A stretch of 64,000 bases of DNA, taken from an uncultured Pseudomonadota bacterium (lineage in GTDB: Bacteria; Pseudomonadota; Gammaproteobacteria; Methylococcales; Methylomonadaceae). Shown here one piece after another: positions 1 to 64,000 of this stretch (within the stretch, counting starts at the first letter, position 1; every line of letters begins with the position of its first letter). The stretch is taken from assembly GCA_903928965.1 (NCBI GenBank), contig CAIYSZ010000087.1:1-64000 (forward strand). Direction: 5' to 3'. Both the position numbers and the translations under genes were made by a program. The notes beneath the pieces were generated by a model. It did not search any database and was not told the DNA's origin. It saw nothing but the letters and a program-made list of their open reading frames with translations.

Positions 1-100
1 GGGGTGAGTAGGTGTAATCATTATAGTTGTTAGCGCTACTTCCTTGAATTAAGTTAGTAGTCTATTTCGGTAGCTATTCAAGCAAAAGTAGAAATAACAC

Positions 101-376
101 TTAGGCCACATTTACGCTCTTCAGCACATAATTGACGATCGCGGCCGAAATACGAAATTCCGAGTTATACAAGACTGTAGAAGCGACGTGAGCCGATTGT
201 ATTAAACCTTGCCTTTTGGCTATCCCAATAATTGCGACCGTGCCAATGACACGCAAACCTTTTTCATTTGCCACCGCTCGACCGGCTCGTTCGTCCATGA
301 TTAAAAGCACTTGATCGGGGTCACTTAAACCTATGTTTATACAGTCTGTTTCTCCTGCATACAGGTCTAACTCCAA
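101..376 (-). pseudogene. DUF3368 (PIN-like) protein, C-terminal fragment
   Basis: The 91-residue frame matches the C-terminal half of DUF3368 proteins, predicted PIN-like nucleases that are usually toxins. It shows the block LLIMDERAGRAVANEKGLRVIGT, then an IAKRQGLI helix and a terminal FRISAAIVNYVLKSV segment. Full-length members are about 150 residues and begin with a PIN-type Asp strand, which is absent here. Reading upstream, the frame holds about a dozen more codons without ATG or GTG before an in-frame TGA, so only a TTG start is available. No antitoxin partner is visible next to it. I read it as a truncated remnant in an accessory patch; expression as a short protein from the TTG cannot be excluded. 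Confidence 0.6.
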
Positions 377-461
377 CTTTGGTTTTTTAAAATGCGGCCA
401 AACTGTTAACCAAGTTCACTCATTATGCATAATCCTGATATCAGTCGTTACTTAATAGTTT

Positions 462-480
462 GCTTTAGAGCCTCTAAAGC
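462..480. promoter_or_regulatory. 19-bp palindrome upstream of the cas operon
   Basis: GCTTTAGAG and CTCTAAAGC form a perfect 9-bp inverted repeat around a single C, about 100 bases before the first cas2 ATG. A second perfect palindrome, ATTATGCATAAT, lies near 422. The site could be an operator, a small hairpin, or a relic of a repeat. Its function is unknown. Confidence 0.3.
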
Positions 481-580
481 TTTGCCAGTAGTGGGGCGGG
501 TTGTGTTGGGTTAAGCAGGCTTTTTTATCACAAGCTTGTCAACCCGGTTTGATTCAGCCTTTTTGTTTAAACTGTTTGCC

Positions 581-865
581 ATGACTAAACGGCAACTTTA
601 TCTGGCGGCGTATGATATTTCTTGCAATCGGCGGTTGCGCAAGGCGCTGCGCGTGTTGCGCGGTTATGCCTCGGGCGGGCAAAAGTCGGTGTTTGAGTGT
701 TTTTTGACCGATGCCGAGAAAACACAATTACTGGAACAAATGGCCCAAATCATAGACCCGGAGGAAGATCGTTTTATTGTGCTGCGTTTGACATCCGTTA
801 AACATATTAGGGTGTTGGGTAAGGCTGTTCCGCCGCAGGATGGTTCGTTTTATTACGTGGGGTAA
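581..865 (+). CDS. cas2: CRISPR adaptation protein Cas2 (first copy)
   Basis: Cas2 is the small ferredoxin-fold subunit that bridges Cas1 dimers during spacer integration. This 94-residue protein starts with the family strand QLYLAAYDIS, whose Asp (residue 12) is the conserved metal-site position, and continues with a QKSVFECFL strand and a long amphipathic helix. The track begins at an upstream TTG; I chose the ATG at 581 because it places the family strand at the N-terminus. No clear Shine-Dalgarno sequence precedes it. The gene is immediately followed by cas1, with its stop adjoining the cas1 start region, and it is clearly divergent from the second cas2 at the end of the operon. Confidence 0.9.
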   Translation: MTKRQLYLAAYDISCNRRLRKALRVLRGYASGGQKSVFECFLTDAEKTQLLEQMAQIIDPEEDRFIVLRLTSVKHIRVLGKAVPPQDGSFYYVG

Positions 866-868
866 TTG

Positions 869-1825
869 ATGGGCAGTTTGTATTTGGATAGAAAAAATTT
901 AGGCATTAAGTTAGACGGTCAGGCGCTGGCGCTGTATGAGTCTGGCGAGCGTAAGGGTTCCGTGCCGTTGCATTTGATTGAAAGGGTGGTGTTGCGCGGT
1001 AATGTGCAACTTGAAAGCAGGGTGTTGGGGGCGTTGAGCGAGCGGAATATCGGTCTGCTGGTTTTGTCCGGGCGTAATACCGAGGCGACGGCGATGTTGG
1101 CCGGCCGGGCGCATGGTGAAAGCGCTAGGCGGATGGGTCAATATTGCGTCAGCCTAGACGATGATTTGCGCACGCCTTTGGCGCGCTGGCTAGTGTTGGT
1201 GAAGGTGCGTTCGCAGCTTGGCTTGTTAAGGCGGGCGTTGGCGGGACGGCCTGATTTACGGCTGCCATTGACTGGGGCTATTCAGTCCTTGTCCGGTGTT
1301 TTGGAGCAGTTGCGGGAGGATAAGCTTGTGATTAGCCTTGAAAGTCTGCGCGGTTATGAGGGCGCCGCCGCCGCGGCTTATTTTGGCGGGTTTACTAAGT
1401 TATTTTCACCGGCGTTGAATTTTAACGGTCGCCGCAAACGCCCGCCGCCGGACCCGGTGAATGCTTGTCTGTCGCTGGGTTATACCTTGTTGCATTATGA
1501 TGCGGTAAGGGCGTGCCATATTGTCGGGCTGGACAGCATGTTGGGTTTTTATCATGATCTTAGTTTTGGTCGAGAATCCTTGGCTTGCGATTTGATGGAG
1601 CCCTTACGGCCTGTGTTGGACGGCTGGGTGTGGCATTTGTTTCGGGAGCGTGAGTTGCGCCCGGAGCATTTTAGTGACGATAACGGACGCTGTTTGCTGA
1701 ATAAAACCGGCAGGCAGCGGTTTTACGCATTTTATGAGTCGCACGCGCCTTCCGCGCGCCGGTTGCTGCGGCGTTATGGGCATGCCTTGAGCCAGCGGTA
1801 TCAGTTGGTTTACGAGGCTCGTTAA
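869..1825 (+). CDS. cas1: CRISPR-associated endonuclease Cas1
   Basis: Cas1 is the spacer integrase. The 318-residue protein has the N-terminal beta domain, with the IERVVLRGNVQLESRVL block at about residues 38-55, and a helical C-terminal domain carrying the three expected catalytic positions: Glu164 in RGYEGAAAAAYF, His229 in GFYHDLSFGRESLACDL and Asp241 in CDLMEP. It therefore looks catalytically competent. The ATG at 869 follows the cas2 stop by three bases; the track start at 866 is a TTG. The gene ends in TAATG, sharing one base with the start of a second cas1-like gene, so translation is probably coupled. The subtype cannot be assigned because no effector genes are present. Confidence 0.93.
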   Translation: MGSLYLDRKNLGIKLDGQALALYESGERKGSVPLHLIERVVLRGNVQLESRVLGALSERNIGLLVLSGRNTEATAMLAGRAHGESARRMGQYCVSLDDDLRTPLARWLVLVKVRSQLGLLRRALAGRPDLRLPLTGAIQSLSGVLEQLREDKLVISLESLRGYEGAAAAAYFGGFTKLFSPALNFNGRRKRPPPDPVNACLSLGYTLLHYDAVRACHIVGLDSMLGFYHDLSFGRESLACDLMEPLRPVLDGWVWHLFRERELRPEHFSDDNGRCLLNKTGRQRFYAFYESHAPSARRLLRRYGHALSQRYQLVYEAR

Positions 1826-2568
1826 TGCGTCCGTTGTATATTGATGGTTCAATCGGTTGCCGGGTGGTGTGGGATGAACCGGCTCTGCGGGTTTCGGTCG
1901 CGGATAAGGCTGATCAGTTGTTTCCGGTGTCCAGGGTTTCCAGGGTAGTTTGCAAGGGGGTGGTGGAGTGGTCCATGTCTGCGCTTTTGGCGTGCGCCGA
2001 TGCAGGTATTTCGGTTTTGTTTTTAGAGAAAAACGGCGAACTCCGCGCCAGGTGGTTGGGCAAGGCCGGTGAGCGGCAATTTTTGACGCAACGTTTTGCT
2101 GATTTGCTGGCCCGTTCAGACGGTCCTGCTTTGTATGAGAATTGGACGCTGTCGATGGAAAAGCTAGCAGCGCGTAGTTTCGCGCGGCGTATCGGTTTGC
2201 CTGATTGGCGTGAAATTCCGGTGGCGTCGTTGCGCCGGCAAGTCTTTGTCAGTTTGCAGAGTGAGGGGCGGCAGCGGGCGAATATGTTGGAAAACATTTT
2301 GCACGCAGAATTGCTGGTTTGGTTGCCCGAAGCGGGTTTTGCCGGCGATGATGAGGGCTTGGCGGCTAGCGGCCCAGATTTGGCTGTATTTTTGAGTCGG
2401 TTGTTGCTGTGGGATTTTTATCCGGCTTTGTTGGATGACCAATTTAACGCCGATATGACGCCCATGCAGGCCATGGGGCAAGTGTTTCATCAGCAGGCTG
2501 ACCGCTGTTATTTGCTGTTCCGAGGAACTATCAATAAATTGCAGCAGTTTTTGCTATCGGTAAGCTGA
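1825..2568 (+). CDS. Cas1-like protein lacking a recognisable active site
   Basis: This 247-residue protein begins with a Cas1-type N-terminal beta domain. LYIDGSIGCRVVWDE, then VSRVVCKGVVEWSMSALLACADAGISVLFLEKNGELRARW, aligns by eye with the same block of the upstream Cas1. The C-terminal part is helical and about 70 residues shorter. I cannot find the catalytic Glu context (GxEG) or the H...GRxSLxxDLMEP segment present in the neighbour. It is thus probably a non-catalytic Cas1 paralogue, perhaps a structural subunit of a mixed Cas1 complex. It overlaps the genes on both sides by one base (TAATG before it, TGATG after it), which argues for selection as part of the operon rather than decay. 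Confidence 0.75.
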   Translation: MRPLYIDGSIGCRVVWDEPALRVSVADKADQLFPVSRVSRVVCKGVVEWSMSALLACADAGISVLFLEKNGELRARWLGKAGERQFLTQRFADLLARSDGPALYENWTLSMEKLAARSFARRIGLPDWREIPVASLRRQVFVSLQSEGRQRANMLENILHAELLVWLPEAGFAGDDEGLAASGPDLAVFLSRLLLWDFYPALLDDQFNADMTPMQAMGQVFHQQADRCYLLFRGTINKLQQFLLSVS

Positions 2569-2882
2569 TGGCGGACAACAAACCGGGATTATATTTGATC
2601 GCCTATGATATCGCCCATCCGCGGCGTTTGGGCAAGGTGCATCGCATTTTAAAGAAACAAGGCTTGCCGGTGCAGTATTCGGTTTTTACCGTGGTCATGA
2701 AACGGCCGCGCTTGCTGCGTTTGCTGGAGAGCATTGAACGGCAGATTGAAACAGCCGAGGACGATGTGCGTTGTTATAGCTTGCCGGTTAAGACTGACAT
2801 GGCGGTTTTGGGGAGGCAGTATTTTCCGGATGATGTGATGTTGTTTACCGGCGGGGTGAACAGGATTTTGGGGGGGCGTTGA
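2568..2882 (+). CDS. cas2: CRISPR adaptation protein Cas2 (second, divergent copy)
   Basis: The 104-residue protein has the Cas2 pattern GLYLIAYDIAHPRRLGKVHRILKK, with the conserved Asp at residue 14, followed by the hallmark QYSVFTVVM strand, a helix containing ERQIETAEDDVRCYSLP, and a terminal strand. It resembles canonical Cas2 more closely than the first copy, which has QKSVFECF. Its ATG shares one base with the stop of the cas1-like gene. The four genes read as two unlike Cas1 and two unlike Cas2 subunits made from one message. No leader or repeats follow within the next 1.2 kb. Confidence 0.9.
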   Translation: MADNKPGLYLIAYDIAHPRRLGKVHRILKKQGLPVQYSVFTVVMKRPRLLRLLESIERQIETAEDDVRCYSLPVKTDMAVLGRQYFPDDVMLFTGGVNRILGGR

Positions 2883-2968
2883 TACCCGAAAATTTGATTA
2901 AAGCGGGAACTATGATACTATTTTGGCGGCATAAGCCTGATTTGCCCAACAAGTAAACCGGAGAATTT

Positions 2969-3091
2969 ATGACAGACGCACAACACATGTTAGAATATCT
3001 TGTTTTTTTAATTGGTTTTTGGAATATTGGCAAGTGGTGTTACCGTAAGTGGAAATACTTTTTCGGCAAGGAAGGTTTTGATAGCGATTAG
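2969..3091 (+). CDS. Small Trp-rich membrane peptide, unknown
   Basis: This 40-codon ORF is too short for the track. It starts at an ATG preceded by CCGGAGAATTT, a plausible ribosome binding site. The translation has a hydrophobic stretch, YLVFLIGFWNIGKW, followed by a basic aromatic tail (CYRKWKYFFGKEGF), as in single-pass inner-membrane microproteins. It lies 86 bases after the second cas2 on the same strand. I do not recognise a family. Link to the adaptation operon is by position only. Confidence 0.4.
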   Translation: MTDAQHMLEYLVFLIGFWNIGKWCYRKWKYFFGKEGFDSD

Positions 3092-3271
3092 CGGTTGGCG
3101 ATGCGCTCGTATTGCTCTATTTATCAAGTGGTTATGTAATATAATTTTAGTGCGTCGCCGCGCCTCTGGCGAGCGCTTTATATTAACCCATAATTTATAA
3201 GGCTACAATAATCTATCCTGCTAGGCTTTTAAAATAAGCACACTCACTGTGTCATTTTCGAGAGTTATGCA

Positions 3272-3358
3272 ATGATTTTGTCACATTTCCTCATTTTAGC
3301 TTCTATTTGTCTTGCGGCATTTTTAAGCGGCGTTTATAAACAGCATTTTTTAATATAA
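3272..3358 (+). CDS. Possible 28-residue hydrophobic peptide
   Basis: A very short ORF encodes almost entirely hydrophobic residues (ILSHFLILASICLAAFLSGVY). CGAGAG seven bases before the ATG could serve as a ribosome binding site. The size and character would fit a small membrane peptide, but an ORF this short can arise by chance in AT-rich DNA. No family is recognised. Confidence 0.2.
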   Translation: MILSHFLILASICLAAFLSGVYKQHFLI

Positions 3359-3370
3359 AAGCCCTGTTTT

Positions 3371-3535
3371 TTAGTTGTCAGGTTTAATAACTACCAGCGG
3401 GTTTGTGCGGAGGGTTGATAGCGCCACACTGGTTTTTTCTGTTTCTCGTAACCAGCGCCGCAAGGTCTCAGCCGTACAGCCAATTTTAGCGGGACTAGAT
3501 TGAATCGCAGCCTATTGCAAAGGATATTCGCCCTA
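3371..3535 (-). pseudogene. IS3-family transposase OrfA remnant
   Basis: On the minus strand the reading GEYPLQ*AAIQSSPAKIGCTAETLRRWLRETEK matches the helix-turn-helix region of IS3-group OrfA, typically EYPSQWAAIxSIAxKIGCTAETLRxWVRQ. The conserved Trp codon is TAG here, and another stop lies just upstream. The match ends after the second helix, and no OrfB or terminal inverted repeats are seen. This is a decayed insertion-sequence fragment, too short and interrupted to appear in the ORF track. It marks past transposition next to the cas operon. Confidence 0.6.
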
Positions 3536-3549
3536 ATAAAAGGAAGCGT

Positions 3550-3574
3550 AACTAGCGTGAGCGTCACGCTAGTT
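3550..3574. repeat. 11-bp perfect inverted repeat with 3-base loop
   Basis: AACTAGCGTGA, GCG, TCACGCTAGTT forms a strong hairpin of 11 pairs. It lies just upstream of a terminator-like hairpin and next to the IS3 remnant. It could be an end of a lost mobile element or part of a small transcript. Confidence 0.35.
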
Positions 3575-3602
3575 TACGTTATCTAGTTTACGAAATTGAT
3601 TT

Positions 3603-3631
3603 ACGCCGGCGTAATGCCGGCGTTTTCTTTT
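3603..3631 (+). terminator. Rho-independent terminator-like hairpin
   Basis: CGCCGGC and GCCGGCG flank a GTAAT loop and are followed by TTTTCTTTT, the standard layout of an intrinsic terminator on the plus strand. The only plus-strand ORFs upstream are the small peptides after the cas operon, so it may end that transcript. Confidence 0.55.
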
Positions 3632-3826
3632 GCTGTTCTGGTAACAGGGATTGTTTGCTGGTTGTTCCGGTTTCAGCAAGCGGTGGTCGTTACCATTAAA
3701 TTTTGGTTGGCGGATTTTTCTGCATTCGATTTTTGGTACACTTGTTGGTAATGCGGATAACTTTGCGTCTTCACTACATCATCTTCGGGTGCTTTTCTAA
3801 CGGTTGACCAAAAAATCAGATGAGAC

Positions 3827-3997
3827 ATGGATCCAATTCTTACTAAAATTCTCGATCAGCTTAACACCAGCCTTTTTGTGCTGCTGTTAGTGTTGGTAGC
3901 AATTGGTTTTTTGCTTTGGAAAGTCAGCGCCTTCATGGCAAGCGGTATCGGACAGCATTGGGGTAACTCCTATCTGGCTAGGCTTGGTTACCCCTAA
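3827..3997 (+). CDS. Small single-pass membrane protein, unknown
   Basis: This 56-residue ORF has a short polar N-terminus (MDPILTKILDQLNTS), one clear transmembrane helix (LFVLLLVLVAIGFLLW) and a short tail. The layout resembles the start of longer phage-like or holin-like membrane proteins that continue into a coiled coil, so it may be a truncated copy. ATGAGAC before the ATG is a weak ribosome binding site. No family is assigned with confidence. It lies between the IS3 remnant and the tRNA-Ser gene. Confidence 0.4.
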   Translation: MDPILTKILDQLNTSLFVLLLVLVAIGFLLWKVSAFMASGIGQHWGNSYLARLGYP

Positions 3998-4120
3998 TGT
4001 TACCCCTAGTTGATAGTGAATTTCAATGGTTTTCGTTGTGCTTTATTGCACAACAAATTTGCTTCAAGGCTTGAAATTTAAGGATTTTTGTACTTGGTTA
4101 GCCTTCGTTGAAAGCTAAAA

Positions 4121-4208
4121 TGGCGGAGAGAAAGGGATTCGAACCCTTGATACGTTGCCGTATACACACTTTCCAGGCGTGCGCCTTCGACCGCTCGGCC
4201 ATCTCTCC
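4121..4208 (-). tRNA. tRNA-Ser (anticodon GGA)
   Basis: The minus strand reads GGAGAGATGGCCGAGCGG at the 5' end, with a CTGGAAA anticodon loop (GGA), a long serine-type variable arm, GGTTCGAATCC in the T arm and a matching TCTCTCC acceptor strand. Discriminator G and an encoded CCA follow. Its 3' end faces the accessory patch with the cas genes, the usual side for integration of genomic islands into tRNA genes. Confidence 0.95.
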
Positions 4209-4291
4209 GTAATTGACCACGGCGCTTGATTTGCGCCGTAATGGAATTGACCATTATACGGTATTCACAGGTATAAGGCAATCGCTGTTTG

Positions 4292-6205
4292 TTAGTCCGG
4301 CGTCACCGGCTTTAGCAGGTCCCGCGGGTTCAGGGTGTCGCGTTGCAGGCGTTGCTGGTAGATGACGGTATAGAGCAATACCGAGGTGACGTAGTTGCGG
4401 GTTTCCTTGAACGGGATGTTTTCCAGCCAGATGTCTGCCGGTTGCGGGCCGGTTTCGGCGCGCCAGCGTTTGACGCGCGCCGGGCCGGCGTTGTAGGCGG
4501 CGGCGGCCAGCGCGGGGTGGCGGTTGAATTGCTGGTACAGCGTGCGGTAATAGTATGCGCCGTAGCGAATGTTCAGCAGCGGGTCGAATAGGCTGTCGCC
4601 GCCGCGCCAGGCTTCCTTGCGTTCGGCGGCGATTTGCTGGGCGGTTTGCGGCATCAGTTGCATGAGGCCGCGGGCGCCGGCCGGGGATTCGGCCAGTTCG
4701 TCAAACGCGCTTTCCTGCCGAATTAGCCCAAAAATCAGCGCCGGGTCGATAGCGCCGCTAGCGGCGGCTTCGGTGACCGGGTCTTGGTAGAGTATCGGAA
4801 AGCGCAGGTTGACGTCGTCCCATTCGTTGGCGCGGGCTAGGGTGAGTATGGCCAGCGACGGGCAGTGTAATTGATCGGCCAGTTTGGCGGCCACGGTGAG
4901 TTCTTGCTGTTTTAGCGGATTGACCGCAAACCACCATTGCAGCCTGGCTTCCGCCGGCCGGCCTATGGCCAGCAACTCTGCCGCTACCTTGAATTCCTGC
5001 ATTTCGGCCAGCCGGGCCAGGTCGGCGTCGGCTATTTGCAGCGGGCGGTGGTTGAGGGGCAGGGTTTGGTTTAGCAGTGCGCCGGCTAATAGGCCGTAGT
5101 AGCCGCGGTTGCGGGCTAGGGTTTGAAATTGCGGCGCGGCGGCTTCCGCGCCGTTGAGGGCGGCGTCGGTTTTGGCGCGCCAGTAACGCCATTTATCTTG
5201 TTGTTGTTGTTCCGCTGTCAAGGCGGCCAGCGCGGCGTCGGTTTGCTTCCAGTCGGTTTGCAAGAGTGCGGCGCGCACCCGCCATTCGCGGCTGGTTTCG
5301 TCGGGGTTGCTGAGTTGGCTTAGGCGCTGCACGGCGCGGCTGTCGTGTTTAAACGCCAGCTGTAAGGCCAATTGCTTTTCCATGTCGGCAATTTCGCCGG
5401 GGCCGAGACTAAAATTGGATTTTTCTTGTTCCCATTCGGCCAGCGCGGCGTTGATGTCGGTTTGCAGCCAGCGTTTCAGCGCGTGTTGAAACAAAGCAGC
5501 GGCTTGGGGGTATTCTTGTTTCCAGGGGGCCGCTTCTTTAAGCGTTTCCGGTTGTTGGTGCAGTTTCAGCCACAGGGCGGCTTCGCTTTGCCGCGCTTCC
5601 GGCAACAGCGGCGTCAGGGTTTTCGCCAGTTGCGGGTTGTTGATTTGCAAGGCGGTTTGAAAGCGTTTCCAGACCCATTCCGGAGAAAAGCCGGAGCTTT
5701 GCTGCAATAGCGTGAGCAGCGGGTCGCATTCCGGCGGCAGGGTTTTGCCCGATAGCCAGAATTGCAGGGCGTTTTGCAGCGCGGTTTCGATGAGTCCGGC
5801 GCGGTATTGCGCCAAGGCGGCGTAGCATTGCAGGTCTTGATCGCGGCTGGAGCGGTAGTAGCGTAAGAAATCCAGCCATTGCTCGCGCTTGGCTAGATCA
5901 GCCAGCCATTTTTGCCTGAGCAATTGACTGTAACGGCTGTTGGGGTAGTCTTGTAAAAAGGTTTGCACTCCCGCCGTGTCATCCAGGTGTTTTTTTAGCC
6001 ACTGGTATTGCAGATACGGGTAGAGCGGGTAATCCTTAAGCCCGGCCGCGGCTTGGGCGAATTCGGCGTCGCGGTTTTGTTCCGCGTATTGTTCGGCCAA
6101 TAAAAAGTTTTGCCGCGCGGCGAGCAAGGCCGGGTCAGGCGCGGCCGCCCTGGTTACGCAGGCAAATAAAATGCCGGGGATTAGTAGCGCAAGCTTTAGG
6201 CGCAT
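4292..6205 (-). CDS. slt: Soluble lytic murein transglycosylase
   Basis: This periplasmic enzyme cleaves the MurNAc-GlcNAc bond of peptidoglycan with 1,6-anhydro ring formation. The 637-residue protein has a signal peptide (LALLIPGILFACVTRAAA), a long Ala/Gln-rich alpha-superhelix to about residue 470, and a C-terminal lysozyme-like domain with catalytic Glu498 in LIRQESAFDE. Other Slt motifs follow: SPAGARGLMQLMP, NIRYGAYY and AAAYNAGPARVKRW. Length and layout match Slt70. AGAGGAA four bases before the ATG supports the start. It is transcribed divergently from the ABC exporter. Confidence 0.93.
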   Translation of the reverse strand: MRLKLALLIPGILFACVTRAAAPDPALLAARQNFLLAEQYAEQNRDAEFAQAAAGLKDYPLYPYLQYQWLKKHLDDTAGVQTFLQDYPNSRYSQLLRQKWLADLAKREQWLDFLRYYRSSRDQDLQCYAALAQYRAGLIETALQNALQFWLSGKTLPPECDPLLTLLQQSSGFSPEWVWKRFQTALQINNPQLAKTLTPLLPEARQSEAALWLKLHQQPETLKEAAPWKQEYPQAAALFQHALKRWLQTDINAALAEWEQEKSNFSLGPGEIADMEKQLALQLAFKHDSRAVQRLSQLSNPDETSREWRVRAALLQTDWKQTDAALAALTAEQQQQDKWRYWRAKTDAALNGAEAAAPQFQTLARNRGYYGLLAGALLNQTLPLNHRPLQIADADLARLAEMQEFKVAAELLAIGRPAEARLQWWFAVNPLKQQELTVAAKLADQLHCPSLAILTLARANEWDDVNLRFPILYQDPVTEAAASGAIDPALIFGLIRQESAFDELAESPAGARGLMQLMPQTAQQIAAERKEAWRGGDSLFDPLLNIRYGAYYYRTLYQQFNRHPALAAAAYNAGPARVKRWRAETGPQPADIWLENIPFKETRNYVTSVLLYTVIYQQRLQRDTLNPRDLLKPVTPD

Positions 6206-6285
6206 GTCGTTCCTCTGGAATTAAAATCCGACGTCGGCCTCATTGTGCCGAGCAATACCATTATAATGCGCTTAGTTGAAATATA

Positions 6286-8115
6286 ATGCGCTTTCGTTCA
6301 GTCAGAGTGCGATTTAATCCTTTGAAACCATACTCTCCCGTCCAGCCGTATTTTACCTGGTCTTATGTTTTTTCCATCGCCTTGCGGCATAAGGGGCGCT
6401 TGGTTTCCGGTCATGTGATGGCGGTGTTGGCCACCATGCTCAGCGTGCCGGCGCCGTTGTTGATGCCGCTGCTGGTGGATGAGGTTTTGCTGCATCATCC
6501 CGGCCGCACGCTGGAGGCCTTGAATTTGGTTTTGCCGGAGGCAGGGCGGCAGCCGGAAGTCTATATCGGCATTATTTTGGCGGTCAGCATGTTGCTGCGT
6601 TTGCTGGCGTTGGGCTTGAACGTGGCGCAAACCCGGCAGTTCTCGATCATCTCCAAGGATGTGATTTTTCACGTGCGGCAGCGTTTAATCGAGCATTTGC
6701 AACATATTTCAATGGCGGAATACGAGAGCCTGGGCAACGGGGTGGTGACCGCGCATTTGGTCACCGATATGGATACCCTGGACAATTTCATCGGTTCCAC
6801 GATCAATAAATTATTGGTGGCTTGCCTCAGCATTTTCGGCACGGCGGTAATTTTGGTGTGGATGAATTGGCGTTTGGGCCTATTTATTATTTTGCTGAAT
6901 CCGTTGGTGATTTATTTAAGCAAATTGATAGGCTCCCGCATCAAGAACTTGAAAGCCAAGGAAAATCTGGCTTACGCCGAGTTTCAGCAAACCTTGAGCG
7001 AAACCCTGGAGGCTATTCATCAAATCCGCGCCAGCAACCGGGAGAAGCATTATTGCGAGCGATTGGCCGGCAGCGCGCGCCAAGTGCAAACCCATTCCGC
7101 CGCTTACGCCTGGAAGAGCGACGCCGCCGCGCGCTTGAGTTTTTTGACCTTTCTCAGCGGCATAGACATGTTTCGCGGCTGCTCGATGCTGATGGTGTTG
7201 TATTCCGATTTAAGCATAGGGCAAATGCTGGCGGTGTTCGGCTATTTATGGTTCATGATGACGCCGGTGCAGGAAATTTTGAACATCCAGCAGGCTTATT
7301 ACGCGGCCAAGGCCGCCCTGACGCGGGTTAACCAATTGTTGACCCTGAAGCGGGAGCCGCATTACCCGCATCGCTACAATCCGTTCTTGCATAATAAAAC
7401 CGTGGATGTGACGGTGGAGAATTTGCATTTTGCTTACAAGGACGAGCCGGTGTTGAACGGCATTAATCTAAAAATCAGCGCCGGGGAGAAGATCGCCTTG
7501 GTCGGGGCCAGCGGCGGCGGCAAGTCCACTTTGGCTCAGGTGTTGATCGGTTTGTACACGCCGCAGAGCGGCGCGGTGTATTTCGACGGCGCGCCGATTC
7601 AGCAAATCGGCTTGGACGTGGTGCGCGAGCATGTGGCCACGGTGTTGCAGCATCCGGCGATTTTAAACGACAGCATCCGCGCCAATCTGACCTTGGGGCG
7701 GGAGATTCCGGATCGGCAATTATGGTATGCGCTGGAACTGGCGCAATTGGCTCCCGCGGTGCATGAACTGGAGCGGGGCTTGGACACCTTGGTCGGCCGC
7801 AACGGCATGCGCTTGTCCGGCGGCCAACGGCAGCGCTTGGCCATCGCGCGCATGATCGTCAGCAATCCATCGGTGATAATTTTGGACGAAGCCACCTCGG
7901 CCCTGGACAGCGAAACCGAGTTTCGCTTGCATCAGGCCTTGCACCAGTTTTTAGACGGCAAGACCACCATCATCATTGCTCACCGGCTTAGCGCGGTAAA
8001 GCAAGCGGACCATGTCTACGTGTTTGAGCAAGGCAAGATTTGCGAGCACGGCCAGCATGCAACCTTACTGCAACAAAACGGTCTATACGCTAAATTATAC
8101 GGGGATTACCAGTAG
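6286..8115 (+). CDS. MsbA-like ABC exporter, fused permease and ATPase
   Basis: The 609-residue half-transporter has a six-helix type-1 exporter domain (about residues 25-345) and a C-terminal nucleotide-binding domain. The latter shows Walker A GASGGGKST (about 406), signature LSGGQRQRLAIAR (about 510), Walker B VIILDEATSALD and a switch His in IIAHRLS. Such proteins act as homodimers that flip lipids, peptides or drugs; the substrate cannot be told here. The ATG lacks a good Shine-Dalgarno sequence and sits in a short duplication (ATAATGCGCTT occurs twice, 20 bases apart), so the exact start is uncertain. Its stop overlaps the GTG of the next gene by one base. Confidence 0.88.
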   Translation: MRFRSVRVRFNPLKPYSPVQPYFTWSYVFSIALRHKGRLVSGHVMAVLATMLSVPAPLLMPLLVDEVLLHHPGRTLEALNLVLPEAGRQPEVYIGIILAVSMLLRLLALGLNVAQTRQFSIISKDVIFHVRQRLIEHLQHISMAEYESLGNGVVTAHLVTDMDTLDNFIGSTINKLLVACLSIFGTAVILVWMNWRLGLFIILLNPLVIYLSKLIGSRIKNLKAKENLAYAEFQQTLSETLEAIHQIRASNREKHYCERLAGSARQVQTHSAAYAWKSDAAARLSFLTFLSGIDMFRGCSMLMVLYSDLSIGQMLAVFGYLWFMMTPVQEILNIQQAYYAAKAALTRVNQLLTLKREPHYPHRYNPFLHNKTVDVTVENLHFAYKDEPVLNGINLKISAGEKIALVGASGGGKSTLAQVLIGLYTPQSGAVYFDGAPIQQIGLDVVREHVATVLQHPAILNDSIRANLTLGREIPDRQLWYALELAQLAPAVHELERGLDTLVGRNGMRLSGGQRQRLAIARMIVSNPSVIILDEATSALDSETEFRLHQALHQFLDGKTTIIIAHRLSAVKQADHVYVFEQGKICEHGQHATLLQQNGLYAKLYGDYQ

Positions 8116-8945
8116 TGGCGGAACGATACGATTTGCATTGTCATTCCACCGCGTCCGACGGCTCTTTGCCGCCGGCGGCGGTGGTTGAGCGCGCCAGCCG
8201 GCAGGGCGTTACGGTGTTGGCATTGACCGACCATGATTCGGTGGCGGGGCTGGAGGAGGCGTCCCGCGCGGCAAGCGCGTGCGGGATGCGCTTGATCAAC
8301 GGCATTGAATTGTCGGCCATGTATATGAACGAGTGCGTGCACGTGGTGGGTTTAAACATTGACCCGGAGCATGCGCCCTTGCGGCGCGGTTTGGACGAGC
8401 AGCAGCGTTTGCGCGCGGAACGGGCGAAAACCATTTCCGACAAGCTGGAAAAAAGAAAAATTTTCGGCGCTTATCAAGCTGTGATGCAAGCATCCGCCGG
8501 CGGTGAAATCACCCGCTCGCATTTCGCCGATTTTTTGGTGGCCGGGCATTACGTCTCTACTCAGCAAGAAGCTTTTGACCGTTATTTGAGCAAGGGTAAA
8601 CCGGGTTACGCGCCGACCTGCTGGGCCGGATTGTCCGAGGCGACCGCTTGGATAGTCGGTTCCGGCGGGGTAGCGGTATTGGCGCATCCCTTGCGTTACC
8701 GCTTGAGCCTGAAATGGCTGCATGGCATGCTGGACGCCTTCAAGCTGGCTGGCGGCCAAGGCGTGGAGGTGGTCACCGGCCGCGCCAGCGACGAAGAAAT
8801 CCGCGTTAGCGCGCAGTTGGCGCAAAAACACGGTCTCTACGCCTCGCTGGGTTCGGATTTTCACACCCCGGAACAACCCTGGCAGGAATTGGGGCGTCTG
8901 GCGGAGTTGCCGCCGGGCTTGCCGCCGGTTTGGCGTTTATTTTAG
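8115..8945 (+). CDS. rnm: PHP-domain phosphoesterase (RNase AM / 3',5'-nucleoside bisphosphate phosphatase type)
   Basis: The 276-residue protein has the PHP metal-binding motifs: YDLHCHSTASDGSLPP at the N-terminus, ALTDHDS, a central insertion, VLAHPLRY, and GSDFHTPEQPW near the C-terminus. Length and motif order match the YciV/Rnm group, which hydrolyses 3',5'-bisphosphonucleotides and trims RNA 5' ends. It starts with GTG at 8115, overlapping the exporter stop by one base, so the two are probably translationally coupled. The gene symbol is by family resemblance. Confidence 0.85.
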   Translation: MAERYDLHCHSTASDGSLPPAAVVERASRQGVTVLALTDHDSVAGLEEASRAASACGMRLINGIELSAMYMNECVHVVGLNIDPEHAPLRRGLDEQQRLRAERAKTISDKLEKRKIFGAYQAVMQASAGGEITRSHFADFLVAGHYVSTQQEAFDRYLSKGKPGYAPTCWAGLSEATAWIVGSGGVAVLAHPLRYRLSLKWLHGMLDAFKLAGGQGVEVVTGRASDEEIRVSAQLAQKHGLYASLGSDFHTPEQPWQELGRLAELPPGLPPVWRLF

Positions 8946-8971
8946 CGCAGCCTTTGGAGTCCGCCGCCGTC

Positions 8972-10462
8972 ATGAATGTTTTCGCCTCGCGCTGGCTCAT
9001 CCTGGCCTTGGCCTTGACTATGGGCGCGGTGCAGAATGTGTCTTTCGCGCCCTATGGCTGGTCCTGGCTGGCGCTGCCGCCGTTGATGTTTTTATACGCC
9101 GTCTGGACGCGCGCCGCCCGCCCGCGGCTGGCGAGCTATGTTTTCGGCTTAGGCGTTTTCGGTTGCGGCGTTTGGTGGGTATATATCAGCATCCACGATT
9201 ACGGCGGCGGGGATGCGGCCGGGTCGATAGCGCTGACGGTTTTTTTCGTGATGTTTTGGGCTTTGTTTCCGTGGCTGGCGGCGGCGGCGGCGGCTTGGAT
9301 CGCTCGCCGCACTGGCGGCTTGGCGCGGGTGTGCGCGGCGGCGGCGGCGTGGGAGGCGGTGGAGTATTTTCGCGGCGATTTTTTGTTGAACGGTTTTCCG
9401 TGGTTGCAAATCGGCTATAGCCAGATCGACACGCCGTTGGCCGGTTACGCGCCGGTGCTAGGGGTTTATGGCATCGGGTTTTTATTGGCCGCGTCGGCTT
9501 TTTTATTGGTTGAACTCGGCTGGCGCCGTTTGCCGTGGCCTTACGTTTGGTTGCTGGCCTTAGTCTGGGGCGGCGGCGCGGGATTGCGGCAAATCAGCTG
9601 GAGTCAGGCGGCGGGGCCGCCATTCGAGGCGGTGCTGTTGCAAGGCAATATCAGCCAGGATTTAAAATGGCGGTCCGAGGAAAAGTTAAAAACTTTGAAA
9701 TTGTACCGGGATTTAACCGACCGGCATTGGGATGCGCGGCTGATTATTTGGCCGGAAACGGCGATACCGGCTTTTTTTTCGCAAGTAAAGGATTTTTATT
9801 TGAAGCCGTTGGCGGCGGATGCGGAGCGGCACGGCGTGGACCTGGTGGTCAGCCTGCCGTTCGAGGGCGAGGACAAGGATTATTATAATAGCGTGCTGAC
9901 CTTGGGCGCGGAGATTGCGCTTTACCACAAACATCATTTATTGCCGTTCGGTGAGTATTTGCCCTTGCAGCCGCTGTCGGGGTGGGTGTTGGGTTGGCTG
10001 AATATTCCGTTGGGCGAGTTCAGCGCCGGCGACAAGCGGCAACCGCTGTTGCAGGCGGCCGGTTATCCGTTTGTGACCACGATTTGCTATGAAGACGCCT
10101 TCGGCGCGGAAGTGGCCGTGCAAAGCGCGGAGGCGGCGTTTTTGGTCAACGTCACCAACGACGCCTGGTTCGGCGAGTCGGCGCAGCCGTTTCAACATTT
10201 GCAAATGGCGCAAATGCGCGCCTTGGAGACCGGGCGTTATCTATTACGCGCCACGAATACGGCGGTGACGGCGGTGGTAGGTCCCGACGGGCGGGTGCGG
10301 GAGCAAGCGCCGCCGTTTCAAACGGCGGCGCTGACCGCCTGGGTGACGCCCATGAGCGGCGTCACGCCTTACGCGCGGTTCGGCGATGCGCCGGCTTTCG
10401 CCGGCATGGCCGTTTTATGCGGAATTTTGCTCTGGCGGCGGCGGATAACGTCTAAAATCTAA
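8972..10462 (+). CDS. lnt: Apolipoprotein N-acyltransferase
   Basis: Lnt adds the third acyl chain to bacterial lipoproteins at the periplasmic face of the inner membrane. The protein of about 496 residues has an N-terminal block of hydrophobic helices, with SFAPYGWSWLALPPL typical of Lnt, followed by a nitrilase domain. The catalytic triad is Glu262 (IWPETAIP), Lys320 (LYHKHHLLPFGEYLP) and Cys372 (TTICYEDAFG). The track starts at an upstream TTG; the ATG at 8972 gives the normal Lnt N-terminus. It lies 26 bases after rnm on the same strand and overlaps the end of the convergent GH57 gene by 48 bases. Confidence 0.93.
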   Translation: MNVFASRWLILALALTMGAVQNVSFAPYGWSWLALPPLMFLYAVWTRAARPRLASYVFGLGVFGCGVWWVYISIHDYGGGDAAGSIALTVFFVMFWALFPWLAAAAAAWIARRTGGLARVCAAAAAWEAVEYFRGDFLLNGFPWLQIGYSQIDTPLAGYAPVLGVYGIGFLLAASAFLLVELGWRRLPWPYVWLLALVWGGGAGLRQISWSQAAGPPFEAVLLQGNISQDLKWRSEEKLKTLKLYRDLTDRHWDARLIIWPETAIPAFFSQVKDFYLKPLAADAERHGVDLVVSLPFEGEDKDYYNSVLTLGAEIALYHKHHLLPFGEYLPLQPLSGWVLGWLNIPLGEFSAGDKRQPLLQAAGYPFVTTICYEDAFGAEVAVQSAEAAFLVNVTNDAWFGESAQPFQHLQMAQMRALETGRYLLRATNTAVTAVVGPDGRVREQAPPFQTAALTAWVTPMSGVTPYARFGDAPAFAGMAVLCGILLWRRRITSKI

Positions 10463-12016
10463 ATTTGGAAAGATATCGTCCATAATCTCCAGACCGGCCA
10501 AATAATATTCGTCCAGCTGGTTTTTGCGCAAGGTATCCAGCAAATAGTTGAAACGCGACAGATAATCATAAATGCGTTCACGCGCGTACTGAGCGTGGCC
10601 GCCGGTTTTTAGGATGAACGGCCAATCCGAGGCTTGGGCCAGCAACAGCGAGCGCAAGGCCTGATTCAAGGCGCGTTCTTGCAATGGCGCAAGACGCATG
10701 AGGCGCAAATCGGCCAGCAGGCTTTCCCATTCGGTTTGCGCTTTGTAGAGCAAGGGATAAATCCAAGCGTTGCTTTCGTTCAGCCAAAATTCGGAATAGC
10801 CTTGCTCGCCCCAGCTGCTGGCGCAAGGTTGGGCGCGCGGCAACTCGCGGTTTAGCGCCAGATATTCTCCGGCGTGCGCGCAGCGCAGGTCCGGGCTTTC
10901 GGCGGCCAGGCGCAATACCTGCTCCAGCCATACCGGGCCTTCAAACCACCAGTGACCGAACAATTCCGCGTCGTAAGGGGCGACGATGATCGGTGCGACG
11001 CCGAGCGCGCCGCTCAGGTCGCGGACTTGGTTGCAGCGTTGCTCCATGAAATGGGCGGCATGCTCGCGCGCTTGCCGCCACGCGGCTTCCGGCGCATAGT
11101 ATTGCTTGGGGCCGTTTTTTTCTCCGACCCGGTAATATTTAATGCCGGTAGGCGCGCCGGCGGCGTCGGCCGGCAGCGGCAGCAGGCGTTCCGGCGGCAA
11201 GCTATAACCGATGTCGCAATGGTATTCGCGGTACGCCGGATGGCCGGGATAGCCTTCGTTGGCGCTCCACACCTGGCGGGATGAAGCCGGATCGCGGGCG
11301 AAGGCGGCGGTGCCGTTGGGGCAAATGATCGGTCGGTAAACCCCGGCGGCCGGCGTGGGGACGGTGTCCAGCAAGGCGTGGCTTTCCAGGAAAAAATAAT
11401 CGATGCCGTATTCGCGGGTGAGTTCTTCCAATCCGGGGTAATATCCGCATTCCGGCAACCAAAAGCCGCGCGGCGCGATGCCGGTGGCGTCGGTAAAATA
11501 ATCCAGTCCGGCGCGGAGTTGCATGCGCACCGCATTGGGATGCCGGTTCAACAGGGGTAAATAAGCATGGGTGGCGGCCGTGGTGAACAATTCCAGCTTG
11601 CCGCTGCGTTGATGTCTGACTAAAGCGCCGAGCAAATCGGTCAAATAATAATCGCGGTAGTAATACAAGGCGCGGCGGAAAGCGGCATAGTGCCAGTCGG
11701 CCAGTTCGCGCAGTTCGGGTTTGGCGGCGCGGGTGCGCTGGTTTTCGGCCAGTTGCGCCTGCTGCTGCAAGCGCTCGATGTAACGCTGTTGTAATAATGG
11801 GTTACGCCATTGACTAATTAAGGTCGGGGAAAGCGACATGCTAAGGCGGAAATCCACGCCGTCGGCTTGCAACCGGTCTAACATTATTATTAATGGCACA
11901 TAGCATTCGGTAATGGCCTGGAATAGCCAATTTTCTTCATGAAAATACGCATATTCAGGATGATGCACATAGGGAAGGTGGGCATGCAACACAATACAAA
12001 GATAACCGTTATTCAT
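10415..12016 (-). CDS. GH57 family 1,4-alpha-glucan branching enzyme
   Basis: The 533-residue protein opens with GYLCIVLHAHLPYVHHPE, the first conserved region of GH57 enzymes of the DUF1957 branching-enzyme group. The probable nucleophile is Glu188 in WLPECGYYPG, and the acid/base Asp lies in PYDAELFGHWWFEGP (about residue 345). A helical C-terminal domain follows. It would introduce alpha-1,6 branches into glycogen. It lies 16 bases downstream of the DUF4912 gene on the same strand, and the debranching enzyme glgX is divergent beyond that, so this is a glycogen locus. It overlaps the lnt 3' end convergently. Confidence 0.85.
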   Translation of the reverse strand: MNNGYLCIVLHAHLPYVHHPEYAYFHEENWLFQAITECYVPLIIMLDRLQADGVDFRLSMSLSPTLISQWRNPLLQQRYIERLQQQAQLAENQRTRAAKPELRELADWHYAAFRRALYYYRDYYLTDLLGALVRHQRSGKLELFTTAATHAYLPLLNRHPNAVRMQLRAGLDYFTDATGIAPRGFWLPECGYYPGLEELTREYGIDYFFLESHALLDTVPTPAAGVYRPIICPNGTAAFARDPASSRQVWSANEGYPGHPAYREYHCDIGYSLPPERLLPLPADAAGAPTGIKYYRVGEKNGPKQYYAPEAAWRQAREHAAHFMEQRCNQVRDLSGALGVAPIIVAPYDAELFGHWWFEGPVWLEQVLRLAAESPDLRCAHAGEYLALNRELPRAQPCASSWGEQGYSEFWLNESNAWIYPLLYKAQTEWESLLADLRLMRLAPLQERALNQALRSLLLAQASDWPFILKTGGHAQYARERIYDYLSRFNYLLDTLRKNQLDEYYLAGLEIMDDIFPNLDFRRYPPPPEQNSA

Positions 12017-12032
12017 TAATTCGCGGGATTAT

Positions 12033-12902
12033 TTAGGCGTGGGCAAGAGTAGACGAGGCGGGGGAGGCGCCATGCATGGGCATTATATACTTTGACAGCG
12101 CCAACGGCAGCAAGGTAACCGCCGGCCGGCGCGGTGCGGGGGCCGGCCCTGCCTGGAGCAGCGGGAGAAATTCCTCTCCGTTGCACCAACCCAGGCTGGC
12201 GCCGATTTGCTCGGCGTCGGCGAACGTCTCGGGCAGTTCTATGCGCGCGTGCCGCTGTTCCGCGTCCACGGTCAGATTCATAAACACGGGGCCGGCCGAT
12301 GCACTATCGCCGGGCTTGGGGGCTGTCGCCTCGGTTTGCGGGTAAATTCTTAAGGTCAAATGGGAAACGGCGCGCACGTTTTGCGATTTATCCCAATGGC
12401 GTGTATCCTGCGCCTGATGCGTTTCAGCGGCGTCAGGCGCGTGGGCGTTTCGCGCAATCTGATCAGGTTGCGGAATAGGATTATCATACAAAATTTGTGG
12501 TATTTGCTCAATGTGAGCAAATTCCGCTCCTAAAGCGAGCTCTTCGGTTTGAGCGCGTTCCGAGACTTGCAAAGATTCCGTTCCAGGGCCGCCAGTTGTA
12601 TTTATTGACCCGGACGGGTTTGCCGCGGCTTCGGTCGGAAGCCGCCAAAAAGCGTGCAGCAGACGCGGAGCAAGCGGCAAAATCACGAAATACGGCTGAC
12701 CCGCCGATTGCGCCGGCGCGAAATCGCGGCGAAGCAAGCGGGCTATGTCGATCAGCTGCGCCGCGCTTAAGGGCGGCGCGGCGTTGCCGGGGATAGGGCT
12801 ACGGTGTGTCGGGTAATGCTGTTGTTTGATCGCCGTTTGAATTTTTTGCAAATCCCGGGCGGAAAGTTCGGGGTTGATTTCGCCTGTCGTGGTTAAATTC
12901 AT
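12033..12902 (-). CDS. DUF4912 domain protein, glycogen-associated
   Basis: The 289-residue protein has a helix near residues 15-60 resembling a Rho-N-like segment (INPELSARDLQKIQTAIKQQ), then a DUF4912 core: FVILPLAPRLLHAFWRLP, a variable acidic insert, HLTLRIYPQ, and a strand-rich C-terminus ending near EFLPLLQAG. DUF4912 proteins are commonly found beside GH57 branching enzymes and may help bind glucan; the biochemical role is not established to my knowledge. It is the first gene of a two-gene unit with the branching enzyme. Repeats with a GC-rich 15-mer lie just upstream. Confidence 0.65.
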   Translation of the reverse strand: MNLTTTGEINPELSARDLQKIQTAIKQQHYPTHRSPIPGNAAPPLSAAQLIDIARLLRRDFAPAQSAGQPYFVILPLAPRLLHAFWRLPTEAAANPSGSINTTGGPGTESLQVSERAQTEELALGAEFAHIEQIPQILYDNPIPQPDQIARNAHAPDAAETHQAQDTRHWDKSQNVRAVSHLTLRIYPQTEATAPKPGDSASAGPVFMNLTVDAEQRHARIELPETFADAEQIGASLGWCNGEEFLPLLQAGPAPAPRRPAVTLLPLALSKYIMPMHGASPASSTLAHA

Positions 12903-12930
12903 TATCGGTCGCGGTAAACCTGGTTAATTT

Positions 12931-13025
12931 GCGCGGGGGCGCATGTCTAGTAATGTTGCGCGGGGGCGCATGTCGATTAATTCCGCGCGGGGGCGCATGA
13001 CTATCAATCCGCGCGGCGGCGCAGG
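12931..13025. repeat. Four GC-rich 15-mers at 26-27 bp spacing
   Basis: GCGCGGGGGCGCATG occurs exactly at 12931, 12958 and 12985, with a degenerate copy (GCGCGGCGGCGCAGG) at 13011. Spacers are 11-12 bases and AT-rich, and differ from each other. The array lies between the divergent DUF4912 gene and glgX, within 30-125 bases of the DUF4912 start. On the minus strand it encodes repeated HAPPR within a spurious ORF. It could be a multi-site operator for the glycogen genes or a simple tandem expansion. Confidence 0.7.
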
Positions 13026-13158
13026 TAAACAGGCAAATATAATGCCTTGATAGTTTGATGTTATCATACCCGCTGCATACAATATAGAGATAATTAAGGC
13101 CTAACAAGGGCTTTTTACGCCGCTGCGAGGCCGCCATTCAGGGGGAAAACGCAATAAG

Positions 13159-15261
13159 ATGCAAAATATATACCATACCAGAACAGGAAGGGCGTTTCCG
13201 CACGGTGTCAAGGTTACGGAAAAAGGCGTTAATTTTTCCATATCCAGCCGCTACGCCACGGCGGTCGAATTATTGCTATACGCTACCGCCGAGTGTCATA
13301 CTCCATTTCAAGTCATTGAATTGCAAAGGGATAAAAACCATACTTTTTTTTCCTGGCATGTGTTTGTGGAGGGTTTGCCGGTCGGCGTTTGGTACGCATG
13401 GCGTATTGACGGCCCTTATCTGCCGCATGATCTTGGTTTGCGTTTCGACCGCCAAAAATTATTGCTGGATCCATGGGCTCGCGCCGTCAGCGATAAATTG
13501 TGGAGCCGCGCCGCCGCGTGCGTGCCGGGAGACAATAGCCAGCAAGCCATGCGCGCGGCGGTCATAGATGAAAGCGACTACGATTGGGAAGGCGATAAGC
13601 CGCTGGCCATCCGTAGCGAGAAAGTCATTATCTATGAGTTGCACGTGGGCGGTTTCACCCGCCATTCCTCGGCCAAGGTGCGCCATCCCGGCACTTTTGC
13701 CGGTTTGATCGAAAAAATTCCTTATTTGCAATACCTTGGCATTACCCACGTCGAATTGCTGCCGGTGATGGCGTTTGACGAGCAAGACGTGCCGGTGTAT
13801 ACCTCAAATCTAGGTTTGCATAATTATTGGGGCTATAGCACGCATAGTTTTTTTAGTCCGCATCCCGGCTATTGCGTTTCGCCAGAGCAGGCCACGCACA
13901 TCCGAGAATTCCGCGACATGGTCAAGGCCTTGCACAAGGCCGGCATAGGGGTGATTTTGGACGTGGTGTTTAATCATACTTCCGAAGCGGGCGTGGACGG
14001 GCCGGTCATCAACTTTAAGGGGATTACCGGCAACAGCTTTTACATCACCCAAAAACATGACAAGCAAGCTTTTCTGGATTTTACCGGTTGCGGCAACACG
14101 GTGAACGCCAACCATCCCTTGGTGACCAATTTTATTATCAGCTGTCTGGAATATTGGGTCAGGGAAATGCACGTGGACGGTTTCCGTTTCGATTTGGCCA
14201 GCGCCTTGGCGCGCGGCGAGGACGGCGAGGTGTTGCAGGACCCGCCCTTGGTGTGGGGTATAGAGCTGTCTGAACAATTGACCAAGGCTAAGCTGATCGC
14301 CGAGGCCTGGGATGCCACCGGTTTGTACCAGGTTGGAAATTTTCCCGGTTATCGTTGGGCGGAGTGGAACGGCATGTATCGCGACGCCATCCGCGGCTTT
14401 CTGCGCGGCGACAAAGGCATTATAGGCGAAGTGGCGACTCGAATTTGCGGCAGTGAGGATTTGTACGGGCATTTGAACCGTCTGCCGATCAGCGGAATTA
14501 ATTTCATTGTCTGCCATGACGGCTTTACTTTGTACGATTTGTTTAGTTACAACGAAAAGCATAACTTGGCCAACGGCGAGAATAACCGGGACGGCTGCGG
14601 GCATAATTTAAGTTACAATTACGGGGCGGAAGGGCCTACGGATGATCCGGCGGTGCTGGCGCTACGCCGCCGGCAGGTGAAAAACGCGTATGCGATTTTG
14701 CTGCTAAGCCACGGGGTGCCCATGCTGTTGGCCGGTAACGAGTTTTTGCATAGTCAGCACGGCAATAATAACGGTTATTGCCAGGACAATGAGCTAAGTT
14801 GGTTGAATTGGGAGCAATCCTTGGAAAACGCCGATATCGTGCGTTTTGTCAGGGAAATGATTTTATTCCGCAAACGCCATGCTTGCTTGATGCGCCGCAT
14901 GTTTTTGACCGGGCGGCCGCGCGCCGGCCACAGCCTGCCGGATATCGTTTGGCACGGCGCGGAACCCGGCCAGGCTCCCGATTGGCATGACCCTGAGTTG
15001 CGCGTGCTGGCGTATACGCTGGCGGCGGAGGCCGAACACGAACCGCATTTGTTTGTGGTGTTGAACATGTCCGAGGCGCCGTATCGGGCGCATCTGCCGG
15101 TATTGCCGGGCCGCGGCTGGACGTTGGCCATCAATACCGCGTTGCCGTCGCCGTTGGATATTGGCGGCGGTGAAGCGGCGGCTTACCCCGAACCGGATTA
15201 TTGGGTGCCGGAGAGAACTATTGCGGTGTTTGAAACTCTAACCCATTTTGCCGCTAATTAG
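13159..15261 (+). CDS. glgX: Glycogen debranching enzyme (isoamylase type)
   Basis: The 700-residue protein cleaves alpha-1,6 branches of glycogen or limit dextrin. It has an N-terminal CBM48-like domain (TEKGVNFSISSRYATAVELLLY) and a GH13 barrel. Visible barrel motifs are DVVFNHT, the nucleophile Asp in VDGFRFDLASAL, the acid/base Glu in LIAEAWDATGLYQVG, and the third Asp in VCHDGFTLYDL. A GNNNGYCQDNELSWLNW loop typical of GlgX is also present. It is divergent from the DUF4912/GH57 pair, with the 15-mer array between them. The start has little Shine-Dalgarno support but gives the normal N-terminus. Confidence 0.92.
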   Translation: MQNIYHTRTGRAFPHGVKVTEKGVNFSISSRYATAVELLLYATAECHTPFQVIELQRDKNHTFFSWHVFVEGLPVGVWYAWRIDGPYLPHDLGLRFDRQKLLLDPWARAVSDKLWSRAAACVPGDNSQQAMRAAVIDESDYDWEGDKPLAIRSEKVIIYELHVGGFTRHSSAKVRHPGTFAGLIEKIPYLQYLGITHVELLPVMAFDEQDVPVYTSNLGLHNYWGYSTHSFFSPHPGYCVSPEQATHIREFRDMVKALHKAGIGVILDVVFNHTSEAGVDGPVINFKGITGNSFYITQKHDKQAFLDFTGCGNTVNANHPLVTNFIISCLEYWVREMHVDGFRFDLASALARGEDGEVLQDPPLVWGIELSEQLTKAKLIAEAWDATGLYQVGNFPGYRWAEWNGMYRDAIRGFLRGDKGIIGEVATRICGSEDLYGHLNRLPISGINFIVCHDGFTLYDLFSYNEKHNLANGENNRDGCGHNLSYNYGAEGPTDDPAVLALRRRQVKNAYAILLLSHGVPMLLAGNEFLHSQHGNNNGYCQDNELSWLNWEQSLENADIVRFVREMILFRKRHACLMRRMFLTGRPRAGHSLPDIVWHGAEPGQAPDWHDPELRVLAYTLAAEAEHEPHLFVVLNMSEAPYRAHLPVLPGRGWTLAINTALPSPLDIGGGEAAAYPEPDYWVPERTIAVFETLTHFAAN

Positions 15262-15335
15262 CCTGTCTGTCGTCAGGCTGGCAGGCAAAACGGTAACCAT
15301 GTTCAAAGATTTTGTTCAACTACTTGCGCGATAGC

Positions 15336-15863
15336 ATGAAACGCATGCCGAAAAAACAACTAACCGCCGCTGCCTTGTTGGCGTTGGCCGGCTGCGCGCC
15401 GATGCCGGTATACCGGCATGCCGGGCCATATTATGGCCCGCAACCGTCCGCGCCGTACCCGATTCCCGAGACGGCGGCGCCTTACTCATACTATGATTCG
15501 GTCCCCAGTACCTTGATTGAGCCCGTTCCTGTCCCGATTCCGGGCGGCGGGTGGGGGAGACCTTACCCATTTAGCGGGCAGGCATTCAGAGGGCAAGAGT
15601 TTAGAGGACAAGAATTTAGAGAGCCGGAATCCAGAGGGCAGGAATTCAGAGAGCAAGAGTTTAGAGGGCAAGAATTCAGGGGACAAGAGTTTAGAGGGCA
15701 AGAATTCAGGGGACAAGAGTTTAGAGGGCAGGAATCCGGAGGGCAGGAATTCAGGGGACAAGAGTTTAGAGGACCTGAATCCAGGGGCCCGGAATCCAGG
15801 GGGCCGGAGTCTAGAGGACAAGAATTCCGCGGCGGCGGTTATCGGCGTTTTGGCCGGGAATAA
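15336..15863 (+). CDS. Lipoprotein with EFRGQ pentapeptide tandem repeats
   Basis: The predicted start gives MKRMPKKQLTAAALLALAGCAPMP, a lipoprotein signal peptide with lipobox LAGC. After about 75 residues rich in Pro and Tyr come about 17 tandem pentapeptides of the form EFRGQ, with variants ESRGP, EFREQ and ESGGQ, ending in RGGGYRRFGRE. The DNA repeats with a 15-base unit, many copies containing GAATTC, and is open in several frames, so overlapping track ORFs here are shadows. The repeat is alternately acidic and basic, probably disordered, and should vary in length between strains. The track start at 15312 is a TTG; I prefer ATG 15336. Function unknown; cell-envelope location is inferred. 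Confidence 0.6.
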   Translation: MKRMPKKQLTAAALLALAGCAPMPVYRHAGPYYGPQPSAPYPIPETAAPYSYYDSVPSTLIEPVPVPIPGGGWGRPYPFSGQAFRGQEFRGQEFREPESRGQEFREQEFRGQEFRGQEFRGQEFRGQEFRGQESGGQEFRGQEFRGPESRGPESRGPESRGQEFRGGGYRRFGRE

Positions 15864-15881
15864 CAAATAAAGGCGGTGATT

Positions 15882-16634
15882 ATGCGTAATATCCGATTCA
15901 TTTTAGTCATGAGTTTTTTCTTGCTTTACGGCCCGCCGGCGCGCGCCGACAATTTGCAGGACTTGACCCAGCGCGCGGAGCAGGGCGACGCCAAGGCGCA
16001 AACCGATTTAGGGGTAAAATACGTCACCGGCGATGGCGTCGCCAGTAATTATGAAGCCGCCGAGAAATGGTTCAAGGCGGCGGCGGCGCAAGGCGAACCG
16101 CTGGCCGAATACAATCTGGGTCTCATGTACTCTCGCGGCGAAGGTTTTCCGCCCAATGCGCTGGAAGCGGGTAAATGGTTTTTGAAATCCGCGGAACACG
16201 GCGACGCCGAGGCGCGCTATACCTTGGGCGTGATGTATCTGGAAGGTTACGGCGCCCCCCGCAACTACCGGCAAGCGGCGCATTGGTTGCAATTGGCGGC
16301 GGAAAAAGGCCACCACAACGCGCAAGCGTACTTGGGCTTAATGCATTTGCATGGCCTAGGGGTGGATAAACAGCCGGAAACCGCGGTGCATTGGCTGCGG
16401 TTGGCCGCCGAACAAAGCAATCCGTTGGCGCAATATGAATTAGGTTTATGCTATGAATCGGGCGAGGGCGCGCCCAAGGATCAGGAGCAAGCTTATGTTT
16501 GGTTCTCCTTGGCCGCGGCGCAAGGCGAACTGAACGCGCGCGCGGCGATGGACAAGCTGGAAACTGAATTGAGCGCCAGTCAACTTACAAAAGCGCAACA
16601 ACGAGCCGGCGAGATGCGGCAAATAAATCATTAG
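15882..16634 (+). CDS. Secreted Sel1-repeat (TPR-like) protein
   Basis: After a signal peptide (IRFILVMSFFLLYGPPARA) the protein of about 250 residues is built from five to six Sel1 repeats. Examples are GDAKAQTDLGVKYVTGDGVASNYEAAEKWFKAAA and GDAEARYTLGVMYLEGYGAPRNYRQAAHWLQLAA. Sel1 repeats form alpha-solenoids that mediate protein contacts, often in envelope stress or secretion. The ATG at 15882 has AAAGGCGG upstream; the track's GTG at 15876 is less likely. It follows the repeat lipoprotein by 18 bases and precedes the PepSY-like gene on the same strand. The binding partner cannot be inferred. Confidence 0.85.
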   Translation: MRNIRFILVMSFFLLYGPPARADNLQDLTQRAEQGDAKAQTDLGVKYVTGDGVASNYEAAEKWFKAAAAQGEPLAEYNLGLMYSRGEGFPPNALEAGKWFLKSAEHGDAEARYTLGVMYLEGYGAPRNYRQAAHWLQLAAEKGHHNAQAYLGLMHLHGLGVDKQPETAVHWLRLAAEQSNPLAQYELGLCYESGEGAPKDQEQAYVWFSLAAAQGELNARAAMDKLETELSASQLTKAQQRAGEMRQINH

Positions 16635-16663
16635 GTAAATATATAATTAAAATAAGGAGCAAT

Positions 16664-17152
16664 ATGCGGAAAATAAAAATAAATTCCCGGAACATTATCA
16701 ATTCCTTGGGCCTCGCGTTGATGATGGGGTTGGCCGCGTCCGCCGCGCAAGCCGAATCGGCGCCCGTGCCGGATAAGGTGCGGGCGGATATTCTGAAACG
16801 GCATCCTAGCGCGCAGGATTTGCAAGCCAGCCATGAGGTGCATTTTAAGCGTAAGCTATTGGAAGTGAGCTTCAAAGTAGAAGGCGAGGAGCAACCTTTG
16901 CTAGAGCTGTTCCGGGAAGATGGGCATTTGTTTAGTAATGAATTGTTGGTTGACGATATCAGCGAAGCGTCCACCGCGGTGAAACAGGCTTTGGACAACG
17001 CTTATCCCGGCAATCAAATTAAAAGAATCGAAATGGTCGCCAATCCCAATGGCGTCGGCGAAGAGTACGAAATTTACATCCAGGCCGGCGGCGCGAATTG
17101 GAAGGTGTCGATCAACGAAAAAGGCGAAATCGTGCAAAGAGACGGCTGGTAG
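16664..17152 (+). CDS. Periplasmic PepSY-like domain protein
   Basis: The 162-residue protein has a signal peptide ending in SAAQA, then two PepSY-like (DUF2874-type) units. Features are VRADILKRHPSAQDLQASHEV with a following strand pair (LLEVSFKVEG), and later VKQALDNAYPGNQIKRIEMV with EYEIYIQAGGANWKVSINEKGEIV. Such domains occur in small periplasmic proteins thought to bind or inhibit partners. AAGGAG eight bases before the ATG is a good ribosome binding site. It is the last plus-strand gene of this run; the next genes are convergent. Confidence 0.75.
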   Translation: MRKIKINSRNIINSLGLALMMGLAASAAQAESAPVPDKVRADILKRHPSAQDLQASHEVHFKRKLLEVSFKVEGEEQPLLELFREDGHLFSNELLVDDISEASTAVKQALDNAYPGNQIKRIEMVANPNGVGEEYEIYIQAGGANWKVSINEKGEIVQRDGW

Positions 17153-17160
17153 GCCGTGAT

Positions 17161-17670
17161 TCATTTCGCATCGCCTGTTAATTTCCCGATTTCATTTTTG
17201 AGATGGTTGATTAACTCTCCGGCGATGCGATTTTGGTCTTTCAAAAGATGCGGGGCCTCGGGATTTAGGGTAAGCGCGTGATGGATGGCTTGGTAAGCTT
17301 CTTCAAATCGTTTGCTCGTTTCCAATAGCATGGCTTTAAACTGAAAATATTCGGTCTTCTCCGGCTCAAGCCGGATGGCTTCATTTAAACTTTGCAAGGC
17401 CTCGTTTAAATTTTCCTGTTTAGCCTGCAACAGGGCGAGGTTGAAAAATTCTTCCGGATCGTGGGCGCGGTAGCTTACCACTTGTTGCGCATGGCTTACC
17501 GCTTCGGCGTCGCTTTTCGCCCGGTCGCGCAATTCGCGGTATTTAGCCGCCTGCAATTGGCGGTTGGCGGCTTCCAACATTTCTAAAGACCATTCGGGAT
17601 GAGTTTCCAGTTGCCGCGCAATCAAGGTTAATACAGGGGTATAAGTTTCTAGGCATTCTTTATTTAACAT
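17161..17670 (-). CDS. TPR-containing cytoplasmic protein
   Basis: The 169-residue protein has no signal peptide. It contains tetratricopeptide-like helices: PEEFFNLALLQAKQENLNEALQSLNEAIRLEPEKTEYFQFKAMLLETSKRFEEAYQAIHHALTLNPEAPHLL spans about two TPR units (residues 85-155). The N-terminal half is helical without a clear motif. It starts 20 bases after the stop of the glycosyltransferase-methyltransferase gene on the same strand, suggesting one transcript, perhaps as a scaffold or partner. Specific function unknown. Confidence 0.65.
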   Translation of the reverse strand: MLNKECLETYTPVLTLIARQLETHPEWSLEMLEAANRQLQAAKYRELRDRAKSDAEAVSHAQQVVSYRAHDPEEFFNLALLQAKQENLNEALQSLNEAIRLEPEKTEYFQFKAMLLETSKRFEEAYQAIHHALTLNPEAPHLLKDQNRIAGELINHLKNEIGKLTGDAK

Positions 17671-17690
17671 GGTGGACGGCTCCCCGCGTA

Positions 17691-19265
17691 TTAACGGTGA
17701 TCGGTGGCTACGGTTAAAAGATCAATGATTATCTCGTTGAGCGCCGCGGCATTTTCAACCCGGAATTCCGCCATGCGTCCGACGATGGACAAAGGAGTGA
17801 TGTATTTTTCCACGAGATGATAATAAGGACGGTCTAGGTAGTCGTCAAACAAAATGATGGTTCCCGGCTTAGCGAAAATCAGGCTGACTAGAAAACAGGA
17901 AACCCGGAAGCGGCCGTCTATTAATACTAAATCCGGCGTCAGGTTTTGACTGATCAATGCCTCCCAGGGCGCTACGCAATATTTAGGCCATAAATTGGCG
18001 GAGCTTTTGTCGACCGGATTACCCCATTCCTTGGTTTCCCCGATATTGACGTAATAACAATTGATAACCGAATCCGGAAACAATTCGTCGATTTTGTCTT
18101 TAACGGCCGACAAGAAACCCTGGTCGGAATCCACGGAATGAATTTCCGGAACCCCCAGCCGGGCCATTAGCACCGAGCTTCCGCCAGCGCCGAATTCCAG
18201 AAATACTTTGGCGAATTGCGCATGCCGGGCCAATAGCTCAACGCCCTCCGGTTCCATGTGCGGGGTTTCGAGTATGTCCGATTTTGACCAGATTTTTCCG
18301 GTTGTATTGGGGGCGTCGGATTTTTGACTGTTCGGCGGGGTCAGATTTTCCGGATTAAAATCGCCGGTCGCGAGTTTTTCCTGCCAAATAGCCGAAAATT
18401 CCGGATTCGAGTAATCACATGCATCAGGATCGATGACGCATTCATTAAGTTGATATTGGTAGATTCCTTGCCGGCTGGCTTCGCTCAATTCGGTGGCGGC
18501 GTCCATGGGTTGCCGGCAAATTACCGTGTCGCCATGGCCTAGGGGAAGGCCGTAATTAGCGTAGCTGGAAATTCGGCAAGCCCCCAAGGCGACGGTTGCG
18601 CATTGTTTGATATAGTCTTGGCTGGAAGACTTAGGCTGAAAGCCAAGCAAGTTTAGCCAAGCGTAGACTAATTCGTGCGGCCGCTCGGAGTAGGGAACGC
18701 CGCGTATCACGTTCAGGTAGCAATCCACCAATGGTTGGCGCTTTTCCCAAAACCGTCTTGACAATCCGTAGCCATTACCGTGGCTCATAGGCCTGTAATC
18801 ATTGCTGCCGGCTAAGGAGTCAGCCGGCGTCGGCTTTGGAGCCCGGTGATGGGCCGAAATCATGCCTATCCGAGGGTCGTCGGCGAATTTATCGGCGAGT
18901 AAATGAATGGTTTGCAAATATCCGGGAGCGAATATGAGGTCATCTTCGCAAAAGACGGCGTAATCGTATTGTTTTTGTTGAAACAGGTAACGTTCGATAG
19001 CGTCGTAGTGCATGGCGATACCCAGGTTTGCCGATTGCACGATCTGGGTTATCGCCGGGTAATAGCGCTTGCGTAGATAGGCGGCCTCCGCGTGGCTTTT
19101 TTGTATCGTTTCGCTTTCGCCCGCCGCCAGGCCGTCTTGAAAAAGATAGAGGTCAAAAAATCGGTCTATCGATAGGCCAAGTATGCGTTGATTTAGGATG
19201 GATGGCAAAACCAGTTCCAGATAATGCGGCCTGGCGTAGGTGATGATGGCTAGCGCTTTTTTCAT
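17691..19265 (-). CDS. Glycosyltransferase-like and methyltransferase-like fusion protein
   Basis: The 524-residue protein has two parts. Residues 1 to about 330 look like a GT-A glycosyltransferase. They begin ALAIITYARPHYLELVLPSIL, with a FCEDDLIFAPGYL segment (the DxD-like metal site) and SHGNGYGLSRRFWEKR. From about residue 340 there is a Rossmann-like methyltransferase fold: FLEFGAGGSSVLMARLG, then EIHSVDSD, PDLVLIDGRFR and GTIILFDDY. This layout suggests transfer and methylation of a sugar on a surface glycan or glycoprotein; the donor and acceptor are unknown. It sits between a polytopic membrane protein and a TPR gene on the same strand. Confidence 0.65.
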   Translation of the reverse strand: MKKALAIITYARPHYLELVLPSILNQRILGLSIDRFFDLYLFQDGLAAGESETIQKSHAEAAYLRKRYYPAITQIVQSANLGIAMHYDAIERYLFQQKQYDYAVFCEDDLIFAPGYLQTIHLLADKFADDPRIGMISAHHRAPKPTPADSLAGSNDYRPMSHGNGYGLSRRFWEKRQPLVDCYLNVIRGVPYSERPHELVYAWLNLLGFQPKSSSQDYIKQCATVALGACRISSYANYGLPLGHGDTVICRQPMDAATELSEASRQGIYQYQLNECVIDPDACDYSNPEFSAIWQEKLATGDFNPENLTPPNSQKSDAPNTTGKIWSKSDILETPHMEPEGVELLARHAQFAKVFLEFGAGGSSVLMARLGVPEIHSVDSDQGFLSAVKDKIDELFPDSVINCYYVNIGETKEWGNPVDKSSANLWPKYCVAPWEALISQNLTPDLVLIDGRFRVSCFLVSLIFAKPGTIILFDDYLDRPYYHLVEKYITPLSIVGRMAEFRVENAAALNEIIIDLLTVATDHR

Positions 19266-19329
19266 GGTTGACCTATTGTTTGTGCCGTGTGTGTGAGCCG
19301 TAAACTTTTTGCGCGTCAGGGTTTTTCAT

Positions 19330-20367
19330 TCAAGCGGACGCCGGCCAACACCAATGTTTCCATTTGCATAAATCCTTATACAATTCCGGCCACATAAAAT
19401 AGTCTAGCCCCGACCAAGAGTAGGCAGGAATCAATTGCACCAAAACACAGAGTATGAGTACTTTCATGGCGCTGGGGGCTGGGTTGCGTCGGTTTTGCGC
19501 GCCGATCAACACAATGGGCAGGCTAATCAGGGTGAATACGCGGGTGACGTCGGTGGTCGCTAGGGCGGCGGCGGCTAAAATCAGTAACCAAGCGAGCATC
19601 AATAGGCCGCGGCCGCGGATAGTGATCGGCGCTAACAGCAGCCAGCCGCAGAAAGGCGCGAAAGCCACCGGTGCGTAAAGCAAGTTGCGTTGAATGAATT
19701 GAGGCAGATGCGTGCGCAGATAATCCAGCCGGTCGTGATAGTCGAAACCGAGTAACAGTTTGTATAAAAAAAACACAACGGCGGCCAGGCCTAAACTGCC
19801 GAGGACGGCAAGATACTCGTGTCGGGACCATCGATGCAAGAGACAGTATTGCGCCGCTATATAGGATAGGCCGATAAAAAAGGATTGTTGCGGATGCCAC
19901 AAGCCGATCAAGAAAAAACAGGCTCCAATCACCTGTGGCTTGCGGCTGGCGCAGGCGACGACAATGAGGCTAATGACCAGTCCGTCGCCAAGGCCGATGT
20001 TTTGCACGGCGATTTTCAAGGCCGGCGTCAGGAATACGGCAATCAGGCTTAAATAGCCGATCGCCGAGGCGCTCAGTAGTAGGCCGCAAACCGGGGACAA
20101 GGCTAATAGACCAAAAACCAGCCCTATGCTGATGATGTCGCCGGGAAGTAGTTTTAACAGCAGCACTTTTAACGGGGAATCCAGGTTGTATTGTATTAAT
20201 TCGTTGAAACCTGGATTTTCAATGCTCAAGTTATTGGCTATGGCCATTAATACGGAACCGTCGCTGAAGCGGAAACCGGCGGCGAACAGCAGCAGGCCTA
20301 GGGCAAGCAGAAGTCGTGACGTCCGGATTGGCAGGTGTTGTAAAAAATGCCCGTTGGCGCTATTCAT
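19330..20367 (-). CDS. Polytopic inner-membrane protein, unknown
   Basis: The protein of about 345 residues has roughly eight to ten hydrophobic helices, for example LLLALGLLLFAAGFRF, IISIGLVFGLLALSPVCGLLL and GLLMLAWLLILAAAALATTDVTRVFTLISLPIVLIGA. The size and the TTDVTRVF motif before a late helix are reminiscent of membrane glycosyltransferases or integral membrane proteins of glycan pathways, but I see no diagnostic active site. The track begins at TTG 20376; I chose ATG 20367. It lies 64 bases upstream of the glycosyltransferase-methyltransferase gene, so a joint role in glycan export or synthesis is possible. Confidence 0.6.
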   Translation of the reverse strand: MNSANGHFLQHLPIRTSRLLLALGLLLFAAGFRFSDGSVLMAIANNLSIENPGFNELIQYNLDSPLKVLLLKLLPGDIISIGLVFGLLALSPVCGLLLSASAIGYLSLIAVFLTPALKIAVQNIGLGDGLVISLIVVACASRKPQVIGACFFLIGLWHPQQSFFIGLSYIAAQYCLLHRWSRHEYLAVLGSLGLAAVVFFLYKLLLGFDYHDRLDYLRTHLPQFIQRNLLYAPVAFAPFCGWLLLAPITIRGRGLLMLAWLLILAAAALATTDVTRVFTLISLPIVLIGAQNRRNPAPSAMKVLILCVLVQLIPAYSWSGLDYFMWPELYKDLCKWKHWCWPASA

Positions 20368-20614
20368 GATGGACAAGAAAATGAGGACAAGAAATAGTGG
20401 TCAAGAAAGCTCGGTTAACAGTTTAAGTCCAGAAAGATGCGCTGGCAACGCAAAAGGCTATTGCGTTTAGGCTGTGTTGCAAAGCTTATCTTCGCCCGAT
20501 GACTAAGGCCGTATTTTAGCGGTTGCGGGGGGGAAATGTGGGGAATATATTCGGGCGGCGGTTCCCGATCCGGGCGTTTACGCGTCCGTATCGGGAAGCC
20601 TTGGAAGAACGGGC

Positions 20615-20947
20615 TTAGTTTTTAGGGGCTTCGTGTTGGTCGTGGCGGTTGTGATGAGACTGCATTTTTTCTAAATGCTGGGCGCGCAACAACTCAAGTT
20701 GCTGGTCTTTTAGGGCTTGTTTTTTTACCGGGTCGGTTTCGGCCAGGATTTTAGTGGATAAATCATGGATGGCAAGAATATGTTCCTGCATTTTCTTCAA
20801 ATGTTCGGTGGTTTTTTCGGCATTCCATTCGCATTTTTCCAACGGTTCCGTTTTGGCTATAGGTGACGGCGCTTTGGGTTGTTGGGCCAAGGCCGCGGCG
20901 GCAAATAGCGTCGCGCCGGCTAAAAATAATATTTTAATGAGTTTCAT
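20615..20947 (-). CDS. Small periplasmic helical protein, unknown
   Basis: The 110-residue protein has a signal peptide (ILFLAGATLFAAAALAQ) and a short Pro-rich linker. A charged helical region follows, with ECNAEKTT-like and His-rich elements (EKTTEHLKKMQEHILAIHDLSTKILAETDPVK and EKMQSHHNRHDQHEAPKN). The His-rich tail could bind metal, and helical periplasmic proteins of this type resemble the CpxP/Spy or DUF-type metal chaperones in outline only. AGGAA before the ATG supports the start. It precedes the thioredoxin-like gene's end on the same strand by about 110 bases. Confidence 0.55.
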   Translation of the reverse strand: MKLIKILFLAGATLFAAAALAQQPKAPSPIAKTEPLEKCEWNAEKTTEHLKKMQEHILAIHDLSTKILAETDPVKKQALKDQQLELLRAQHLEKMQSHHNRHDQHEAPKN

Positions 20948-21057
20948 AAGATCATTCCTCGTGTTTTTTAGTGGGTATAAGCTTTGCGCTCATTTTTAAG
21001 ACGCGATTCCAGACAGTTGGTTCAGTTTAATTCAGGCAGTGGTTGTAGGGTTAAAGC

Positions 21058-21543
21058 TTATACCAGCTCTTGCAAGGTAAGCCGCAATTGGGTCCAATCC
21101 AAACGGCCGAGTTCTTTTTTAATCAAGCGGCCGTTTTTGTCGAACAGAAACCAGGTTGGCGTCAGGTTGACGCCGCCGAAGGCTTGGTTAATCTCGGCTT
21201 GCGGGTCCAAGGCCACCGCATAGGGAATGTTCTCGCGGTTGGCCAGTTCGATAATCCGGTTGGGCGGGTCATACGGCATGGCGACGGCTATGATGGCGAG
21301 CGTGGGCAGGTCTCGCCGCAAGGCCGCGAGTTGCGGAATTTCTTCTAGACACGGAAGGCAATCGCTAGCCCAAAAGTTGATCAGTACCGCTTGTCCGGTC
21401 AGATCGGCCATGTTGATGGTTTCGCCGTGTATGGTTTTGAAGCGAATGTCTCCGCCGGTTCTGATTGAGCTAAACTGACGTCGTGTTTGAGTCAGGCCAA
21501 TGACGGCGAGCAGGATTAGGATAAATAAAATAATTTTTTTCAT
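21058..21543 (-). CDS. TlpA/ResA-like membrane-anchored thioredoxin
   Basis: The 161-residue protein has an N-terminal membrane anchor (KKIILFILILLAVIGLT) and a thioredoxin fold with a WASDCLPC active site (Cys62 and Cys65). The fold continues with GVNLTPTWFLFDKNGRLI, which contains the cis-Pro loop. Proteins of this group reduce or isomerise disulfides in the periplasm, for example during cytochrome c maturation. The loop Ser-Asp replaces the more common Trp-Cys context residues. The track adds three residues from a GTG at 21552; I chose the ATG at 21543. No cytochrome genes lie nearby, so the substrate is open. Confidence 0.85.
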   Translation of the reverse strand: MKKIILFILILLAVIGLTQTRRQFSSIRTGGDIRFKTIHGETINMADLTGQAVLINFWASDCLPCLEEIPQLAALRRDLPTLAIIAVAMPYDPPNRIIELANRENIPYAVALDPQAEINQAFGGVNLTPTWFLFDKNGRLIKKELGRLDWTQLRLTLQELV

Positions 21544-21669
21544 GAATCGCACTCACATTCAACGCGACTGATGCGGTTCGCTTTGCTCACCGGCATCCTA
21601 TGGAAAACCAGCCTACGGCTAACCTGATTATTATACAAGACGGCGCTTGGATTTGCGGGCGGCGGCGTG

Positions 21670-22233
21670 TTAGTCTTCAAGAAAATTATTAAGTTCCCCG
21701 CTATTGGCCCGCGGTAGTTTCACGGTTAGGCGGATTTTGTCGGCGAAGTCCTGGGCGACAATTTGGCCGTCTAATTTTTTCAGATGATATTCAAACGCTT
21801 GCATTTTGGCATAGTCCAGCGTAAAGCGTAGTTCGGCGTATTCGATGTATTCGGCTAGCTCGGCTTGCTCCAGGGTTAGCCGGGCGATGCCGCCATAGGC
21901 GCGGGTGAGGCCGCCTGCGCCTAATTTAACGCCGCCGAAATAACGAATGATCGCCAACGCGGCATTGATCAGCCGCTTGCCTTCCAGGTGGTGAAAAATG
22001 GGCTTGCCGGCGGTGCCGCCCGGTTCGCCGGCGTCGTGAAACCGGCAAATCAAACCGTCGGGTTCCAGAATGCGGTAGGCGTATACGATATGGCTGGCGG
22101 CGGGATGTAAGACATGCAGCTCTTGAATGAATTGTAGGGCTTGGCGTTCAGTTTGGCAGGGCCGCGCCTCGCCGATGAAACGGGATTTTTTGATGGTTTC
22201 CTCGTAGCGGGCGGCTTGTCGCACAATTTTCAC
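21670..22233 (-). CDS. yigZ: IMPACT/YigZ family protein
   Basis: The protein of about 187 residues has the UPF0029 N-terminal domain. Features are YEETIKKSRFIGEARP, then HIVYAYRI, the FHDAGEPGGTAGKPI motif and AIIRYFGGVKLGAGGLTRAYGG. A C-terminal DUF1949-like domain follows. YigZ/IMPACT proteins are linked to translation control, but the bacterial role is not settled. The track start overlaps the ABC ATPase gene; a GTG at 22233, 13 bases after the ATPase stop, begins the conserved part (KIVRQAARYEE) and is my choice. It follows the ABC operon on the same strand. Confidence 0.85.
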   Translation of the reverse strand: MKIVRQAARYEETIKKSRFIGEARPCQTERQALQFIQELHVLHPAASHIVYAYRILEPDGLICRFHDAGEPGGTAGKPIFHHLEGKRLINAALAIIRYFGGVKLGAGGLTRAYGGIARLTLEQAELAEYIEYAELRFTLDYAKMQAFEYHLKKLDGQIVAQDFADKIRLTVKLPRANSGELNNFLED

Positions 22234-22246
22234 GGGTCTTGGCGTC

Positions 22247-22978
22247 TTAAATGAGTTGGGCGATGGCGGGGCGGCTATCCAATAAATATTGCCGGAAGTC
22301 TTCAATAGGTTTGGGATCGTCGCGCTGCTCCGGGGACAAGGGAACCTGAATGTCGGCGCAAATCAGCATTGGCTGCGAGCTTAAAAAAATCAGCCGATCC
22401 GCCAGGGCTATGGCTTCCCGCAGGTCATGGGTGACAAACAGTACGCTGTGCGGCCGGTTTTGCCACAGCCGGTACAGTAGCCTGCGGATTTGCCGGGCGG
22501 TCGGCGCGTCCAGCGACACGAATGGTTCATCCATGAGCAACAATTCGGGATTGACGGCAAAGGCGCGGATGATGGAGGCGCGGCGTTGCATGCCCAGCGA
22601 CAAGCGTTGCGGATGCCGGTGTTGCGCCTCCAGTAATTGCATCTCGGCCAGTAATTCGTCGATCAACTGCCGCGGCGGCGGGCCGAGAAACGCCAGTTCG
22701 ATGTTTTGCCGTACGCTGCACCACGGCAGCAAGCGCGGATTTTGAAATACGTAACCGATATGGGCGGCGGCGGGCGGATGACCGCCTATGAGTATGCTGC
22801 CTTGGTAATCTTTATCCAGACCGGCGATCAAATTAAGCAGACTGGTTTTGCCGCAACCGGACGGCCCGACTAGGCACACGAATTGGTTGCTAGGTATAGT
22901 CAGATTGAACCGGCCAATGACTTGCGCGGCCGAGCCGGGGTGAAATTTTGAATGTATGTCGATTTCCACCCGATTCAT
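22247..22978 (-). CDS. NitT/TauT-type ABC importer ATPase
   Basis: The 243-residue ATPase has Walker A GPSGCGKTS, Q-loop VFQNPRLLPW, signature LSLGMQRRASIIRA (a variant of LSGGQ), Walker B LLLMDEPFVSLD and switch LFVTHDLREAIALADR. This pattern belongs to the nitrate, sulfonate and taurine importer family (SsuB, TauB). The ATG at 22978 overlaps the permease stop as ATGA, so the three ABC genes are translationally coupled; the track start nine bases earlier is less likely. Substrate is unknown, since no sulfonate or nitrate enzymes are adjacent. Confidence 0.88.
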   Translation of the reverse strand: MNRVEIDIHSKFHPGSAAQVIGRFNLTIPSNQFVCLVGPSGCGKTSLLNLIAGLDKDYQGSILIGGHPPAAAHIGYVFQNPRLLPWCSVRQNIELAFLGPPPRQLIDELLAEMQLLEAQHRHPQRLSLGMQRRASIIRAFAVNPELLLMDEPFVSLDAPTARQIRRLLYRLWQNRPHSVLFVTHDLREAIALADRLIFLSSQPMLICADIQVPLSPEQRDDPKPIEDFRQYLLDSRPAIAQLI

Positions 22979-23730
22979 CGCCGCCAACTCCGCGCTCGTT
23001 TATCCAGCGGATGCAAAACCAGCCATTCCAAGGCTTGAATCACGGCGATGAAGGCCACGGTATAGGCCAGCAGACTGGCAACGTCGAACATTTGAAAAAA
23101 TAAGTGCAATTGATAGCCCATGCCGTCGCTACGGCCCAATAGTTCGACCACCAATATGATTTTCCAGATTAAAGCCAGTCCAGAGCGGGAGGCGGCCATG
23201 ACGAAGGGATGCAGTTGCGGCCAGATTACCCAGCGTAAGGTTTTGCCGGGGCTAAAACGGTAGCATTGAGCCATTTCCTGCAAGTCCTTGTCCAGGCTGC
23301 GCGCGCCTTCTCGAATGGTGACAATGACGTTGGGCAGTTTATTAATCACCACGGCCAGGATAGCGGCCCATTCCTCCAGACCAAACCAGATGTAGCAGAG
23401 AATAATCGACACCAAAGCCGGTATGTTAAGAAATATTATAAGCCACTGGTCGAAAAAAGCGTCCAGTTTGGCGTTGACGCCAAGCGCCACGCCAATGGCG
23501 CACCCGATCAGCATGGCGATGGCGAAACTAATGATTAGCCGGCGCAGGGTGGCTAGCAGGTGGTGCGGCAGTTCACCGGACTGCAAGGCTTGCCATAGCG
23601 CTTGGGCCACGCGCGCCGGCGAAGGAAGATTCGGACTATGCAGCCAGTGCGCCAGCAAATGCCACAGGCCTAGCAGTAAAGCCAGGGATAGCAGCGGCAT
23701 GATACGCCGCCGCAAACCGGTATAAATCAT
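22975..23730 (-). CDS. NitT/TauT-type ABC importer permease
   Basis: The 251-residue membrane protein has about six helices. Its EAA loop, EMAQCYRFSPGKTLRWVIWPQLHPFVMAASRSGLALIWKIILVVELLG, is typical of BPD-transport permeases of the SsuC/TauC type. Its ATG overlaps the binding-protein stop as ATGA, and its stop overlaps the ATPase start in the same way. It is the middle gene of a compact binding protein, permease, ATPase operon on the minus strand. Confidence 0.88.
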   Translation of the reverse strand: MIYTGLRRRIMPLLSLALLLGLWHLLAHWLHSPNLPSPARVAQALWQALQSGELPHHLLATLRRLIISFAIAMLIGCAIGVALGVNAKLDAFFDQWLIIFLNIPALVSIILCYIWFGLEEWAAILAVVINKLPNVIVTIREGARSLDKDLQEMAQCYRFSPGKTLRWVIWPQLHPFVMAASRSGLALIWKIILVVELLGRSDGMGYQLHLFFQMFDVASLLAYTVAFIAVIQALEWLVLHPLDKRARSWRR

Positions 23731-24692
23731 TGCTCCGGCGACCAGAAAGTTCCTTCGGGCAGGCTAGGCGCCTTGCCGGTGAGCGTTGGGTCCAGTTCAT
23801 GGATGATGCGGTAAAGCGCGTCGGCGGCGGCCAATTGGGCCGGCGTCCATTGGTTTAAATGGCCTTGGCAATAGCTTTGTTTAATCGCGGCCGCGGTTGG
23901 GGCGTCCTCGGCTTCGGTCAGGGCGCGGATTTGCTCCCAGGCTTGCGGGTCGTTGCACAGTCGGCCGCGAGCGGCGGCGGCGGTTTCGATAAAGCTACGC
24001 AAGGTCGCGGCGTGTTGCCGCGCCCAACTTTGTTTGAATACGTAACCCAGGCTGGGCGTTTTTTCGGTGACGCCCAATTGGCTGACGATATCCTCGCCGC
24101 TCAGTAGCTTGCGGTAGCCTTGGGCTTCCAGGCGCGCGGCCGATTGCCAGTAGGTGAGCAAGGCGTCCAGCCTTTGTTCGGTCAGTTGTTGGCTTAACAG
24201 CGGCGGCGCGGCGTAAACCGGAACCACGGACTGGCGCAAGCCGAGGCCTCGTTTTTGGCCTAACGCTTGCAATAGCAGCCAGTTTTTGTCGCGTTCGCCG
24301 CCGGCGACGCCCAGTTTTTTTCCAGACAGGCCCGCAAGGTCGCGGATAGGGCTGGCGGCGGGTACGACCAGCGCCCCGCCGCCGCTGGAAAACGGATAAA
24401 AACTGTATTCAGCGTTTTCGGCGCGCATATTGGCGACCCAAAACCAATCGGCGACAATGACATCGACCGCGCCGCCCTGCAAGGCTATTCTACCGGCTTG
24501 CTGATTGGCCAGGGTGATGCTTTCCAGTTTAAATGGCGCGGTTTCGGTCAACCCCTGTTTTTGCATGGCGGCCAGTTCCCAGGCCAAGGTGCCGCCGGCC
24601 ATGACGCCTAAGCGTATCGAGGGCCTGTCGTCGGCGCGTATGGAAAAGCAGGCGATCAGTAAACTAGCGAATAAAAAAAGCAGGATGTTCAT
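23727..24692 (-). CDS. ABC importer periplasmic substrate-binding protein
   Basis: The protein of about 321 residues has a signal peptide (NILLFLFASLLIACFSIRA) and an NMT1/SsuA-like bilobal fold. Recognisable segments are IRLGVMAGGTLAWELAAMQKQGL, the hinge region GAVDVIVADWFWVANMRAENAEYSFYPFSSGGGALVV, and SGKKLGVAGGERDKNWLLLQAL. Such proteins deliver small organic anions, pyrimidines or similar ligands to the membrane transporter. The ATG at 24692 directly precedes the signal peptide; the track start is 63 bases further upstream and would add a Pro-rich tail. It is the first gene of the coupled operon. Confidence 0.83.
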   Translation of the reverse strand: MNILLFLFASLLIACFSIRADDRPSIRLGVMAGGTLAWELAAMQKQGLTETAPFKLESITLANQQAGRIALQGGAVDVIVADWFWVANMRAENAEYSFYPFSSGGGALVVPAASPIRDLAGLSGKKLGVAGGERDKNWLLLQALGQKRGLGLRQSVVPVYAAPPLLSQQLTEQRLDALLTYWQSAARLEAQGYRKLLSGEDIVSQLGVTEKTPSLGYVFKQSWARQHAATLRSFIETAAAARGRLCNDPQAWEQIRALTEAEDAPTAAAIKQSYCQGHLNQWTPAQLAAADALYRIIHELDPTLTGKAPSLPEGTFWSPEQ

Positions 24693-24844
24693 GCTGGGAA
24701 AGGTTTTAAGGGGATCAGGCGGTGTAAATGAAATAGGTTTGGGCAAGCGTGGCAAGGGACAGCTCAGGGTTGCGGTAAAAATAATTTTATCGCAATTTAA
24801 AGGGTTTTGCCGAATGACTGCCGGTCGGGCTGATACAATCAGGT

Positions 24845-25210
24845 TTAATAATGATATTTAACGTCGCACTCGCCGCCGACGCGACCGGTTAACGAGACTT
24901 CGGGTGCGGCGTTTTGCACCATGTTCATACCGCAATTCAAATCCACCGATTTACTTTTACGGCCTTCGGCGATCAGTTGTTGTTCTTCAGGGTTGCTAGC
25001 CGCGCGGGTTTGCCATTGGTTAGGGCTGTCGAGGGGGATTTGATTTGGCAGGGTCAAAATTAAGGGTTGCGAGGGCAAGGCCTTGGCCGGTTGGTCCGGG
25101 GCGGCGGAATCAGACTTGGCCGCGGCGGCGTGGAAGGCTATCAGGCAAAGCACGGCTACCGATGGTTTAATCGTTTTAATCAAACGTTGATGCATAAGGC
25201 ATAGATGCAC
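24845..25210 (-). CDS. Small secreted protein, unknown
   Basis: The 121-residue protein has a signal-like segment (IKPSVAVLCLIAFHAAAA) followed by a Pro/Gln-rich polar region. The short C-terminus has two Cys (NCGMNMVQNAAPEVSLTGRVGGECDVKYHY) that could form a disulfide. I do not recognise a domain. The GTG at 25210 is chosen because AGGAG lies six bases upstream; an ATG at 25195 is the alternative. It is separate from the ABC operon by about 150 bases and has no obvious partner. Confidence 0.55.
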   Translation of the reverse strand: MHLCLMHQRLIKTIKPSVAVLCLIAFHAAAAKSDSAAPDQPAKALPSQPLILTLPNQIPLDSPNQWQTRAASNPEEQQLIAEGRKSKSVDLNCGMNMVQNAAPEVSLTGRVGGECDVKYHY

Positions 25211-25700
25211 GATTTGCTCCTGCGTTTAAATCAGGTCCGCTTTTCTGACGGAATGCCGCAAATGAATTTTGGGCTGCTGCTCATATTCGCTATATTTGCA
25301 TGTTATGTTGAAAATTTCAAGTTTGGTTTGTAAAAATTTGTCGCCGCGGTCTGTCTGATTTTAATAAATGTTAGGTTGCGGACGATGATGAATTTGCGGG
25401 TTATTTAACGGAAATAAGGAATTTTATCGCCGGGTTCGTTGTCTAAAGGATGTAATATTGTGCTTTCGGCGCTAAAGTCAAACGTGTCGCGGCCGTCTCT
25501 GAATTTGTCGCGCGCCAAGTATATTTGTTGATTAGAATATGCTAAAACTTTCGCTCATGAAGGTGGCGGGTTGTGGTCGGGCGCGGGTGCAGCCACACTT
25601 TAGTCTAATTTTGAAGTACAATGTCCGGTTGCCGCTTTCGCTTTAAGTAAAGCCGATAAGTTTGGTTTGTGTTGTAACATGTTTTTTTAGGTTAATGTAA
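25211..25700. other. Intergenic region, no feature recognised
   Basis: This 490-base stretch separates the divergent secreted protein and the OlsF-like operon. It is AT-rich near both ends and must hold the promoters of both units. I see no gene, repeat or strong hairpin. Confidence 0.5.
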
Positions 25701-27434
25701 ATGATTGATGCTGAACGCATATTAAAAGAAACTTATCCTGGCGTAAAACTGGGTAAACATCAAAAACTGGCGGTCAGGGCGTTAAGAAAGTTGCTGCACG
25801 AGGATGATTTTAATACTGTAATCCAAAAAAACCAGCACTTGCGCGGCTTTGCTTTTCTAGATAAGTTATTGACTTATTTTAAATTTAACTATCAGGTCAG
25901 CAATAAGTCGTTCAATAATATTCCTGCCGAGGGACGTTTGATCGTGGTGGCCAACCATCCCATCGGCACTTTAGATGGGCTGGCGCTGGTTAAATTGATC
26001 CGTACCGTGCGGCCGGATGTACGCATTGTGGCGAACCGGGTGTTGTCCTACATGGAGCCCTTGCAAACGGTTTTTTTGCCGGTGGACGTGCTTTCCGAAC
26101 ATAAGGATTTAAAAAATACTTATAAGATTATGTTGGAAGCGTTGGAAAACGAAGAGGCGATCATTATATTTCCGGCCGGCGAAGTATCACGCATTACGCC
26201 TGCCGGCATACGCGACGGCAAGTGGCAGTCCGGTTTCGTAAAATTGGCGAAAAAATCACAAGCTCCGATTTTGCCAATCTACATAAAGGCCAAAAACTCC
26301 GCGCTGTTTTATAGCGCCTCAACCTTGTACAAGCCCTTGGGCACCATGTTGCTGGTCAAGGAGATGTTCAACAAAAAAAATCAGGAAATCAAATTTAAGG
26401 TGGGCGCGCCCATCCCTTTCTCCAGCATCGCCGATTCCACTGAAACCAACAAGCAACTTAGTCAACGTTTCCGTAGGCACGTATTGAATTTGGGTAAAAG
26501 GAACAAACCTTTGCTGTTCGATACCGTGGAGACGGTGGTGCATCCAACTGATGTCAAGGCGGTGAAAAAAGCATTGTTTCAAAGTCCGTTGCTGGGTGAG
26601 ACCGCCGACGGTAAAAAGATTTTTCTTTACGAATTTCAAGACGATTGTCCGGTGATGCAGGAAATCGCCCGTCTGCGCGAGTTGACCTTCCGTTCCGTTG
26701 AGGAGGGAACTGGCGAAGCGTTTGATTTGGATAAATTTGACGTTTACTACAGCCATATCGTGTTGTGGGACGATAACGATTTAGAGATCGTGGGTTCCTA
26801 CCGCTTGGGCGAGGGTGCGAAAATTGTGCGCGAATATGGCGTGGAGGGATTTTATACCCATACCTTGTTTGATTTGTCTGGCGAGTTTGCCAAGTTGCTG
26901 CCGCAATGCGTGGAATTGGGCCGCAGCTTTGTGCAACCCCGTTATTGGGGGCAGAACAGTTTGCACTATTTGTGGTATGGCATAGGCGCGTATTTGCGCG
27001 AGCATCCGGAAGTTAAGTTTTTATTCGGCCCAGTCAGCATGAGCAATGCCTATCCGCATTTGGCTAAGGAACTGATTGTTAGTTTTTATCAGCGTCAGTT
27101 TGGCGTGGAGCACCGCTTGACTCAGGCCCGCATACCGTTTGTGCAGTCTAAGGAAAGCCGCCAATTCGCCGAACTGGAATTCAGCGCCGATTATTCGACC
27201 AGTTATAAGCTGTTGAATAGCGAGTTGAGAAAAATGGGCGTCAAGGTGCCGGCCTTGTACAAGCAGTACGCGGAGTTGTGCGATGATAAAGGTTGCCGTT
27301 TCATAGACTTTAATGTCGATCCAGCGTTTAACAATTGCGTGGATAGTTTGATTTTGGTGGAGATCGACAAGATTTCGCCTAAAAAACGCCAGAGATATAT
27401 CGAGACGGTTTTAAGCGGCGATTCCGAATCATGA
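25701..27434 (+). CDS. OlsF-like bifunctional acyltransferase (PlsC-type plus GNAT/hemolysin-type)
   Basis: The 577-residue protein fuses two domains. The N-terminal half is a PlsC-type acyltransferase with VVANHPIGTLDG (the HX4D site, His86 and Asp92) and FPAGEVSRI. The C-terminal half (about 300-560) resembles the hemolysin/OlsB N-acyltransferase family: EIARLRELTFRSVEEGTG, DLEIVGSYRLG, VELGRSFVQPRYWG, LFGPVSMSNAYP. This layout matches OlsF, which makes ornithine lipids by N-acylating ornithine and then O-acylating the lyso-lipid. The amino-acid head group here is unproven. Its stop overlaps the next ATG (ATGA), coupling it to an M14 peptidase and a hydrolase. Confidence 0.8.
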   Translation: MIDAERILKETYPGVKLGKHQKLAVRALRKLLHEDDFNTVIQKNQHLRGFAFLDKLLTYFKFNYQVSNKSFNNIPAEGRLIVVANHPIGTLDGLALVKLIRTVRPDVRIVANRVLSYMEPLQTVFLPVDVLSEHKDLKNTYKIMLEALENEEAIIIFPAGEVSRITPAGIRDGKWQSGFVKLAKKSQAPILPIYIKAKNSALFYSASTLYKPLGTMLLVKEMFNKKNQEIKFKVGAPIPFSSIADSTETNKQLSQRFRRHVLNLGKRNKPLLFDTVETVVHPTDVKAVKKALFQSPLLGETADGKKIFLYEFQDDCPVMQEIARLRELTFRSVEEGTGEAFDLDKFDVYYSHIVLWDDNDLEIVGSYRLGEGAKIVREYGVEGFYTHTLFDLSGEFAKLLPQCVELGRSFVQPRYWGQNSLHYLWYGIGAYLREHPEVKFLFGPVSMSNAYPHLAKELIVSFYQRQFGVEHRLTQARIPFVQSKESRQFAELEFSADYSTSYKLLNSELRKMGVKVPALYKQYAELCDDKGCRFIDFNVDPAFNNCVDSLILVEIDKISPKKRQRYIETVLSGDSES

Positions 27435-28447
27435 CCCAAAATCCGTTTACGGAATTGGAGCAGCTGGAAAATCTAATCGGGCGTTTGGGAGGCCGCGCTC
27501 AGGTGGAGATTGTCGAGCGTATCCCTTATAACGACCACGAGTTTCCGATACATTGTATTGTGATGGGTTCCGCGGCCGCCGATGCGCCGGTGCTGGGTTA
27601 TTTCGGCGGCGTGCACGGTTTGGAGAAAATCGGCTCGGAAGTATTGCTGTCGTATTTGGATACTTTGCTGAACTTGCTGGATTGGGATGGCGATCTTATA
27701 CAGCGTCTGCAGCGGATGCGTTTGATTTTCATGCCCATCATTAATCCGGTAGGCGTGTATTACGGTTTGCGCAGCAACGGCAACGGCGTCGATTTAATGC
27801 GGAACGCGCCGGTGGAAGCGATGGAGTGTAATAAAATATATAGCGGCCATCGCTTGAGCAACCGTTTGCCTTGGTTTCGCGGCGATTCAGAGATTATGGA
27901 AAGAGAATCGGCGGCGTTGTGCCGGGTTATCCGGCAATATTTTTTTAACGCTCCGGTATCCATTGCGGTAGATTTGCATTCGGGTTTCGGTATTCAGGAC
28001 CGGCTTTGGTTTCCATATGCATCCAGCCGCAAGCCATTTCCGGCGCTGGCCGAAGCTTTGGCCTGGAAGCGCTTGTTTGACCGTTGTTATCCGCACCACT
28101 TTTACCGGATTGAGCCCATGAGTCAGGAGTATTTGATCAATGGCGATTTGTGGGATTATTTGTACGACGATTTCGTCAAGCAGCAAACCGAGGGGCAGGT
28201 TTTTTTGCCGTTAACGCTGGAAATGGGGTCCTGGATGTGGCTGCGAAAAAATCCCTTACATTTGTTTCAACGCTATGGATGGTTTCATCCGTTAAAGCCG
28301 CACCGTAAGCAGCGTATCCTGCGCCGGCATTTCACCCTATTTGATTTCTTGAGCCGTTGCGCTTTGTATCCCGAATCCTGGCAGTGTCCGACGGCCGAGA
28401 ATAGGCAGCGCCTCATGCAAGAAGCCTTGCAGCTTTGGTATGCTTGA
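27431..28447 (+). CDS. M14-family zinc carboxypeptidase or aspartoacylase-like protein
   Basis: The 338-residue protein has the zinc-binding pattern of M14 enzymes: GGVHGLEKIG (His62 and Glu65), DLHSGFG (His183), and a late Glu in TLEMGSW (Glu264) at the place of the catalytic base. INPVGVYYGLRSNGNGVDLMRN is the substrate-pocket segment. The family removes C-terminal amino acids or acyl groups from amino acids. There is no signal peptide, so it is cytoplasmic. It overlaps the OlsF-like gene by four bases and the alpha/beta hydrolase by eight, so all three likely act on related molecules, possibly acyl amino acids. That link is an inference. Confidence 0.75.
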   Translation: MTQNPFTELEQLENLIGRLGGRAQVEIVERIPYNDHEFPIHCIVMGSAAADAPVLGYFGGVHGLEKIGSEVLLSYLDTLLNLLDWDGDLIQRLQRMRLIFMPIINPVGVYYGLRSNGNGVDLMRNAPVEAMECNKIYSGHRLSNRLPWFRGDSEIMERESAALCRVIRQYFFNAPVSIAVDLHSGFGIQDRLWFPYASSRKPFPALAEALAWKRLFDRCYPHHFYRIEPMSQEYLINGDLWDYLYDDFVKQQTEGQVFLPLTLEMGSWMWLRKNPLHLFQRYGWFHPLKPHRKQRILRRHFTLFDFLSRCALYPESWQCPTAENRQRLMQEALQLWYA

Positions 28448-29192
28448 GGCGGATTGGCTCTTACTGCGAGGTTTGGCCAGGGAAGCCGCTCATTGGGGTG
28501 ATTTTCCGGAACAGCTAAGAGTCCGGTTTCCGGGCGTCGCGGTGCATACTCTGGACTTACCGGGGGCTGGCGACTATTATGCGGATAAAAGCCCGGCCAG
28601 TTTGACCGGCATTATGCGGCAAGTGCGTGAGGAAGGCCGTAGGTTGAATCTATCCGCGCCGCCGCGGCTTTTGGCCTTATCTCTGGGCGGGATGGTGGCA
28701 TGGGAGTGGATGTTAAACTATCCGGATGAAATTAGCGGCGCGGTTTTGATAAATACCAGTTTACCTAGTGTGAGTCCATTTTATCGGCGCTTGCGTTGGC
28801 AAAGCTATGCGCGCTTAGCGGCGATTATAGCGGAGGACGATGTTTACCGGCGGGAGTTGGCGATCATTCGTTTGGTTTGCAACCGGCGGGACCTTGATTC
28901 CGAGCTGGCGGCAAAATGGCATGAAATTCAGTGCGTGCGTCCGGTAAATCATGCCAACTTATTTAGACAATTAAAGGCGGCCGCTAGCTATCGCCCAAGT
29001 GATAGCGTGCCGCGGCAGCCGGTATTACTGTTAAATAGCCTGGGAGACCGTTTAGTTTCGCCGCTTTGCTCCAGGCGAATTGCCGAGCGGTATGGATTTT
29101 TTTTAAAAACCCATCCATGGGCAGGCCACGACTTAGTGATTGATGATAGCGAATGGTTGCTCAATCAATTGAAAATCTGGGCCGTTCCGTAA
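28440..29192 (+). CDS. Alpha/beta hydrolase
   Basis: The 250-residue protein has an alpha/beta-hydrolase fold: WLLLRGLAREAAHWGDF, the oxyanion region HTLDLPGAGDY, nucleophile Ser81 in ALSLGGMVAWEW, NSLGDRLVS with the likely acid Asp, and catalytic His in WAGHDLVIDD. It belongs with small esterases or acyl-transfer hydrolases; no substrate can be named. Its ATG lies inside the end of the M14 gene, so translation is coupled. It is the third gene of the lipid-like operon. Confidence 0.82.
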   Translation: MLEADWLLLRGLAREAAHWGDFPEQLRVRFPGVAVHTLDLPGAGDYYADKSPASLTGIMRQVREEGRRLNLSAPPRLLALSLGGMVAWEWMLNYPDEISGAVLINTSLPSVSPFYRRLRWQSYARLAAIIAEDDVYRRELAIIRLVCNRRDLDSELAAKWHEIQCVRPVNHANLFRQLKAAASYRPSDSVPRQPVLLLNSLGDRLVSPLCSRRIAERYGFFLKTHPWAGHDLVIDDSEWLLNQLKIWAVP

Positions 29193-29196
29193 GAAA

Positions 29197-29514
29197 TTAT
29201 TTAATTTCAAATTCGTTTTTATCACGACCGGAAGCAATCAGTTCTTGCATCCATTTCGGCGCTAAACCGCGGCCTGACCAGGTTTGCAGAGGGTCGGACG
29301 GGTTGCGGTATCTTGGAGCGACCTTAATGTTTTTACGATCAAAAAGTTTGTCGGCTTCGTGAATGTCTACGGTCGCATTGATCGAAGCGGCCAAATCTTT
29401 AATTTGAGCAATGACTTCCTTACGTTTGGAAGTAAGTCTCTCTTTCAGTGCTTTCTCAGCTTTATCGATAACTTCTTGTAATTCAGCCTCGGTTAATGAT
29501 GTTAAGTCTGTCAT
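29197..29514 (-). CDS. H-NS family DNA-binding protein
   Basis: The 105-residue protein has an N-terminal helical coiled region (LTEAELQEVIDKAEKALKERLTSKRKEVIAQIKDLAAS) for oligomerisation. The C-terminal H-NS DNA-binding motif is KVAPRYRNPSDPLQTWSGRGLAPKWMQELIASG. H-NS proteins bind curved AT-rich DNA and silence horizontally acquired genes. Length and motif spacing are normal. It is convergent with the hydrolase gene, four bases away, and has its own upstream region of about 700 bases. Confidence 0.9.
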   Translation of the reverse strand: MTDLTSLTEAELQEVIDKAEKALKERLTSKRKEVIAQIKDLAASINATVDIHEADKLFDRKNIKVAPRYRNPSDPLQTWSGRGLAPKWMQELIASGRDKNEFEIK

Positions 29515-30302
29515 GATTTCCTCTTGAGTTTATGGACGGAAATAATTCTACCATTAAACTTAAAAAATGCAAATTTGATTAACTATTTTTTTGTAATGCT
29601 CCATTTCAAGCATTCTAAATCCGTGCAATTGGTCTGCATTGCGGCTTCAGGTTGGTCGTGTGTCCATAAACTACGTTGCATATAGGAAGATTCAGATTTG
29701 TATTTTTACAATGTACCGCGCCAGTAAAGCCAATCGGTGAAATGATCTGAGTTTGAACTGAGTGGCGATTATTGGTTAGCGTACAGGTATTTTTTTTATG
29801 CCTCCGATAGTAATCAGCCTTTTGGGCGGTAGGGATTACATCACTCGACATAAAAATGAGAGCAGCACTTAGACGTGCGTTTCATAGGGTTTAGCTAAAG
29901 TCGGGCGTCTGGGATAAGTTGATTTTCATATAAATCTTGTTGTTTTTATGCAGTGATTTGCCGGGGGCGTTCGGTCGGCGGCGAATGTTGTTTATAAATC
30001 GTCCTTTAGAAGGGTAATCATCTTTATTTGAATATTGTTGAGCGAAAATAGTTCCGGTATATGTTAGGAGCGATAACCCAAGCCGTGACGCAACGGTTTT
30101 TAACGCCGGAAACGGATTCGCGGCGCTCTTGCCGGAACCTAGAATGGAACAATCCGATTGACCGGAACGCTGAGGGCCGCGAACGCCGCCGGGGCTGGCG
30201 CATGACGGCTTCGGCGGGCTGGAACCGATGATTAAGCGCTTGCCACTACGGCGTTTTAGCAATACTATATTGATTCACACGGTTATCAAGATGGTTGATG
30301 GG
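29515..30302. other. Intergenic region between hns-like gene and sucA
   Basis: This stretch of nearly 800 bases carries promoters for the divergent H-NS gene and sucA. Track ORFs on the minus strand here (78 and 123 residues) have no recognisable sequence features and look spurious. The first 300 bases are AT-rich, as expected for H-NS autoregulation, but I can define no site. Confidence 0.45.
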
Positions 30303-33137
30303 ATGAGTAGTTTGCGGGATTTAAAAGATTCATCCGCGTTGTACGGCGCCAATGCGGATTATCTTGAATACCTTTATGAACAATACCTTAGCGATCCCGA
30401 TGCGATAACGGAAAGTTGGCGCCTACGCTTTGAGGGCATTCATGGCGGGTCGCGCGAGGATACGCCGCATAGCGTGATCGTGGAGCGATTCGAGAAACTG
30501 GCCAAGGCCGAGCCAGGCCGCTTGGCGCGGATGCAAGGATTTACCGAACAAAGCGTCAAAAAGCAATCGGCGGTGGCGCGGTTGATCAATCAATACCGGG
30601 TCAAGGGCCATCAAATCGCCGAAAATAATCCCTTGGGCCGCAACACCAGTTTGCCGGCTGATCTGGAACCCATATATTATGGTTTGACGGAAGCCGATAT
30701 GAGCACGGTGTTCGACACCGGCGGTTTATGCGGCGTGGAACGCATGCCTTTGCGCGACATTTTGCGCGCTTTGCAAAGAATTTATTGCGGCAGCGTCGGC
30801 AGTGAATTCATGCATATTGTGGATTCGGAGTCCAAGTGCTGGATTAAGAGCAAACTCGAAGGGGCGCGCACCGATTACGCCAGTCATCCGGAAAAACGTC
30901 TTTGGCTATTAAAGTTGTTAATCTCGGCCGAAAGCCTGGAACGCTTTTTACATCGTAAGTACGTCGGCCAAAAACGATTTTCGCTGGAGGGAAGCGAATC
31001 GCTGATCTTAATTCTGGACGAGATTATTCAGCGCGCCGGCGAGCGTAAGGTGCGTGAAGTAGTCTTGGGCATGGCGCACCGCGGTCGCCTGAACGTGCTG
31101 GTGAATATCCTGGGCAAAAGTCCGGCGGCGCTGTTCGGCGAGTTCGAGGGCACGCATACCTCCATTCCGGGAGCGATTACCGGCGACGTGAAGTACCATA
31201 TGGGGTTCTCGTCGAATATTTCTACTCCGGGCGGTCCTATTCATTTGACCTTGGCTTTTAATCCCTCGCATTTGGAAATTATTAATCCGGTGGTCGAGGG
31301 CTCGGTGAAGGCGCGGCAGGACAGACATGGCGAAAACGGCGCGGACGCTATCGTGCCGGTGCTGATTCACGGCGATGCCTCGTTCGCCGGCCAAGGCATT
31401 GTCATGGAAACCTTAAACATGTCGGAGACCAGGGCGTTTAATACCGGCGGCACCGTGCATATCGTGATTAATAACCAGATTGGTTTTACCACCAGCAATC
31501 CGTTCGACGCCCGTTCAACCTTGTATTGCACCGACGTGGCGAATATGGTGCAAGCGCCGGTATTTCACGTCAACGGCGACGATCCGGAAGCCGTGGCCTA
31601 CATTACCCGCATCGCGTTGGATTACCGCATGAAATTCAATAAGGACGTGGTAATCGATATGATTTGTTATCGGCGCTTGGGGCATAACGAAGCCGACGAG
31701 CCGGCGGCGACGCAACCGATGATGTACAAAAAAATTCACGCCTTGCCTGGGGTGCGGCAAATTTACGCGCAAAAATTGCAGGCCGAAGGCGTCATAAACG
31801 CCCAGCAAGTCACGGTGATGGAACAGACCTATTTGCAATTGCTGCATGAAGGTAAAGTCGTGTCCCGCCCCATCATCGAAAATAAAAATTACTCTTATTC
31901 ATCGCGTTGGAATAAATATCTCAACAAGAATTGGGACGTTCAGACGGATACGGCGGTTAGTCTGGAGCGAATTCAATTTTGCGGCGAACGGTTGCTGGAT
32001 TTGCCTTCCGGTTTTGAATTGCATCCGCAAGTGGCCAAGGTCATGGAGGCGCGCCGCAAAATGACAGCCGGCGAGCAGCCGTTGGATTGGGGGTTCGCGG
32101 AGAATCTTGCCTACGCGACCTTGCTTTTAGAAGGGTTTGATTTGCGTTTGACCGGGCAGGATATCGGGCGCGGCACTTTTTCACATCGGCATGCGATATT
32201 GTTGAATCAATTGAATGGCGATAACTATATTCCTTTGCAGTTTTTGAGCCCGGATCAGGCGCGGCCGTATATTTATAATTCCTTGCTGTCCGAGGCCGGG
32301 GTGTTGGGCTTTGAATACGGATACAGTTCCACCATGCCGGATAAGTTGGTGATTTGGGAGGCGCAATTCGGCGATTTCGCCAATGGCGCGCAAGTGGTGA
32401 TTGATCAATTCATCAGTTCCGGCGAAACTAAGTGGGGTAAACTTAGCGGTTTGGTCATGCTGTTGCCGCATGGATTGGAAGGACAAGGGCCGGAGCATTC
32501 CTCCGCGCGTCTGGAACGGTTTTTACAATTGTGCGCCGATCAAAACATGCAAGTATGCGTGCCCACCACGCCGGCGCAAATTTTCCATTTATTGCGCCGG
32601 CAAATGTTGCGCGAATATCGTAAGCCGCTGATCGTTATGAGCCCGAAAAGCTTGTTGCGGCATAGATTGGCGGTGTCCAGCCTGAATGATCTGACCGGAG
32701 GCGAATTCCAGGCGGTGATCGGCGAAATTGATGTTATAGCTCCGGAACGGGTGGAGCGAGTGGTGTTATGCAGCGGCAAGGTGTATTTCGATTTGCTGGA
32801 GGCGAGGCGGCAAGAGCAATTGGAGCATATCGCCATTATCCGCATCGAGCAGTTGTATCCGTTTCCGGCGCGGCAATTCAAGGCCGAATTGGCAAAATAT
32901 CCGAGCGTCAAACTGCTGGTGTGGTGCCAGGAGGAGCCTGAAAATCAGGGCGCTTGGTTTCAAAGCCGGCATTTTTTTCACAAGCATTGTGAATGGAAAG
33001 TGCCTATAGTATATGCTGGCCGTCCTGCTTCCGCCGCGCCCGCGGTCGGCAGCTATAAAACGCATTTGTTGGAACAAAAAGCCGTGGTGCAAGCAGCCTT
33101 GCATTCCGGGATGGAAGGAAATGATTATGAATTTTGA
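30303..33137 (+). CDS. sucA: 2-oxoglutarate dehydrogenase E1 component
   Basis: SucA decarboxylates 2-oxoglutarate in the TCA cycle with thiamine diphosphate. The protein of about 944 residues has the N-terminal helix ([20 protein letters not shown]), the cofactor and active-site regions [26 protein letters not shown] and [15 protein letters not shown], and a C-terminal transketolase-like half ([17 protein letters not shown]). Length is normal for OGDH E1. The track adds about 25 residues from a start at 30228; ATG 30303 gives the usual N-terminus and ATG 30291 is an alternative. It overlaps sucB by 11 bases. No lpd gene is adjacent, so E3 must be encoded elsewhere. Confidence 0.93.
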
Positions 33138-34338
33138 AATCCTAGCGCCGGTATTGCCGGAATCTGTCAGCGACGCCACCTTGGTGCTATGGCATAAGCA
33201 GCCCGGTGAAAAAGTGGCGGAAGGCGAGAACTTGGCTGATTTGGAAACCGATAAGATTATTTTAGAAGTTCCCGCGCCCAGAGCCGGAGTTTTAAAGGAT
33301 ATTTTAAAATTCGGCGGCGATACGGTATTGGGCGGAGAAATTATAGCCTTGCTCGAATCTGATGAAACCGCCGCGGCCCAATCTTCCCCGGCTGAGGATG
33401 CGGTCGCCGCCGCGCCGTCTTTGAGTCCGGGTGTGCGGCGTCTGGTGGCGGAAACAGAGGTCGACGCCGGCGCGATTAACGGTTCCGGCAAGCATGGGCG
33501 GATTTTGAAAAGCGACGTGATTGAGTATTTGCAAACCCAGGCCGAGCAGCAACCCGCCGTGCCCGCGGCGAGGCCGGCTCCGGTTGCCGTGGACCTTCCC
33601 GCGCCTTCGGCTGCCGCGGTTTCCGCCATTGCCAGCTTGCGACCCGAGCAACGGGTGCCGATGACCAGACTGCGGGCCAAGATTGCCGAGCGTTTACTGC
33701 AAGCGCAGCAGAATGCGGCGATGCTGACCACGTTTAATGAAGTCAATTTGAAGGCCGTGATTGAATTGCGCAATCAATACAAAGCCCGCTTCGAGGAAAA
33801 ACACGCTATTAAATTGGGGTTTATGTCGTTCTTCGTGAAGGCCGCCATCGAAGCCTTGAAACGCTATCCGGCTATCAATGCTTCAATTGACGGCAACGAT
33901 ATTATTTACCATGGTTATTACGATATCGGCATCGCCGTGTCCACTCAACGCGGCCTGATTGTGCCGATTTTGCGCGACGCCGACCAATTGGATTTCGCCG
34001 GCATCGAAAAAGGCATTGCCGATTTTAGCCAAAAGGCGAAAAAAGGATCGATTAGCGTCGAGGATTTAAGCGGCGGTACTTTCACCATTACCAATGGCGG
34101 TATTTTCGGCTCCATGCTGTCCACGCCGATTTTAAATCCGCCGCAAAGTGCGATCTTAGGCATGCACGCCATCAAGGACCGGCCGGTGGTGGAAAACGGA
34201 GAAATCGTGATTCGGCCCATTATGTATTTGGCTTTGTCCTATGATCACCGCTTGGTGGACGGCAAGGATGCGGTTCAATTCCTAGGCCTGATCAAGGAAT
34301 GCCTGGAAGCGCCGGCGCATTTATTGTTAAATATTTAG
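33127..34338 (+). CDS. sucB: Dihydrolipoyl succinyltransferase, E2 of the 2-oxoglutarate dehydrogenase complex
   Basis: The 403-residue protein has a lipoyl domain with the target Lys43 in [13 protein letters not shown], and a peripheral-subunit-binding domain ([36 protein letters not shown]). The catalytic core carries the motif [16 protein letters not shown], with the active-site His and Asp. A Pro/Ala-rich linker separates the domains. AAGGA seven bases before the ATG at 33127 fixes the start within the end of sucA. It transfers the succinyl group to CoA. Confidence 0.93.
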
Positions 34339-34359
34339 TCAGAGCCCCAATCCGGAATC

Positions 34360-35013
34360 ATGTTGCATTTTTCCATTACTCCGGTGACTCCCTACCGGCA
34401 AAATTGCACCTTGCTGATCTGTGGGCGAAGCAAGAAAGCGGCGGTGATCGATCCGGGCGGCGATGTTGAATTATTGCTGGACTGGGTGCGGCGCGAGGAG
34501 GCCCAAGTGGAGGCGGTGTTGTTGACGCATGGGCATTTGGACCATGTCGGCGGCGCGGCGGAACTGGCGGCTGCCTTGGGCGCGCCGATATGGGGGCCGC
34601 GGCAAGAAGATGATTTTCTATTGCAAGGGTTGCCGGAGCAAGCTCGATATTTCGGTTTTCCGTATCATCCGCCCTTGACTCCCGACCGTTGGCTCAATGA
34701 TGGCGAAACCGTCACCATCGGAGATTTGAGCTTGCAGGTCTTGCATTGTCCAGGCCATACGCCCGGGCACGTGGTGTTTTTTAGCGCGGAAGAGCAATTG
34801 GCGCTGGTTGGAGACGTATTGTTCAAAGGTTCCATCGGTCGCACCGATTTTCCGCGCGGCGATCATCAAACCTTATTGCATTCGATCACCCGAAAATTAT
34901 GGCCCTTGGGCCAGGATGTCAGGTTCATACCGGGGCATGGTCCTATGTCGACGTTCGGCTATGAGATGCGGAACAATCCGTTCCTTGGCGCCGCCCGCGC
35001 CGTCAACGGGTAA
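34360..35013 (+). CDS. Metallo-beta-lactamase fold hydrolase (glyoxalase II-like, YcbL type)
   Basis: The 217-residue protein has the metal motif THGHLDH (His57, His59, Asp61, His62), then HCPGHTPGH, GDVLFKGSIGRTDFPRGD and FIPGHGP, as in the small glyoxalase II-like YcbL family. It probably hydrolyses thioesters such as S-lactoylglutathione, but the family is diverse. It starts 22 bases after sucB on the same strand and may be cotranscribed with it. Confidence 0.85.
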   Translation: MLHFSITPVTPYRQNCTLLICGRSKKAAVIDPGGDVELLLDWVRREEAQVEAVLLTHGHLDHVGGAAELAAALGAPIWGPRQEDDFLLQGLPEQARYFGFPYHPPLTPDRWLNDGETVTIGDLSLQVLHCPGHTPGHVVFFSAEEQLALVGDVLFKGSIGRTDFPRGDHQTLLHSITRKLWPLGQDVRFIPGHGPMSTFGYEMRNNPFLGAARAVNG

Positions 35014-35043
35014 GGCGCGGCGGATTTGGCCCAAGCTAAGTGC

Positions 35044-36153
35044 ATGCTCGGGCTGCGATTTTTCGTCCTTACGCTGGGGTTGTCGCTAGCGCCGCCTATC
35101 GCCATGGCCGGCGAATTGTCCGTACACGCCAGTCCTGCCCTGTTGAAATTGGTTACCGTGGCGGAACTGCAACCGCAGGCCTTGGATTCGGTCTTGGATC
35201 TCCCGGCGCGCGTAGTGCTTGACCAATCCAGGGTGGCGCGCATCGGCGCCACGGTGACTGGCAGGGTCACTGAAATTCATGCGGTACTGGGCCAATCCGT
35301 AAAAAAAGGCGAACGCCTGGCTCAATTGAACAGCACCGAATTGAGTTTGGCGCAGTCGGATTATTTGAAGGCCAGTTCCCATGTCAATTTACGGCGGATT
35401 ACCGTGCAACGCGCCGAGCGCTTATTTAGCGACGGCATTTTGGCCGAGGCGGAATTGCAGGAGCGGCAAGCTGTACTCAACGAGGCGGAAGTGGATTTGC
35501 GCGCCGCCGAGGATAGACTACGAGTTTTGGGCATGAGTGAGGCCGATTTGGAGCGTTTGGCCAAGCAACGCACGATTTATTCCTACTCCCCGGTGACCGC
35601 CAGTATAGAAGGGGTGGTGATTGAGACTCATATCGCGGTCGGTCAAGTGGTGCAACCGGCCGACGCATTATACACGGTGGCTGATTTGTCCCAGCTGTGG
35701 CTGGTGGCGGAAGCGCCGGAACAACAAGCGCATTGGGCCCGGCAAGGCGACCGGGCCTTTGCCGAGGTGCCCGCGCTGCCTGGGGTAGAGGTCAGCGGCA
35801 AACTGATTTACGTGGCGGATTTGGTGAATCCGGAGACCCGCACCGTCACTTTGCGCATGGCCTTGGCCAATCCGAAGCGCTGGTTCAAACCGGAAATGCT
35901 GGCAACCTTGAAAATCAGCAAACCTGGAGCCCCGGCGCTGTCGGCTCCGAATCAGGCTTTGATTCGGGAAAACCAATCGGATTATGTTTATGTGGAAACC
36001 GCGCCGGGCGTGTTTAGCTTGCGTCAAGTGAAACTGGGCGAGGAGCTGGGGGAGCGGCGCGTGTTGCTGGAAGGGGTGCGCGCCGGCGAGCGCATTGTGG
36101 TTGACGGCGCTTTTCATGTCAATAATGAGCGCATGCGTAGCGCGGCGCAATAG
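35044..36153 (+). CDS. RND efflux periplasmic adaptor (CusB/CzcB-like)
   Basis: This membrane fusion protein of about 369 residues has a signal peptide (LGLRFFVLTLGLSLAPPIAMA) and a lipoyl-like hairpin domain (VTGRVTEIHAVLGQSVKKGERLAQL). A coiled hairpin (about 100-170) is followed by beta-barrel and membrane-proximal regions (VGQVVQPADALYTVADLSQLWLVAEAPE, LVNPETRTVTLRM). It links the inner-membrane pump to an outer-membrane channel. No His or Met metal-binding N-terminal region is evident. ATG 35044 was chosen over the track's TTG 35026. It lies eight bases before the pump gene. Confidence 0.88.
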   Translation: MLGLRFFVLTLGLSLAPPIAMAGELSVHASPALLKLVTVAELQPQALDSVLDLPARVVLDQSRVARIGATVTGRVTEIHAVLGQSVKKGERLAQLNSTELSLAQSDYLKASSHVNLRRITVQRAERLFSDGILAEAELQERQAVLNEAEVDLRAAEDRLRVLGMSEADLERLAKQRTIYSYSPVTASIEGVVIETHIAVGQVVQPADALYTVADLSQLWLVAEAPEQQAHWARQGDRAFAEVPALPGVEVSGKLIYVADLVNPETRTVTLRMALANPKRWFKPEMLATLKISKPGAPALSAPNQALIRENQSDYVYVETAPGVFSLRQVKLGEELGERRVLLEGVRAGERIVVDGAFHVNNERMRSAAQ

Positions 36154-36161
36154 GAGGCAGG

Positions 36162-39100
36162 TTGGTAAACGAGCTAATCCGCATGGCCTTGCGGCAGCGC
36201 ATTTTGGTGCTGACGGCGGCGGCGTTGGCTTTAATCCTGGGCTGGCGCGCCATAACGGAATTATCCGTTGACGCCTTTCCGGACGTAACCAATATTCAGG
36301 TGCAGGTCGCCACTGAGGTGTTTAGCCGTTCGCCGGATGAGGTTGAACGTTTGGTGACCATTCCATTGGAGACAGCCTTGGCCGGCTTGCCCGGTTTGGA
36401 GGATATGCGCTCGCTGAATAAAAACGGTTTGTCATTGATTACCTTGGTGTTTACCGAGGATACCGATATCTACTTCGCCCGGCAGCTGGTCATGGAGCGT
36501 TTGATTGAAGTAGCTCGAATGATGCCGGCTGATGTTTCTCCATTACTAGGGCCGGTGTCCTCGGGTTTGGGTGAGGTGTATCAATATATCTTGCGCCGCG
36601 ACGGCGACGCCGGCCAGCTTAGCGAACAGGAATTGCAGTTTAGGCGGGAAATTCAGGACTGGGTGGTGCGTCCGCTATTACGCACCATCGCCGGAGTGAC
36701 GGAAGTCAACTCCCAAGGCGGATTCGTCAAACAATTTCAGGTGTTAATCGATCCGGATCGGCTATACCATTACCGTATCAGCCTGCAAGATGTGTTCAAT
36801 GCTTTGAAGTTGAATAACGCCAACAGCGGCGGCGGCGTACTGCAGCATTACGCCGAACAATATTTGATCCGCGGCGTGGGTTTGATTAAGGACGTGGAGG
36901 ATATTGGCGATATCGTATTAAAAGAAGAAAACTCGGTACCGTTGCATGTAAATGACATCGCCGAAATCCGAATCGGACACGAAACGCGCTCCGGCGCGGT
37001 ATTGCAGGATGGTGACAGCGAGGCGGTGGGCGGCATTGTTTTAATGCTGCGTGGAGCGAACGCCAAGGAGGTCGTGCAACGAGTCAAGGCCAGGGTATTT
37101 GAAATAAACCAAAAAGGGATTTTGCCGGATGGCCTGAAAATCGTGCCTTACTACGACCGTAGCGATTTGGTGGATACCGCCTTACGTACCGTGACCAAAG
37201 TGCTGCTGGAAGGCGTGGTGTTGGTGGTGTTGGTGTTATTCATTTTCCTAGGCGACGTGCGCTCCAGTTTAATTGTCGTCTGCACCTTATTGCTGACCCC
37301 GCTGCTAACTTTTATGGCCATGAACTATCTGCATATGTCGGCCAATTTAATGTCGCTGGGCGGTTTGGCGATTGCCATCGGTTTGATGGTGGACGGTTCG
37401 GTGGTGGTGGTGGAAAACGCTTTCCGCTTGTTGTCGCTTGGCAAGAACGGCGGCAAAACCCGGTTGAAAGTGGTGGAAGCCGCAGCGCAAGAGGTGGCGA
37501 CGCCGGTATTGTTCGGCGTGGGCATCATTATTTTGGTGTTCATGCCATTGATGACATTGCAAGGCATGGAAGGCAAATTGTTCGCGCCCTTGGCGCATAG
37601 TATTGCCATTGCCTTGCTGATTTCCCTGGCTTTGTCGCTGACGCTGTCTCCGGTATTGTGTTCACTGGGTTTGGAAGGGCGCATCGGCGAGCATGACACG
37701 CGGCCGATAGCGTTTTTAAAGCGGCGCTATCTAGGCTTATTGGATTGGGCCCTGGCTAATGGCGGCAAGGTAGCGGTGGCGGCCTCGTGTCTATTGGCGC
37801 TGACCTTAGGGTTGTTTCCGTTCTTGGGCGTGTCGTTTATTCCGGTTATGAAGGAGGGCTCCATCGTAGCCGGCATCATTCGGCCGCCGAACATTTCCTT
37901 GGAAGAGTCAATTAAAATAGAGCGGCAGGCCATGCGGCTAATGCTGCAAACGCCCGGCGTCGTTAGCGTGGTTTCCAATATAGGCCGCGGCGAAAGTCCG
38001 GCCGATCCGCAAGGGCAAAATGAGTCCACGCCGATAGCGACTTTGTCCCCTAAAAGCGAATGGCCCAAGGATTGGACTCAGGATACGATAGCCGACGCAC
38101 TTTCCGCGCGTTTGAAACAAAACATTCCCGGCGTGGAAATTGTGATGTCGCAACCCATCGCCGCCAAGGTGGATGAAATGGTGACCGGGGTGCGTTCCGA
38201 CGTGGCGGTTAAAGTGTTCGGCGACGACTTGGAACGTTTAAAACATCTGGCCGAGCAAGTGGCGGTGTTGGCGAACGAGGTCAATGGCGCGCGCGACGTC
38301 CGGGTGGAACGGGTCAGCGGCCAACAATATCTCAACATCAACATCGACCGGCAGGCCATCGCCAGGCATGGTTTGAACGTCAGCGATATTCACGATGTCA
38401 TTGAATCCGCCATCGCCGGCAAAAAAGCCACCGAAATTTATCAAGGAGAGCGCAGATTTAGCGCCGGGGTGCGCTTGCCGGAGGAATTCAGGAATAACGT
38501 CAACGTGATTGAGAATTTTATGCTCACTTCGCCGCACGGGGCGCGGGTGCGTTTAGGCGACGTGGCTAAATTCAGCATAGACGATGGTCCGGCGCAGATC
38601 AGCCGGGAAATGGGCAAGCGGCGAGTGGTGGCGGCCATCAACGTGCGCGGCCGCGATTTGGGCGGGTTCGTGCAGGAATTGCGGCAAAGCGTGGAGCAAA
38701 ATTTACATTTGCCAGAAGGTTATTATTTGCAATGGGGCGGGCAATTTCAGAATATGCAGCGCGCCATGCATCATTTGCAATTGATTGTACCGATTACCGT
38801 GGCGGCGATATTTTTTTTATTGTTTATGTTGTTCAAATCGTTACGCTTCGCCGCGCTGATTATTCTGGTATTGCCGTTTGCTTCCATGGGCGGTGTGGTG
38901 ACCCTGTATATTAGCGGCGAATATTTGTCGGTGCCGGCTTCGGTGGGCTTTATCGCCTTATGGGGCATTGCCGTGCTGAACGGGGTAGTGTTGATTTCAT
39001 ATCTGCAAAAAATCCAGGATAGCGGTTTGCCTTTATTGCAGGCGGTGCGGCTGGGCTGCGAGCAACGGTTTCGGCCGGTGATGATGACGGCCACGGTGGC

Positions 39101-39266
39101 GATGCTGGGTCTGTTGCCGTTTTTGTTCTCTAGCGATCCGGGCTCCGAGGTGCAAAAACCGTTGGCTATTGTGGTGATCGGCGGTTTGATCAGCTCCACC
39201 TTGCTGACTTTATTGGTGTTGCCGGTGTTATACGTCTGGCTGTTGCGGCGGCAGGGCGCTAGTTAA
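36162..39266 (+). CDS. Heavy-metal RND efflux pump (CzcA/CusA family)
   Basis: The 1034-residue inner-membrane pump opens with IRMALRQRILVL and DAFPDVTNIQVQVATEVFSRSPDEVERLVTIPLE, the HME-RND hallmark. Twelve helices in two groups and two large periplasmic loops follow, with GGLAIAIGLMVDGSVVVVENAFR in helix 4. Proton-driven metal efflux is expected; Co/Zn/Cd and Cu/Ag cannot be separated from sequence alone. A TTG start at 36162 is supported by AGGAGG just upstream and by family alignment. No outer-membrane factor gene is adjacent, so a TolC-like channel must come from elsewhere. Confidence 0.9.
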   Translation: MVNELIRMALRQRILVLTAAALALILGWRAITELSVDAFPDVTNIQVQVATEVFSRSPDEVERLVTIPLETALAGLPGLEDMRSLNKNGLSLITLVFTEDTDIYFARQLVMERLIEVARMMPADVSPLLGPVSSGLGEVYQYILRRDGDAGQLSEQELQFRREIQDWVVRPLLRTIAGVTEVNSQGGFVKQFQVLIDPDRLYHYRISLQDVFNALKLNNANSGGGVLQHYAEQYLIRGVGLIKDVEDIGDIVLKEENSVPLHVNDIAEIRIGHETRSGAVLQDGDSEAVGGIVLMLRGANAKEVVQRVKARVFEINQKGILPDGLKIVPYYDRSDLVDTALRTVTKVLLEGVVLVVLVLFIFLGDVRSSLIVVCTLLLTPLLTFMAMNYLHMSANLMSLGGLAIAIGLMVDGSVVVVENAFRLLSLGKNGGKTRLKVVEAAAQEVATPVLFGVGIIILVFMPLMTLQGMEGKLFAPLAHSIAIALLISLALSLTLSPVLCSLGLEGRIGEHDTRPIAFLKRRYLGLLDWALANGGKVAVAASCLLALTLGLFPFLGVSFIPVMKEGSIVAGIIRPPNISLEESIKIERQAMRLMLQTPGVVSVVSNIGRGESPADPQGQNESTPIATLSPKSEWPKDWTQDTIADALSARLKQNIPGVEIVMSQPIAAKVDEMVTGVRSDVAVKVFGDDLERLKHLAEQVAVLANEVNGARDVRVERVSGQQYLNINIDRQAIARHGLNVSDIHDVIESAIAGKKATEIYQGERRFSAGVRLPEEFRNNVNVIENFMLTSPHGARVRLGDVAKFSIDDGPAQISREMGKRRVVAAINVRGRDLGGFVQELRQSVEQNLHLPEGYYLQWGGQFQNMQRAMHHLQLIVPITVAAIFFLLFMLFKSLRFAALIILVLPFASMGGVVTLYISGEYLSVPASVGFIALWGIAVLNGVVLISYLQKIQDSGLPLLQAVRLGCEQRFRPVMMTATVAMLGLLPFLFSSDPGSEVQKPLAIVVIGGLISSTLLTLLVLPVLYVWLLRRQGAS

Positions 39267-39287
39267 CCCCGCCTGATCGCGGCGGGG
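39267..39287. terminator. GC-rich hairpin between RND pump and carbonic anhydrase genes
   Basis: CCCCGCC and GGCGGGG flank a seven-base loop directly after the pump stop, in a convergent intergenic gap. No T-run follows on either strand, so it may act as a weak bidirectional terminator or mRNA-stabilising hairpin. Confidence 0.4.
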
Positions 39288-39300
39288 TCAGGCTAGATAC

Positions 39301-39879
39301 TTAACGCGGTTTGCCGGCGGCGGTGGCGGCTTCTACTTCCAACAAGCGGCCGGTTTTAACGTCGTAGATGTATCCGTATACCGGAACATAGGACGGAACC
39401 AGTGGATGGCCGGCGATGCGTTTTACATCTTCCAGCACGCTGTCGGCTTGATTGCTGATGGTCAACCAATCAATGTAGTTAGCTTCGGCGGAACCTGGGC
39501 CGGGGCCGACGTCGCGCCAGCCGTCGGCGCTGAGTTCGGCGGTGTCCAAACTGCTGGCCAGCAAATCGCGCATGATGTTGTCGGTGAAGGTTTCCATGCC
39601 GCAATCGGTATGGTGAATCACAAACCATTCCTGGGTGCCCAGCAGTTTATGTGAAATCACTAGCGAGCGGATGGCGTCGTCGCTGGCGCGGCCGCCGGCG
39701 TTGCGGATGACGTGGGCGTCGCCTTCAGATAGGCCCGCGTATTTGGCCGGGTCCAGGCGGGCGTCCATGCAGGTCAGAATGGCGAATTGGCGCGCCGGCG
39801 GCATGGCTAAATGGCCTTTGTCGAAATGCGCGGCGTACTCGCGGTTGGCCAGTAAAACTTCGTTGTGAACCTTGCTCAT
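39301..39879 (-). CDS. Beta-class carbonic anhydrase
   Basis: The 192-residue enzyme interconverts CO2 and bicarbonate. Zinc ligands are seen as Cys37 in [11 protein letters not shown], where Asp and Arg form the catalytic dyad, and as His90 and Cys93 in [27 protein letters not shown] is the conserved core. Length and motifs match the short, Rv1284-type clade. No signal peptide is seen. About 85 bases upstream is a composite inverted repeat also found before the lysR gene at 41972, so that regulator may control this gene. Confidence 0.92.
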
Positions 39880-39950
39880 ATTGTTTCCTTGTTTTGTATT
39901 AATTGTCTGCTTATTGTACGCTTAGGGCTGGACTTTGTATCAAGTCCAAG

Positions 39951-39979
39951 GTTTAAGAATTATAAACTCAAGGTTTATA
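39951..39979. promoter_or_regulatory. Putative LysR operator upstream of carbonic anhydrase
   Basis: GTTTAA-N4-TATAAAC-N5-GTTTATA is present, the last two parts forming a perfect 7-bp inverted repeat. The same arrangement with identical spacing occurs at 41915-41943 before lysR. CAAGGTTTA is also directly repeated here, 22 bases apart. T-rich inverted repeats with a short spacer are typical LysR-family binding sites. The site is about 72-100 bases upstream of the carbonic anhydrase ATG. Confidence 0.6.
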
Positions 39980-40181
39980 ATGTTCTCTGGTTGCTTATTA
40001 ATTAAGCGCTTATTGCATGGGTGGCCGGGTGTATAGGAATAGCTGCTTACATAATCACTAATAGCCTAAAATTAAAGCGGCTACTTTCGAGTTAGGCGTC
40101 TAATTTGCGCGGAATACCGGGAGCTTAGCGAATTAAGTAACAAACGCCGTGTAAAAAACCTGACATCCCCGATTGGCTAGC

Positions 40182-40218
40182 CTGCGTAGGTGCGAATGCG
40201 AAGCTTAATCGCACGCAG
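40182..40218. repeat. REP-like palindromic element
   Basis: CTGCGTAGGTGCGA and TCGCACGCAG flank GCGAAGCTTAA, forming a hairpin with two paired segments. The core resembles the common dispersed palindromes of the form GTGCGA-AGCGAAGC-TAATCGCAC seen in many gammaproteobacterial genomes. It lies between divergent or neighbouring minus-strand units without coding. Confidence 0.5.
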
Positions 40219-40255
40219 GAGCGCCTTTCGTTCACCGTCACTTTACGGGCTTGCA

Positions 40256-40285
40256 ACAGCGCGACGATTCCTATCGCCGCGCTGT
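40256..40285. terminator. Strong hairpin after degQ, terminator-like
   Basis: ACAGCGCGACGATTCCTATCGCCGCGCTGT folds as 8 plus 4 pairs joined by a wobble-like position, with a four-base loop, 14 bases beyond the degQ stop on the minus strand. No T-run follows, so it may be a processing or Rho-linked 3' end. Confidence 0.4.
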
Positions 40286-40299
40286 CCAAGGCCTAGGGC

Positions 40300-41661
40300 T
40301 TATTTCAGCACTACAAAATACCCGTCGCCGCCGCGTTGCAGATTAATCAGCAACGGCGCTTGCGGATTGGATACTTGTTTGAATTCGTCCAGGTTTTTGA
40401 TGCGGTAGCGGTTGGCCGAGACTATGATGTCGCCGGGACGCAAACCCGTTTTCCAGGCCGGGGATTTAGGGTCCAGCTTTTCTATCAGCACGCCTTCCAC
40501 TTGATCCTTAGGCGTAGGTCCGAGCAGAGCGCCGGCTAGGGCGGGGTGTATTTTGTCGCCGGCCAATTCCGGACGTTTGGGTTTGCCGATAACGGCTTGC
40601 AGGGATTTACGCTCTTCGCCGCGCAAAATGTCTATGTTGGCAGTATCGCCGATCTGCAGCAAGCCGATCAGGGTGCGGATTTGGCTGCTGCCGTTTTTGA
40701 TTTCATCCCCGTTGATGGCGACAATCACGTCGCCCGGCTCCATGCCGGCTTTTTCGGCCGGCGAACCGGTTTCCACCCGGCTGACCACGGCCCCGTGTTG
40801 GCTTTTCAAGGAGAAGGCCTTGATCAGTTCCGGCGTTAAGTCTTGGGTGGTGACGCCCAGCAGGCCGCGGCGCACTTCACCGTGTTGGATCAGTGAATCC
40901 ATGATGCGCAAAGCCATGTTGGACGGAATGGCAAAGCCGATGCCGACATTGCCGCCGCTAGGCGCTAGTATGGCGGTGTTCATGCCGACGAATTCGCCGC
41001 GCAGGTTGACCAGTGCGCCGCCGGAGTTGCCGGGGTTGATGGAGGCGTCGGTTTGGATGAAATCTTCCAGGCCCTCAATGCCTAAGCCGGAGCGGCCCAA
41101 GGCGCTGACGATGCCGGAGGTGACGGTTTGTCCCAGGCCGAACGGGTTGCCGATGGCGACCACGAAATCGCCTACTTTAAGCTGGTTGGAGTCGGCTACC
41201 TTGAGTTCGGTCAAATGGTCGGCCGGAATTTGCACCACCGCGACGTCGGCTTCCGGGTCCGCGCCGATCAATTTGGCGTTAAGCTGGCGGCCGTCGCTCA
41301 AGGTGATGGTGATTTTGTCGGCCTTGTCGATAACGTGATTGTTGGTCAGTACATAACCCTCTTCCTTGTTAATAATCACGCCGGAGCCCAAGCTGTTGCG
41401 CTGTTGCTGGCGCTGATTATTCGGGACATTGAAAAAGCGACGGAAAATCGGGTCGTTCATTAACGGATTTTCCTGTATTCTGACATTGGTTGAGGTGGAA
41501 ATGTTGACCACCGCCGGCATGCTGTTTTCCAGCATGGGGGCCAATGAAGGCAATGGCGCGCCTTCCACTTGCAAAGGCAGCGTCGCATGGGCGGGCGAGC
41601 CGATTAATCCAATTAAGGCCAAGGCCAGTATATATTTATGTTTCGTCATTGTTACGCTCAT
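40300..41661 (-). CDS. degQ: Periplasmic serine protease DegQ/DegP family
   Basis: The 453-residue HtrA protease has a signal peptide (KYILALALIGLIGSPAHA) and a trypsin-like domain with triad His109 (TNNHVID), Asp139 (DPEADVAVVQ) and Ser213 (INPGNSGGALVN). Two PDZ domains follow: GLLGVTTQDLTPELIKAF and, near the end, VEGVLIEKLDPKSPAWKTGLRPGDIIVSAN. It degrades or refolds misfolded envelope proteins. The N-terminal loop is short of the long Q-linker of DegP, so DegQ is the better name. An ATG at 41649 is an equally possible start. No sigma-E-type promoter could be defined by eye. Confidence 0.9.
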   Translation of the reverse strand: MSVTMTKHKYILALALIGLIGSPAHATLPLQVEGAPLPSLAPMLENSMPAVVNISTSTNVRIQENPLMNDPIFRRFFNVPNNQRQQQRNSLGSGVIINKEEGYVLTNNHVIDKADKITITLSDGRQLNAKLIGADPEADVAVVQIPADHLTELKVADSNQLKVGDFVVAIGNPFGLGQTVTSGIVSALGRSGLGIEGLEDFIQTDASINPGNSGGALVNLRGEFVGMNTAILAPSGGNVGIGFAIPSNMALRIMDSLIQHGEVRRGLLGVTTQDLTPELIKAFSLKSQHGAVVSRVETGSPAEKAGMEPGDVIVAINGDEIKNGSSQIRTLIGLLQIGDTANIDILRGEERKSLQAVIGKPKRPELAGDKIHPALAGALLGPTPKDQVEGVLIEKLDPKSPAWKTGLRPGDIIVSANRYRIKNLDEFKQVSNPQAPLLINLQRGGDGYFVVLK

Positions 41662-41971
41662 CTAACCGTGAAAGTACCGCATTATGACTAGCGGGCCGAA
41701 GAAATGTTTCCAATTCGGAGCGGAAAAAACCGAATTCGCATCGTGATTGTATAAAATTTAAAGATAGCGGCGGTAAAACGTGTTTTCAAGGGGGGAGGAG
41801 ATGAGTATGCGCGATGGAGGAAAAACGTCTGGGCTGATTGCCAGCGCCAGACGAAAAGAACTATCTCCATGAATTATTTTACTTATTTCTCTTGCTGATT
41901 TAAACCGTAGAAAAGTTTAAAGTGTATAAACTTTATGTTTATAAAAAAGGTTTGCAGGAACATTAACCCGA
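41662..41971. other. Divergent region between degQ and lysR
   Basis: This 310-base stretch must hold the degQ and lysR promoters. The lysR-proximal end carries the shared operator at 41915-41943. The rest contains no convincing ORF; the 60-residue minus-strand track ORF here has no recognisable features. Confidence 0.45.
41915..41943. promoter_or_regulatory. Putative LysR autoregulatory operator
   Basis: GTTTAA-N4-TATAAAC-N5-GTTTATA matches the site before the carbonic anhydrase gene in all three conserved segments and both spacings. It ends 28 bases before the lysR ATG, where autoregulation by a LysR protein is common. Confidence 0.65.
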
Positions 41972-42856
41972 ATGGATAAGTTTAATCACATGCGAGTCTT
42001 TTGCCGGATAGTCGAACTAGGCTCATTTTCCGCCGCGGCCAAGGAAATGCAATGTTCGAGCATGATGGTCAGCAAGTATATGCAACAATTGGAGGCTTCG
42101 TTGGGGGTGGTGTTATTGAACCGCACCACGCGCTCCTTGAGTCTGACCGGAGCGGGCGAGGCTTATTATTTGCGCGGCAAGCAGTTGTTGGAGGACCTGG
42201 CCGATTTGGAGGCCGCCACTGCGCAGATGAGTGAGCAAGTGAAAGGCGAATTGAAAATCAACGCGCCTATCGATTTTGGCGGCATGTATTTGCCGGCCGT
42301 GATTTGCCGGTTTACAAGCCAATATCCGGAAGTCAGGATTTCTTTAAGTCTGGACAACAAACCCTTAAATTTGCGCTCTGGTGCATTCGATCTGTCGATT
42401 TTAGTGACCGACACGCTGGACCCCGGCGTGGTGGCGCGTAAAATAGCGGTCACCGAGCTTGGAATCTACGCCGCGCCGGCTTATTTGGCGGAACACGGCT
42501 GTCCGCAAACGCTGGATGAGCTTAGCGGCTGTCGCTGTTTACATTACGCCGACACCCCGCATGGCGATTATTGGGTGTTCAATCTGGAAGACGGCGGCAA
42601 AAAAATTCGCAATGAATGGGTTTTTTCTTCCAATAATGGCCGGGTGCTGTGTCAGGCGGCGGCTTTGGGATTGGGGATCGTGCGTGCGCCCAAATTATCG
42701 GCCGCGCCTTTCTTGGCGAACGGCGAACTGGTGGAGATCATGCGGGATTTTAGGCGGCCGGATTTGGCGGTTTACGCCACTTATTTGCAACGGCGTTATT
42801 ATCCGGCTAAATTAACCGCCTTTGTCGAGTTTTTGTTGCAGTATTTCGAGAAATAA
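41972..42856 (+). CDS. LysR family transcriptional regulator
   Basis: The 294-residue protein has the LysR winged helix-turn-helix at the N-terminus: MRVFCRIVELGSFSAAAKEMQCSSMMVSKYMQQLEASLGVVLLNRTTRSLSLTGAG. A periplasmic-binding-like effector domain with two lobes follows (QVKGELKINAPIDFGGMYL and GLGIVRAPKLSAAPFLANGELVEIM). It belongs to the large group of LysR regulators that includes DsdC- and CrgA-like proteins. AGGAAC lies before the ATG. A matching inverted repeat sits before this gene and before the carbonic anhydrase gene, so both are candidate targets; the adjacent nitroreductase shows no such site. Confidence 0.9.
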   Translation: MDKFNHMRVFCRIVELGSFSAAAKEMQCSSMMVSKYMQQLEASLGVVLLNRTTRSLSLTGAGEAYYLRGKQLLEDLADLEAATAQMSEQVKGELKINAPIDFGGMYLPAVICRFTSQYPEVRISLSLDNKPLNLRSGAFDLSILVTDTLDPGVVARKIAVTELGIYAAPAYLAEHGCPQTLDELSGCRCLHYADTPHGDYWVFNLEDGGKKIRNEWVFSSNNGRVLCQAAALGLGIVRAPKLSAAPFLANGELVEIMRDFRRPDLAVYATYLQRRYYPAKLTAFVEFLLQYFEK

Positions 42857-42930
42857 ACACCGCAAATCGCGGGGTTGAGCCATGCATAACACCCATTTAA
42901 TAAGCTACGAGTTTTAAAGGAGAAGCGACT

Positions 42931-43536
42931 ATGTTCAGCAAACCGGCGCAAACCAGTCAACCATTGCACTCATTAATACAAAACCGTTGGAGCCCGCGCG
43001 CTTTCGACCCGGATCAGCCGGTAAGCGAGCCGGCCTTGATCGCGGTGTTGGAAGCAGCGCGCTGGGCTCCGTCGTGCATGAATGAGCAACCGTGGCGCTT
43101 TGTCGCCTGCGACCGGCAACGGCAGGCCGAAGCCTGGAGTGAGTTGTTGGCTTGCTTGGCCGAAAAAAACCGGGAATGGGCGCAACACGCGCCGGTGTTG
43201 ATATTGGCGGCGGCGCAAGAGCATTTTGCGCAAAACGGCAAACCTAATCGCTGGGCGGCCTATGATCTTGGAGCCGCAAGTATGAGTATAGTTTTACAAG
43301 CCGCCGCGGAGGGTTTGGTCGCCCACCAAATGGGCGGCTTCGATCCGGAACGGGCTAAACAGAAATTTGGCTTGCCGGAGGGGTTTGCGCCTTACGCGGT
43401 GATTGTCATTGGTTTTCAAGCAGACCCGGAAACTTTAAGCGAGGAATTTAAGCAACGTGAGCTGGCGGAGCGCTCGCGCGCGGATTTAGTGGAGCGGGTT
43501 GGATTTGGGGCGTGGGGAGCCGGGGCTAAAGAGTAG
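42931..43536 (+). CDS. Nitroreductase family FMN-dependent oxidoreductase
   Basis: The 201-residue protein has the nitroreductase pattern: IQNRWSPRAFDPDQPVSEPALIAVLEAARWAPSCMNEQPWRF with the FMN-binding Arg and Ser, then YDLGAASMSIVLQAAAEGLVAHQMGGFD and AVIVIGFQAD. Such enzymes reduce nitro compounds, quinones or flavins with NAD(P)H. AAAGGAG precedes the ATG. It lies about 75 bases after lysR on the same strand and may be a target of that regulator, but no operator copy is seen before it. Confidence 0.88.
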   Translation: MFSKPAQTSQPLHSLIQNRWSPRAFDPDQPVSEPALIAVLEAARWAPSCMNEQPWRFVACDRQRQAEAWSELLACLAEKNREWAQHAPVLILAAAQEHFAQNGKPNRWAAYDLGAASMSIVLQAAAEGLVAHQMGGFDPERAKQKFGLPEGFAPYAVIVIGFQADPETLSEEFKQRELAERSRADLVERVGFGAWGAGAKE

Positions 43537-43607
43537 TCGAAAAAAACGGCTACCCGGTCAAAGCCTGGCTACTTTTTGCTCTTAAACAAACTTCGGAGTG
43601 ACGCCAT

Positions 43608-43760
43608 ATGCCATCTTTTATGTTGATGGAGCCCGCCAACCAAAGCTTTCAAGAACTCATAGCCAACGGCATCAAATACCGCGTTCCGCGTTTTCAGCGC
43701 GATTAGGCCTGGGATAAGCGGCGTGGAATTTATATGGTAATAACTCCACGCCAATTATAT
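43608..43760 (+). pseudogene. DUF262 protein N-terminal remnant with in-frame stop
   Basis: The plus strand encodes MPSFMLMEPANQSFQELIANGIKYRVPRFQRD, then TAG, then AWDK. This is the N-terminus of DUF262 (GmrS/DndB-related ParB-like nuclease) proteins, whose motif continues YVVPxFQRxYAW. The expected Tyr codon is TAG here, and similarity stops soon after. GGAG before the ATG would have been its ribosome binding site. It is a decayed fragment of what is often a defence-associated gene. The track's minus-strand ORF at this place is a shadow. Confidence 0.6.
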
Positions 43761-43776
43761 GCGCCGTTAAACCTCG

Positions 43777-44373
43777 CTACACAAGCTTTTGCTTGCTGTT
43801 TTTAATCAATCCAAGTCCAGCTAAAACCGATCCGAATAACCAAAAACTGGATGGAATCGGCATGGCGGAAATTACAGACCAATCCGCCGTATTATATTCT
43901 AGAGTTTCCGGCGTAGTGATCGTTGAATTGATTTGATAAAAAAGAGCAGTCTCATTCGCTCCATTAAAAAAGTTTTTTGAGAATTCTATAAAATCGCCAT
44001 ATCTTGCGGTATTGCTGGCCACAAACTCCGCGTTTGGAATAGCGGAACCAAAACCGCCAGCTATATCAACAAATATTGCATTGTTTTGCAATCCATCGAA
44101 CGATAGTTGGGCATTCCCTAGTTGATATACTCCATTTTGCAAGGAAGCATTATACATGGAGCCAGAACTATCTGTAGGAATGGCGGTGCCATCCAAATAC
44201 AAAGTAATATCCGATAAATTGGTAATTAGATCACCATTAGCTGTTCCGGAGAAGTAACCTGAAATAATATCATTAGTATCAGTAAATTTATAACTAAATT
44301 CAAAAACATTAGCCTGAGTCATAGAGGTGAAGAACAAAGACAAGAATGCCGTGGATGTTAAGCGAAAATTCAT
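43777..44373 (-). CDS. Secreted PEP-CTERM-like protein
   Basis: The protein of about 198 residues has a signal peptide (LTSTAFLSLFFTSMTQA) and a beta-rich region (FEFSYKFTDTNDIISGYFSGTANGDL). The C-terminal tail AMPIPSSFWLFGSVLAGLGLIKNSKQK has the PEP-CTERM plan of a Pro-rich motif, hydrophobic helix and basic end, with PIPSSFWLFGS as the variant signal. Such proteins are sorted by exosortase, usually with exopolysaccharide. No exosortase lies in this window. ATG 44373 with GGAG nine bases upstream is preferred to the track start at 44415. Confidence 0.7.
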   Translation of the reverse strand: MNFRLTSTAFLSLFFTSMTQANVFEFSYKFTDTNDIISGYFSGTANGDLITNLSDITLYLDGTAIPTDSSGSMYNASLQNGVYQLGNAQLSFDGLQNNAIFVDIAGGFGSAIPNAEFVASNTARYGDFIEFSKNFFNGANETALFYQINSTITTPETLEYNTADWSVISAMPIPSSFWLFGSVLAGLGLIKNSKQKLV

Positions 44374-44415
44374 TTTTAATTGCTCCATAAAACAATTCAA
44401 ATAATCAGTCGCCAT

Positions 44416-44929
44416 CTTAACTAAACCAAAACGACGATTGAGCCAAAAACCATCATCCGATAACTAAATCCTTGCTGTAAATATATATTTAAATACAATT
44501 AAAATATTGATTCATATCAAAAAAATGTATAAAAATTAAATTCTAAGTAAGAGTGCGCAACCATTTTTAAATTTGCCTTATGTGAAGAACGCCGTCAACC
44601 AAAATCTCAATGCGCTGTTGATGTGGCGTTATTTAAAAACGGTTACACGCTTTTACTTAGTTTAACAGGCTGTTGACTTTCTTAAGTTTGTCAGACTTGA
44701 CCAATATTTAGTGAATTGAAGTCGTTTTGACACAATATGTTGTGGTGATTTTTTGACAAAATGAATTTTTCAACAGCCTGTTAAATGTGGGTCGAATTTG
44801 CTGCGTGCTGTGAATAAAGCTTGCCCGCCAAAACCTCAAGTGGCTGGTGACTTTAGAGTTTTTCCGGCTTAGATTGGTAGCCTGGAGAAGTGATTGCGGC
44901 GAAGCCGGACGCTTGCGCCGCTGTTAGAT
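44416..44929. other. Intergenic region with MITE-like element
   Basis: This region between two minus-strand genes is AT-rich, particularly to about 44640, and has no convincing ORF. It contains the 125-bp inverted-repeat element described separately. Confidence 0.45.
44661..44785. mobile_element. MITE-like element with 16-bp perfect terminal inverted repeats
   Basis: TTTAACAGGCTGTTGA at the left end is exactly the reverse complement of TCAACAGCCTGTTAAA at the right. The 125-base interior is AT-rich and has no ORF. CAGGCTGTTGA-type ends are common in insertion sequences of several families, so it could be mobilised by a related transposase in trans. No clear target-site duplication is seen. 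Confidence 0.6.
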
Positions 44930-45706
44930 TTATTCGGCGCGGGTTTCACCGATCACGATTTGGCCGGTAAACAATTTGCCAGCGATATTGGCGTTATTGA
45001 AGTTGATGTTCACGGCTTGGGTGCTGATACTGACCGGGGTGTCCTCGCAGCCAACTGAGCCGATGGTGCAAGAAATCAATAGCTCAACGAGTTGGTTGTT
45101 CAGCGTGATGGTTAAGTCAGGGCTGGAATACAATGGGTAATTGACGTCGGGACTGCCGGAGTAGCTCACCGGAGCGCTGGATGTACCCGCGATTAATTGC
45201 CCGCTTACGGTTATGTTGCCGAAACTGGCGGCGCCCGCCGTGGTAATAAAACTTGGGAATACGAGGTCGTAGCTGGATGAAGTTTGCAGTTTGCTGACAT
45301 CAATCTGCAATAAAGTGGTTTCGTGGTTATTGGCGTCGGTGACGGTGAGTTTTAGGTTTAATTTTGCGACGTTGGTATTGCCGGTGGCGGCGATGGCATC
45401 CACGGTGATACCGTTTGAGATGATTTGTTCGTTAATGCCGCTGGCGGCGGCGCTTAGTTTTAGCGCCTGAGCGCCGCTGGAAAGATACAGGTTTTTATTG
45501 TAAGCGGCGATGACCAATTTTTGGTTGTATGGCGCGGGGCGGGCGTTCGACAAACGGGCTTGCACCGGCAGGTTAAAACTGTGTCCGTTGCTGATGAGTT
45601 GCGCGCTCAATAAGCCGGCGTTACTGTTGCCGGCGGCTTTTACCGGACTGTAAGCAAAAAACATAGCCAGTGAAATGATGGTTCCGATAATGCGAGTCGT
45701 TGGCAT
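44930..45706 (-). CDS. Secreted protein of unknown function
   Basis: The 258-residue protein has a signal peptide (IIGTIISLAMFFAYSPVKA) and a Ser/Thr/Asn-rich, beta-strand-rich body: GLLSAQLISNGHSFNLPVQARLS, LNLKLTVTDANNHETTLLQIDV and VNYPLYSSPDLTITLNNQLVELL. One Cys pair (SCTIGSVGCED) may form a disulfide. AAGGAA precedes the ATG. No domain family is recognised; it is probably an outer-surface or periplasmic protein. Confidence 0.6.
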   Translation of the reverse strand: MPTTRIIGTIISLAMFFAYSPVKAAGNSNAGLLSAQLISNGHSFNLPVQARLSNARPAPYNQKLVIAAYNKNLYLSSGAQALKLSAAASGINEQIISNGITVDAIAATGNTNVAKLNLKLTVTDANNHETTLLQIDVSKLQTSSSYDLVFPSFITTAGAASFGNITVSGQLIAGTSSAPVSYSGSPDVNYPLYSSPDLTITLNNQLVELLISCTIGSVGCEDTPVSISTQAVNINFNNANIAGKLFTGQIVIGETRAE

Positions 45707-45847
45707 TAATATTTCCTTAGTTAGAGGGTAATGAGAGCCTAAATGGCGCGCGGTTTTGAACGCTAGTCAAGGATTTGTCGGCATTTTATACACATAACAT
45801 CAACATATCAAGTAAAAGTATTGCTTATTCGATTGCAAAATTTAAGC

Positions 45848-46582
45848 TTAATAGTTTTGCAGGCCTTTAAATAGCAAGTCGGTATCCAGGATAAAAGGGA
45901 TTTCCAATTTCTCGGCGATCAGCCCGGCGTCGCCGCCGGTCAGAATTAGGCGGCCAGGGTGCGCCAGGCGGCGGTAAGCGGTTTCTATAAAGCCGGCGGC
46001 GGCGTATAGCGCGCCGTTGTGCAGCGCGGCGGCGGTGTCGGCCGCCAAAAGTGCGTCGTTCGCCCGCGGCGCTATGTTTAGCGCGGCGGTGTTGGCGGCC
46101 AAGGCTTGCCGCATGACGCGCAGGCCGGGGCAAATCAAGCCGCCCAAATGTCCACCCTCGGCATCCAGGGCGTCGAAGGTGACGGCGGTGCCGCAATCGG
46201 CTATGCAGCAGGAGCCAGGGTAGTGTCGTCGAGCCGCGATCAAGCCCAACCAACGGTCTACGCCTAGGGTTTCCGGTTCCGCGTAGGCGTTGCGCACTCC
46301 GTACGCCTCGGCTTCCGCGCGCACTTGCCGGCACGCAGTCTGCGGCCATAAATTGTGCAAAATGCCGAACAAGCTTTGCTTGACCTCAACCGCGGCCACG
46401 CTGGCGCAAACGATGGACTCCGGTGTTTCAAGAGCCCGCCAGTCTTCAAACAAGGGCGCGGCCGCCAATATTTCGGCATGGGAAACGCTGTGCGGCTCGC
46501 CGAGCCCTGCCGTGCCGGCCAAGCGCCATTTCAAACGGCTATTGCCGAGGTCGATCAGCAATTTCTTAGAGCTCTGATTCAT
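45848..46582 (-). CDS. coaX: Type III pantothenate kinase
   Basis: CoaX phosphorylates pantothenate, the first step of coenzyme A synthesis. The 244-residue protein has the ASKHA phosphate motifs LLIDLGNSRLKWRL and DCGTAVTFDAL, with GVDRWLGLIAARR between them and LILTGGDAGLIAEKL near the end. These mark the type III enzyme rather than CoaA. Its ATG overlaps the birA stop as ATGA, an arrangement common in gammaproteobacteria that encode birA-coaX together. Confidence 0.92.
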   Translation of the reverse strand: MNQSSKKLLIDLGNSRLKWRLAGTAGLGEPHSVSHAEILAAAPLFEDWRALETPESIVCASVAAVEVKQSLFGILHNLWPQTACRQVRAEAEAYGVRNAYAEPETLGVDRWLGLIAARRHYPGSCCIADCGTAVTFDALDAEGGHLGGLICPGLRVMRQALAANTAALNIAPRANDALLAADTAAALHNGALYAAAGFIETAYRRLAHPGRLILTGGDAGLIAEKLEIPFILDTDLLFKGLQNY

Positions 46583-47571
46583 AGCGCTCTGACGCTGACT
46601 TCGCCGGATGCATAGGCGCGGCGCTGGCCGTCGGCTTGTTCCAGCAATAATAGGCCATGATCGTCAATGCCGGCGGCTATCCCTTGCAAGCGTTGTTCGC
46701 CGATTTGCAATTGCACCGGCAAACCCAGTAGGCAATCGTATTGGCGCCAGGCGTTTAAGGTTTCGGGCAGGCGCGCCGCGCTGAATTCCGACATAGCGCC
46801 GTGCAGGCGGTTCAGCAGGGCCGCCGCCAGCCGATTCCGGCTTAGGTAGGCCTCCGCGCCGAGTATGCGGCTTAAATCGGTCCAGGGCTGGTCGATGCCG
46901 GCGGCTTGCTCGGCGGTTAATTGTAGATTCAGACCCACACCCGCCACGGCATGGCAAGGGCCGTTGGTTTCGCCGGAAACCTCCACCAAAATGCCGCCGA
47001 GCTTTTTTCCGCGGTGCTGAATGTCATTCGGCCATTTCAAATCGATTTCGGTGGCGCCTATGTCGTGCAGCGCTTGGGTCACCGCCACGCCGGCGGCCAA
47101 ACTCAGGCCGGCGATGGCGGCCGGGCCGTCCGGGTAACGCCAGAGCATGGACAGGTAGATGTTTTGCCCGAACGGTGAAGTCCATTGCCGGCCGCGCCGG
47201 CCCCGGCCGGCGGTTTGATATTCGCTGAGATAAGTTAAGCCGCCGGGGGTGTCGGGTTCGGCTTGCCGCATCAGTTGGCTATTGGTGGAGTCCAGCGCGT
47301 CGAAAATTTCAATGCGTAAATCGCGCTTGGCCGGCGGGCCGAGCAGGGTTTGAATACGCTCTAATTCCAGCAATTGCAATGGCGGATGCAGCCGATAGCC
47401 CTTGCCGGTGATGGCGCGGATGCGCAGGCCATAGACGGAAAGGGCTTGCAAATGCTTCCATACCGCGCCGCGGTTAAGCAGGCCGGTGGCTTGAGCCAGA
47501 CTGGCGCCGGGGTGGAATTTACCGTCGGCGAGTAAACACAACAGTTGTTTTTGCAAAGGCGGTATGTGCAT
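46579..47571 (-). CDS. birA: Biotin-protein ligase and biotin operon repressor
   Basis: The 330-residue protein has an N-terminal winged helix (LLCLLADGKFHPGASLAQATGLLNRGAVWKHLQAL) that binds the bio operator. The ligase domain shows the biotinyl-AMP motif AGRGRRGRQWTSPFGQNIYLSM, LKWPNDIQHRGKKLGGILVE and a C-terminal SH3-like domain. It therefore both biotinylates carboxylases and probably represses biotin genes. It lies 17 bases after tusC on the minus strand. Confidence 0.93.
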   Translation of the reverse strand: MHIPPLQKQLLCLLADGKFHPGASLAQATGLLNRGAVWKHLQALSVYGLRIRAITGKGYRLHPPLQLLELERIQTLLGPPAKRDLRIEIFDALDSTNSQLMRQAEPDTPGGLTYLSEYQTAGRGRRGRQWTSPFGQNIYLSMLWRYPDGPAAIAGLSLAAGVAVTQALHDIGATEIDLKWPNDIQHRGKKLGGILVEVSGETNGPCHAVAGVGLNLQLTAEQAAGIDQPWTDLSRILGAEAYLSRNRLAAALLNRLHGAMSEFSAARLPETLNAWRQYDCLLGLPVQLQIGEQRLQGIAAGIDDHGLLLLEQADGQRRAYASGEVSVRAL

Positions 47572-47588
47572 GGCGCTACGCGGTAGGG

Positions 47589-47945
47589 TTAATCGTTGAT
47601 GATCAGGTCAAAGTCTTGCAGAAAGGCGGCGATTTGCGCGCGTGGCATGCGCCGCGCCGGCAGCAGCGGCGATGCTAGGTCGAGTCCGCGTTCGCTTAGG
47701 GATTCGGCTTCCACGAATATTTCCTCCACGCCGTAAAATTGCATGGCCGGCAGCAAGGCGGCGGTGTTTTTTAATTGCAGCGCCGCCGCTTGTTGGCCGG
47801 GATGCAGTTGGTAGACGCCGTCATCTAAAAACAGCACGCCGACGGATTGATCGAAAGCGGCGGCGGTCAGCAGCTGGTCTAGGGTTTCGGCCAACCGCAG
47901 GCCTTGGTGCGGGGGGTGGCGCATCAGAAATAGTATGTTTTTCAT
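47589..47945 (-). CDS. tusC: TusC sulfur-relay protein
   Basis: The 118-residue DsrF/TusC protein begins KNILFLMRHPPHQGLRLAETLDQLLTAAAFDQSVGVLFLDDGVYQL and ends with the DFDLIIND strand. With TusB and TusD it forms the heterohexamer passing persulfide sulfur toward tRNA 2-thiouridine. The track begins about 57 bases earlier; I chose the ATG at 47945, eight bases after the tusD stop. No tusB or tusE lies next to it, because birA follows directly. Confidence 0.82.
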   Translation of the reverse strand: MKNILFLMRHPPHQGLRLAETLDQLLTAAAFDQSVGVLFLDDGVYQLHPGQQAAALQLKNTAALLPAMQFYGVEEIFVEAESLSERGLDLASPLLPARRMPRAQIAAFLQDFDLIIND

Positions 47946-47953
47946 GGCTAGGG

Positions 47954-48343
47954 TCAATCGAAGATCAGGTGGCGATCCGCTTCCAGCAAGGCTTCCAGCC
48001 ACAGCCCCAAGCCGGCGATGCGAAATCCTGGAGCTAGATCGTCATCAAGCTTGCCTTGGCGGCGGGCCTCGTCCGGGCCAAGCAAGCCGCGCCGTTGCGC
48101 GGCGGATATGCAGACCGCCAAATCGATGTGATGTTCGGCGGCCAGTTGCGCCCATTGCCGCTGGTAAACGGGTTCGTCATCCGGCGGCGTGGCGTAGCGC
48201 AGAGCGTGGTAAACGCCTTCGCGGTAAAAAAAAATCCGGTTGATGCGGTGGCCCGCGTTCAGCGCGGCCAGCGCGAAGCGGTAGGCGTCTAGCCCGGCAT
48301 GGTCGGCGTAAGGGCTGGCGTTGATTTGCAAGGCGTATATCAT
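47954..48343 (-). CDS. tusD: TusD sulfurtransferase subunit
   Basis: The 129-residue DsrE-family protein has the active-site Cys in IDLAVCISAAQRRGLLG, as in E. coli TusD. Other family segments are IYALQINASPYADHAGLDAYRFALAAL, RIFFYREGVYHAL and AGLGLWLEALLEADRHL. It accepts sulfur from TusA in the relay for mnm5s2U tRNA modification. It heads the minus-strand unit tusD, tusC, birA, coaX. Confidence 0.86.
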   Translation of the reverse strand: MIYALQINASPYADHAGLDAYRFALAALNAGHRINRIFFYREGVYHALRYATPPDDEPVYQRQWAQLAAEHHIDLAVCISAAQRRGLLGPDEARRQGKLDDDLAPGFRIAGLGLWLEALLEADRHLIFD

Positions 48344-48721
48344 GATAAATTTTAAATTTTTACTATTTTACCTAAATTATGCTGCGCGGGCCATGACGAG
48401 ACTCAATGTACGGCATGGAATGCAAAGCCATAAAAATGAGCATTCCGGGCGTGAAGTTTTTAAATACTGATAACTTTTTCACGTTAGGCTTTCCCTGGAA
48501 CATGAAGCGCGATAGAATCCGATATTGAAATGTCAGCCGCCAGCTTAAGCCGATACAATCGCTTTGGCAATGCTAAAGTCTTTTGGCGCTAAGCCGGCCT
48601 TGGCTGCCGGGGCCGATAGTCGGGACGCCGCCACTATGTCAATCGCCTATCGTCCCCGGTCGCCAAGCCCTTAAGTGATTGGCTGGCTTGATGTAAGTCT
48701 CGGCTTAGACCGGATGGAGCT
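48344..48721. other. Intergenic region upstream of the T6SS operon
   Basis: About 380 bases lie between divergent tusD and the TagH gene. The left part is AT-rich. The right part holds the structured repeat described at 48594-48690. The T6SS promoter is presumably here, but no confident -35/-10 pair could be named. Confidence 0.45.
48594..48690. repeat. Structured palindromic repeat, copy 1
   Basis: The arms CTTGGCTGCCGGGGCCGATAG (48599-48619) and CTATCGTCCCCGGTCGCCAAG (48647-48667) pair at 18 of 21 positions. Flanking CCGGCC before and AAGTGATTGG after resemble those of the element at 58018-58231. It lies 30 bases before the TagH start. Confidence 0.6.
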
Positions 48722-50053
48722 ATGAAATTAAAATTAAGCTATCAAAACGAACATGGCGAACATTGCGCGGTGGTGATTTGCGAGCAAGGCGGTACCATCG
48801 GCCGTAGCGCGGATCGTACCTTGGTTTTGAAAGAACCGAGTATTTCGCGCGAGCACGCCGAGATTTTCTATCAATCCGGTCAATTTTGGATTAAGGATAC
48901 CAGCCGGGCTGGAACTTATATAATCAATAAGCAGCTTAAATTGACGCATAATGAAAGCGCCGCTCTGGAGCATCACGATTTAATTGCTATCGGCGGGCTA
49001 CAGATTAGCGCTGAATTGCTCGAAGCTGAATCCGCGGCTTTTCATTCGCCGTTTGGAGCCGCCATGCCCGCTCCCCCCACTACGCCGACGCCGCCGGCCG
49101 CCCCGGCGCCGGTTATTCCGCCGCCCGCCGCGCCCGCCTGGGAGCCGGCCCCGGTCGAGGCCGCTTTTCCGTTTCCGTCCGCGCCGCCGGTGGCAGCGCC
49201 GATGCCGGCGGCCGCGCCCAGTTTTTTAGCCGCCGCGCCGCCAGCAGCCGAGCCGCCGCCAGCTCAGGCCGCCGCTCCTTTTTTGGCTCCGGAGTCGAAT
49301 CCGCCTTTGGCCGCGCCGTTTTTCGGCGATGCGTTTAAAGCGTCGAGTCCGGGGTTCCAAAGCCCGTTCGCCGCGGCTCCGGAAACCGCGGCGGAGTTCC
49401 CGGCCGCGCATCCGGGGCCGGGTTTTTCTGCGTCGCCCGCGGCGGGTTTTAGCTTGGCTTCCGGCGGCGCGGATTTTCCGCAAGCATCCGGCGGTCAGTT
49501 CGCCGGTGATGTGTTGCGCCCGTTTTTAATCGGCGCCGGTTTATCGGGGGAAGCGGGAATTAGGCCGGAACAGACGGAAGCCACTTTAACCCTGATCGGG
49601 GCTGTTTTTAGACTGATGGTGACCGGTTTAATGGAAACTTTGCGCGCGCGTTCGGAAATCAAATACGATTTGGGGGTCGGCGGCACCACCATCCAAGGGA
49701 TGGATAATAACCCGATCAAATTTCTGCACGATGTGGATGCATTGATCATGAGTTTGATCAAACCGGATAATCCGGGTTTTTTGCCGCCGCAAGAGGCGGT
49801 GAATCAAGCTTTCCGGGACGCCATGCTGCATCAAATCGCCATGATGGCTGGGGTGCAGGCGGCCGTTTATCAGGTTATTGAACGCTTTGATCCCAAACAT
49901 ATCGAGGAACAGGTGGGCGAGGGCGTGTTTAAGAAATCCAAATGTTGGGAAGAGTATTGCCAAAAGTTTCCGGAACTGAGAAACTCGGCCGTGGAGCATT
50001 TTTTTGGCGAGGCTTTTGCAATGGCCTACGAAAAGAAATTAAAATCCTCGTAA
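48722..50053 (+). CDS. tagH: Type VI secretion FHA-domain protein TagH
   Basis: The 443-residue protein has an N-terminal forkhead-associated domain (about 20-95: TIGRSADRTLVLKEPSISREHAEIF with SRAGTYI), which binds phosphothreonine. A long Pro/Ala-rich disordered linker follows (about 115-255), then a C-terminal TagH/Fha domain (LRPFLIGAGLSGEAGIRPEQTEATL and ALRARSEIKYDLG). In T6SS systems Fha is phosphorylated by PpkA and promotes assembly. It heads the secretion cluster, upstream of tssK. Track ORFs in other frames in the linker are shadows caused by its GC-rich composition. Confidence 0.85.
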   Translation: MKLKLSYQNEHGEHCAVVICEQGGTIGRSADRTLVLKEPSISREHAEIFYQSGQFWIKDTSRAGTYIINKQLKLTHNESAALEHHDLIAIGGLQISAELLEAESAAFHSPFGAAMPAPPTTPTPPAAPAPVIPPPAAPAWEPAPVEAAFPFPSAPPVAAPMPAAAPSFLAAAPPAAEPPPAQAAAPFLAPESNPPLAAPFFGDAFKASSPGFQSPFAAAPETAAEFPAAHPGPGFSASPAAGFSLASGGADFPQASGGQFAGDVLRPFLIGAGLSGEAGIRPEQTEATLTLIGAVFRLMVTGLMETLRARSEIKYDLGVGGTTIQGMDNNPIKFLHDVDALIMSLIKPDNPGFLPPQEAVNQAFRDAMLHQIAMMAGVQAAVYQVIERFDPKHIEEQVGEGVFKKSKCWEEYCQKFPELRNSAVEHFFGEAFAMAYEKKLKSS

Positions 50054-50209
50054 AGTTTACAAAATATGGCTATGTTAATGAAATACAGAAGGTCTTTTGT
50101 TTACAAGACCGTATGCCAGCGATTACCATACACATAACCATACACCTAGAGAATTGTTGTTTATAGCTTATAACTGATTGTTTTGTAATTCATAACTTAT
50201 AAAAAAAAT

Positions 50210-51562
50210 ATGTCGGCGAAAAATCGAGTCATCTGGTCCGAAGGGATGTTTTTACGGCCACAGCACTTTCAGCAGCACGATAGGTTTATAGAAAGCCGCA
50301 TCAATGGCCGAGCGCGCGGTTTAAAAGCCCACGATTGGGGTTTTAGCCTACTGGAAATCGACCAGCAGCAATTATTGGCCGGCAAATTGGTTATTTTAAG
50401 AGCGTGCGGAATTTTTAGCGACGGCACGCCGTTTAATATTCCACAGGATGATCAAGTCACCTTGGCGCTGGATTTGGAGCCGGGGCTGATCAATACCACG
50501 ATTAAATTGGCGTTGCCGATTTTCCGGCATAATGCGGCGGAAATCGACAGCGAACACGCCCCCGACGCCATGGCCCGCTACCGGATACGCAACGAGGACG
50601 TCAGCGATCATCTTTCCGACGCGGATAGCCGCTATACTTTACAAACAGCTTGCATCCAGCCGCGGCTGGTTTTGGGCGACAAGGAGTTGTCGGGTTACCA
50701 TTGCCTGAACGTGGCGCACGTGATTGAGGTAAGCAACGATAAGGCGGTTCGTTTGGACAAGGAATTCATTCCCGTCATTTTGCAATCTTCCGTCAGCGAG
50801 GTGTTAAGCGGCTGGTTGCAGGAATTAAAAGGCATGCTGCGGGTCAGGGGGGACAGTTTGGCGCAGAGTCTTTCCGAATCCTCTTCCAAAGGCGGAGCCG
50901 AGCATTTTATTTATTTGCAGAGCGTCAATCGCTATGAACCCTTGATCGGGCATTTGGCCGCCATGGGTCACGCTCACCCGGAGGACGTATATCAGCTCAT
51001 GCTGCTGATGCTGGGCGACTTCGCCATTTTCGATAAAAAAGACGGCGGCGAGACGCGCGTGCGCAAGCGGCCGAAAATCGACGCGGATTACCGGCACGAG
51101 GATTTGCGATTCTCCTTTTCCAAAGTGATTGAGGAACTGCGCCGGGTGTTGAGCGATATGTTGCGCTCGCCGGCCGAACGCGTGCCGTTGCAAGTGCACC
51201 AAGGGGTGTACCACTATTCGGACCCGCAGAAAAAATTGCCGTTCTTGGAGACCGGCCGCTTCATTTTGGCCGCCAAGGCCAATGTGGACCCTAGCCAGTT
51301 GATTCGGGATTTCGCCGGTCAGGCCATCATAGCCTCCGGCAATCAGATCAACGATCTGGTCAAGGCCGGCGTACGCGGCGTGGATTTAAAATCCTTGCCG
51401 CTGATGCCGCCGGAAATTCCCTACCATGACGGTTTTTGTTATTTCGAGTTGATTAAGTCCGGGTCTTATTGGCAGAACTTGCAGCAAGGCGGCGGTATCG
51501 TTTTTTACGTGGCCGGCAAGTTCCCGGGATTGGAGCTTGAATTATGGGCCATTCAAACTTGA
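50210..51562 (+). CDS. tssK: T6SS baseplate protein TssK
   Basis: The 450-residue protein starts NRVIWSEGMFLRPQHFQQHDRFIE, the TssK signature. It continues with GRARGLKAHDWGFSLLEID and late motifs RFILAAKANVDPSQLIRDF and MPPEIPYHDGFCYFEL. TssK connects the baseplate to the membrane complex. AT-rich DNA with TATAAAAA precedes its ATG, and about 155 bases separate it from tagH, so a separate promoter is possible. A GGTCTT/AAGACC hairpin lies in that gap. Confidence 0.93.
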   Translation: MSAKNRVIWSEGMFLRPQHFQQHDRFIESRINGRARGLKAHDWGFSLLEIDQQQLLAGKLVILRACGIFSDGTPFNIPQDDQVTLALDLEPGLINTTIKLALPIFRHNAAEIDSEHAPDAMARYRIRNEDVSDHLSDADSRYTLQTACIQPRLVLGDKELSGYHCLNVAHVIEVSNDKAVRLDKEFIPVILQSSVSEVLSGWLQELKGMLRVRGDSLAQSLSESSSKGGAEHFIYLQSVNRYEPLIGHLAAMGHAHPEDVYQLMLLMLGDFAIFDKKDGGETRVRKRPKIDADYRHEDLRFSFSKVIEELRRVLSDMLRSPAERVPLQVHQGVYHYSDPQKKLPFLETGRFILAAKANVDPSQLIRDFAGQAIIASGNQINDLVKAGVRGVDLKSLPLMPPEIPYHDGFCYFELIKSGSYWQNLQQGGGIVFYVAGKFPGLELELWAIQT

Positions 51563-51576
51563 CAGGTGATTAAATT

Positions 51577-52878
51577 ATGGCGCAAGGACCTTTCGGAAAC
51601 ACTACCTTCGGCAATACGGTATTGCCGACTCCCGGCGGCGTAGGTTCGGCGGGACCCGCTTTCGTGAATCCTCCGGAGCCGGCGTTTACGCCGCCGCGTT
51701 CCGAATTCAAACCTTTATACGAAGTGTCGCGAGCTTCCTTGCTGGAACTGGCCGCGCCCTTGCTGTCCTTGGCGTTTCGATTGAAAAATTCCTTGAGTTA
51801 CGCCAATATTGATGAATTAAAAAAACGGTTGGCGGCCGAAATCAAACTATTTCAAAGCAAATCCGGCAGCCTGGGGCTGACCGCCGAGCAAATCAACGTC
51901 GCCAGTTTCGGCTTGTGTTGCTATTTGGACGAAACCATTCAAAACACGCCCTGGGGGCACCAGCACCATTGGTGGCGGGAAAACTTGCTGATCCAATTTC
52001 ACGGCGTCGCCGACGGCGGCGAGATGTTTTTCAGGAACATCGAATATCTGGTCAAGCAACCGTCGGAGCAGTTGCGCTTGATTCAATTGTATTATGTATT
52101 GCTGAGTCTCGGTTTTAAAGGCAAATATGGCTTGAGCGCCGACTCCGCCGGCCAGTTGGATAAAATCCGCACCGAGTTGTACCACTTGAACCAAAGTTTC
52201 GCCACCGACCCCGCCAATGAGCTTTCGATAGACTGGATGGGGCAAAAAGCCGGCGGCAACCGCTTCGTCGCTCAGGTGCCGGCTTGGGTGTTCGCTTCGG
52301 TGGCGCTAGGTTTATTGCTGTTTATCTACCTGGGGTTTTATTACGCCATCAACGGTTATTCGACGCCGGTTTACCGGGATTTGCTTATGTTGTCCGGCGA
52401 GCGCTTGCTGGAGCCGACATCCAACAATAGTTCCGCGGCTCCGGCCCAGCCGGCGGCGGCGGAGCCCAAATCCCTGGAGCGGTTTAAGGTTCTGCTGCGT
52501 GACGAAATCGCCGCCAATATGGTCGAGGTGGTGGATGACAACATTATCCGCGTCAGAAATTCCTTTCTTTCCGGCAGTGACCAGATCAAACCCGAATTCA
52601 TGCCGATGTTGAAAAAAATCGCCAAGGAACTGGAAAATCATCAAGATTCCATCGTCGTCACCGGCCATACCGATGACAAGCCGATTATTTCCGCCCGTTT
52701 TCCTTCGAATTGGCAATTATCGGTGGCTAGAGCCAATAACGTGCTGAATATATTACGTGACTCCGGCCGCTTCGGGGCGGCGCGGGCGGAAGGTTTAGGA
52801 GACGGCCAGCCTTTGGCGCCGAATGACAGCGCCGAGCATCGCGCGCTTAACCGCAGAGTGGACATTTTTGTCAAGTGA
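51577..52878 (+). CDS. tssL: T6SS membrane protein TssL with OmpA-like C-terminus
   Basis: The 433-residue protein has a Pro/Gly-rich N-terminus and a DotU/TssL cytoplasmic domain (about 45-220, with QINVASFGLCCYLDETIQNTPWG). One membrane helix, VFASVALGLLLFIYLGFYYAI, is followed by a C-terminal OmpA-like peptidoglycan-binding domain (SIVVTGHTDDKPI, LSVARANNVLNIL). This is the extended class of TssL that anchors itself to the cell wall. It follows tssK by 14 bases and precedes tssM by ten. Confidence 0.93.
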   Translation: MAQGPFGNTTFGNTVLPTPGGVGSAGPAFVNPPEPAFTPPRSEFKPLYEVSRASLLELAAPLLSLAFRLKNSLSYANIDELKKRLAAEIKLFQSKSGSLGLTAEQINVASFGLCCYLDETIQNTPWGHQHHWWRENLLIQFHGVADGGEMFFRNIEYLVKQPSEQLRLIQLYYVLLSLGFKGKYGLSADSAGQLDKIRTELYHLNQSFATDPANELSIDWMGQKAGGNRFVAQVPAWVFASVALGLLLFIYLGFYYAINGYSTPVYRDLLMLSGERLLEPTSNNSSAAPAQPAAAEPKSLERFKVLLRDEIAANMVEVVDDNIIRVRNSFLSGSDQIKPEFMPMLKKIAKELENHQDSIVVTGHTDDKPIISARFPSNWQLSVARANNVLNILRDSGRFGAARAEGLGDGQPLAPNDSAEHRALNRRVDIFVK

Positions 52879-52888
52879 GTGATAGATC

Positions 52889-55800
52889 GTGAAACCATTG
52901 CTTAACTTTTTGCAGAAAAAATGGGTCCTGGAACTGATAGCCGTATTGGTGCTATGCCTGTTGATCGTTTTTATCGGTCCATTAATCGCCATAGCCGGCG
53001 ACGTGTTGCTTGAATCCTGGATTAGCAGGCTGCTGGCGGTCGCCGTGGTATTCGGCGTGTGGTTGACTTACCGCTTGGTCAATTATTGGCTATTGAAAAA
53101 GAAGGAACGCTCATTATTCGCCGATCTGTCCGCCGGGCAAGGCGAGGGCGGCGCGGTGTCCGAGGAGTTGTTGACCTTAAAGCGCAAATTCGAGGATGCG
53201 CTGAAATTATTGGAAGCCACGCCGGGGCGTAAACGCGGCGGCGGTCATTTTCTGTATCAATTGCCGTGGTATGTCATCATCGGCGCGCCGGGAGCGGGCA
53301 AAACCACGGCCTTGCTCAATTCCGGCCTGAATTTTCCGTTAAAAGATCAACTAGGGGCCAAAATACAAGGCGTTAGCGGCACCCGCAATTGCGATTGGTG
53401 GTTTTCCGATCAAGCGGTGTTGCTGGACACCGCCGGGCGTTATAGCACCCAGGACAGCGACCGGGAAGCCGACGCCGGAGCGTGGCACGGTTTTTTGCAA
53501 TTGCTAAAAAAACACCGGCCGCGGCGGCCGTTGAACGGCATTTTCCTGGCGGTCAGCATTACCGACGTGTTGCAGCAGTCCGAGGAGAAGCTGGCCGAAT
53601 TCGCCCGCGTCATGCGCATGCGCATCAAGGAGTTGAACGGGCAATTGGGCGTGAATTTGCCGGTGTACGTGTTGTTTACCAAAATGGACATGTTGTCGGG
53701 CTTTAATGAGTTTTTCGCCGATTTGACCGAGACCGAGCGGCAACAAGTGTGGGGCAAAACCTTCGCCTGGTCCGATAAAGCATCTCCGGCCGAGTTGGCG
53801 GAACATTTCAGTCAGGATTATACCGCCTTGGTCGAGCGCTTGAACGTCAGAAGGTTCAAACGCTTGCAGGACGAACGCGACGCGCAGCGGCGCGCCTTGA
53901 TCTTTGATTTCTCGCAACAACTGACCTTGTTGAAACCGGATATTCTCTGTTTTATAAAGGAAACCTTCGCCACTAACATTTACGAGACGCCGTTTATTTT
54001 CCGCGGTGTTTATTTCACCAGCGGTACGCAGGAAGGCACCCCGTTCGACAAAATCATGTCCGCCTTGACCGAGTCCTTTGATTTGCGCGACAGGCAAGCG
54101 CTGTCGCCGATTGCGGTGAAGGGCAAAAGCTATTTTTTGACCAAATTATTGCGCGACGTCGTCATTCCTGAAGGCGAATTGGTCGGCGTCAACCAAGCAG
54201 CGGAGCGCCGCCACCAGTTGGTGAAATTGGGTTCCTATATTTCCGTGGCGCTGCTAGTGGTGTTGGGCGCGGCGGGTTGGACCTTCAGTTTTACCGGCAA
54301 TAAAATGGCCATCTCTGAAATTGAACAACAGGTGGAAAAGTTTAAAGCCAATCGTCTGGTCGCCAGCGATATTAGAAACGATTTGCTGACCTTAAGCGCC
54401 AAAATGGACGCCTTGTTGGCGGCGCGCAATGTTTACCGCGAGTCGCCTATGTTTACCGGCCTGGGTTTGTCCCAGCAAGACAAGTTGGAAAACGGCGCGC
54501 GCATTGCCTATGAAAGAGTGTTGCGCGAATCGTTCGCGCCTTTGCTGAGCTGGCGCTTGAAGGAGCGCATGCAAGGCGCTGAAGGGCAGCAGTTGGATAA
54601 TTTGTATCAGCTGCTGACGGTTTATCTGATGTTATCCGAGCCGGCGCGGATGGATAAAAAAGTCGCCGCGCCTTGGATCGGCGCGGATTGGCAAAGCTTG
54701 TTCCTGACCGACCCGGCCGTGCAAGCCAGTTTGCAAACCCATTTGGTTAATTTGCTGGATTTGAGCCTGGACCCGTTGCCGGCGGATTACAACTTCGTCA
54801 ACGCGGCGCGCGTCAAACTGACGCAAATTCCGCAGGCGGCCCAGGTGTACTCCGTATTCAAAAGCGAGGGCTTGTACGATCACGAACACGATTTAGTTTT
54901 GGCCAAGGCTTTGGCGCCGAACGGCGAGCGGGTTTATGTCACCAAGAACGGCGCTTCCCTGCAAACCTTGGTAGTGCCGGGATTATTCACGGGTTACGGT
55001 TTTACCGAGATATTCCTGAAAAAAGGCATGGATTACGTCAAACAGGCCAACGAGCAAAACTGGGTGCTGGGCGTTGACGGCAAGGATACCGACGTCAACA
55101 CCGATCGTTTGTACAGTGATTTGAAGCGCCTGTATCTGGCGGATTACCAGAAAATTTGGCTGGACGACGTATTGGCGCTGAATTTGAAACCGCAAGCCAA
55201 TAACAACCAATTGATAGACACGCTGGATGTTTTGTCGCGCCCCGATTCGCCGTTGAAATTGCTGTTGCAGACCGTGGAAAAGAATACCGCTTTGAGCAAA
55301 TTGTCCGCCGACGCGGCGGCGGCGTTGACCAAAACCGGCGAAACGGCCTTGGCCGCCGCCGCGCCCAAGGCCATGCAAAAATTCCTGCCCAAGCCGGCGC
55401 TGAACGTAACCGGGCAAGATCCGATCGTCCAGTTCGAGGAGGCGTTCGAGCCGTATAATTCGCAAGTCCGTTCGCCGGAAGCCTTGAACCGGTCATTGGA
55501 GAGCATCAAAAACGCGCATGACCGCTTATTGATGGCCAGCGGGCAAAACAATAGCGGCGCCGGCTTGGATGCGCTCTTGGCCTTGCAAAGCGAGGCCTCC
55601 GCGCTGCCGGACAAGGTGGCGGCCCCGTTGAAAAAAGTAGTTAGGGAAGCCCGCGCCGGCAGTCTGGGCGACGCCAAGCAGGAATTGAACAAGGCGCTGG
55701 CGGTGGAAGTGAGCCAGCCTTGCCGCAATTTGCTGGCCGGGCGCTATCCATTCGCCCCCGGCGCGTCGCAAGACGTATTGTTGGCGGATTTCGGCAAGGT

Positions 55801-56374
55801 GTTCGGCGGCAACGGCATACTGGATCAATATTTCAATAATCATTTGAAAATTCTCGTCGATACCACGACTAAAACCTGGTCGGAAATGAATTCGGAGAAA
55901 TCGCTGGGCTTGTCGAGCGCTGCGTTGGCGCAATTTCAAATTGCCGCGCATATCCGTAACGCATTCTTTGCCGGCGGCGGCGTGCCGCAATTGCAATTCG
56001 ATTTGAAACCGATCGAGCTGGACGACCGCATCGGCACTTTCCGCTTGAATATAGAGGGCCAGGAACTAGTGTACCGGCACGGACCGGAGCAGATCACCAG
56101 CTTCAAATGGCCGGGCGTCGCCGTCAACGCAGGCGTGCGGGTGGTGTTTGAAACCTTGGACGGCAAGCAGGTCAGCCGGCAAAAAGAAGGGGCCTGGGCC
56201 TTGTTTAGAATGCTGGATCAATTTCATATTGAACCGACCAATTTACCTGAGCGCTTTATTTTGACCGTGACTGTCGACGACTATAAGGCGCGCTTTGAAC
56301 TGCGCGCCGCCAGTGTGGATAATCCGTTCAAGATGACGGACTTTCAAAATTTTCATTGTCCGGATGCGTTATAG
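52889..56374 (+). CDS. tssM: T6SS membrane-complex protein TssM (IcmF)
   Basis: The 1161-residue inner-membrane protein has two N-terminal helices, a Walker A motif GAPGAGKTT (about 131-139), a cytoplasmic NTPase-like region and a third helix near 450-468 (SVALLVVLGAAGWTFSF). The large periplasmic part includes the IcmF/VasK-type C-terminal beta domain (FRLNIEGQELVYRHGPEQITSFKWPG). TssM spans the envelope and joins TssL and TssJ. It uses a GTG start at 52889. No TssJ lipoprotein gene is adjacent. Confidence 0.93.
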   Translation: MKPLLNFLQKKWVLELIAVLVLCLLIVFIGPLIAIAGDVLLESWISRLLAVAVVFGVWLTYRLVNYWLLKKKERSLFADLSAGQGEGGAVSEELLTLKRKFEDALKLLEATPGRKRGGGHFLYQLPWYVIIGAPGAGKTTALLNSGLNFPLKDQLGAKIQGVSGTRNCDWWFSDQAVLLDTAGRYSTQDSDREADAGAWHGFLQLLKKHRPRRPLNGIFLAVSITDVLQQSEEKLAEFARVMRMRIKELNGQLGVNLPVYVLFTKMDMLSGFNEFFADLTETERQQVWGKTFAWSDKASPAELAEHFSQDYTALVERLNVRRFKRLQDERDAQRRALIFDFSQQLTLLKPDILCFIKETFATNIYETPFIFRGVYFTSGTQEGTPFDKIMSALTESFDLRDRQALSPIAVKGKSYFLTKLLRDVVIPEGELVGVNQAAERRHQLVKLGSYISVALLVVLGAAGWTFSFTGNKMAISEIEQQVEKFKANRLVASDIRNDLLTLSAKMDALLAARNVYRESPMFTGLGLSQQDKLENGARIAYERVLRESFAPLLSWRLKERMQGAEGQQLDNLYQLLTVYLMLSEPARMDKKVAAPWIGADWQSLFLTDPAVQASLQTHLVNLLDLSLDPLPADYNFVNAARVKLTQIPQAAQVYSVFKSEGLYDHEHDLVLAKALAPNGERVYVTKNGASLQTLVVPGLFTGYGFTEIFLKKGMDYVKQANEQNWVLGVDGKDTDVNTDRLYSDLKRLYLADYQKIWLDDVLALNLKPQANNNQLIDTLDVLSRPDSPLKLLLQTVEKNTALSKLSADAAAALTKTGETALAAAAPKAMQKFLPKPALNVTGQDPIVQFEEAFEPYNSQVRSPEALNRSLESIKNAHDRLLMASGQNNSGAGLDALLALQSEASALPDKVAAPLKKVVREARAGSLGDAKQELNKALAVEVSQPCRNLLAGRYPFAPGASQDVLLADFGKVFGGNGILDQYFNNHLKILVDTTTKTWSEMNSEKSLGLSSAALAQFQIAAHIRNAFFAGGGVPQLQFDLKPIELDDRIGTFRLNIEGQELVYRHGPEQITSFKWPGVAVNAGVRVVFETLDGKQVSRQKEGAWALFRMLDQFHIEPTNLPERFILTVTVDDYKARFELRAASVDNPFKMTDFQNFHCPDAL

Positions 56375-56392
56375 GCAGGGGAGGATAGCATC

Positions 56393-57967
56393 ATGCTGAA
56401 AACAAAAGGCGTGGGTTTTTTCGGCAAGCTTCCGGCATTGGGCGATTTTGTCTCCCGGCGTCTGAGTCCGCAATTCGTGAAATGCTGGGACGATTGGTTG
56501 CACGAGTCTCTACTCGCCAGCCGTGGACAATTGGGAGATACTTGGCTGGACAGTTTTTTAATCAGTCCGGTGTGGCGGTTTTTTTTGGGTCCCGGCATTT
56601 GCGGCGATCAAGCCTGGGTCGGCATCATGATGCCGAGCGTGGATCGGGTGGGCCGTTATTTTCCGTTAACCTTGGCGCAAAACGTGGACCCGGTTCAACT
56701 GCCGGCGATCTATTGCGAACAAGAGCGCTTTGATGCGCTGGAAAGCTTGGCCTTAAGCGTGCTGACGCCGGATTTTGCATTCGATCAATTCGATCTAGCC
56801 TTGGCGGCGGCCACGTTGACGCCAGCGGCGGAGATGCCGTCCGCGCCAAGTTTGATCGACGAGGATAAATTGGGCTATAAATTGGATGGCTTGCATCAAT
56901 TGCCATTGTTGAATGCCTTGTTGTTGCAGCGTTTGTTGGGCGAAGCCGGAGTCAAGAGCTTTAGTCTGTGGTTGGCGAAAAATACGCATGAGGGCAAGTC
57001 GCAATTTTATTGCTTCGATGGTTTGCCCAAGCCGGATGAATTCAGTTTTTTGTTGCTGGGCAGACGGGCTGAAGCGCCGGCCGCCGTGAATAAGCCGGTT
57101 GAAGCGCCCGGTTTTTTTAATCCGGCCCAGGATGCCAAGCCCGGCGATTTCTTGGAGTCCGGGAATGCGTCCACGGTCTTTCCTTTCGTTTCGGCGATTG
57201 ATCCGCCGCCGGCGGAAACTTTTTTTCCGGATTTGGAATTAAACCATAAACGGGTGGCGGGCTATGGTAAAACCGTTGTAGGCAATGTGCGCAAGCATAA
57301 CGAGGACTCTATGCTATTGTTGCCGGAATGCGGCGTTTGGCTGGTGGCCGACGGCATGGGCGGCGGCATGGCGGGCGATTACGCCAGCCAATCGGTGGTG
57401 GAGGCGGTTGCTTCGGTGGCGAAGCAAGACACTGTGGATTTGCAAATAGAGGCAGTGGCCGCCCGCTTGCAGAAGGTTAACGCGGATTTATTCGACTATG
57501 CCGCCAAGCTTAGCGCCGGCGGCGTGGTTGGTTCCACGGTTGTGATATTATTAATAAAGGGCGAGGAATGCGGCGCTATTTGGGCCGGCGATAGCCGTTT
57601 ATACCGTTATCGGCAAGGACAGTTGACGCAATTGACCAGAGACCATTCCGCCATCCGGGATTATATGGATTTGCATAACATCAGTTTTGATCAGGCGGCC
57701 ACGGTGGTGAATGCGAACGTCATTACCCGAGCCATCGGCGCGGACCGGAAAGTCGATTTGGACACTATGCGTTTCACCGCGCAAGCGGGCGACCGTTTTC
57801 TGTTATGCAGCGATGGCCTGGATAAGGAGTTGCGGGATGAGGAGATCGAACAATTGATGCGGCAAGGCGATTGTCAGGCAACGGTGGAAAATTTGATTGC
57901 GCAGGCTTTGCAAAATAAAGGGCGCGATAACATCACTGCTATCGTGGTTGATTTTAACGAAGCGTGA
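56393..57967 (+). CDS. TagF-PppA fusion, T6SS regulator and protein phosphatase
   Basis: The 524-residue protein joins two domains. Residues 1-210 are TagF (DUF2094: VGFFGKLPALGDFVSRRL, then WVGIMMPSVDRVGRYFPLT), a repressor of T6SS that binds Fha. After a linker, residues about 290-524 are a PP2C phosphatase with GNVRKHNEDSM, LVADGMGGGMAGDYAS, WAGDSRLYRYR, RAIGAD and LLCSDGLDKEL, as in PppA. Agrobacterium tumefaciens has a similar fusion. It would remove phosphate from threonine marks placed by PpkA. GAGGATAGCATC precedes the ATG. Confidence 0.9.
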   Translation: MLKTKGVGFFGKLPALGDFVSRRLSPQFVKCWDDWLHESLLASRGQLGDTWLDSFLISPVWRFFLGPGICGDQAWVGIMMPSVDRVGRYFPLTLAQNVDPVQLPAIYCEQERFDALESLALSVLTPDFAFDQFDLALAAATLTPAAEMPSAPSLIDEDKLGYKLDGLHQLPLLNALLLQRLLGEAGVKSFSLWLAKNTHEGKSQFYCFDGLPKPDEFSFLLLGRRAEAPAAVNKPVEAPGFFNPAQDAKPGDFLESGNASTVFPFVSAIDPPPAETFFPDLELNHKRVAGYGKTVVGNVRKHNEDSMLLLPECGVWLVADGMGGGMAGDYASQSVVEAVASVAKQDTVDLQIEAVAARLQKVNADLFDYAAKLSAGGVVGSTVVILLIKGEECGAIWAGDSRLYRYRQGQLTQLTRDHSAIRDYMDLHNISFDQAATVVNANVITRAIGADRKVDLDTMRFTAQAGDRFLLCSDGLDKELRDEEIEQLMRQGDCQATVENLIAQALQNKGRDNITAIVVDFNEA

Positions 57968-58311
57968 ATTTATTCGGGGTCATCACGGTAAGGACGCAAA
58001 AGACTATTGGTTGAGCGCCGGCCTTGGCGGCCGGGAGTAATTGTCGGGGGACGCCGTGAATACGTCCATGTAGGCTTGGGGTCGGCATCCATGCCTCCCA
58101 CACCCCCGCCAATTACTCCGCCGCCAAGGCCTCGGGTGATTGGGGGGCGCAAGTCTTTCACCAAATTACTTCCGTTTGCCAAGACCTTGGGTGATTGGGG
58201 GCAAGTCTTCCGCCAATCACTTATCAAAATTTATTAATCGTCGTCTTTAAGCTCTAAGTTTCGGCTGATGGATGGTTAGTGTGTTGAATCTATTATGAAT
58301 GGGAGGTAGGA
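57968..58311. other. Intergenic region with structured repeat
   Basis: This gap of 344 bases between tagF-pppA and the OmpA-like genes is mostly occupied by repeat copy 2. The short track ORFs here (85 residues minus, 76 residues plus) come from the repeat and have no family resemblance. Confidence 0.5.
58018..58231. repeat. Structured palindromic repeat, copy 2
   Basis: The arms CCTTGGCGGCCGGGAGTAATTG (from 58022) and CAATTACTCCGCCGCCAAGG (to 58129) form a long imperfect stem of about 26 pairs with a 52-base loop. CCAAGGCCTCGGGTGATTGG and a second similar block, CCAAGACCTTGGGTGATTGG, follow, then CCAATCACTT as a further partner. The outer sequences match copy 1 near 48594, while the stems differ by compensating changes. 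Confidence 0.65.
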
Positions 58312-58896
58312 ATGCTAGGCAAATCTATTCTGATTGCGGCGGGAATGCTATGTTCCCTGTTAGTTCGGGCGGATGAAAACGGCTGTGACGCTGGGAAAAA
58401 AGTGTTATCCAAACAATATTTTCTGGATTGCATGGGGCAAGGGGAACAGTCGCGCGGTATTTCGCAATCCGATGCGGGTCCGGACCGTAGCTTGGGCGAG
58501 CAAAAGGTCAAATTGGCCGCGCCGTCTGTTAAACAGAGCGCGCGCCATGCCAAGCAGCTGGCGGGGAAACCTATTAATATCGAACTGTTGTTTGATTTCA
58601 ATTCCGCGGAGTTAAGCGACGAGGCCAAGCGGCAATTGGCCGGCTTCGGCGAGGCGTTTAGCGAAGTAGGCAAGCATTTGCTGGTGGAAGGTCATACCGA
58701 CGCCACCGGCGCGCCGGGCTATAATTTAAGTTTATCGGAACGCCGAGCTCAGGCGGTCAAGGATTATTTAAGTCAGACCTATGCCGTGAAGGGCGATAAA
58801 ATTAAGGCGGTAGGCAAGGGCGTGGCGAATTTAGCCAATCCTCAGCATCCGGACGCCGAGGAAAATCGGCGGGTTGTGTTTTATCTGAGCGAGTGA
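58312..58896 (+). CDS. OmpA-like periplasmic protein (first paralogue)
   Basis: The 194-residue protein has a signal peptide (SILIAAGMLCSLLVRA) and a polar linker. A C-terminal OmpA domain (about 80-190) carries the peptidoglycan-binding motifs LLFDFNSAELSDEAKRQLAGFGEAF, VEGHTDATGAPGYNLSLSERRAQAVKDYL and a GKGVANLANP end. There is no membrane barrel. GGGAGGTAGG precedes the ATG. It and its neighbour sit between the TagF-PppA and kinase genes, suggesting a link of the secretion machinery to the cell wall. Confidence 0.82.
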   Translation: MLGKSILIAAGMLCSLLVRADENGCDAGKKVLSKQYFLDCMGQGEQSRGISQSDAGPDRSLGEQKVKLAAPSVKQSARHAKQLAGKPINIELLFDFNSAELSDEAKRQLAGFGEAFSEVGKHLLVEGHTDATGAPGYNLSLSERRAQAVKDYLSQTYAVKGDKIKAVGKGVANLANPQHPDAEENRRVVFYLSE

Positions 58897-58938
58897 TTCC
58901 GGAAGAATTAATAATTACAAATGACATCCGAGGTTGTT

Positions 58939-59580
58939 ATGAATATTCATAGAATTAAACATTGCTCTCTTATTCTGGGTCTGTTGCTAGGCGTTAATGC
59001 CTGGGCGGAAGATGTGGATTGCAACGGTGGCAAGGAAGTTAAGTCGGCGGAATGGTTTTCTAAATGCATGCATTCCGCGGAATCTCAAGCTCCCGCCGGA
59101 AGCAGCGGTCCGGCGGCGGGAAAAAGAAGTTTGAGTTTTGAGGAAGCCGGCGGAGAAGAAACGCGCAGCCTGGGCGAGAAAAAGTTGGATGCCGCGGTTC
59201 CGCCGGTTAAGGAAGTTGCAAAACAAAGAGCCAAGGAAACGCCGACCAGTATTTCGCTGGAATTGTTGTTCGACTATAACTCCGCTAATTTAACCGCGGC
59301 CGCCAAGGAGCAGTTGAAAGGATTCGCGCAGGCGTTTTTGAAGGAGCCGGATAAAAAATTGACCATCGAAGGGCATACCGATGCGGTAGGCAGCGACAGT
59401 TATAATCAATCGCTGTCGCAACAACGGGCGGAAGCGGTTAAAAAATTCCTGACCGAAGCCTATTCGATTCCGCCTTCGCAAATCAGATCGGAAGGCAAGG
59501 GAAAAAATAACTTAGCCAAGCCGAATGATCCGGCCGCCGAGGAAAATCGGCGCGTGATATTTTTTGTAAGTCATAAATGA
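58939..59580 (+). CDS. OmpA-like periplasmic protein (second paralogue)
   Basis: The protein of about 213 residues has a signal peptide (HRIKHCSLILGLLLGVNAWA) and Cys-containing N-terminal segments shared with the upstream paralogue (DCNGGKEVKSAEWFSKCMHSAE). The C-terminal OmpA domain includes LLFDYNSANLTAAAKEQL, IEGHTDAVGSDSYNQSLSQQRAEAVKKFL and EGKGKNNLAKP. A tandem duplication is likely. GAGG before ATG 58939 supports that start over 58921. It lies about 50 bases before the kinase gene. Confidence 0.82.
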   Translation: MNIHRIKHCSLILGLLLGVNAWAEDVDCNGGKEVKSAEWFSKCMHSAESQAPAGSSGPAAGKRSLSFEEAGGEETRSLGEKKLDAAVPPVKEVAKQRAKETPTSISLELLFDYNSANLTAAAKEQLKGFAQAFLKEPDKKLTIEGHTDAVGSDSYNQSLSQQRAEAVKKFLTEAYSIPPSQIRSEGKGKNNLAKPNDPAAEENRRVIFFVSHK

Positions 59581-59629
59581 TCCGCTTAATCGATCCGCCT
59601 AATTGGCGACTGTGTAAATAAAAACCATC

Positions 59630-62125
59630 ATGACAAATCCGGATCAAGAAAAAAACAACGCCGACAGCGGGGAAACCATTCCGCCAAGACCGGATGCTAA
59701 ACCCGTGGTTGCGACGGCTGACGCGGATACCGGGTTCGTATCCGGGCCGTTTACCGAACAGACGAGCAATGAACGCCAAGTTCAACCGGAGCATGCTTCT
59801 GCCTCGGCGGCGGGGGAACCTACCGGCCTTGGGCCGGAACCCGCGGCCTGGACTCCCGCTAACGCTTCGCCATTCGGCGATTCGCCGTTCACGCAAACCT
59901 CTGCTTCTAGCGGCGGCGAGGCGTTGTTATCCAATCCGGAAGCGGCTCCCGAAATTTCCGCCGCTGAAATTCCTGCCGCGGAGGCGGAAGTTGTCTTGGC
60001 GGCGCGCCCAGCGGGCGGCGAGGAAACTTCTCTTCCCGGCGGGATTGAAAATCCGCCGTCTGATACTCAGGTTAAGCCGGGCGGCGAAGAAACCTTTTTT
60101 GCCGCCGCGGATGAAAAAACCGTGCTTCCGGCCGCGGTGGAACAATCGCGTTTCGAGGCGCGCGCGCCGCGCGGGGATGAAACCGTGCTGCCAGGCCAGG
60201 AGGAAAAAACCGTGATTACTCCTCCGGCGGCGGCGATTACCGGAATAGCACCATCCGCCGCGGCGGCGGATTTGAATAGCGAAACGCTAATTGTACAACC
60301 CGAGCCGCGCCCTGCCAACCAGGGTCAAACCCGCGCCGAGCCCGCCCCGGCGGGTGCGGCCGAGCAGCCAAAACCGCTGGATGAACGGTCTAGAAACAAC
60401 AAGCTTTATGAAGGCGACGTGCTGGGCAACTTCCGCGTGGTCAGGCAGTTGGGCAAGGGCGGCATGGGCTCGGTTTACATGGCGGAGGATATCAATTTAA
60501 AAAACCGGGGTTTTAAGCCTAAGCAATATTTGCGGGCGATCAAGGTGTTGAGTAAGAATCTGCCTTCTTACGAAATCATGAAGCAAGCCTTTGATCGTGA
60601 ATATAGCATTACCCTGGATTTGCAACATGCCAATATCATACGCGTGTTCGATCCGATGGAAGCCTCGATCAATAACAACGGCCGGGATTATTTTAATTTT
60701 TATTCCATGGATTTTTTATCCGGCCGCTCGCTTTCGGATTATATTGATGAATACCGTTTGGCCGGCGGCGTTAGCATGCAGGAAGCATGGCCCATCGTCA
60801 AGCAATTGGGCGAGGCCTTGCATTATGTACATCAAAAGGGTTATGTACACCGCGATTTGAAGCCGGATAATGTATTCTTGGCGGACGACGGCGTGATTAA
60901 ACTGTTGGATTTCGGTATCGCGCAACGCGCCGGCGCGATTATCAACGCCGACGATCACTCGGACGCCACCCAATTGGTGGGCAAGGCCATTTCCCGCCCG
61001 TGGGCGGCGTTGGAGCAGCTTAAATCGTTTTCCGACGTGGATATCCGGGATGATATTTACGCGTTTTCGCACATAGTTTACGAATTGTTGACCGGCAAAC
61101 GCCCTTATGAGGGCAAAAGCGCCGACGAAGTGGAGACCTTAAAATTTCAATCCAAAACCGGCATTGAGCTATTCCGGCCCGCGGCTAAGTTTAGCGACCG
61201 GCAGTGGAAGGTGTTAAAAGCCGGTCTGGAGATTTACCGCAAGGATAGGCCGGCGGATATTCAGTATTGGTTGCAAGAGTTTGCCGCCATTACCAAGCCG
61301 CAAGCCGGCTCCAAGGGAAAAACCTTGCCATATGCTCTCGCCGCGGCCGGCGCATTCGGCGTCGCCGCAGCCGCTTTTTTTCTTTGGCCGCGGTCCGAAC
61401 AACCCGCGCCGCCAAGCCCGGGGCCTGAAACAAGCGCTGCCGCCAATGTAGCGCCGCCAGCGGTAACGCCGGCGGCGCTGAAGGCCGCGGCTTGCTGTAG
61501 CGGCACCGCTAAATTAGGCAAGCCGGTGCGCCTGAGCGGCAAGGCCGCCCAAGGCGGGGACGGGGTTTTAAATTATTATTGGCGGTTTAGCAACATTCCG
61601 GAGGCCAGCCGGGTGGCGCTGGAGCATTACAATATGCCGCAAGCCCAATTTACTCCGGACCTTCCCGGCGAATACGCCATTCAATTGCGCTTGCAAGACG
61701 AGCAAGGCCATGAATCCGCCGACGAGGTGTCGATCAAGGTAGAGGCGTTTCCGGTGGTCTTGGATTTGCCCAACCGCTTTAAAATCAACGAACGCTTCAA
61801 TTTTGATTATAAGGTGGAAAAAACCGGCTATATTCGGCTAGTTTATTACGATAATAATAAAGAGTTCGACGAAATAGTGCCGAACGACTTGCAAGACAGT
61901 TTGGTTCAAGCCAATCAGGTATACCATTTTCCGGAAAGTTCGCGCAAACCTTTGTATGTGCTGCCGCCGGAAGGCAAAACCAGTATCTTTGTCTTTTTTG
62001 GCGCGTCGCCGTTGCCGGCATTGCGCGATTTGATGGATAAAAATGGCATAAAACCCGACATTCTGCGCGACGAGAATATAGATACGTTTGTGAAAACATT
62101 TGACGTGGTCGCCGCGAACCGTTAG
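59630..62125 (+). CDS. ppkA: PpkA-like Ser/Thr protein kinase with periplasmic domain
   Basis: The 831-residue protein has a disordered N-terminus (1-260) rich in Pro/Glu/Ala, with repeated acidic Thr motifs (EETSLP, DEKTVLP, DETVLP, EEKTVIT). A Hanks-type kinase domain (about 265-545) follows: GNFRVVRQLGKGGMGSVY, Lys305 in RAIKVLS, HRDLKPDN with catalytic Asp409, and DFG at 427. One membrane helix (about 563-585, ALAAAGAFGVAAAAFFLW) leads to a periplasmic PKD/Ig-like region. With TagF-PppA and TagH it forms a likely phospho-threonine switch for the T6SS. Activation by an envelope signal is inferred. Confidence 0.85.
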   Translation: MTNPDQEKNNADSGETIPPRPDAKPVVATADADTGFVSGPFTEQTSNERQVQPEHASASAAGEPTGLGPEPAAWTPANASPFGDSPFTQTSASSGGEALLSNPEAAPEISAAEIPAAEAEVVLAARPAGGEETSLPGGIENPPSDTQVKPGGEETFFAAADEKTVLPAAVEQSRFEARAPRGDETVLPGQEEKTVITPPAAAITGIAPSAAAADLNSETLIVQPEPRPANQGQTRAEPAPAGAAEQPKPLDERSRNNKLYEGDVLGNFRVVRQLGKGGMGSVYMAEDINLKNRGFKPKQYLRAIKVLSKNLPSYEIMKQAFDREYSITLDLQHANIIRVFDPMEASINNNGRDYFNFYSMDFLSGRSLSDYIDEYRLAGGVSMQEAWPIVKQLGEALHYVHQKGYVHRDLKPDNVFLADDGVIKLLDFGIAQRAGAIINADDHSDATQLVGKAISRPWAALEQLKSFSDVDIRDDIYAFSHIVYELLTGKRPYEGKSADEVETLKFQSKTGIELFRPAAKFSDRQWKVLKAGLEIYRKDRPADIQYWLQEFAAITKPQAGSKGKTLPYALAAAGAFGVAAAAFFLWPRSEQPAPPSPGPETSAAANVAPPAVTPAALKAAACCSGTAKLGKPVRLSGKAAQGGDGVLNYYWRFSNIPEASRVALEHYNMPQAQFTPDLPGEYAIQLRLQDEQGHESADEVSIKVEAFPVVLDLPNRFKINERFNFDYKVEKTGYIRLVYYDNNKEFDEIVPNDLQDSLVQANQVYHFPESSRKPLYVLPPEGKTSIFVFFGASPLPALRDLMDKNGIKPDILRDENIDTFVKTFDVVAANR

Positions 62126-62651
62126 CGTTGAAGTTTAATGCGGGCCGTTGCGGCGCTGACACTGGGAATCAGAATAAATCAAGATGTTAAACTGATTTTG
62201 CAAGAAAAATTGTTCAGGAACGCCTTTGGGATTCTAAGTTTTTAGTTTAACGGGTTGCCGTATTCCGGAAATGTGCTAATATCCCACAAGTATAATAGAT
62301 GTTTTTGGATTCGCACTAAGCGCTTGTCATGATAAACCAAGCCTTAAATGACATTAAGTTATTGATTTTTAATGACGCGAATCTCGGAAAGCTTATGTAT
62401 TAAGTACTTAGGCGCTGTCAAATAAGCCGCTAACCATGACGATACGCATAGAGGCTTGGTGTTAACGGCTTAACTAAGGGGTTTAATAGGCCCGAGTGAT
62501 TTGGGTTTTCAATGGCTTTGCCGCGGCTAGTCGGGCGCTTGCCGGAAGACCGTTATTTGTTGTATATCCGCTAGTTTGCCGATAATCGTGCTTGCCGGGC
62601 TTTTTCATTTTTTATACCGGCTGGAATAAAAGAGAAACAGAGGAAGATAAT
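62126..62651. other. Intergenic region upstream of the repeat adhesin
   Basis: This 525-base stretch between ppkA and the adhesin contains no convincing ORF on either strand. It is AT-rich up to about 62400, with CAAGTATAATAG near 62289 as a possible -10 element without a clear -35. AGGAAG just before the adhesin ATG is a normal ribosome binding site. Confidence 0.45.
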
Positions 62652-64000
62652 ATGTCCAAAAAGACCCAAACCGTTGTTAGCGGCATTACCTATGCCGCGG
62701 TGGAGAACAACGCCAATCTGATAATTTCCAGCATTGTTAAACATGGAACATTAGTACACGGAAGCGGGGTGGATAATATCGCGCAGACCAGCGGCGGCGT
62801 GGTGGTGGCTGGCGGCGGATACGAATATGTTAAACCGCCCGTACACGGTCATCCTCAAAACAAGAGCGAAAATATCGTTATCTCCAGCGGCGGGACGGAA
62901 ATAGTTTCCAGCGGCGGTTCCGCCTACAATACCTTTGTTTCCTTGGGCGGGGTCGAAAACGTATCCTCCGGCGCTTACTCTTATAACGCGGTGACTTATA
63001 ACAGCGGCGTGGTCAACATTTCCGCCGGCGCGGTTGGAATCCATACCTATATCTCTAGCGGCGGGCAGGAAAATATCGGCGCTAACGGGCTGGAAAATTT
63101 TGCCGTCGTGGCCAGCGGCGGAGAATTGAACATAGCCAGCGGCGGCACGACGAATTCAGTCGATGTTTTAACCAGCGGCGTGATAAATCTAGCGTCCGGC
63201 GCGGTGGCCAATATCACGGTGCTGTCCGGCGGCACGGAGAATATCTCCGGCGGCGTGGAAGACGGCGCGCAAATTTATAGCGGCGGCGTGGAAAACGTCT
63301 ATTCCGCCGGTGTGACCAACAATGTCACGCTATTCGCGCAAGGTCTGCAAGCCGTGTTCAGCGGCGGCGCGGCCAGCGGAACCACCGTCGATAGCGGCGG
63401 GTCGGAAGTCGTAAGCCTAGGCGGTTTGGCGTCCAAAACCGCGGTCAACAGCGGCGGCACGGAAACCGTTTACGGCAGTTCGGTTAGCGCCACGCTGAGC
63501 GCCGGCGGCGCGTTGAACGTGGAAAACGGCGGCGCGGCCAGCGCGACTACCTTAAATGGCGGCGCGGAAATAGTTTTGTCCGGCGGCGTGGCCGGCGGCG
63601 ACACGGTGAATAGCGGCGGCGTGGTGAGCGTGTACGGCGCGGTCAGCGGCGTCAGCGTGAATAGCGGCGGCGAGGTGCTGGTTTATGCGGTCAATGGGGG
63701 GGGGATTCCAACACCAGTACCACCACCAACACCAGTACCACCACCAACACCAGTACCACCACCAACACCAGTACCAGTACCAGTACCAGTACCAGTACCA
63801 CCAGTAGCAACACTGACAATCATTTCACCTATTTCAATATTGGCTGTAAGCGGGGCCGCAACCCTCGGCTCCGAAGGCGGAGCTTTTAATACGACCGTCA
63901 ATAACGGCGGCGTGGAGGCGGTGCTTTCCGGCGGTCTTGTCAGCGGCGCGGCGGTCAACAGCGGCGGTTTGGAGATCGTTTCCAGCGGCGGCTGGGAGAC
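62652..64000 (+). CDS. AIDA-type repeat adhesin or passenger protein (3' end outside window)
   Basis: This frame is open from ATG 62652 to the window edge but absent from the ORF track because no stop is reached. The visible 450 residues are tandem AIDA-type repeats of about 18-20 residues: VISSGGTEIVSSGGSAYNT, VNSGGTETVYGSSVSA, TLNGGAEIVLSGGVAGG. These form a beta-helix in adhesins secreted by type V or type I systems. No signal peptide is obvious, so export may use a C-terminal signal or be of another type. A G9 tract (63696-63704) and a Pro/Thr/Val microsatellite (63708-63806) interrupt the repeats. Minus-strand track ORFs here are shadows. Confidence 0.75.
   Translation, partial: MSKKTQTVVSGITYAAVENNANLIISSIVKHGTLVHGSGVDNIAQTSGGVVVAGGGYEYVKPPVHGHPQNKSENIVISSGGTEIVSSGGSAYNTFVSLGGVENVSSGAYSYNAVTYNSGVVNISAGAVGIHTYISSGGQENIGANGLENFAVVASGGELNIASGGTTNSVDVLTSGVINLASGAVANITVLSGGTENISGGVEDGAQIYSGGVENVYSAGVTNNVTLFAQGLQAVFSGGAASGTTVDSGGSEVVSLGGLASKTAVNSGGTETVYGSSVSATLSAGGALNVENGGAASATTLNGGAEIVLSGGVAGGDTVNSGGVVSVYGAVSGVSVNSGGEVLVYAVNGGGIPTPVPPPTPVPPPTPVPPPTPVPVPVPVPVPPVATLTIISPISILAVSGAATLGSEGGAFNTTVNNGGVEAVLSGGLVSGAAVNSGGLEIVSSGGWE
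63696..63806 (+). repeat. G9 homopolymer and CCAGTA/CCACCAACA microsatellite inside the adhesin gene
   Basis: Nine G's encode Gly-Gly-Gly and are followed by 33 codons of Pro, Thr and Val: an 18-base unit (ACACCAGTACCACCACCA) repeated about three times, then CCAGTA five times. The microsatellite units are multiples of three, so copy changes alter length only, while slippage in G9 would shift the frame. Codon use (CCA, ACA, GTA) differs sharply from the surrounding GGC-rich repeats. Confidence 0.8.

Follow-up and report, generated by a model that had tools for sequence, protein, structure and literature searches.

We analysed a window of 64,000 nucleotides, by which we mean the whole stretch C87:1-64000 of a contig of 67,674 bp, from a genome of 3.25 Mb in 116 contigs whose closest relatives, as judged by the adaptation module, are Methylomonas and other Methylococcaceae. 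The first 2.9 kb of the window hold four almost abutting genes on the forward strand, in the order cas2a-cas1-cas1'-cas2b. The first, cas2a (581..865, +), encodes a Cas2 of 94 aa (Pfam CRISPR_Cas2, 1.8e-15), and is followed by the active copy of cas1 (869..1825, +), whose 318-aa product carries E164, H229 and D241 (Pfam Cas_Cas1, 5.7e-72; AlphaFold2 pLDDT 92.5). This Cas1 is a normal enzyme with the same fold as canonical Cas1, and phmmer matches it to a type I-C Cas1 (PDB 8d3l) at 7.1e-39. The third gene, cas1' (1825..2568, +), is an intact ORF with an ATG start (247 aa; AlphaFold2 pLDDT 90.4), and the fourth, cas2b (2568..2882, +), encodes a second, different Cas2 of 104 aa (Pfam CRISPR_Cas2, 1.1e-14). 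The cas1' gene shares both of its ends with its neighbours, the cas1 stop lying at 1825 and the cas2b start at 2568, as a sequence-only reading of this DNA had pointed out. Two other features of the window are recorded here, namely, a 91-aa ORF on the reverse strand (104-376) that matches DUF3368 (Pfam, 1.4e-7) and lies between cas2a and the side on which the array is presumed to lie, and a 27-nt tandem repeat in three copies (12920-13000; GCGCGGGGGCGCATG core) upstream of a glycogen-debranching-like ORF.

Linkage to type III effectors and a CRISPR array

A Cas10 palm profile identified a single type III effector locus in the genome of the window, on contig C80, with genes for Cas6, a CARF protein, Cas10/Csm1, Csm2, Csm3, Csm4, Csm5, a Csm6-like CARF-HEPN protein, a CARF-adenosine deaminase and a Card1-like nuclease. 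The effector genes are followed, at the end of C80, by one repeat (..GACCTTATTAAGAAGGGATTAAGAC) and a partial spacer. A search of the 64-kb window for a CRISPR repeat found none, which fits an assembly break at the array; most likely the assembly broke there, between C80 and C87, and we place the array beyond the contig start (1..580). In the relative G026, an effector set of matching layout is followed by a CRISPR array and then by cas2a-cas1-cas1'-cas2b. The terminal repeat of C80 and the layout in G026 together indicate that the module in the window supplies the adaptation half of a type III-A system, linked to both Cas10-type effectors and a CRISPR array.

The same linkage recurs in other genomes. 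Matches to the Cas10 palm were found in 19 of the 20 genomes searched, the weakest being near the cut-off, and 35 of the 47 longer loci with Cas1' have III-A proteins or their CARF or Cas6 companions in the stretch retrieved; a sample of the remaining longer loci yielded the III-B proteins Cmr3, Cmr4, Cmr6 and Cas10b. The arrays adjoining the module have type III-like repeats, mostly of 36-37 nt, with GGGATTAAGAC or a similar sequence at their end; their spacers measure about 34 nt, and no effect of Cas1' on spacer length was seen (34.0 nt with Cas1' vs 34.4 nt without it). Genome G000 has a further Cas1 match of 26 bits on contig C48 (L025, L026), and a separate CRISPR array with 12 copies of a repeat (fragment GAAACACCCCCACGGG) unlike that of the module.

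Homology of Cas1' to Cas1 and loss of the active site

The sequence-only reading had taken Cas1' for a Cas1 paralogue that keeps the N-terminal domain, has a shortened C-terminal domain and lacks counterparts of the catalytic Glu, His and Asp. Its first part is borne out by three comparisons that relate Cas1' to Cas1 over both domains. The Pfam Cas_Cas1 model covers only residues 11-88 (E-value 1.4e-7, above the curated cut-off); however, profile-profile comparison (hhalign) of 58 Cas1' homologues with 47 sequences of the neighbouring Cas1 aligns the two families over their full length (probability 99.5, E-value 2.2e-22), and the best 50 Foldseek matches of the Cas1' model are all Cas1 or casposase chains. 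The N-terminal beta domain (residues 1-84; 1825..2076, +) is the conserved part, and its strands and helix largely match one by one between the two AlphaFold2 models. The arrangement of the two domains in Cas1' is unsure, since the model has a pTM of only 0.66 and the Foldseek TM-scores are about 0.3-0.47.

The C-terminal domain is indeed shortened. In the AlphaFold2 model of Cas1, helices 128-148 and 157-178 (the latter bearing E164) and a loop precede helix 196-218, whereas the Cas1' model has a single 11-residue helix (133-143) ahead of the equivalent helix 146-169, the Glu helix being absent. About 47 Cas1 residues, comprising the E164 helix and the R/PP loop, are thus missing at residues 124-145 of Cas1' (2194..2259, +), with gaps at E164, R188 and P192. 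Every one of 96 sequences of the neighbouring Cas1 family has E164, H229 and D241, whereas E164 and H229 are gapped in all 58 Cas1' rows of the merged alignment, and R188 in 57 of them; at least 55 of the 58 homologues have lost both E164 and the R/PP loop, and all 58 have lost E164. The claim that the catalytic residues have no counterparts therefore stands for Glu and His and needs amending for Asp, as the D241 column does exist in the merged alignment and holds Asp in 47 of the 58 homologues and Phe189 (codon 2389..2391, +) in the window copy. A structure-based comparison found no intact E-H-D site in Cas1'. By homology, then, Cas1' is a member of the Cas1 family and, judging from the aligned and modelled catalytic positions, not an active Cas1; most likely it is a bona fide, catalytically dead paralogue. 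A GxxH motif is retained, by eye, in 8 of the 58 homologues, from Nitrospirota and relatives, with no Glu helix, and the motif LDPHLGVIHRRHNFGLALDI of Cas1' in Nitrospirota and related loci resembles GLDPxxGFYHxxxxGRESLACDL of Cas1. It looks as if the active site was lost stepwise, the Glu segment perhaps going first.

Distribution, co-divergence and selection

We found a match to Cas1' in 22 of 101 genomes, mostly near relatives, and the complete set cas2a-cas1-cas1'-cas2b in the neighbourhoods of 20 relatives, with cas2b immediately 3' of cas1'. A scan of GTDB genomes queried with the alignment of the neighbouring Cas1 returned 80 loci spanning Pseudomonadota, Nitrospirota, Acidobacteriota, Planctomycetota and other phyla. 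Cas1' follows cas1 in 63 of these 80 loci (in L138 it was recognised by position and by eye), a proportion that describes relatives of the window's Cas1 and not Cas1 at large, because the scan used a Cas1 alignment. The cas2a gene is present in all 20 of the relatives' neighbourhoods and in all 80 of the named loci, and two distinct Cas2 families lie around Cas1 in 79 of the 80, locus L105 stopping before cas2b; their conserved motifs differ, being GGQKSVxE in Cas2a and QYSVF in Cas2b. Both cas2 genes are also retained in the 17 loci without Cas1' (L111, L127, L128, L133-L135, L139, L140, L143-L145, L148, L154, L155, L159, L165 and L166), where two different cas2 flank cas1, so a Cas2a:Cas2b heterodimer, if it forms, may be more widespread than Cas1'. 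To explain the presence of Cas1' on the Cas1 tree, at least 5 scattered changes are required, compared with 15.6 after shuffling; no more than 2 of them are forced by well-supported branches. Given these changes and the 17 loci that lack it, Cas1' is not indispensable.

Several loci depart from the compact arrangement. About 1 kb of extra DNA separates cas1 from cas1' in L095 (3830-4787), and about 2.4 kb separates cas1' from cas2b in L131 (4609-6981). Contig C260 of genome G029 (L022) carries, near the contig end, a broken or truncated copy in which the C-terminal third of Cas1' is all that is present and contains a stop. An apparent Cas1'-Cas2b fusion in L169 (8936-9967) was first taken as evidence of contact between the two proteins and then discarded as a likely frameshift: a one-base indel near 9610-9625 explains it best, as the other frame leads on to the usual C-terminal end of Cas1', with its stop at the cas2b ATG. 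A search for carriage of the module by plasmids or phages gave no match.

In a tree with 34 sampled Cas1' sequences, all of them fall on one side with respect to Cas1 with a branch support of 100, a split to which long branches and shared deletions may contribute. Cas1' co-diverges with Cas1, their distance correlation (r=0.894) being the highest among the six gene pairs of the module. The sequence-only reading had also suggested from the overlapping ends that cas1' is maintained, and the substitution rates agree: the gene is under purifying selection, and this has not relaxed to neutrality. Among nine Methylococcaceae-type genomes the median dN/dS is 0.155 for cas1', 0.09 for cas1, 0.092 for cas2a and 0.141 for cas2b, and within Cas1' it is about 0.10 for the N-terminal domain vs 0.19 for the rest, all of these values being rough because dS is near saturation. 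Evolution is faster in the C-terminal half, which has a conserved Trp107 of its own.

A possible non-catalytic protomer of the integrase

The family has been noticed before, as the PADLOC profile PDLC01185 ('Cas1, diverged variant, second in the loci') matches 54 of the 58 Cas1' homologues at E <= 1e-3 (best 3.6e-121). The window copy matches it partially, over residues 16-110 only (6.3e-9), and is the second cas1 of its locus, as the profile's name has it; PDLC01185 is a label only. A type III-A locus with 'two copies of cas1/cas2' has been reported in Methylobacter sp. KS41, and likewise in Acidithiobacillus ferrivorans YL15, and KS41 is the strain of our locus L096, which carries cas2a-cas1-cas1'-cas2b; the available part of that report counts genes and does not note the missing active site of the second Cas1 (PMC6119699). 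A literature search found no account of a dead Cas1 subunit or of the loss of its active site, and none of the four-gene module or of a function, which is weak evidence of absence since subscription journals and most preprints were outside its reach. CasMuC with MuA (PMC10910872) offers another instance of an inactive paralogue encoded next to a working integrase-type enzyme; there the enzyme family is unrelated and the role is different.

In the canonical integrase of E. coli, half of the Cas1 protomers are non-catalytic and one gene product serves in both roles: within each dimer one Cas1 is catalytic, and its partner, Cas1b, makes the contact with Cas2 and assembles the complex (PMC10011333). 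The same division between catalytic and non-catalytic protomers is seen in an RT-Cas1 complex (PMC8102632). The module described here differs from the canonical integrase in having a separate dead Cas1 paralogue and two cas2 genes. The sequence-only reading had suggested that Cas1' might be a structural or regulatory subunit positioning the spacer or the leader. The loss of the active site, the retained N-terminal domain, the inheritance together with Cas1 and the position next to a second Cas2 are in keeping with a dedicated Cas1b. The reading we favour, with about even confidence, is that Cas1' serves as the dedicated non-catalytic protomer, forming with Cas1 a mixed dimer that lies beside a pair of Cas2a and Cas2b. 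On this view a gene of its own, cas1', would have taken over the role of the non-catalytic protomer. The Cas1' protein would use the N-terminal domain that it has kept to pair with Cas1, and would bind the Cas2a:Cas2b pair, probably at Cas2b; both transesterifications would fall to Cas1 alone. Against this reading count the 17 loci without Cas1', the spacer length that is alike with and without it, and the unsure arrangement of its two domains. More tentatively, and somewhat against our expectation, Cas1, the dead Cas1', Cas2a and Cas2b might form a heteromeric, asymmetric integrase in which the pairing of paralogues, rather than the PAM or host factors, fixes which prespacer end joins the leader.

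Other arrangements of the same parts have to be weighed. Cas2a could sit with a Cas1 homodimer and Cas2b with a Cas1:Cas1' or Cas1'-only dimer, so that the two prespacer ends would meet different partners and polarity would be built in with no need of a PAM. Such a one-sided integrase would make use of the two distinct Cas2 families around Cas1, with their differing motifs, and of the position of cas1' next to cas2b, and it would suit the observation that the type I-F integrase is C2-symmetric and yet must integrate directionally (PMC12259127); we nevertheless consider it unlikely, as both cas2 genes persist without cas1' and the two asymmetries are thus separable. It is a little less probable still that Cas1' acts outside the integrase core, binding prespacers, leader DNA or a type III effector protein and recruiting the active Cas1-Cas2. 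The fast-evolving C-terminal half with its own Trp107 and the co-occurrence of the family with both III-A and III-B effectors would suit such an accessory factor, but the portion of Cas1' that is conserved is the N-terminal domain of Cas1, and the gene is embedded among core adaptation genes and not among effector genes. That Cas1' retains some other metal-dependent nuclease activity centred on the Asp kept at the D241 position in most homologues, and accompanied by GxxH in the Nitrospirota group, is very improbable, for Glu is lacking at its catalytic position in every member, and in the window copy the Asp is replaced by Phe. Finally, a decaying duplicate without function, for which the lost catalytic residues and the loci lacking Cas1' might speak, is scarcely credible, being already contradicted by the low dN/dS (about 0.15), an ORF that is open in nearly all genomes, a single old origin and a gene order conserved over several phyla.

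To our knowledge, one Cas1 gene fills two structural roles in all of the solved Cas1-Cas2 integrases. If Cas1' is a dedicated non-catalytic protomer, and the two roles are thus split naturally, catalytic and non-catalytic protomers, as well as the polarity of integration, would become testable by gene deletion. This bears on spacer acquisition by type III systems, in which adaptation is little understood. If true, the module would be a clear example, too, of a pseudoenzyme partner arising within an integrase, intermediates being still visible in the homologues that keep His and Asp and have no Glu.

Follow-up and report, generated by a model that had tools for sequence, protein, structure and literature searches.

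Introduction

The Yersinia palindromic sequence (YPAL, also RU-2), which corresponds to the Rfam family Ysr224 (RF02770), is a small dispersed mobile repeat. The GTAG- and CGTC-tagged REP families are likewise dispersed, short, intergenic palindromes (PMC3733652); their 20–40 bp units bear a terminal tetranucleotide tag on one side. ERIC (IRU, RU-1) is a small intergenic MITE-like palindrome of Gammaproteobacteria. CsrA/RsmA is a global, post-transcriptional regulator. Paired hairpins with ANGGAN loops are found in the CsrB, RsmY and RsmZ sRNAs and in the TwoAYGGAY motif (RF01731), which consists of two such hairpins and a further external stem (PMC4333381), and CANGGANG is the RsmA/CsrA hairpin consensus (PMC6849547, PMC4894983).

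Here, we analyse 2 palindromic elements, A and B, which lie next to T6SS genes in a 64,000-nucleotide stretch (the window) of the genome of an uncultured methylomonadacean bacterium. Both are non-autonomous, MITE-like palindromic repeat copies and, very probably, belong to a mobile repeat family with a conserved folded core.

Results

Structure of the 2 elements

Element B is a full-length family member (58018–58144, plus strand), matching R1, a covariance model trained on B plus 30 further copies from the genome with A left out, at 136.2 bits (E 3.2e-31). Like other intact elements, whose fold is a long stem capped by a three-way junction bearing 2 hairpins, it comprises a long stem (P1), hairpins P2 and P3, and the tail GTGATTGG. 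The three-way-junction core (58041–58116, plus strand; 90.3 bits with a second model, R2) is the part common to other genera and to YPAL/Ysr224, and it is here that a sub-threshold Ysr224 match falls. Within the core, P2 (58053–58075, plus strand) reads GCC-GTGAA-TAC-GTCCAT-GTA-GGC, with a stem that covaries in alignment A1, and exposes an CATGGACG loop on the opposite strand (offset 74 of the reverse complement); P3 (58084–58095, plus strand; GGCATCCATGCC) also has a covarying stem and carries a CATGGATG loop on the opposite strand. An outer inverted repeat in the DNA fold, AAGACT...AGTCTT, sets the approximate outer limits at 58000 and 58157. No shuffled sequence folded equally well (z = -5.0 as DNA and -3.7 as RNA). 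A preliminary description of the locus had extended B to 58231; the element itself was correctly recognised but ends at 58144, and the remainder includes a separate solo right-arm fragment, GCCAAGACCTTGGGTGATTGG, located at 58163–58198 on the plus strand by a profile match (L001:1674-1709, 12.7 bits; direct repeat D9).

Element A (48594–48683, plus strand; R1 match of 51.6 bits, E 1.3e-10) has kept both arms, with a short loop in place of P2 and P3. Its alignment to R1 bypasses the core, each arm being matched separately by the profile; A is a family copy minus the central core. Its full extent, approximately 48540–48713, is marked by CCAGCTTAAGCCG.../...CGGCTTAGACCGG, an outer inverted repeat that is weak; the flanks of 31 copies, when aligned, yielded a common end consensus close to GGCTACCAG.YTAAGCCGGGACAA. 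Folded as RNA, A also surpassed every shuffle (z = -3.25). The outer sequences said to be shared by the 2 elements largely stand, with CCGGCCTTGGC exact in both and the right tail in common, but the gap in this tail is 7 nt rather than 3 (GCCAAG-N7-GTGATTGG). Their stems indeed differ, each being complementary within itself.

A dispersed family with a covarying fold

Searching the 3.25-Mb source genome with R1 gave 100 matches at approximately 69 distinct loci, R2 gave 72 matches, and B has 56 blastn matches within the same genome. The copies are dispersed and mostly intergenic, and the position resembling a GTAG tag varies among them (GTAG, GGAG, GGGG and GAAG). Their flanks look old, with weak outer inverted repeats and without a clean target duplication. 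No empty site was found for this subfamily; in genus relatives, which were examined for orthologous loci lacking A or B, the intergenic DNA proved too diverged.

Compensatory change is strong in all 3 helices. Both sides changed in 23 of 46 pairs in alignment A1, 14 of 19 in A2 and 17 of 19 in A3, and the respective covariation scores (0.251 v 0.123, 0.477 v 0.146 and 0.731 v 0.195) were reached by none of 500 shuffles. The genome-wide copy search and covariance modelling proposed earlier have thus recovered both further copies and conserved folding. The suggestion that the fold is selected or maintained is borne out by the compensatory changes, and that of a mobile palindrome family by the approximately 69 loci, the covariation and the empty sites in relatives described below. 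Outside the loops, A21, C41, T42 and a GTRAA bulge are invariant. The A3 stems are nearly free of G-T pairs (6 of 1650 cells), and from the strict pairing of the arms, which hold hardly any G-T pairs, we infer a DNA-level process rather than RNA selection alone: Watson-Crick arms might be kept because one arm is copied from the other (palindrome correction) or because the DNA form is under selection. A strand call from G-T versus A-C mismatches was dropped because the subfamilies disagree (28 v 44, 2 v 9 and 6 v 16, whereas a Methylotuvimicrobium subfamily gave 68 v 40).

Insertion sites and changing ends

In Methylotuvimicrobium, the same core lies within at least 2 kinds of insertion with different ends. 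Among relatives in this genus, 2 filled loci have an empty counterpart, with TA duplicated in one case (L093 filled, L119 empty) and approximately CCTTA in the other (L105 filled, L087 empty), a presence/absence pattern of the MITE kind; in these relatives, the family enters its sites as one self-contained unit and duplicates the target. The first subfamily is abundant, with approximately 474 right ends versus 1 with the reversed pattern in one 5.1-Mb genome. At the loci examined, the core is present in 51 of 59 end-bounded copies, and in L132 and L168 it is retained though inverted relative to the ends. Since one subfamily duplicates TA and another approximately CCTTA, the elements would be moved in trans by transposases that act on their outer ends; a search via end patterns in 2 genomes identified no cognate transposase for any subfamily. 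A RAYT/REP origin was rejected owing to the lack of a fixed tag and the differing target duplications.

A core shared across Gammaproteobacteria

R2 detects the core in 77 of the 369 gammaproteobacterial genomes sampled, representing 69 of 272 genera of the class, whereas the arms do not recur; outside the class, a 299-genome sample of the phylum yielded one weak core match. R1, trained on own copies only, detects copies in Stenotrophomonas, Arenimonas, Thioalkalivibrio and an Enterobacter plasmid (E 6e-20 to 6e-15), as well as a Ysr224-positive plasmid copy, L259 (E 5.6e-5). Reciprocally, the Ysr224 model finds own copies genome-wide (best E 4.4e-4), with scores of 24.6 bits for B and 27.7 bits at best that lie below its gathering threshold of 70. 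Matches of B to genus relatives in blastn are confined to the core, and alignments A2 and A3 show differing arms. Thus, the outer arms and ends are lineage-specific and the core is constant. A plasmid search with B gave no DNA match, and the only hit in phages, a partial one of 28 nt to the core consensus within a Goslar gene (E 0.009), was taken as chance. A literature search by core sequence found no paper.

Twin apical loops

TCCNT in both apical loops had been predicted before the loops were counted in 87 diverse copies, which gave T87 C87 C86 N T87 for P2 and T87 C87 C87 N T83 for P3. As R2 was trained mostly on copies picked by an exact 27-mer of P2, the invariance of P2 stems partly from the choice of the set; P3 is unaffected. 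On the opposite strand, CANGGANG occurs in 85 and 78 of the 87 copies, respectively, and both loops are exact in 76, mostly spaced by 23 nt; in the source genome, 16 of 31 copies carry both. The twin loops match the CsrA/RsmA binding site, and binding itself is a tentative prediction from this match. The GGA strand, opposite to the drawn one, would form 2 RsmA/CsrA-type hairpins binding one CsrA dimer, which we tentatively infer as the reason for core conservation, and transcripts running through the element in the GGA direction would act as CsrA/RsmA sites or decoys. The core kept through changing ends and arms may be, although we consider this rather doubtful, a twin CsrA/RsmA-binding site, so that mobile DNA would seed genomes with tens to hundreds of such sites or decoys. 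CsrA is present in 72 of 77 genomes with the core and in 240 of 292 without it (Fisher p 0.013), an association that is weak and confounded. The invariance of A21, C41, T42 and the bulge is unexplained by CsrA, and no paper dealing with CsrA and YPAL together was found.

Alternative explanations and the T6SS neighbourhood

The core could instead be a recognition structure at the DNA level, a folded single strand or cruciform contacted through its TCCNT loops with RNA uninvolved, a possibility we hold with little confidence, as we do the notion that the binder is a nuclease, transposase or replication factor. The scarcity of G-T pairs in either strand reading, the inconsistent strand signal of the mismatches and the retention of the inverted core in L132 and L168 all fit such a structure. 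However, 2 subfamilies combine the same core with different ends and target duplications, so that insertion is unlikely to depend on a single transposase that reads the core, and the variable loop positions coincide exactly with the any-base positions of the CsrA consensus. It is less likely still that the RNA of the plus strand, in the UCC orientation, acts in mRNA 3' regions (stability, attenuation) or pairs Shine-Dalgarno sequences through its UCC loops. In tandem-gene contexts of other genomes, the UCC strand is sense in 57 cases and antisense in 25 (p 0.0005), the bias being strongest close to the stop codon upstream (40 v 15), and Rfam annotates the Ysr224 sRNA on this strand, both of which count against the CsrA reading; furthermore, reports summarised in PMC2229807 raise the possibility that YPAL affects how stable upstream transcripts are. 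Yet the source genome is unbiased (9 sense v 8 antisense) and M. buryatense little biased (26 v 19), G-U pairs, which RNA families usually have, are missing from the stems, and many copies sit between divergent or convergent genes.

Element B starts approximately 51 bp past the stop codon of a gene for a TagF-PppA type fusion protein (56393–57967, plus strand; Pfam TagF_N 5.8e-45 and PP2C_2), as an intrinsic terminator might, but there is virtually no chance that A and B are ordinary terminators or chance palindromes of GC-rich intergenic DNA: membership of a sequence family with covariation, conserved unpaired positions and copies also between divergent genes refutes this. Element A lies directly upstream of a gene for a T6SS FHA protein of the tagH type (48722–50053, plus strand; Pfam T6SS_FHA_C 7.5e-45 and FHA), whose start codon follows by approximately 38 bp. 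These positions directly before tagH and after tagF-pppA had suggested that A and B bracket a transferred segment. That the T6SS segment was acquired by horizontal transfer or resembles a composite transposon bracketed by them is, however, highly improbable given the copy number and spacing of the family: with approximately 69 loci genome-wide, 20 neighbouring pairs, the T6SS pair being one of them, lie within 9.5 kb in the draft contigs versus approximately 13 expected by chance. Moreover, A and B differ in copy kind, one being without the core, and in their recognisable outer ends. The role in transcript processing also proposed for them finds no backing, no strand-specific signal having come out consistent. 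Because B would place UCC rather than GGA loops in the T6SS mRNA and A has no core, no effect of the core on the T6SS is predicted.

Discussion

The folded core of this family outlives its outer ends, and 2 candidate CsrA/RsmA hairpins per copy would offer a concrete molecular explanation for its conservation. If true, mobile repeats would be both source and sink of sites for a global regulator, and in one methanotroph, where copies number an estimated 470, CsrA titration could be affected. Otherwise, the invariance of the loops and bulge suggests that some other factor reads the same structure across the class.

Among known systems, ERIC resembles the family in being a small intergenic MITE-like palindrome, and its right end, TTGAAGTNNGA..GTATA, recalls one Methylotuvimicrobium subfamily (E 0.21, not significant alone), but membership was rejected as its core is unmatched by R2 (best 3.9 bits). 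REP sequences share the dispersed intergenic habit; the window element, by contrast, is at least 130 bp long, with a branched core, and has neither the 20–40 bp unit nor a fixed GTAG or CGTC tag. The paired hairpins of CsrB/RsmY/RsmZ and TwoAYGGAY are like those of the core, although here the motif rides a high-copy mobile repeat, and an Rfam search in and near the element returned no match to these families at E <= 10. YPAL/Ysr224 is likewise a small, dispersed mobile repeat, with the same three-way-junction core, the same conserved unpaired positions and both opposite-strand CANGGANG loops. Unlike YPAL, the window family also has copies between divergent genes, and the arms and ends of the 2 are unrelated; the folded core is homologous, and YPAL, described from Yersinia and relatives in the literature consulted, is hereby joined to a class-wide family.

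Palindromic elements beside the T6SS genes

Inspection of the sequence showed both palindromes as the preliminary description had them, with element A (48594-48683) ending ~38 bp 5' of the start codon of the T6SS FHA gene and element B (58018-58144) lying ~51 bp 3' of the stop codon of the TagF-PppA fusion gene, except that the gap in the tail motif is 7 nt and not 3 nt. A solo right-arm copy adjoins B, and the T6SS genes between the elements were confirmed by Pfam. Each element folds better than 200 of 200 shuffles. Significant matches in the window to R1, a covariance model of 129 positions built from 31 copies in the same genome (B included, A left out), were B (136 bits) and A (51.6 bits, E 1.3e-10), each also matched on the other strand. 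The central hairpins have been lost from A, with both arms kept, and a similar core deletion occurs in at least 1 other locus (L035). The only above-threshold Rfam match in the window is a tRNA gene (4124-4208, minus strand).

Further genomic copies, expected if palindromes had spread as a mobile family, are abundant: B yielded 56 blastn matches in its own genome, and 100 R1 matches merged into 69 distinct loci. Judged from open reading frames (ORFs) of ≥130 aa rather than curated genes, the copies are intergenic, between tandem (17), convergent (7) or divergent (7) genes or at contig edges (3), with no strand preference among the tandem ones (9 versus 8). A and B are almost certainly members of a mobile family. 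The proposal that they bracket a transferred T6SS segment loses its force, because 20 neighbouring copy pairs in this genome are separated by no more than 9.5 kb; the palindromes are real, and their position is ordinary. The genome also carries a second subfamily (G000:C70:17847-17975, C98:5790-5918 and C72:31609-31738), whose arms, ...GTCAAAGGACGCC.../...ACACCTTTG..., resemble those of the Methylotuvimicrobium copies.

A conserved branched core with variable arms

The repeat folds into a long stem, P1, closing a three-way junction with 2 hairpins: P2 (GCC-GTGAA-TNC-NTCCNT-GNA-GGC, the GTGAA bulge being unpaired on the 5' side) and P3 (loop ATCCNT). The core is class-wide and the arms are not. 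An exact core 27-mer is present in Methylotuvimicrobium, Methylomonas, Stenotrophomonas, Pseudomonas, Arenimonas, Ectothiorhodospira and others, with different arms in each genus, and matches to B in genus relatives are restricted to the core. R1, trained without foreign sequence, detects foreign copies with E-values down to 6e-20. Of 369 gammaproteobacterial genomes, 77 have a match to R2, a 76-position model of the core, and these represent 69 of the 272 genera sampled. Run on 299 genomes drawn from the whole phylum, R2 hit 19 in this class and gave 1 weak case elsewhere. A and B are of wider interest as local representatives of a mobile repeat that spans the class and whose branched core is strikingly conserved. 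In the SZAS MAGs (L064, L070, L073 and other loci), 11 of 19 core copies overlap predicted, uncurated ORFs, mostly antisense, unlike in other genomes.

Mobility in Methylotuvimicrobium

Two empty sites were read among Methylotuvimicrobium-type loci. Locus L093 is filled (AATAAT-TA-[TACC...GGTA]-TA-CACTG) and L119 empty (AATAAT-TA-CACTG); L105 carries the element between CCTTA repeats, and L087 has a single CCTTA. The 2 insertions share the core but differ in ends and target duplication. Right ends of the first, TA-duplicating kind number 474 in one genome versus 1 with a reversed-pattern control. That genome is Methylotuvimicrobium buryatense 5G (L063 genome, G686/G249; 5.1 Mb); the count is approximate, and the subfamily would occupy ~1.5% of the genome if all copies were ~160 bp. 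G249 is classed in the family of the window's host and its match positions agree with those in the M. buryatense record, so that the host probably belongs to the same family as Methylotuvimicrobium. Among the Methylotuvimicrobium-type loci examined, 59 copies are bounded by ends: the core is intact in 51 of them and damaged in most of the remainder, and 2 copies carry it in inverted orientation with respect to the ends. Several Methylotuvimicrobium copies (L142, L152, L168 and L167) contain an additional hairpin (GCGCCATGGATGGCGTGAATGTCGATTTTGCAGGAGCAAAAATCGACC), inserted at a single site within the right arm.

Matched arms and a candidate CsrA/RsmA site

The compensating stem changes first noted between A and B recur across the family: among the 46 pairs of the own-genome alignment, 23 changed on both sides, no shuffle reached the observed score, and the signal was lost when partners were shifted by 1 to 3 columns. 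Between genomes, stems vary freely with Watson-Crick pairing kept. A selected RNA is expected to use more G-U pairs; since G-T fills only 6 of 1,650 stem cells in alignment A3 (A-C, 16), we infer that the arms are kept matched at the DNA level, by inter-arm copying at replication or by selection in DNA form. Such matching would explain the compensating changes without RNA function, but cannot account for the conserved unpaired bases.

A rule for both loops, TCCNT (complement of ANGGA), was drawn from own-genome copies and set as a prediction before 40 further copies were collected. In 87 R2-found copies, the P2 loop reads T87 C87 C86 N T87 and the P3 loop T87 C87 C87 N T83, P2 being partly pre-selected, as R2 training copies were largely picked by exact P2 sequence, and P3 not. 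In P2 the C-G pair that closes the loop never varies, and in P3 only 2 copies have lost it, while adjacent pairs covary. On the opposite strand (GGA strand), CANGGANG occurs at P2 in 85, at P3 in 78 and at both in 76 of the 87 copies, mostly spaced 23 nt apart; both exact motifs also survive in 16 of the 31 copies from the window's genome. RsmA/CsrA sites have the consensus (A/U)CANGGANG(U/A) (PMC6849547); apical hexaloops with CANGGANG are described as high-affinity targets, and 18 nt as the best distance between 2 sites for one CsrA dimer (PMC4894983). The core may therefore be proposed, tentatively and as a testable, sequence-based prediction, as a CsrA/RsmA site, although several observations count against it. 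Tandem copies in other genomes favour the UCC strand (57 versus 25), which is also the annotated strand of the Rfam family Ysr224; this bias could also stem from selection against CsrA sites in mRNAs, but only if a further assumption is made. A CsrA site leaves the other invariant bases unexplained, and Rfam CsrA-binding families gave no match to the element. CsrA genes are weakly associated with the core (72 of 77 core-bearing versus 240 of 292 other genomes), for which genome reduction could be the cause. Control of the T6SS operon by CsrA does not follow, because transcripts reading through into B would contain the UCC loops and A lacks the core.

Relationship to known repeats

The TA-duplicating Methylotuvimicrobium subfamily (TATACCC...GGTATA, TTGAAGTGCGA; L181- and L076-type copies) resembles Escherichia coli ERIC at its ends (TATACTC...GAGTATA, TTGAAGTATGA), a likeness not significant alone (E 0.21). 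The core of B matched Ysr224 (RF02770) below threshold. The core seen in B also lies within the 168-nt YPAL/RU-2 sequence published for Yersinia (PMC2759123, Table 1b), whose ends match the Ysr224 consensus; on these sequence grounds, Ysr224 and YPAL are one repeat. Our literature search found no publication tying YPAL to repeats outside enterobacteria. A YPAL-like copy (L259) carried by an IncN plasmid of Klebsiella scores above the Ysr224 threshold (72.4 bits) and was also found by R1. This unannotated repeat (L259:801-964) adjoins an alcohol dehydrogenase gene on a conjugative plasmid of wastewater Klebsiella/E. coli and on similar plasmids, 17 plasmid records in all. YPAL itself is described as duplicating 3-26 bp of its target on insertion, and as having sites that are filled in one Yersinia species and empty in another (PMC2229807).
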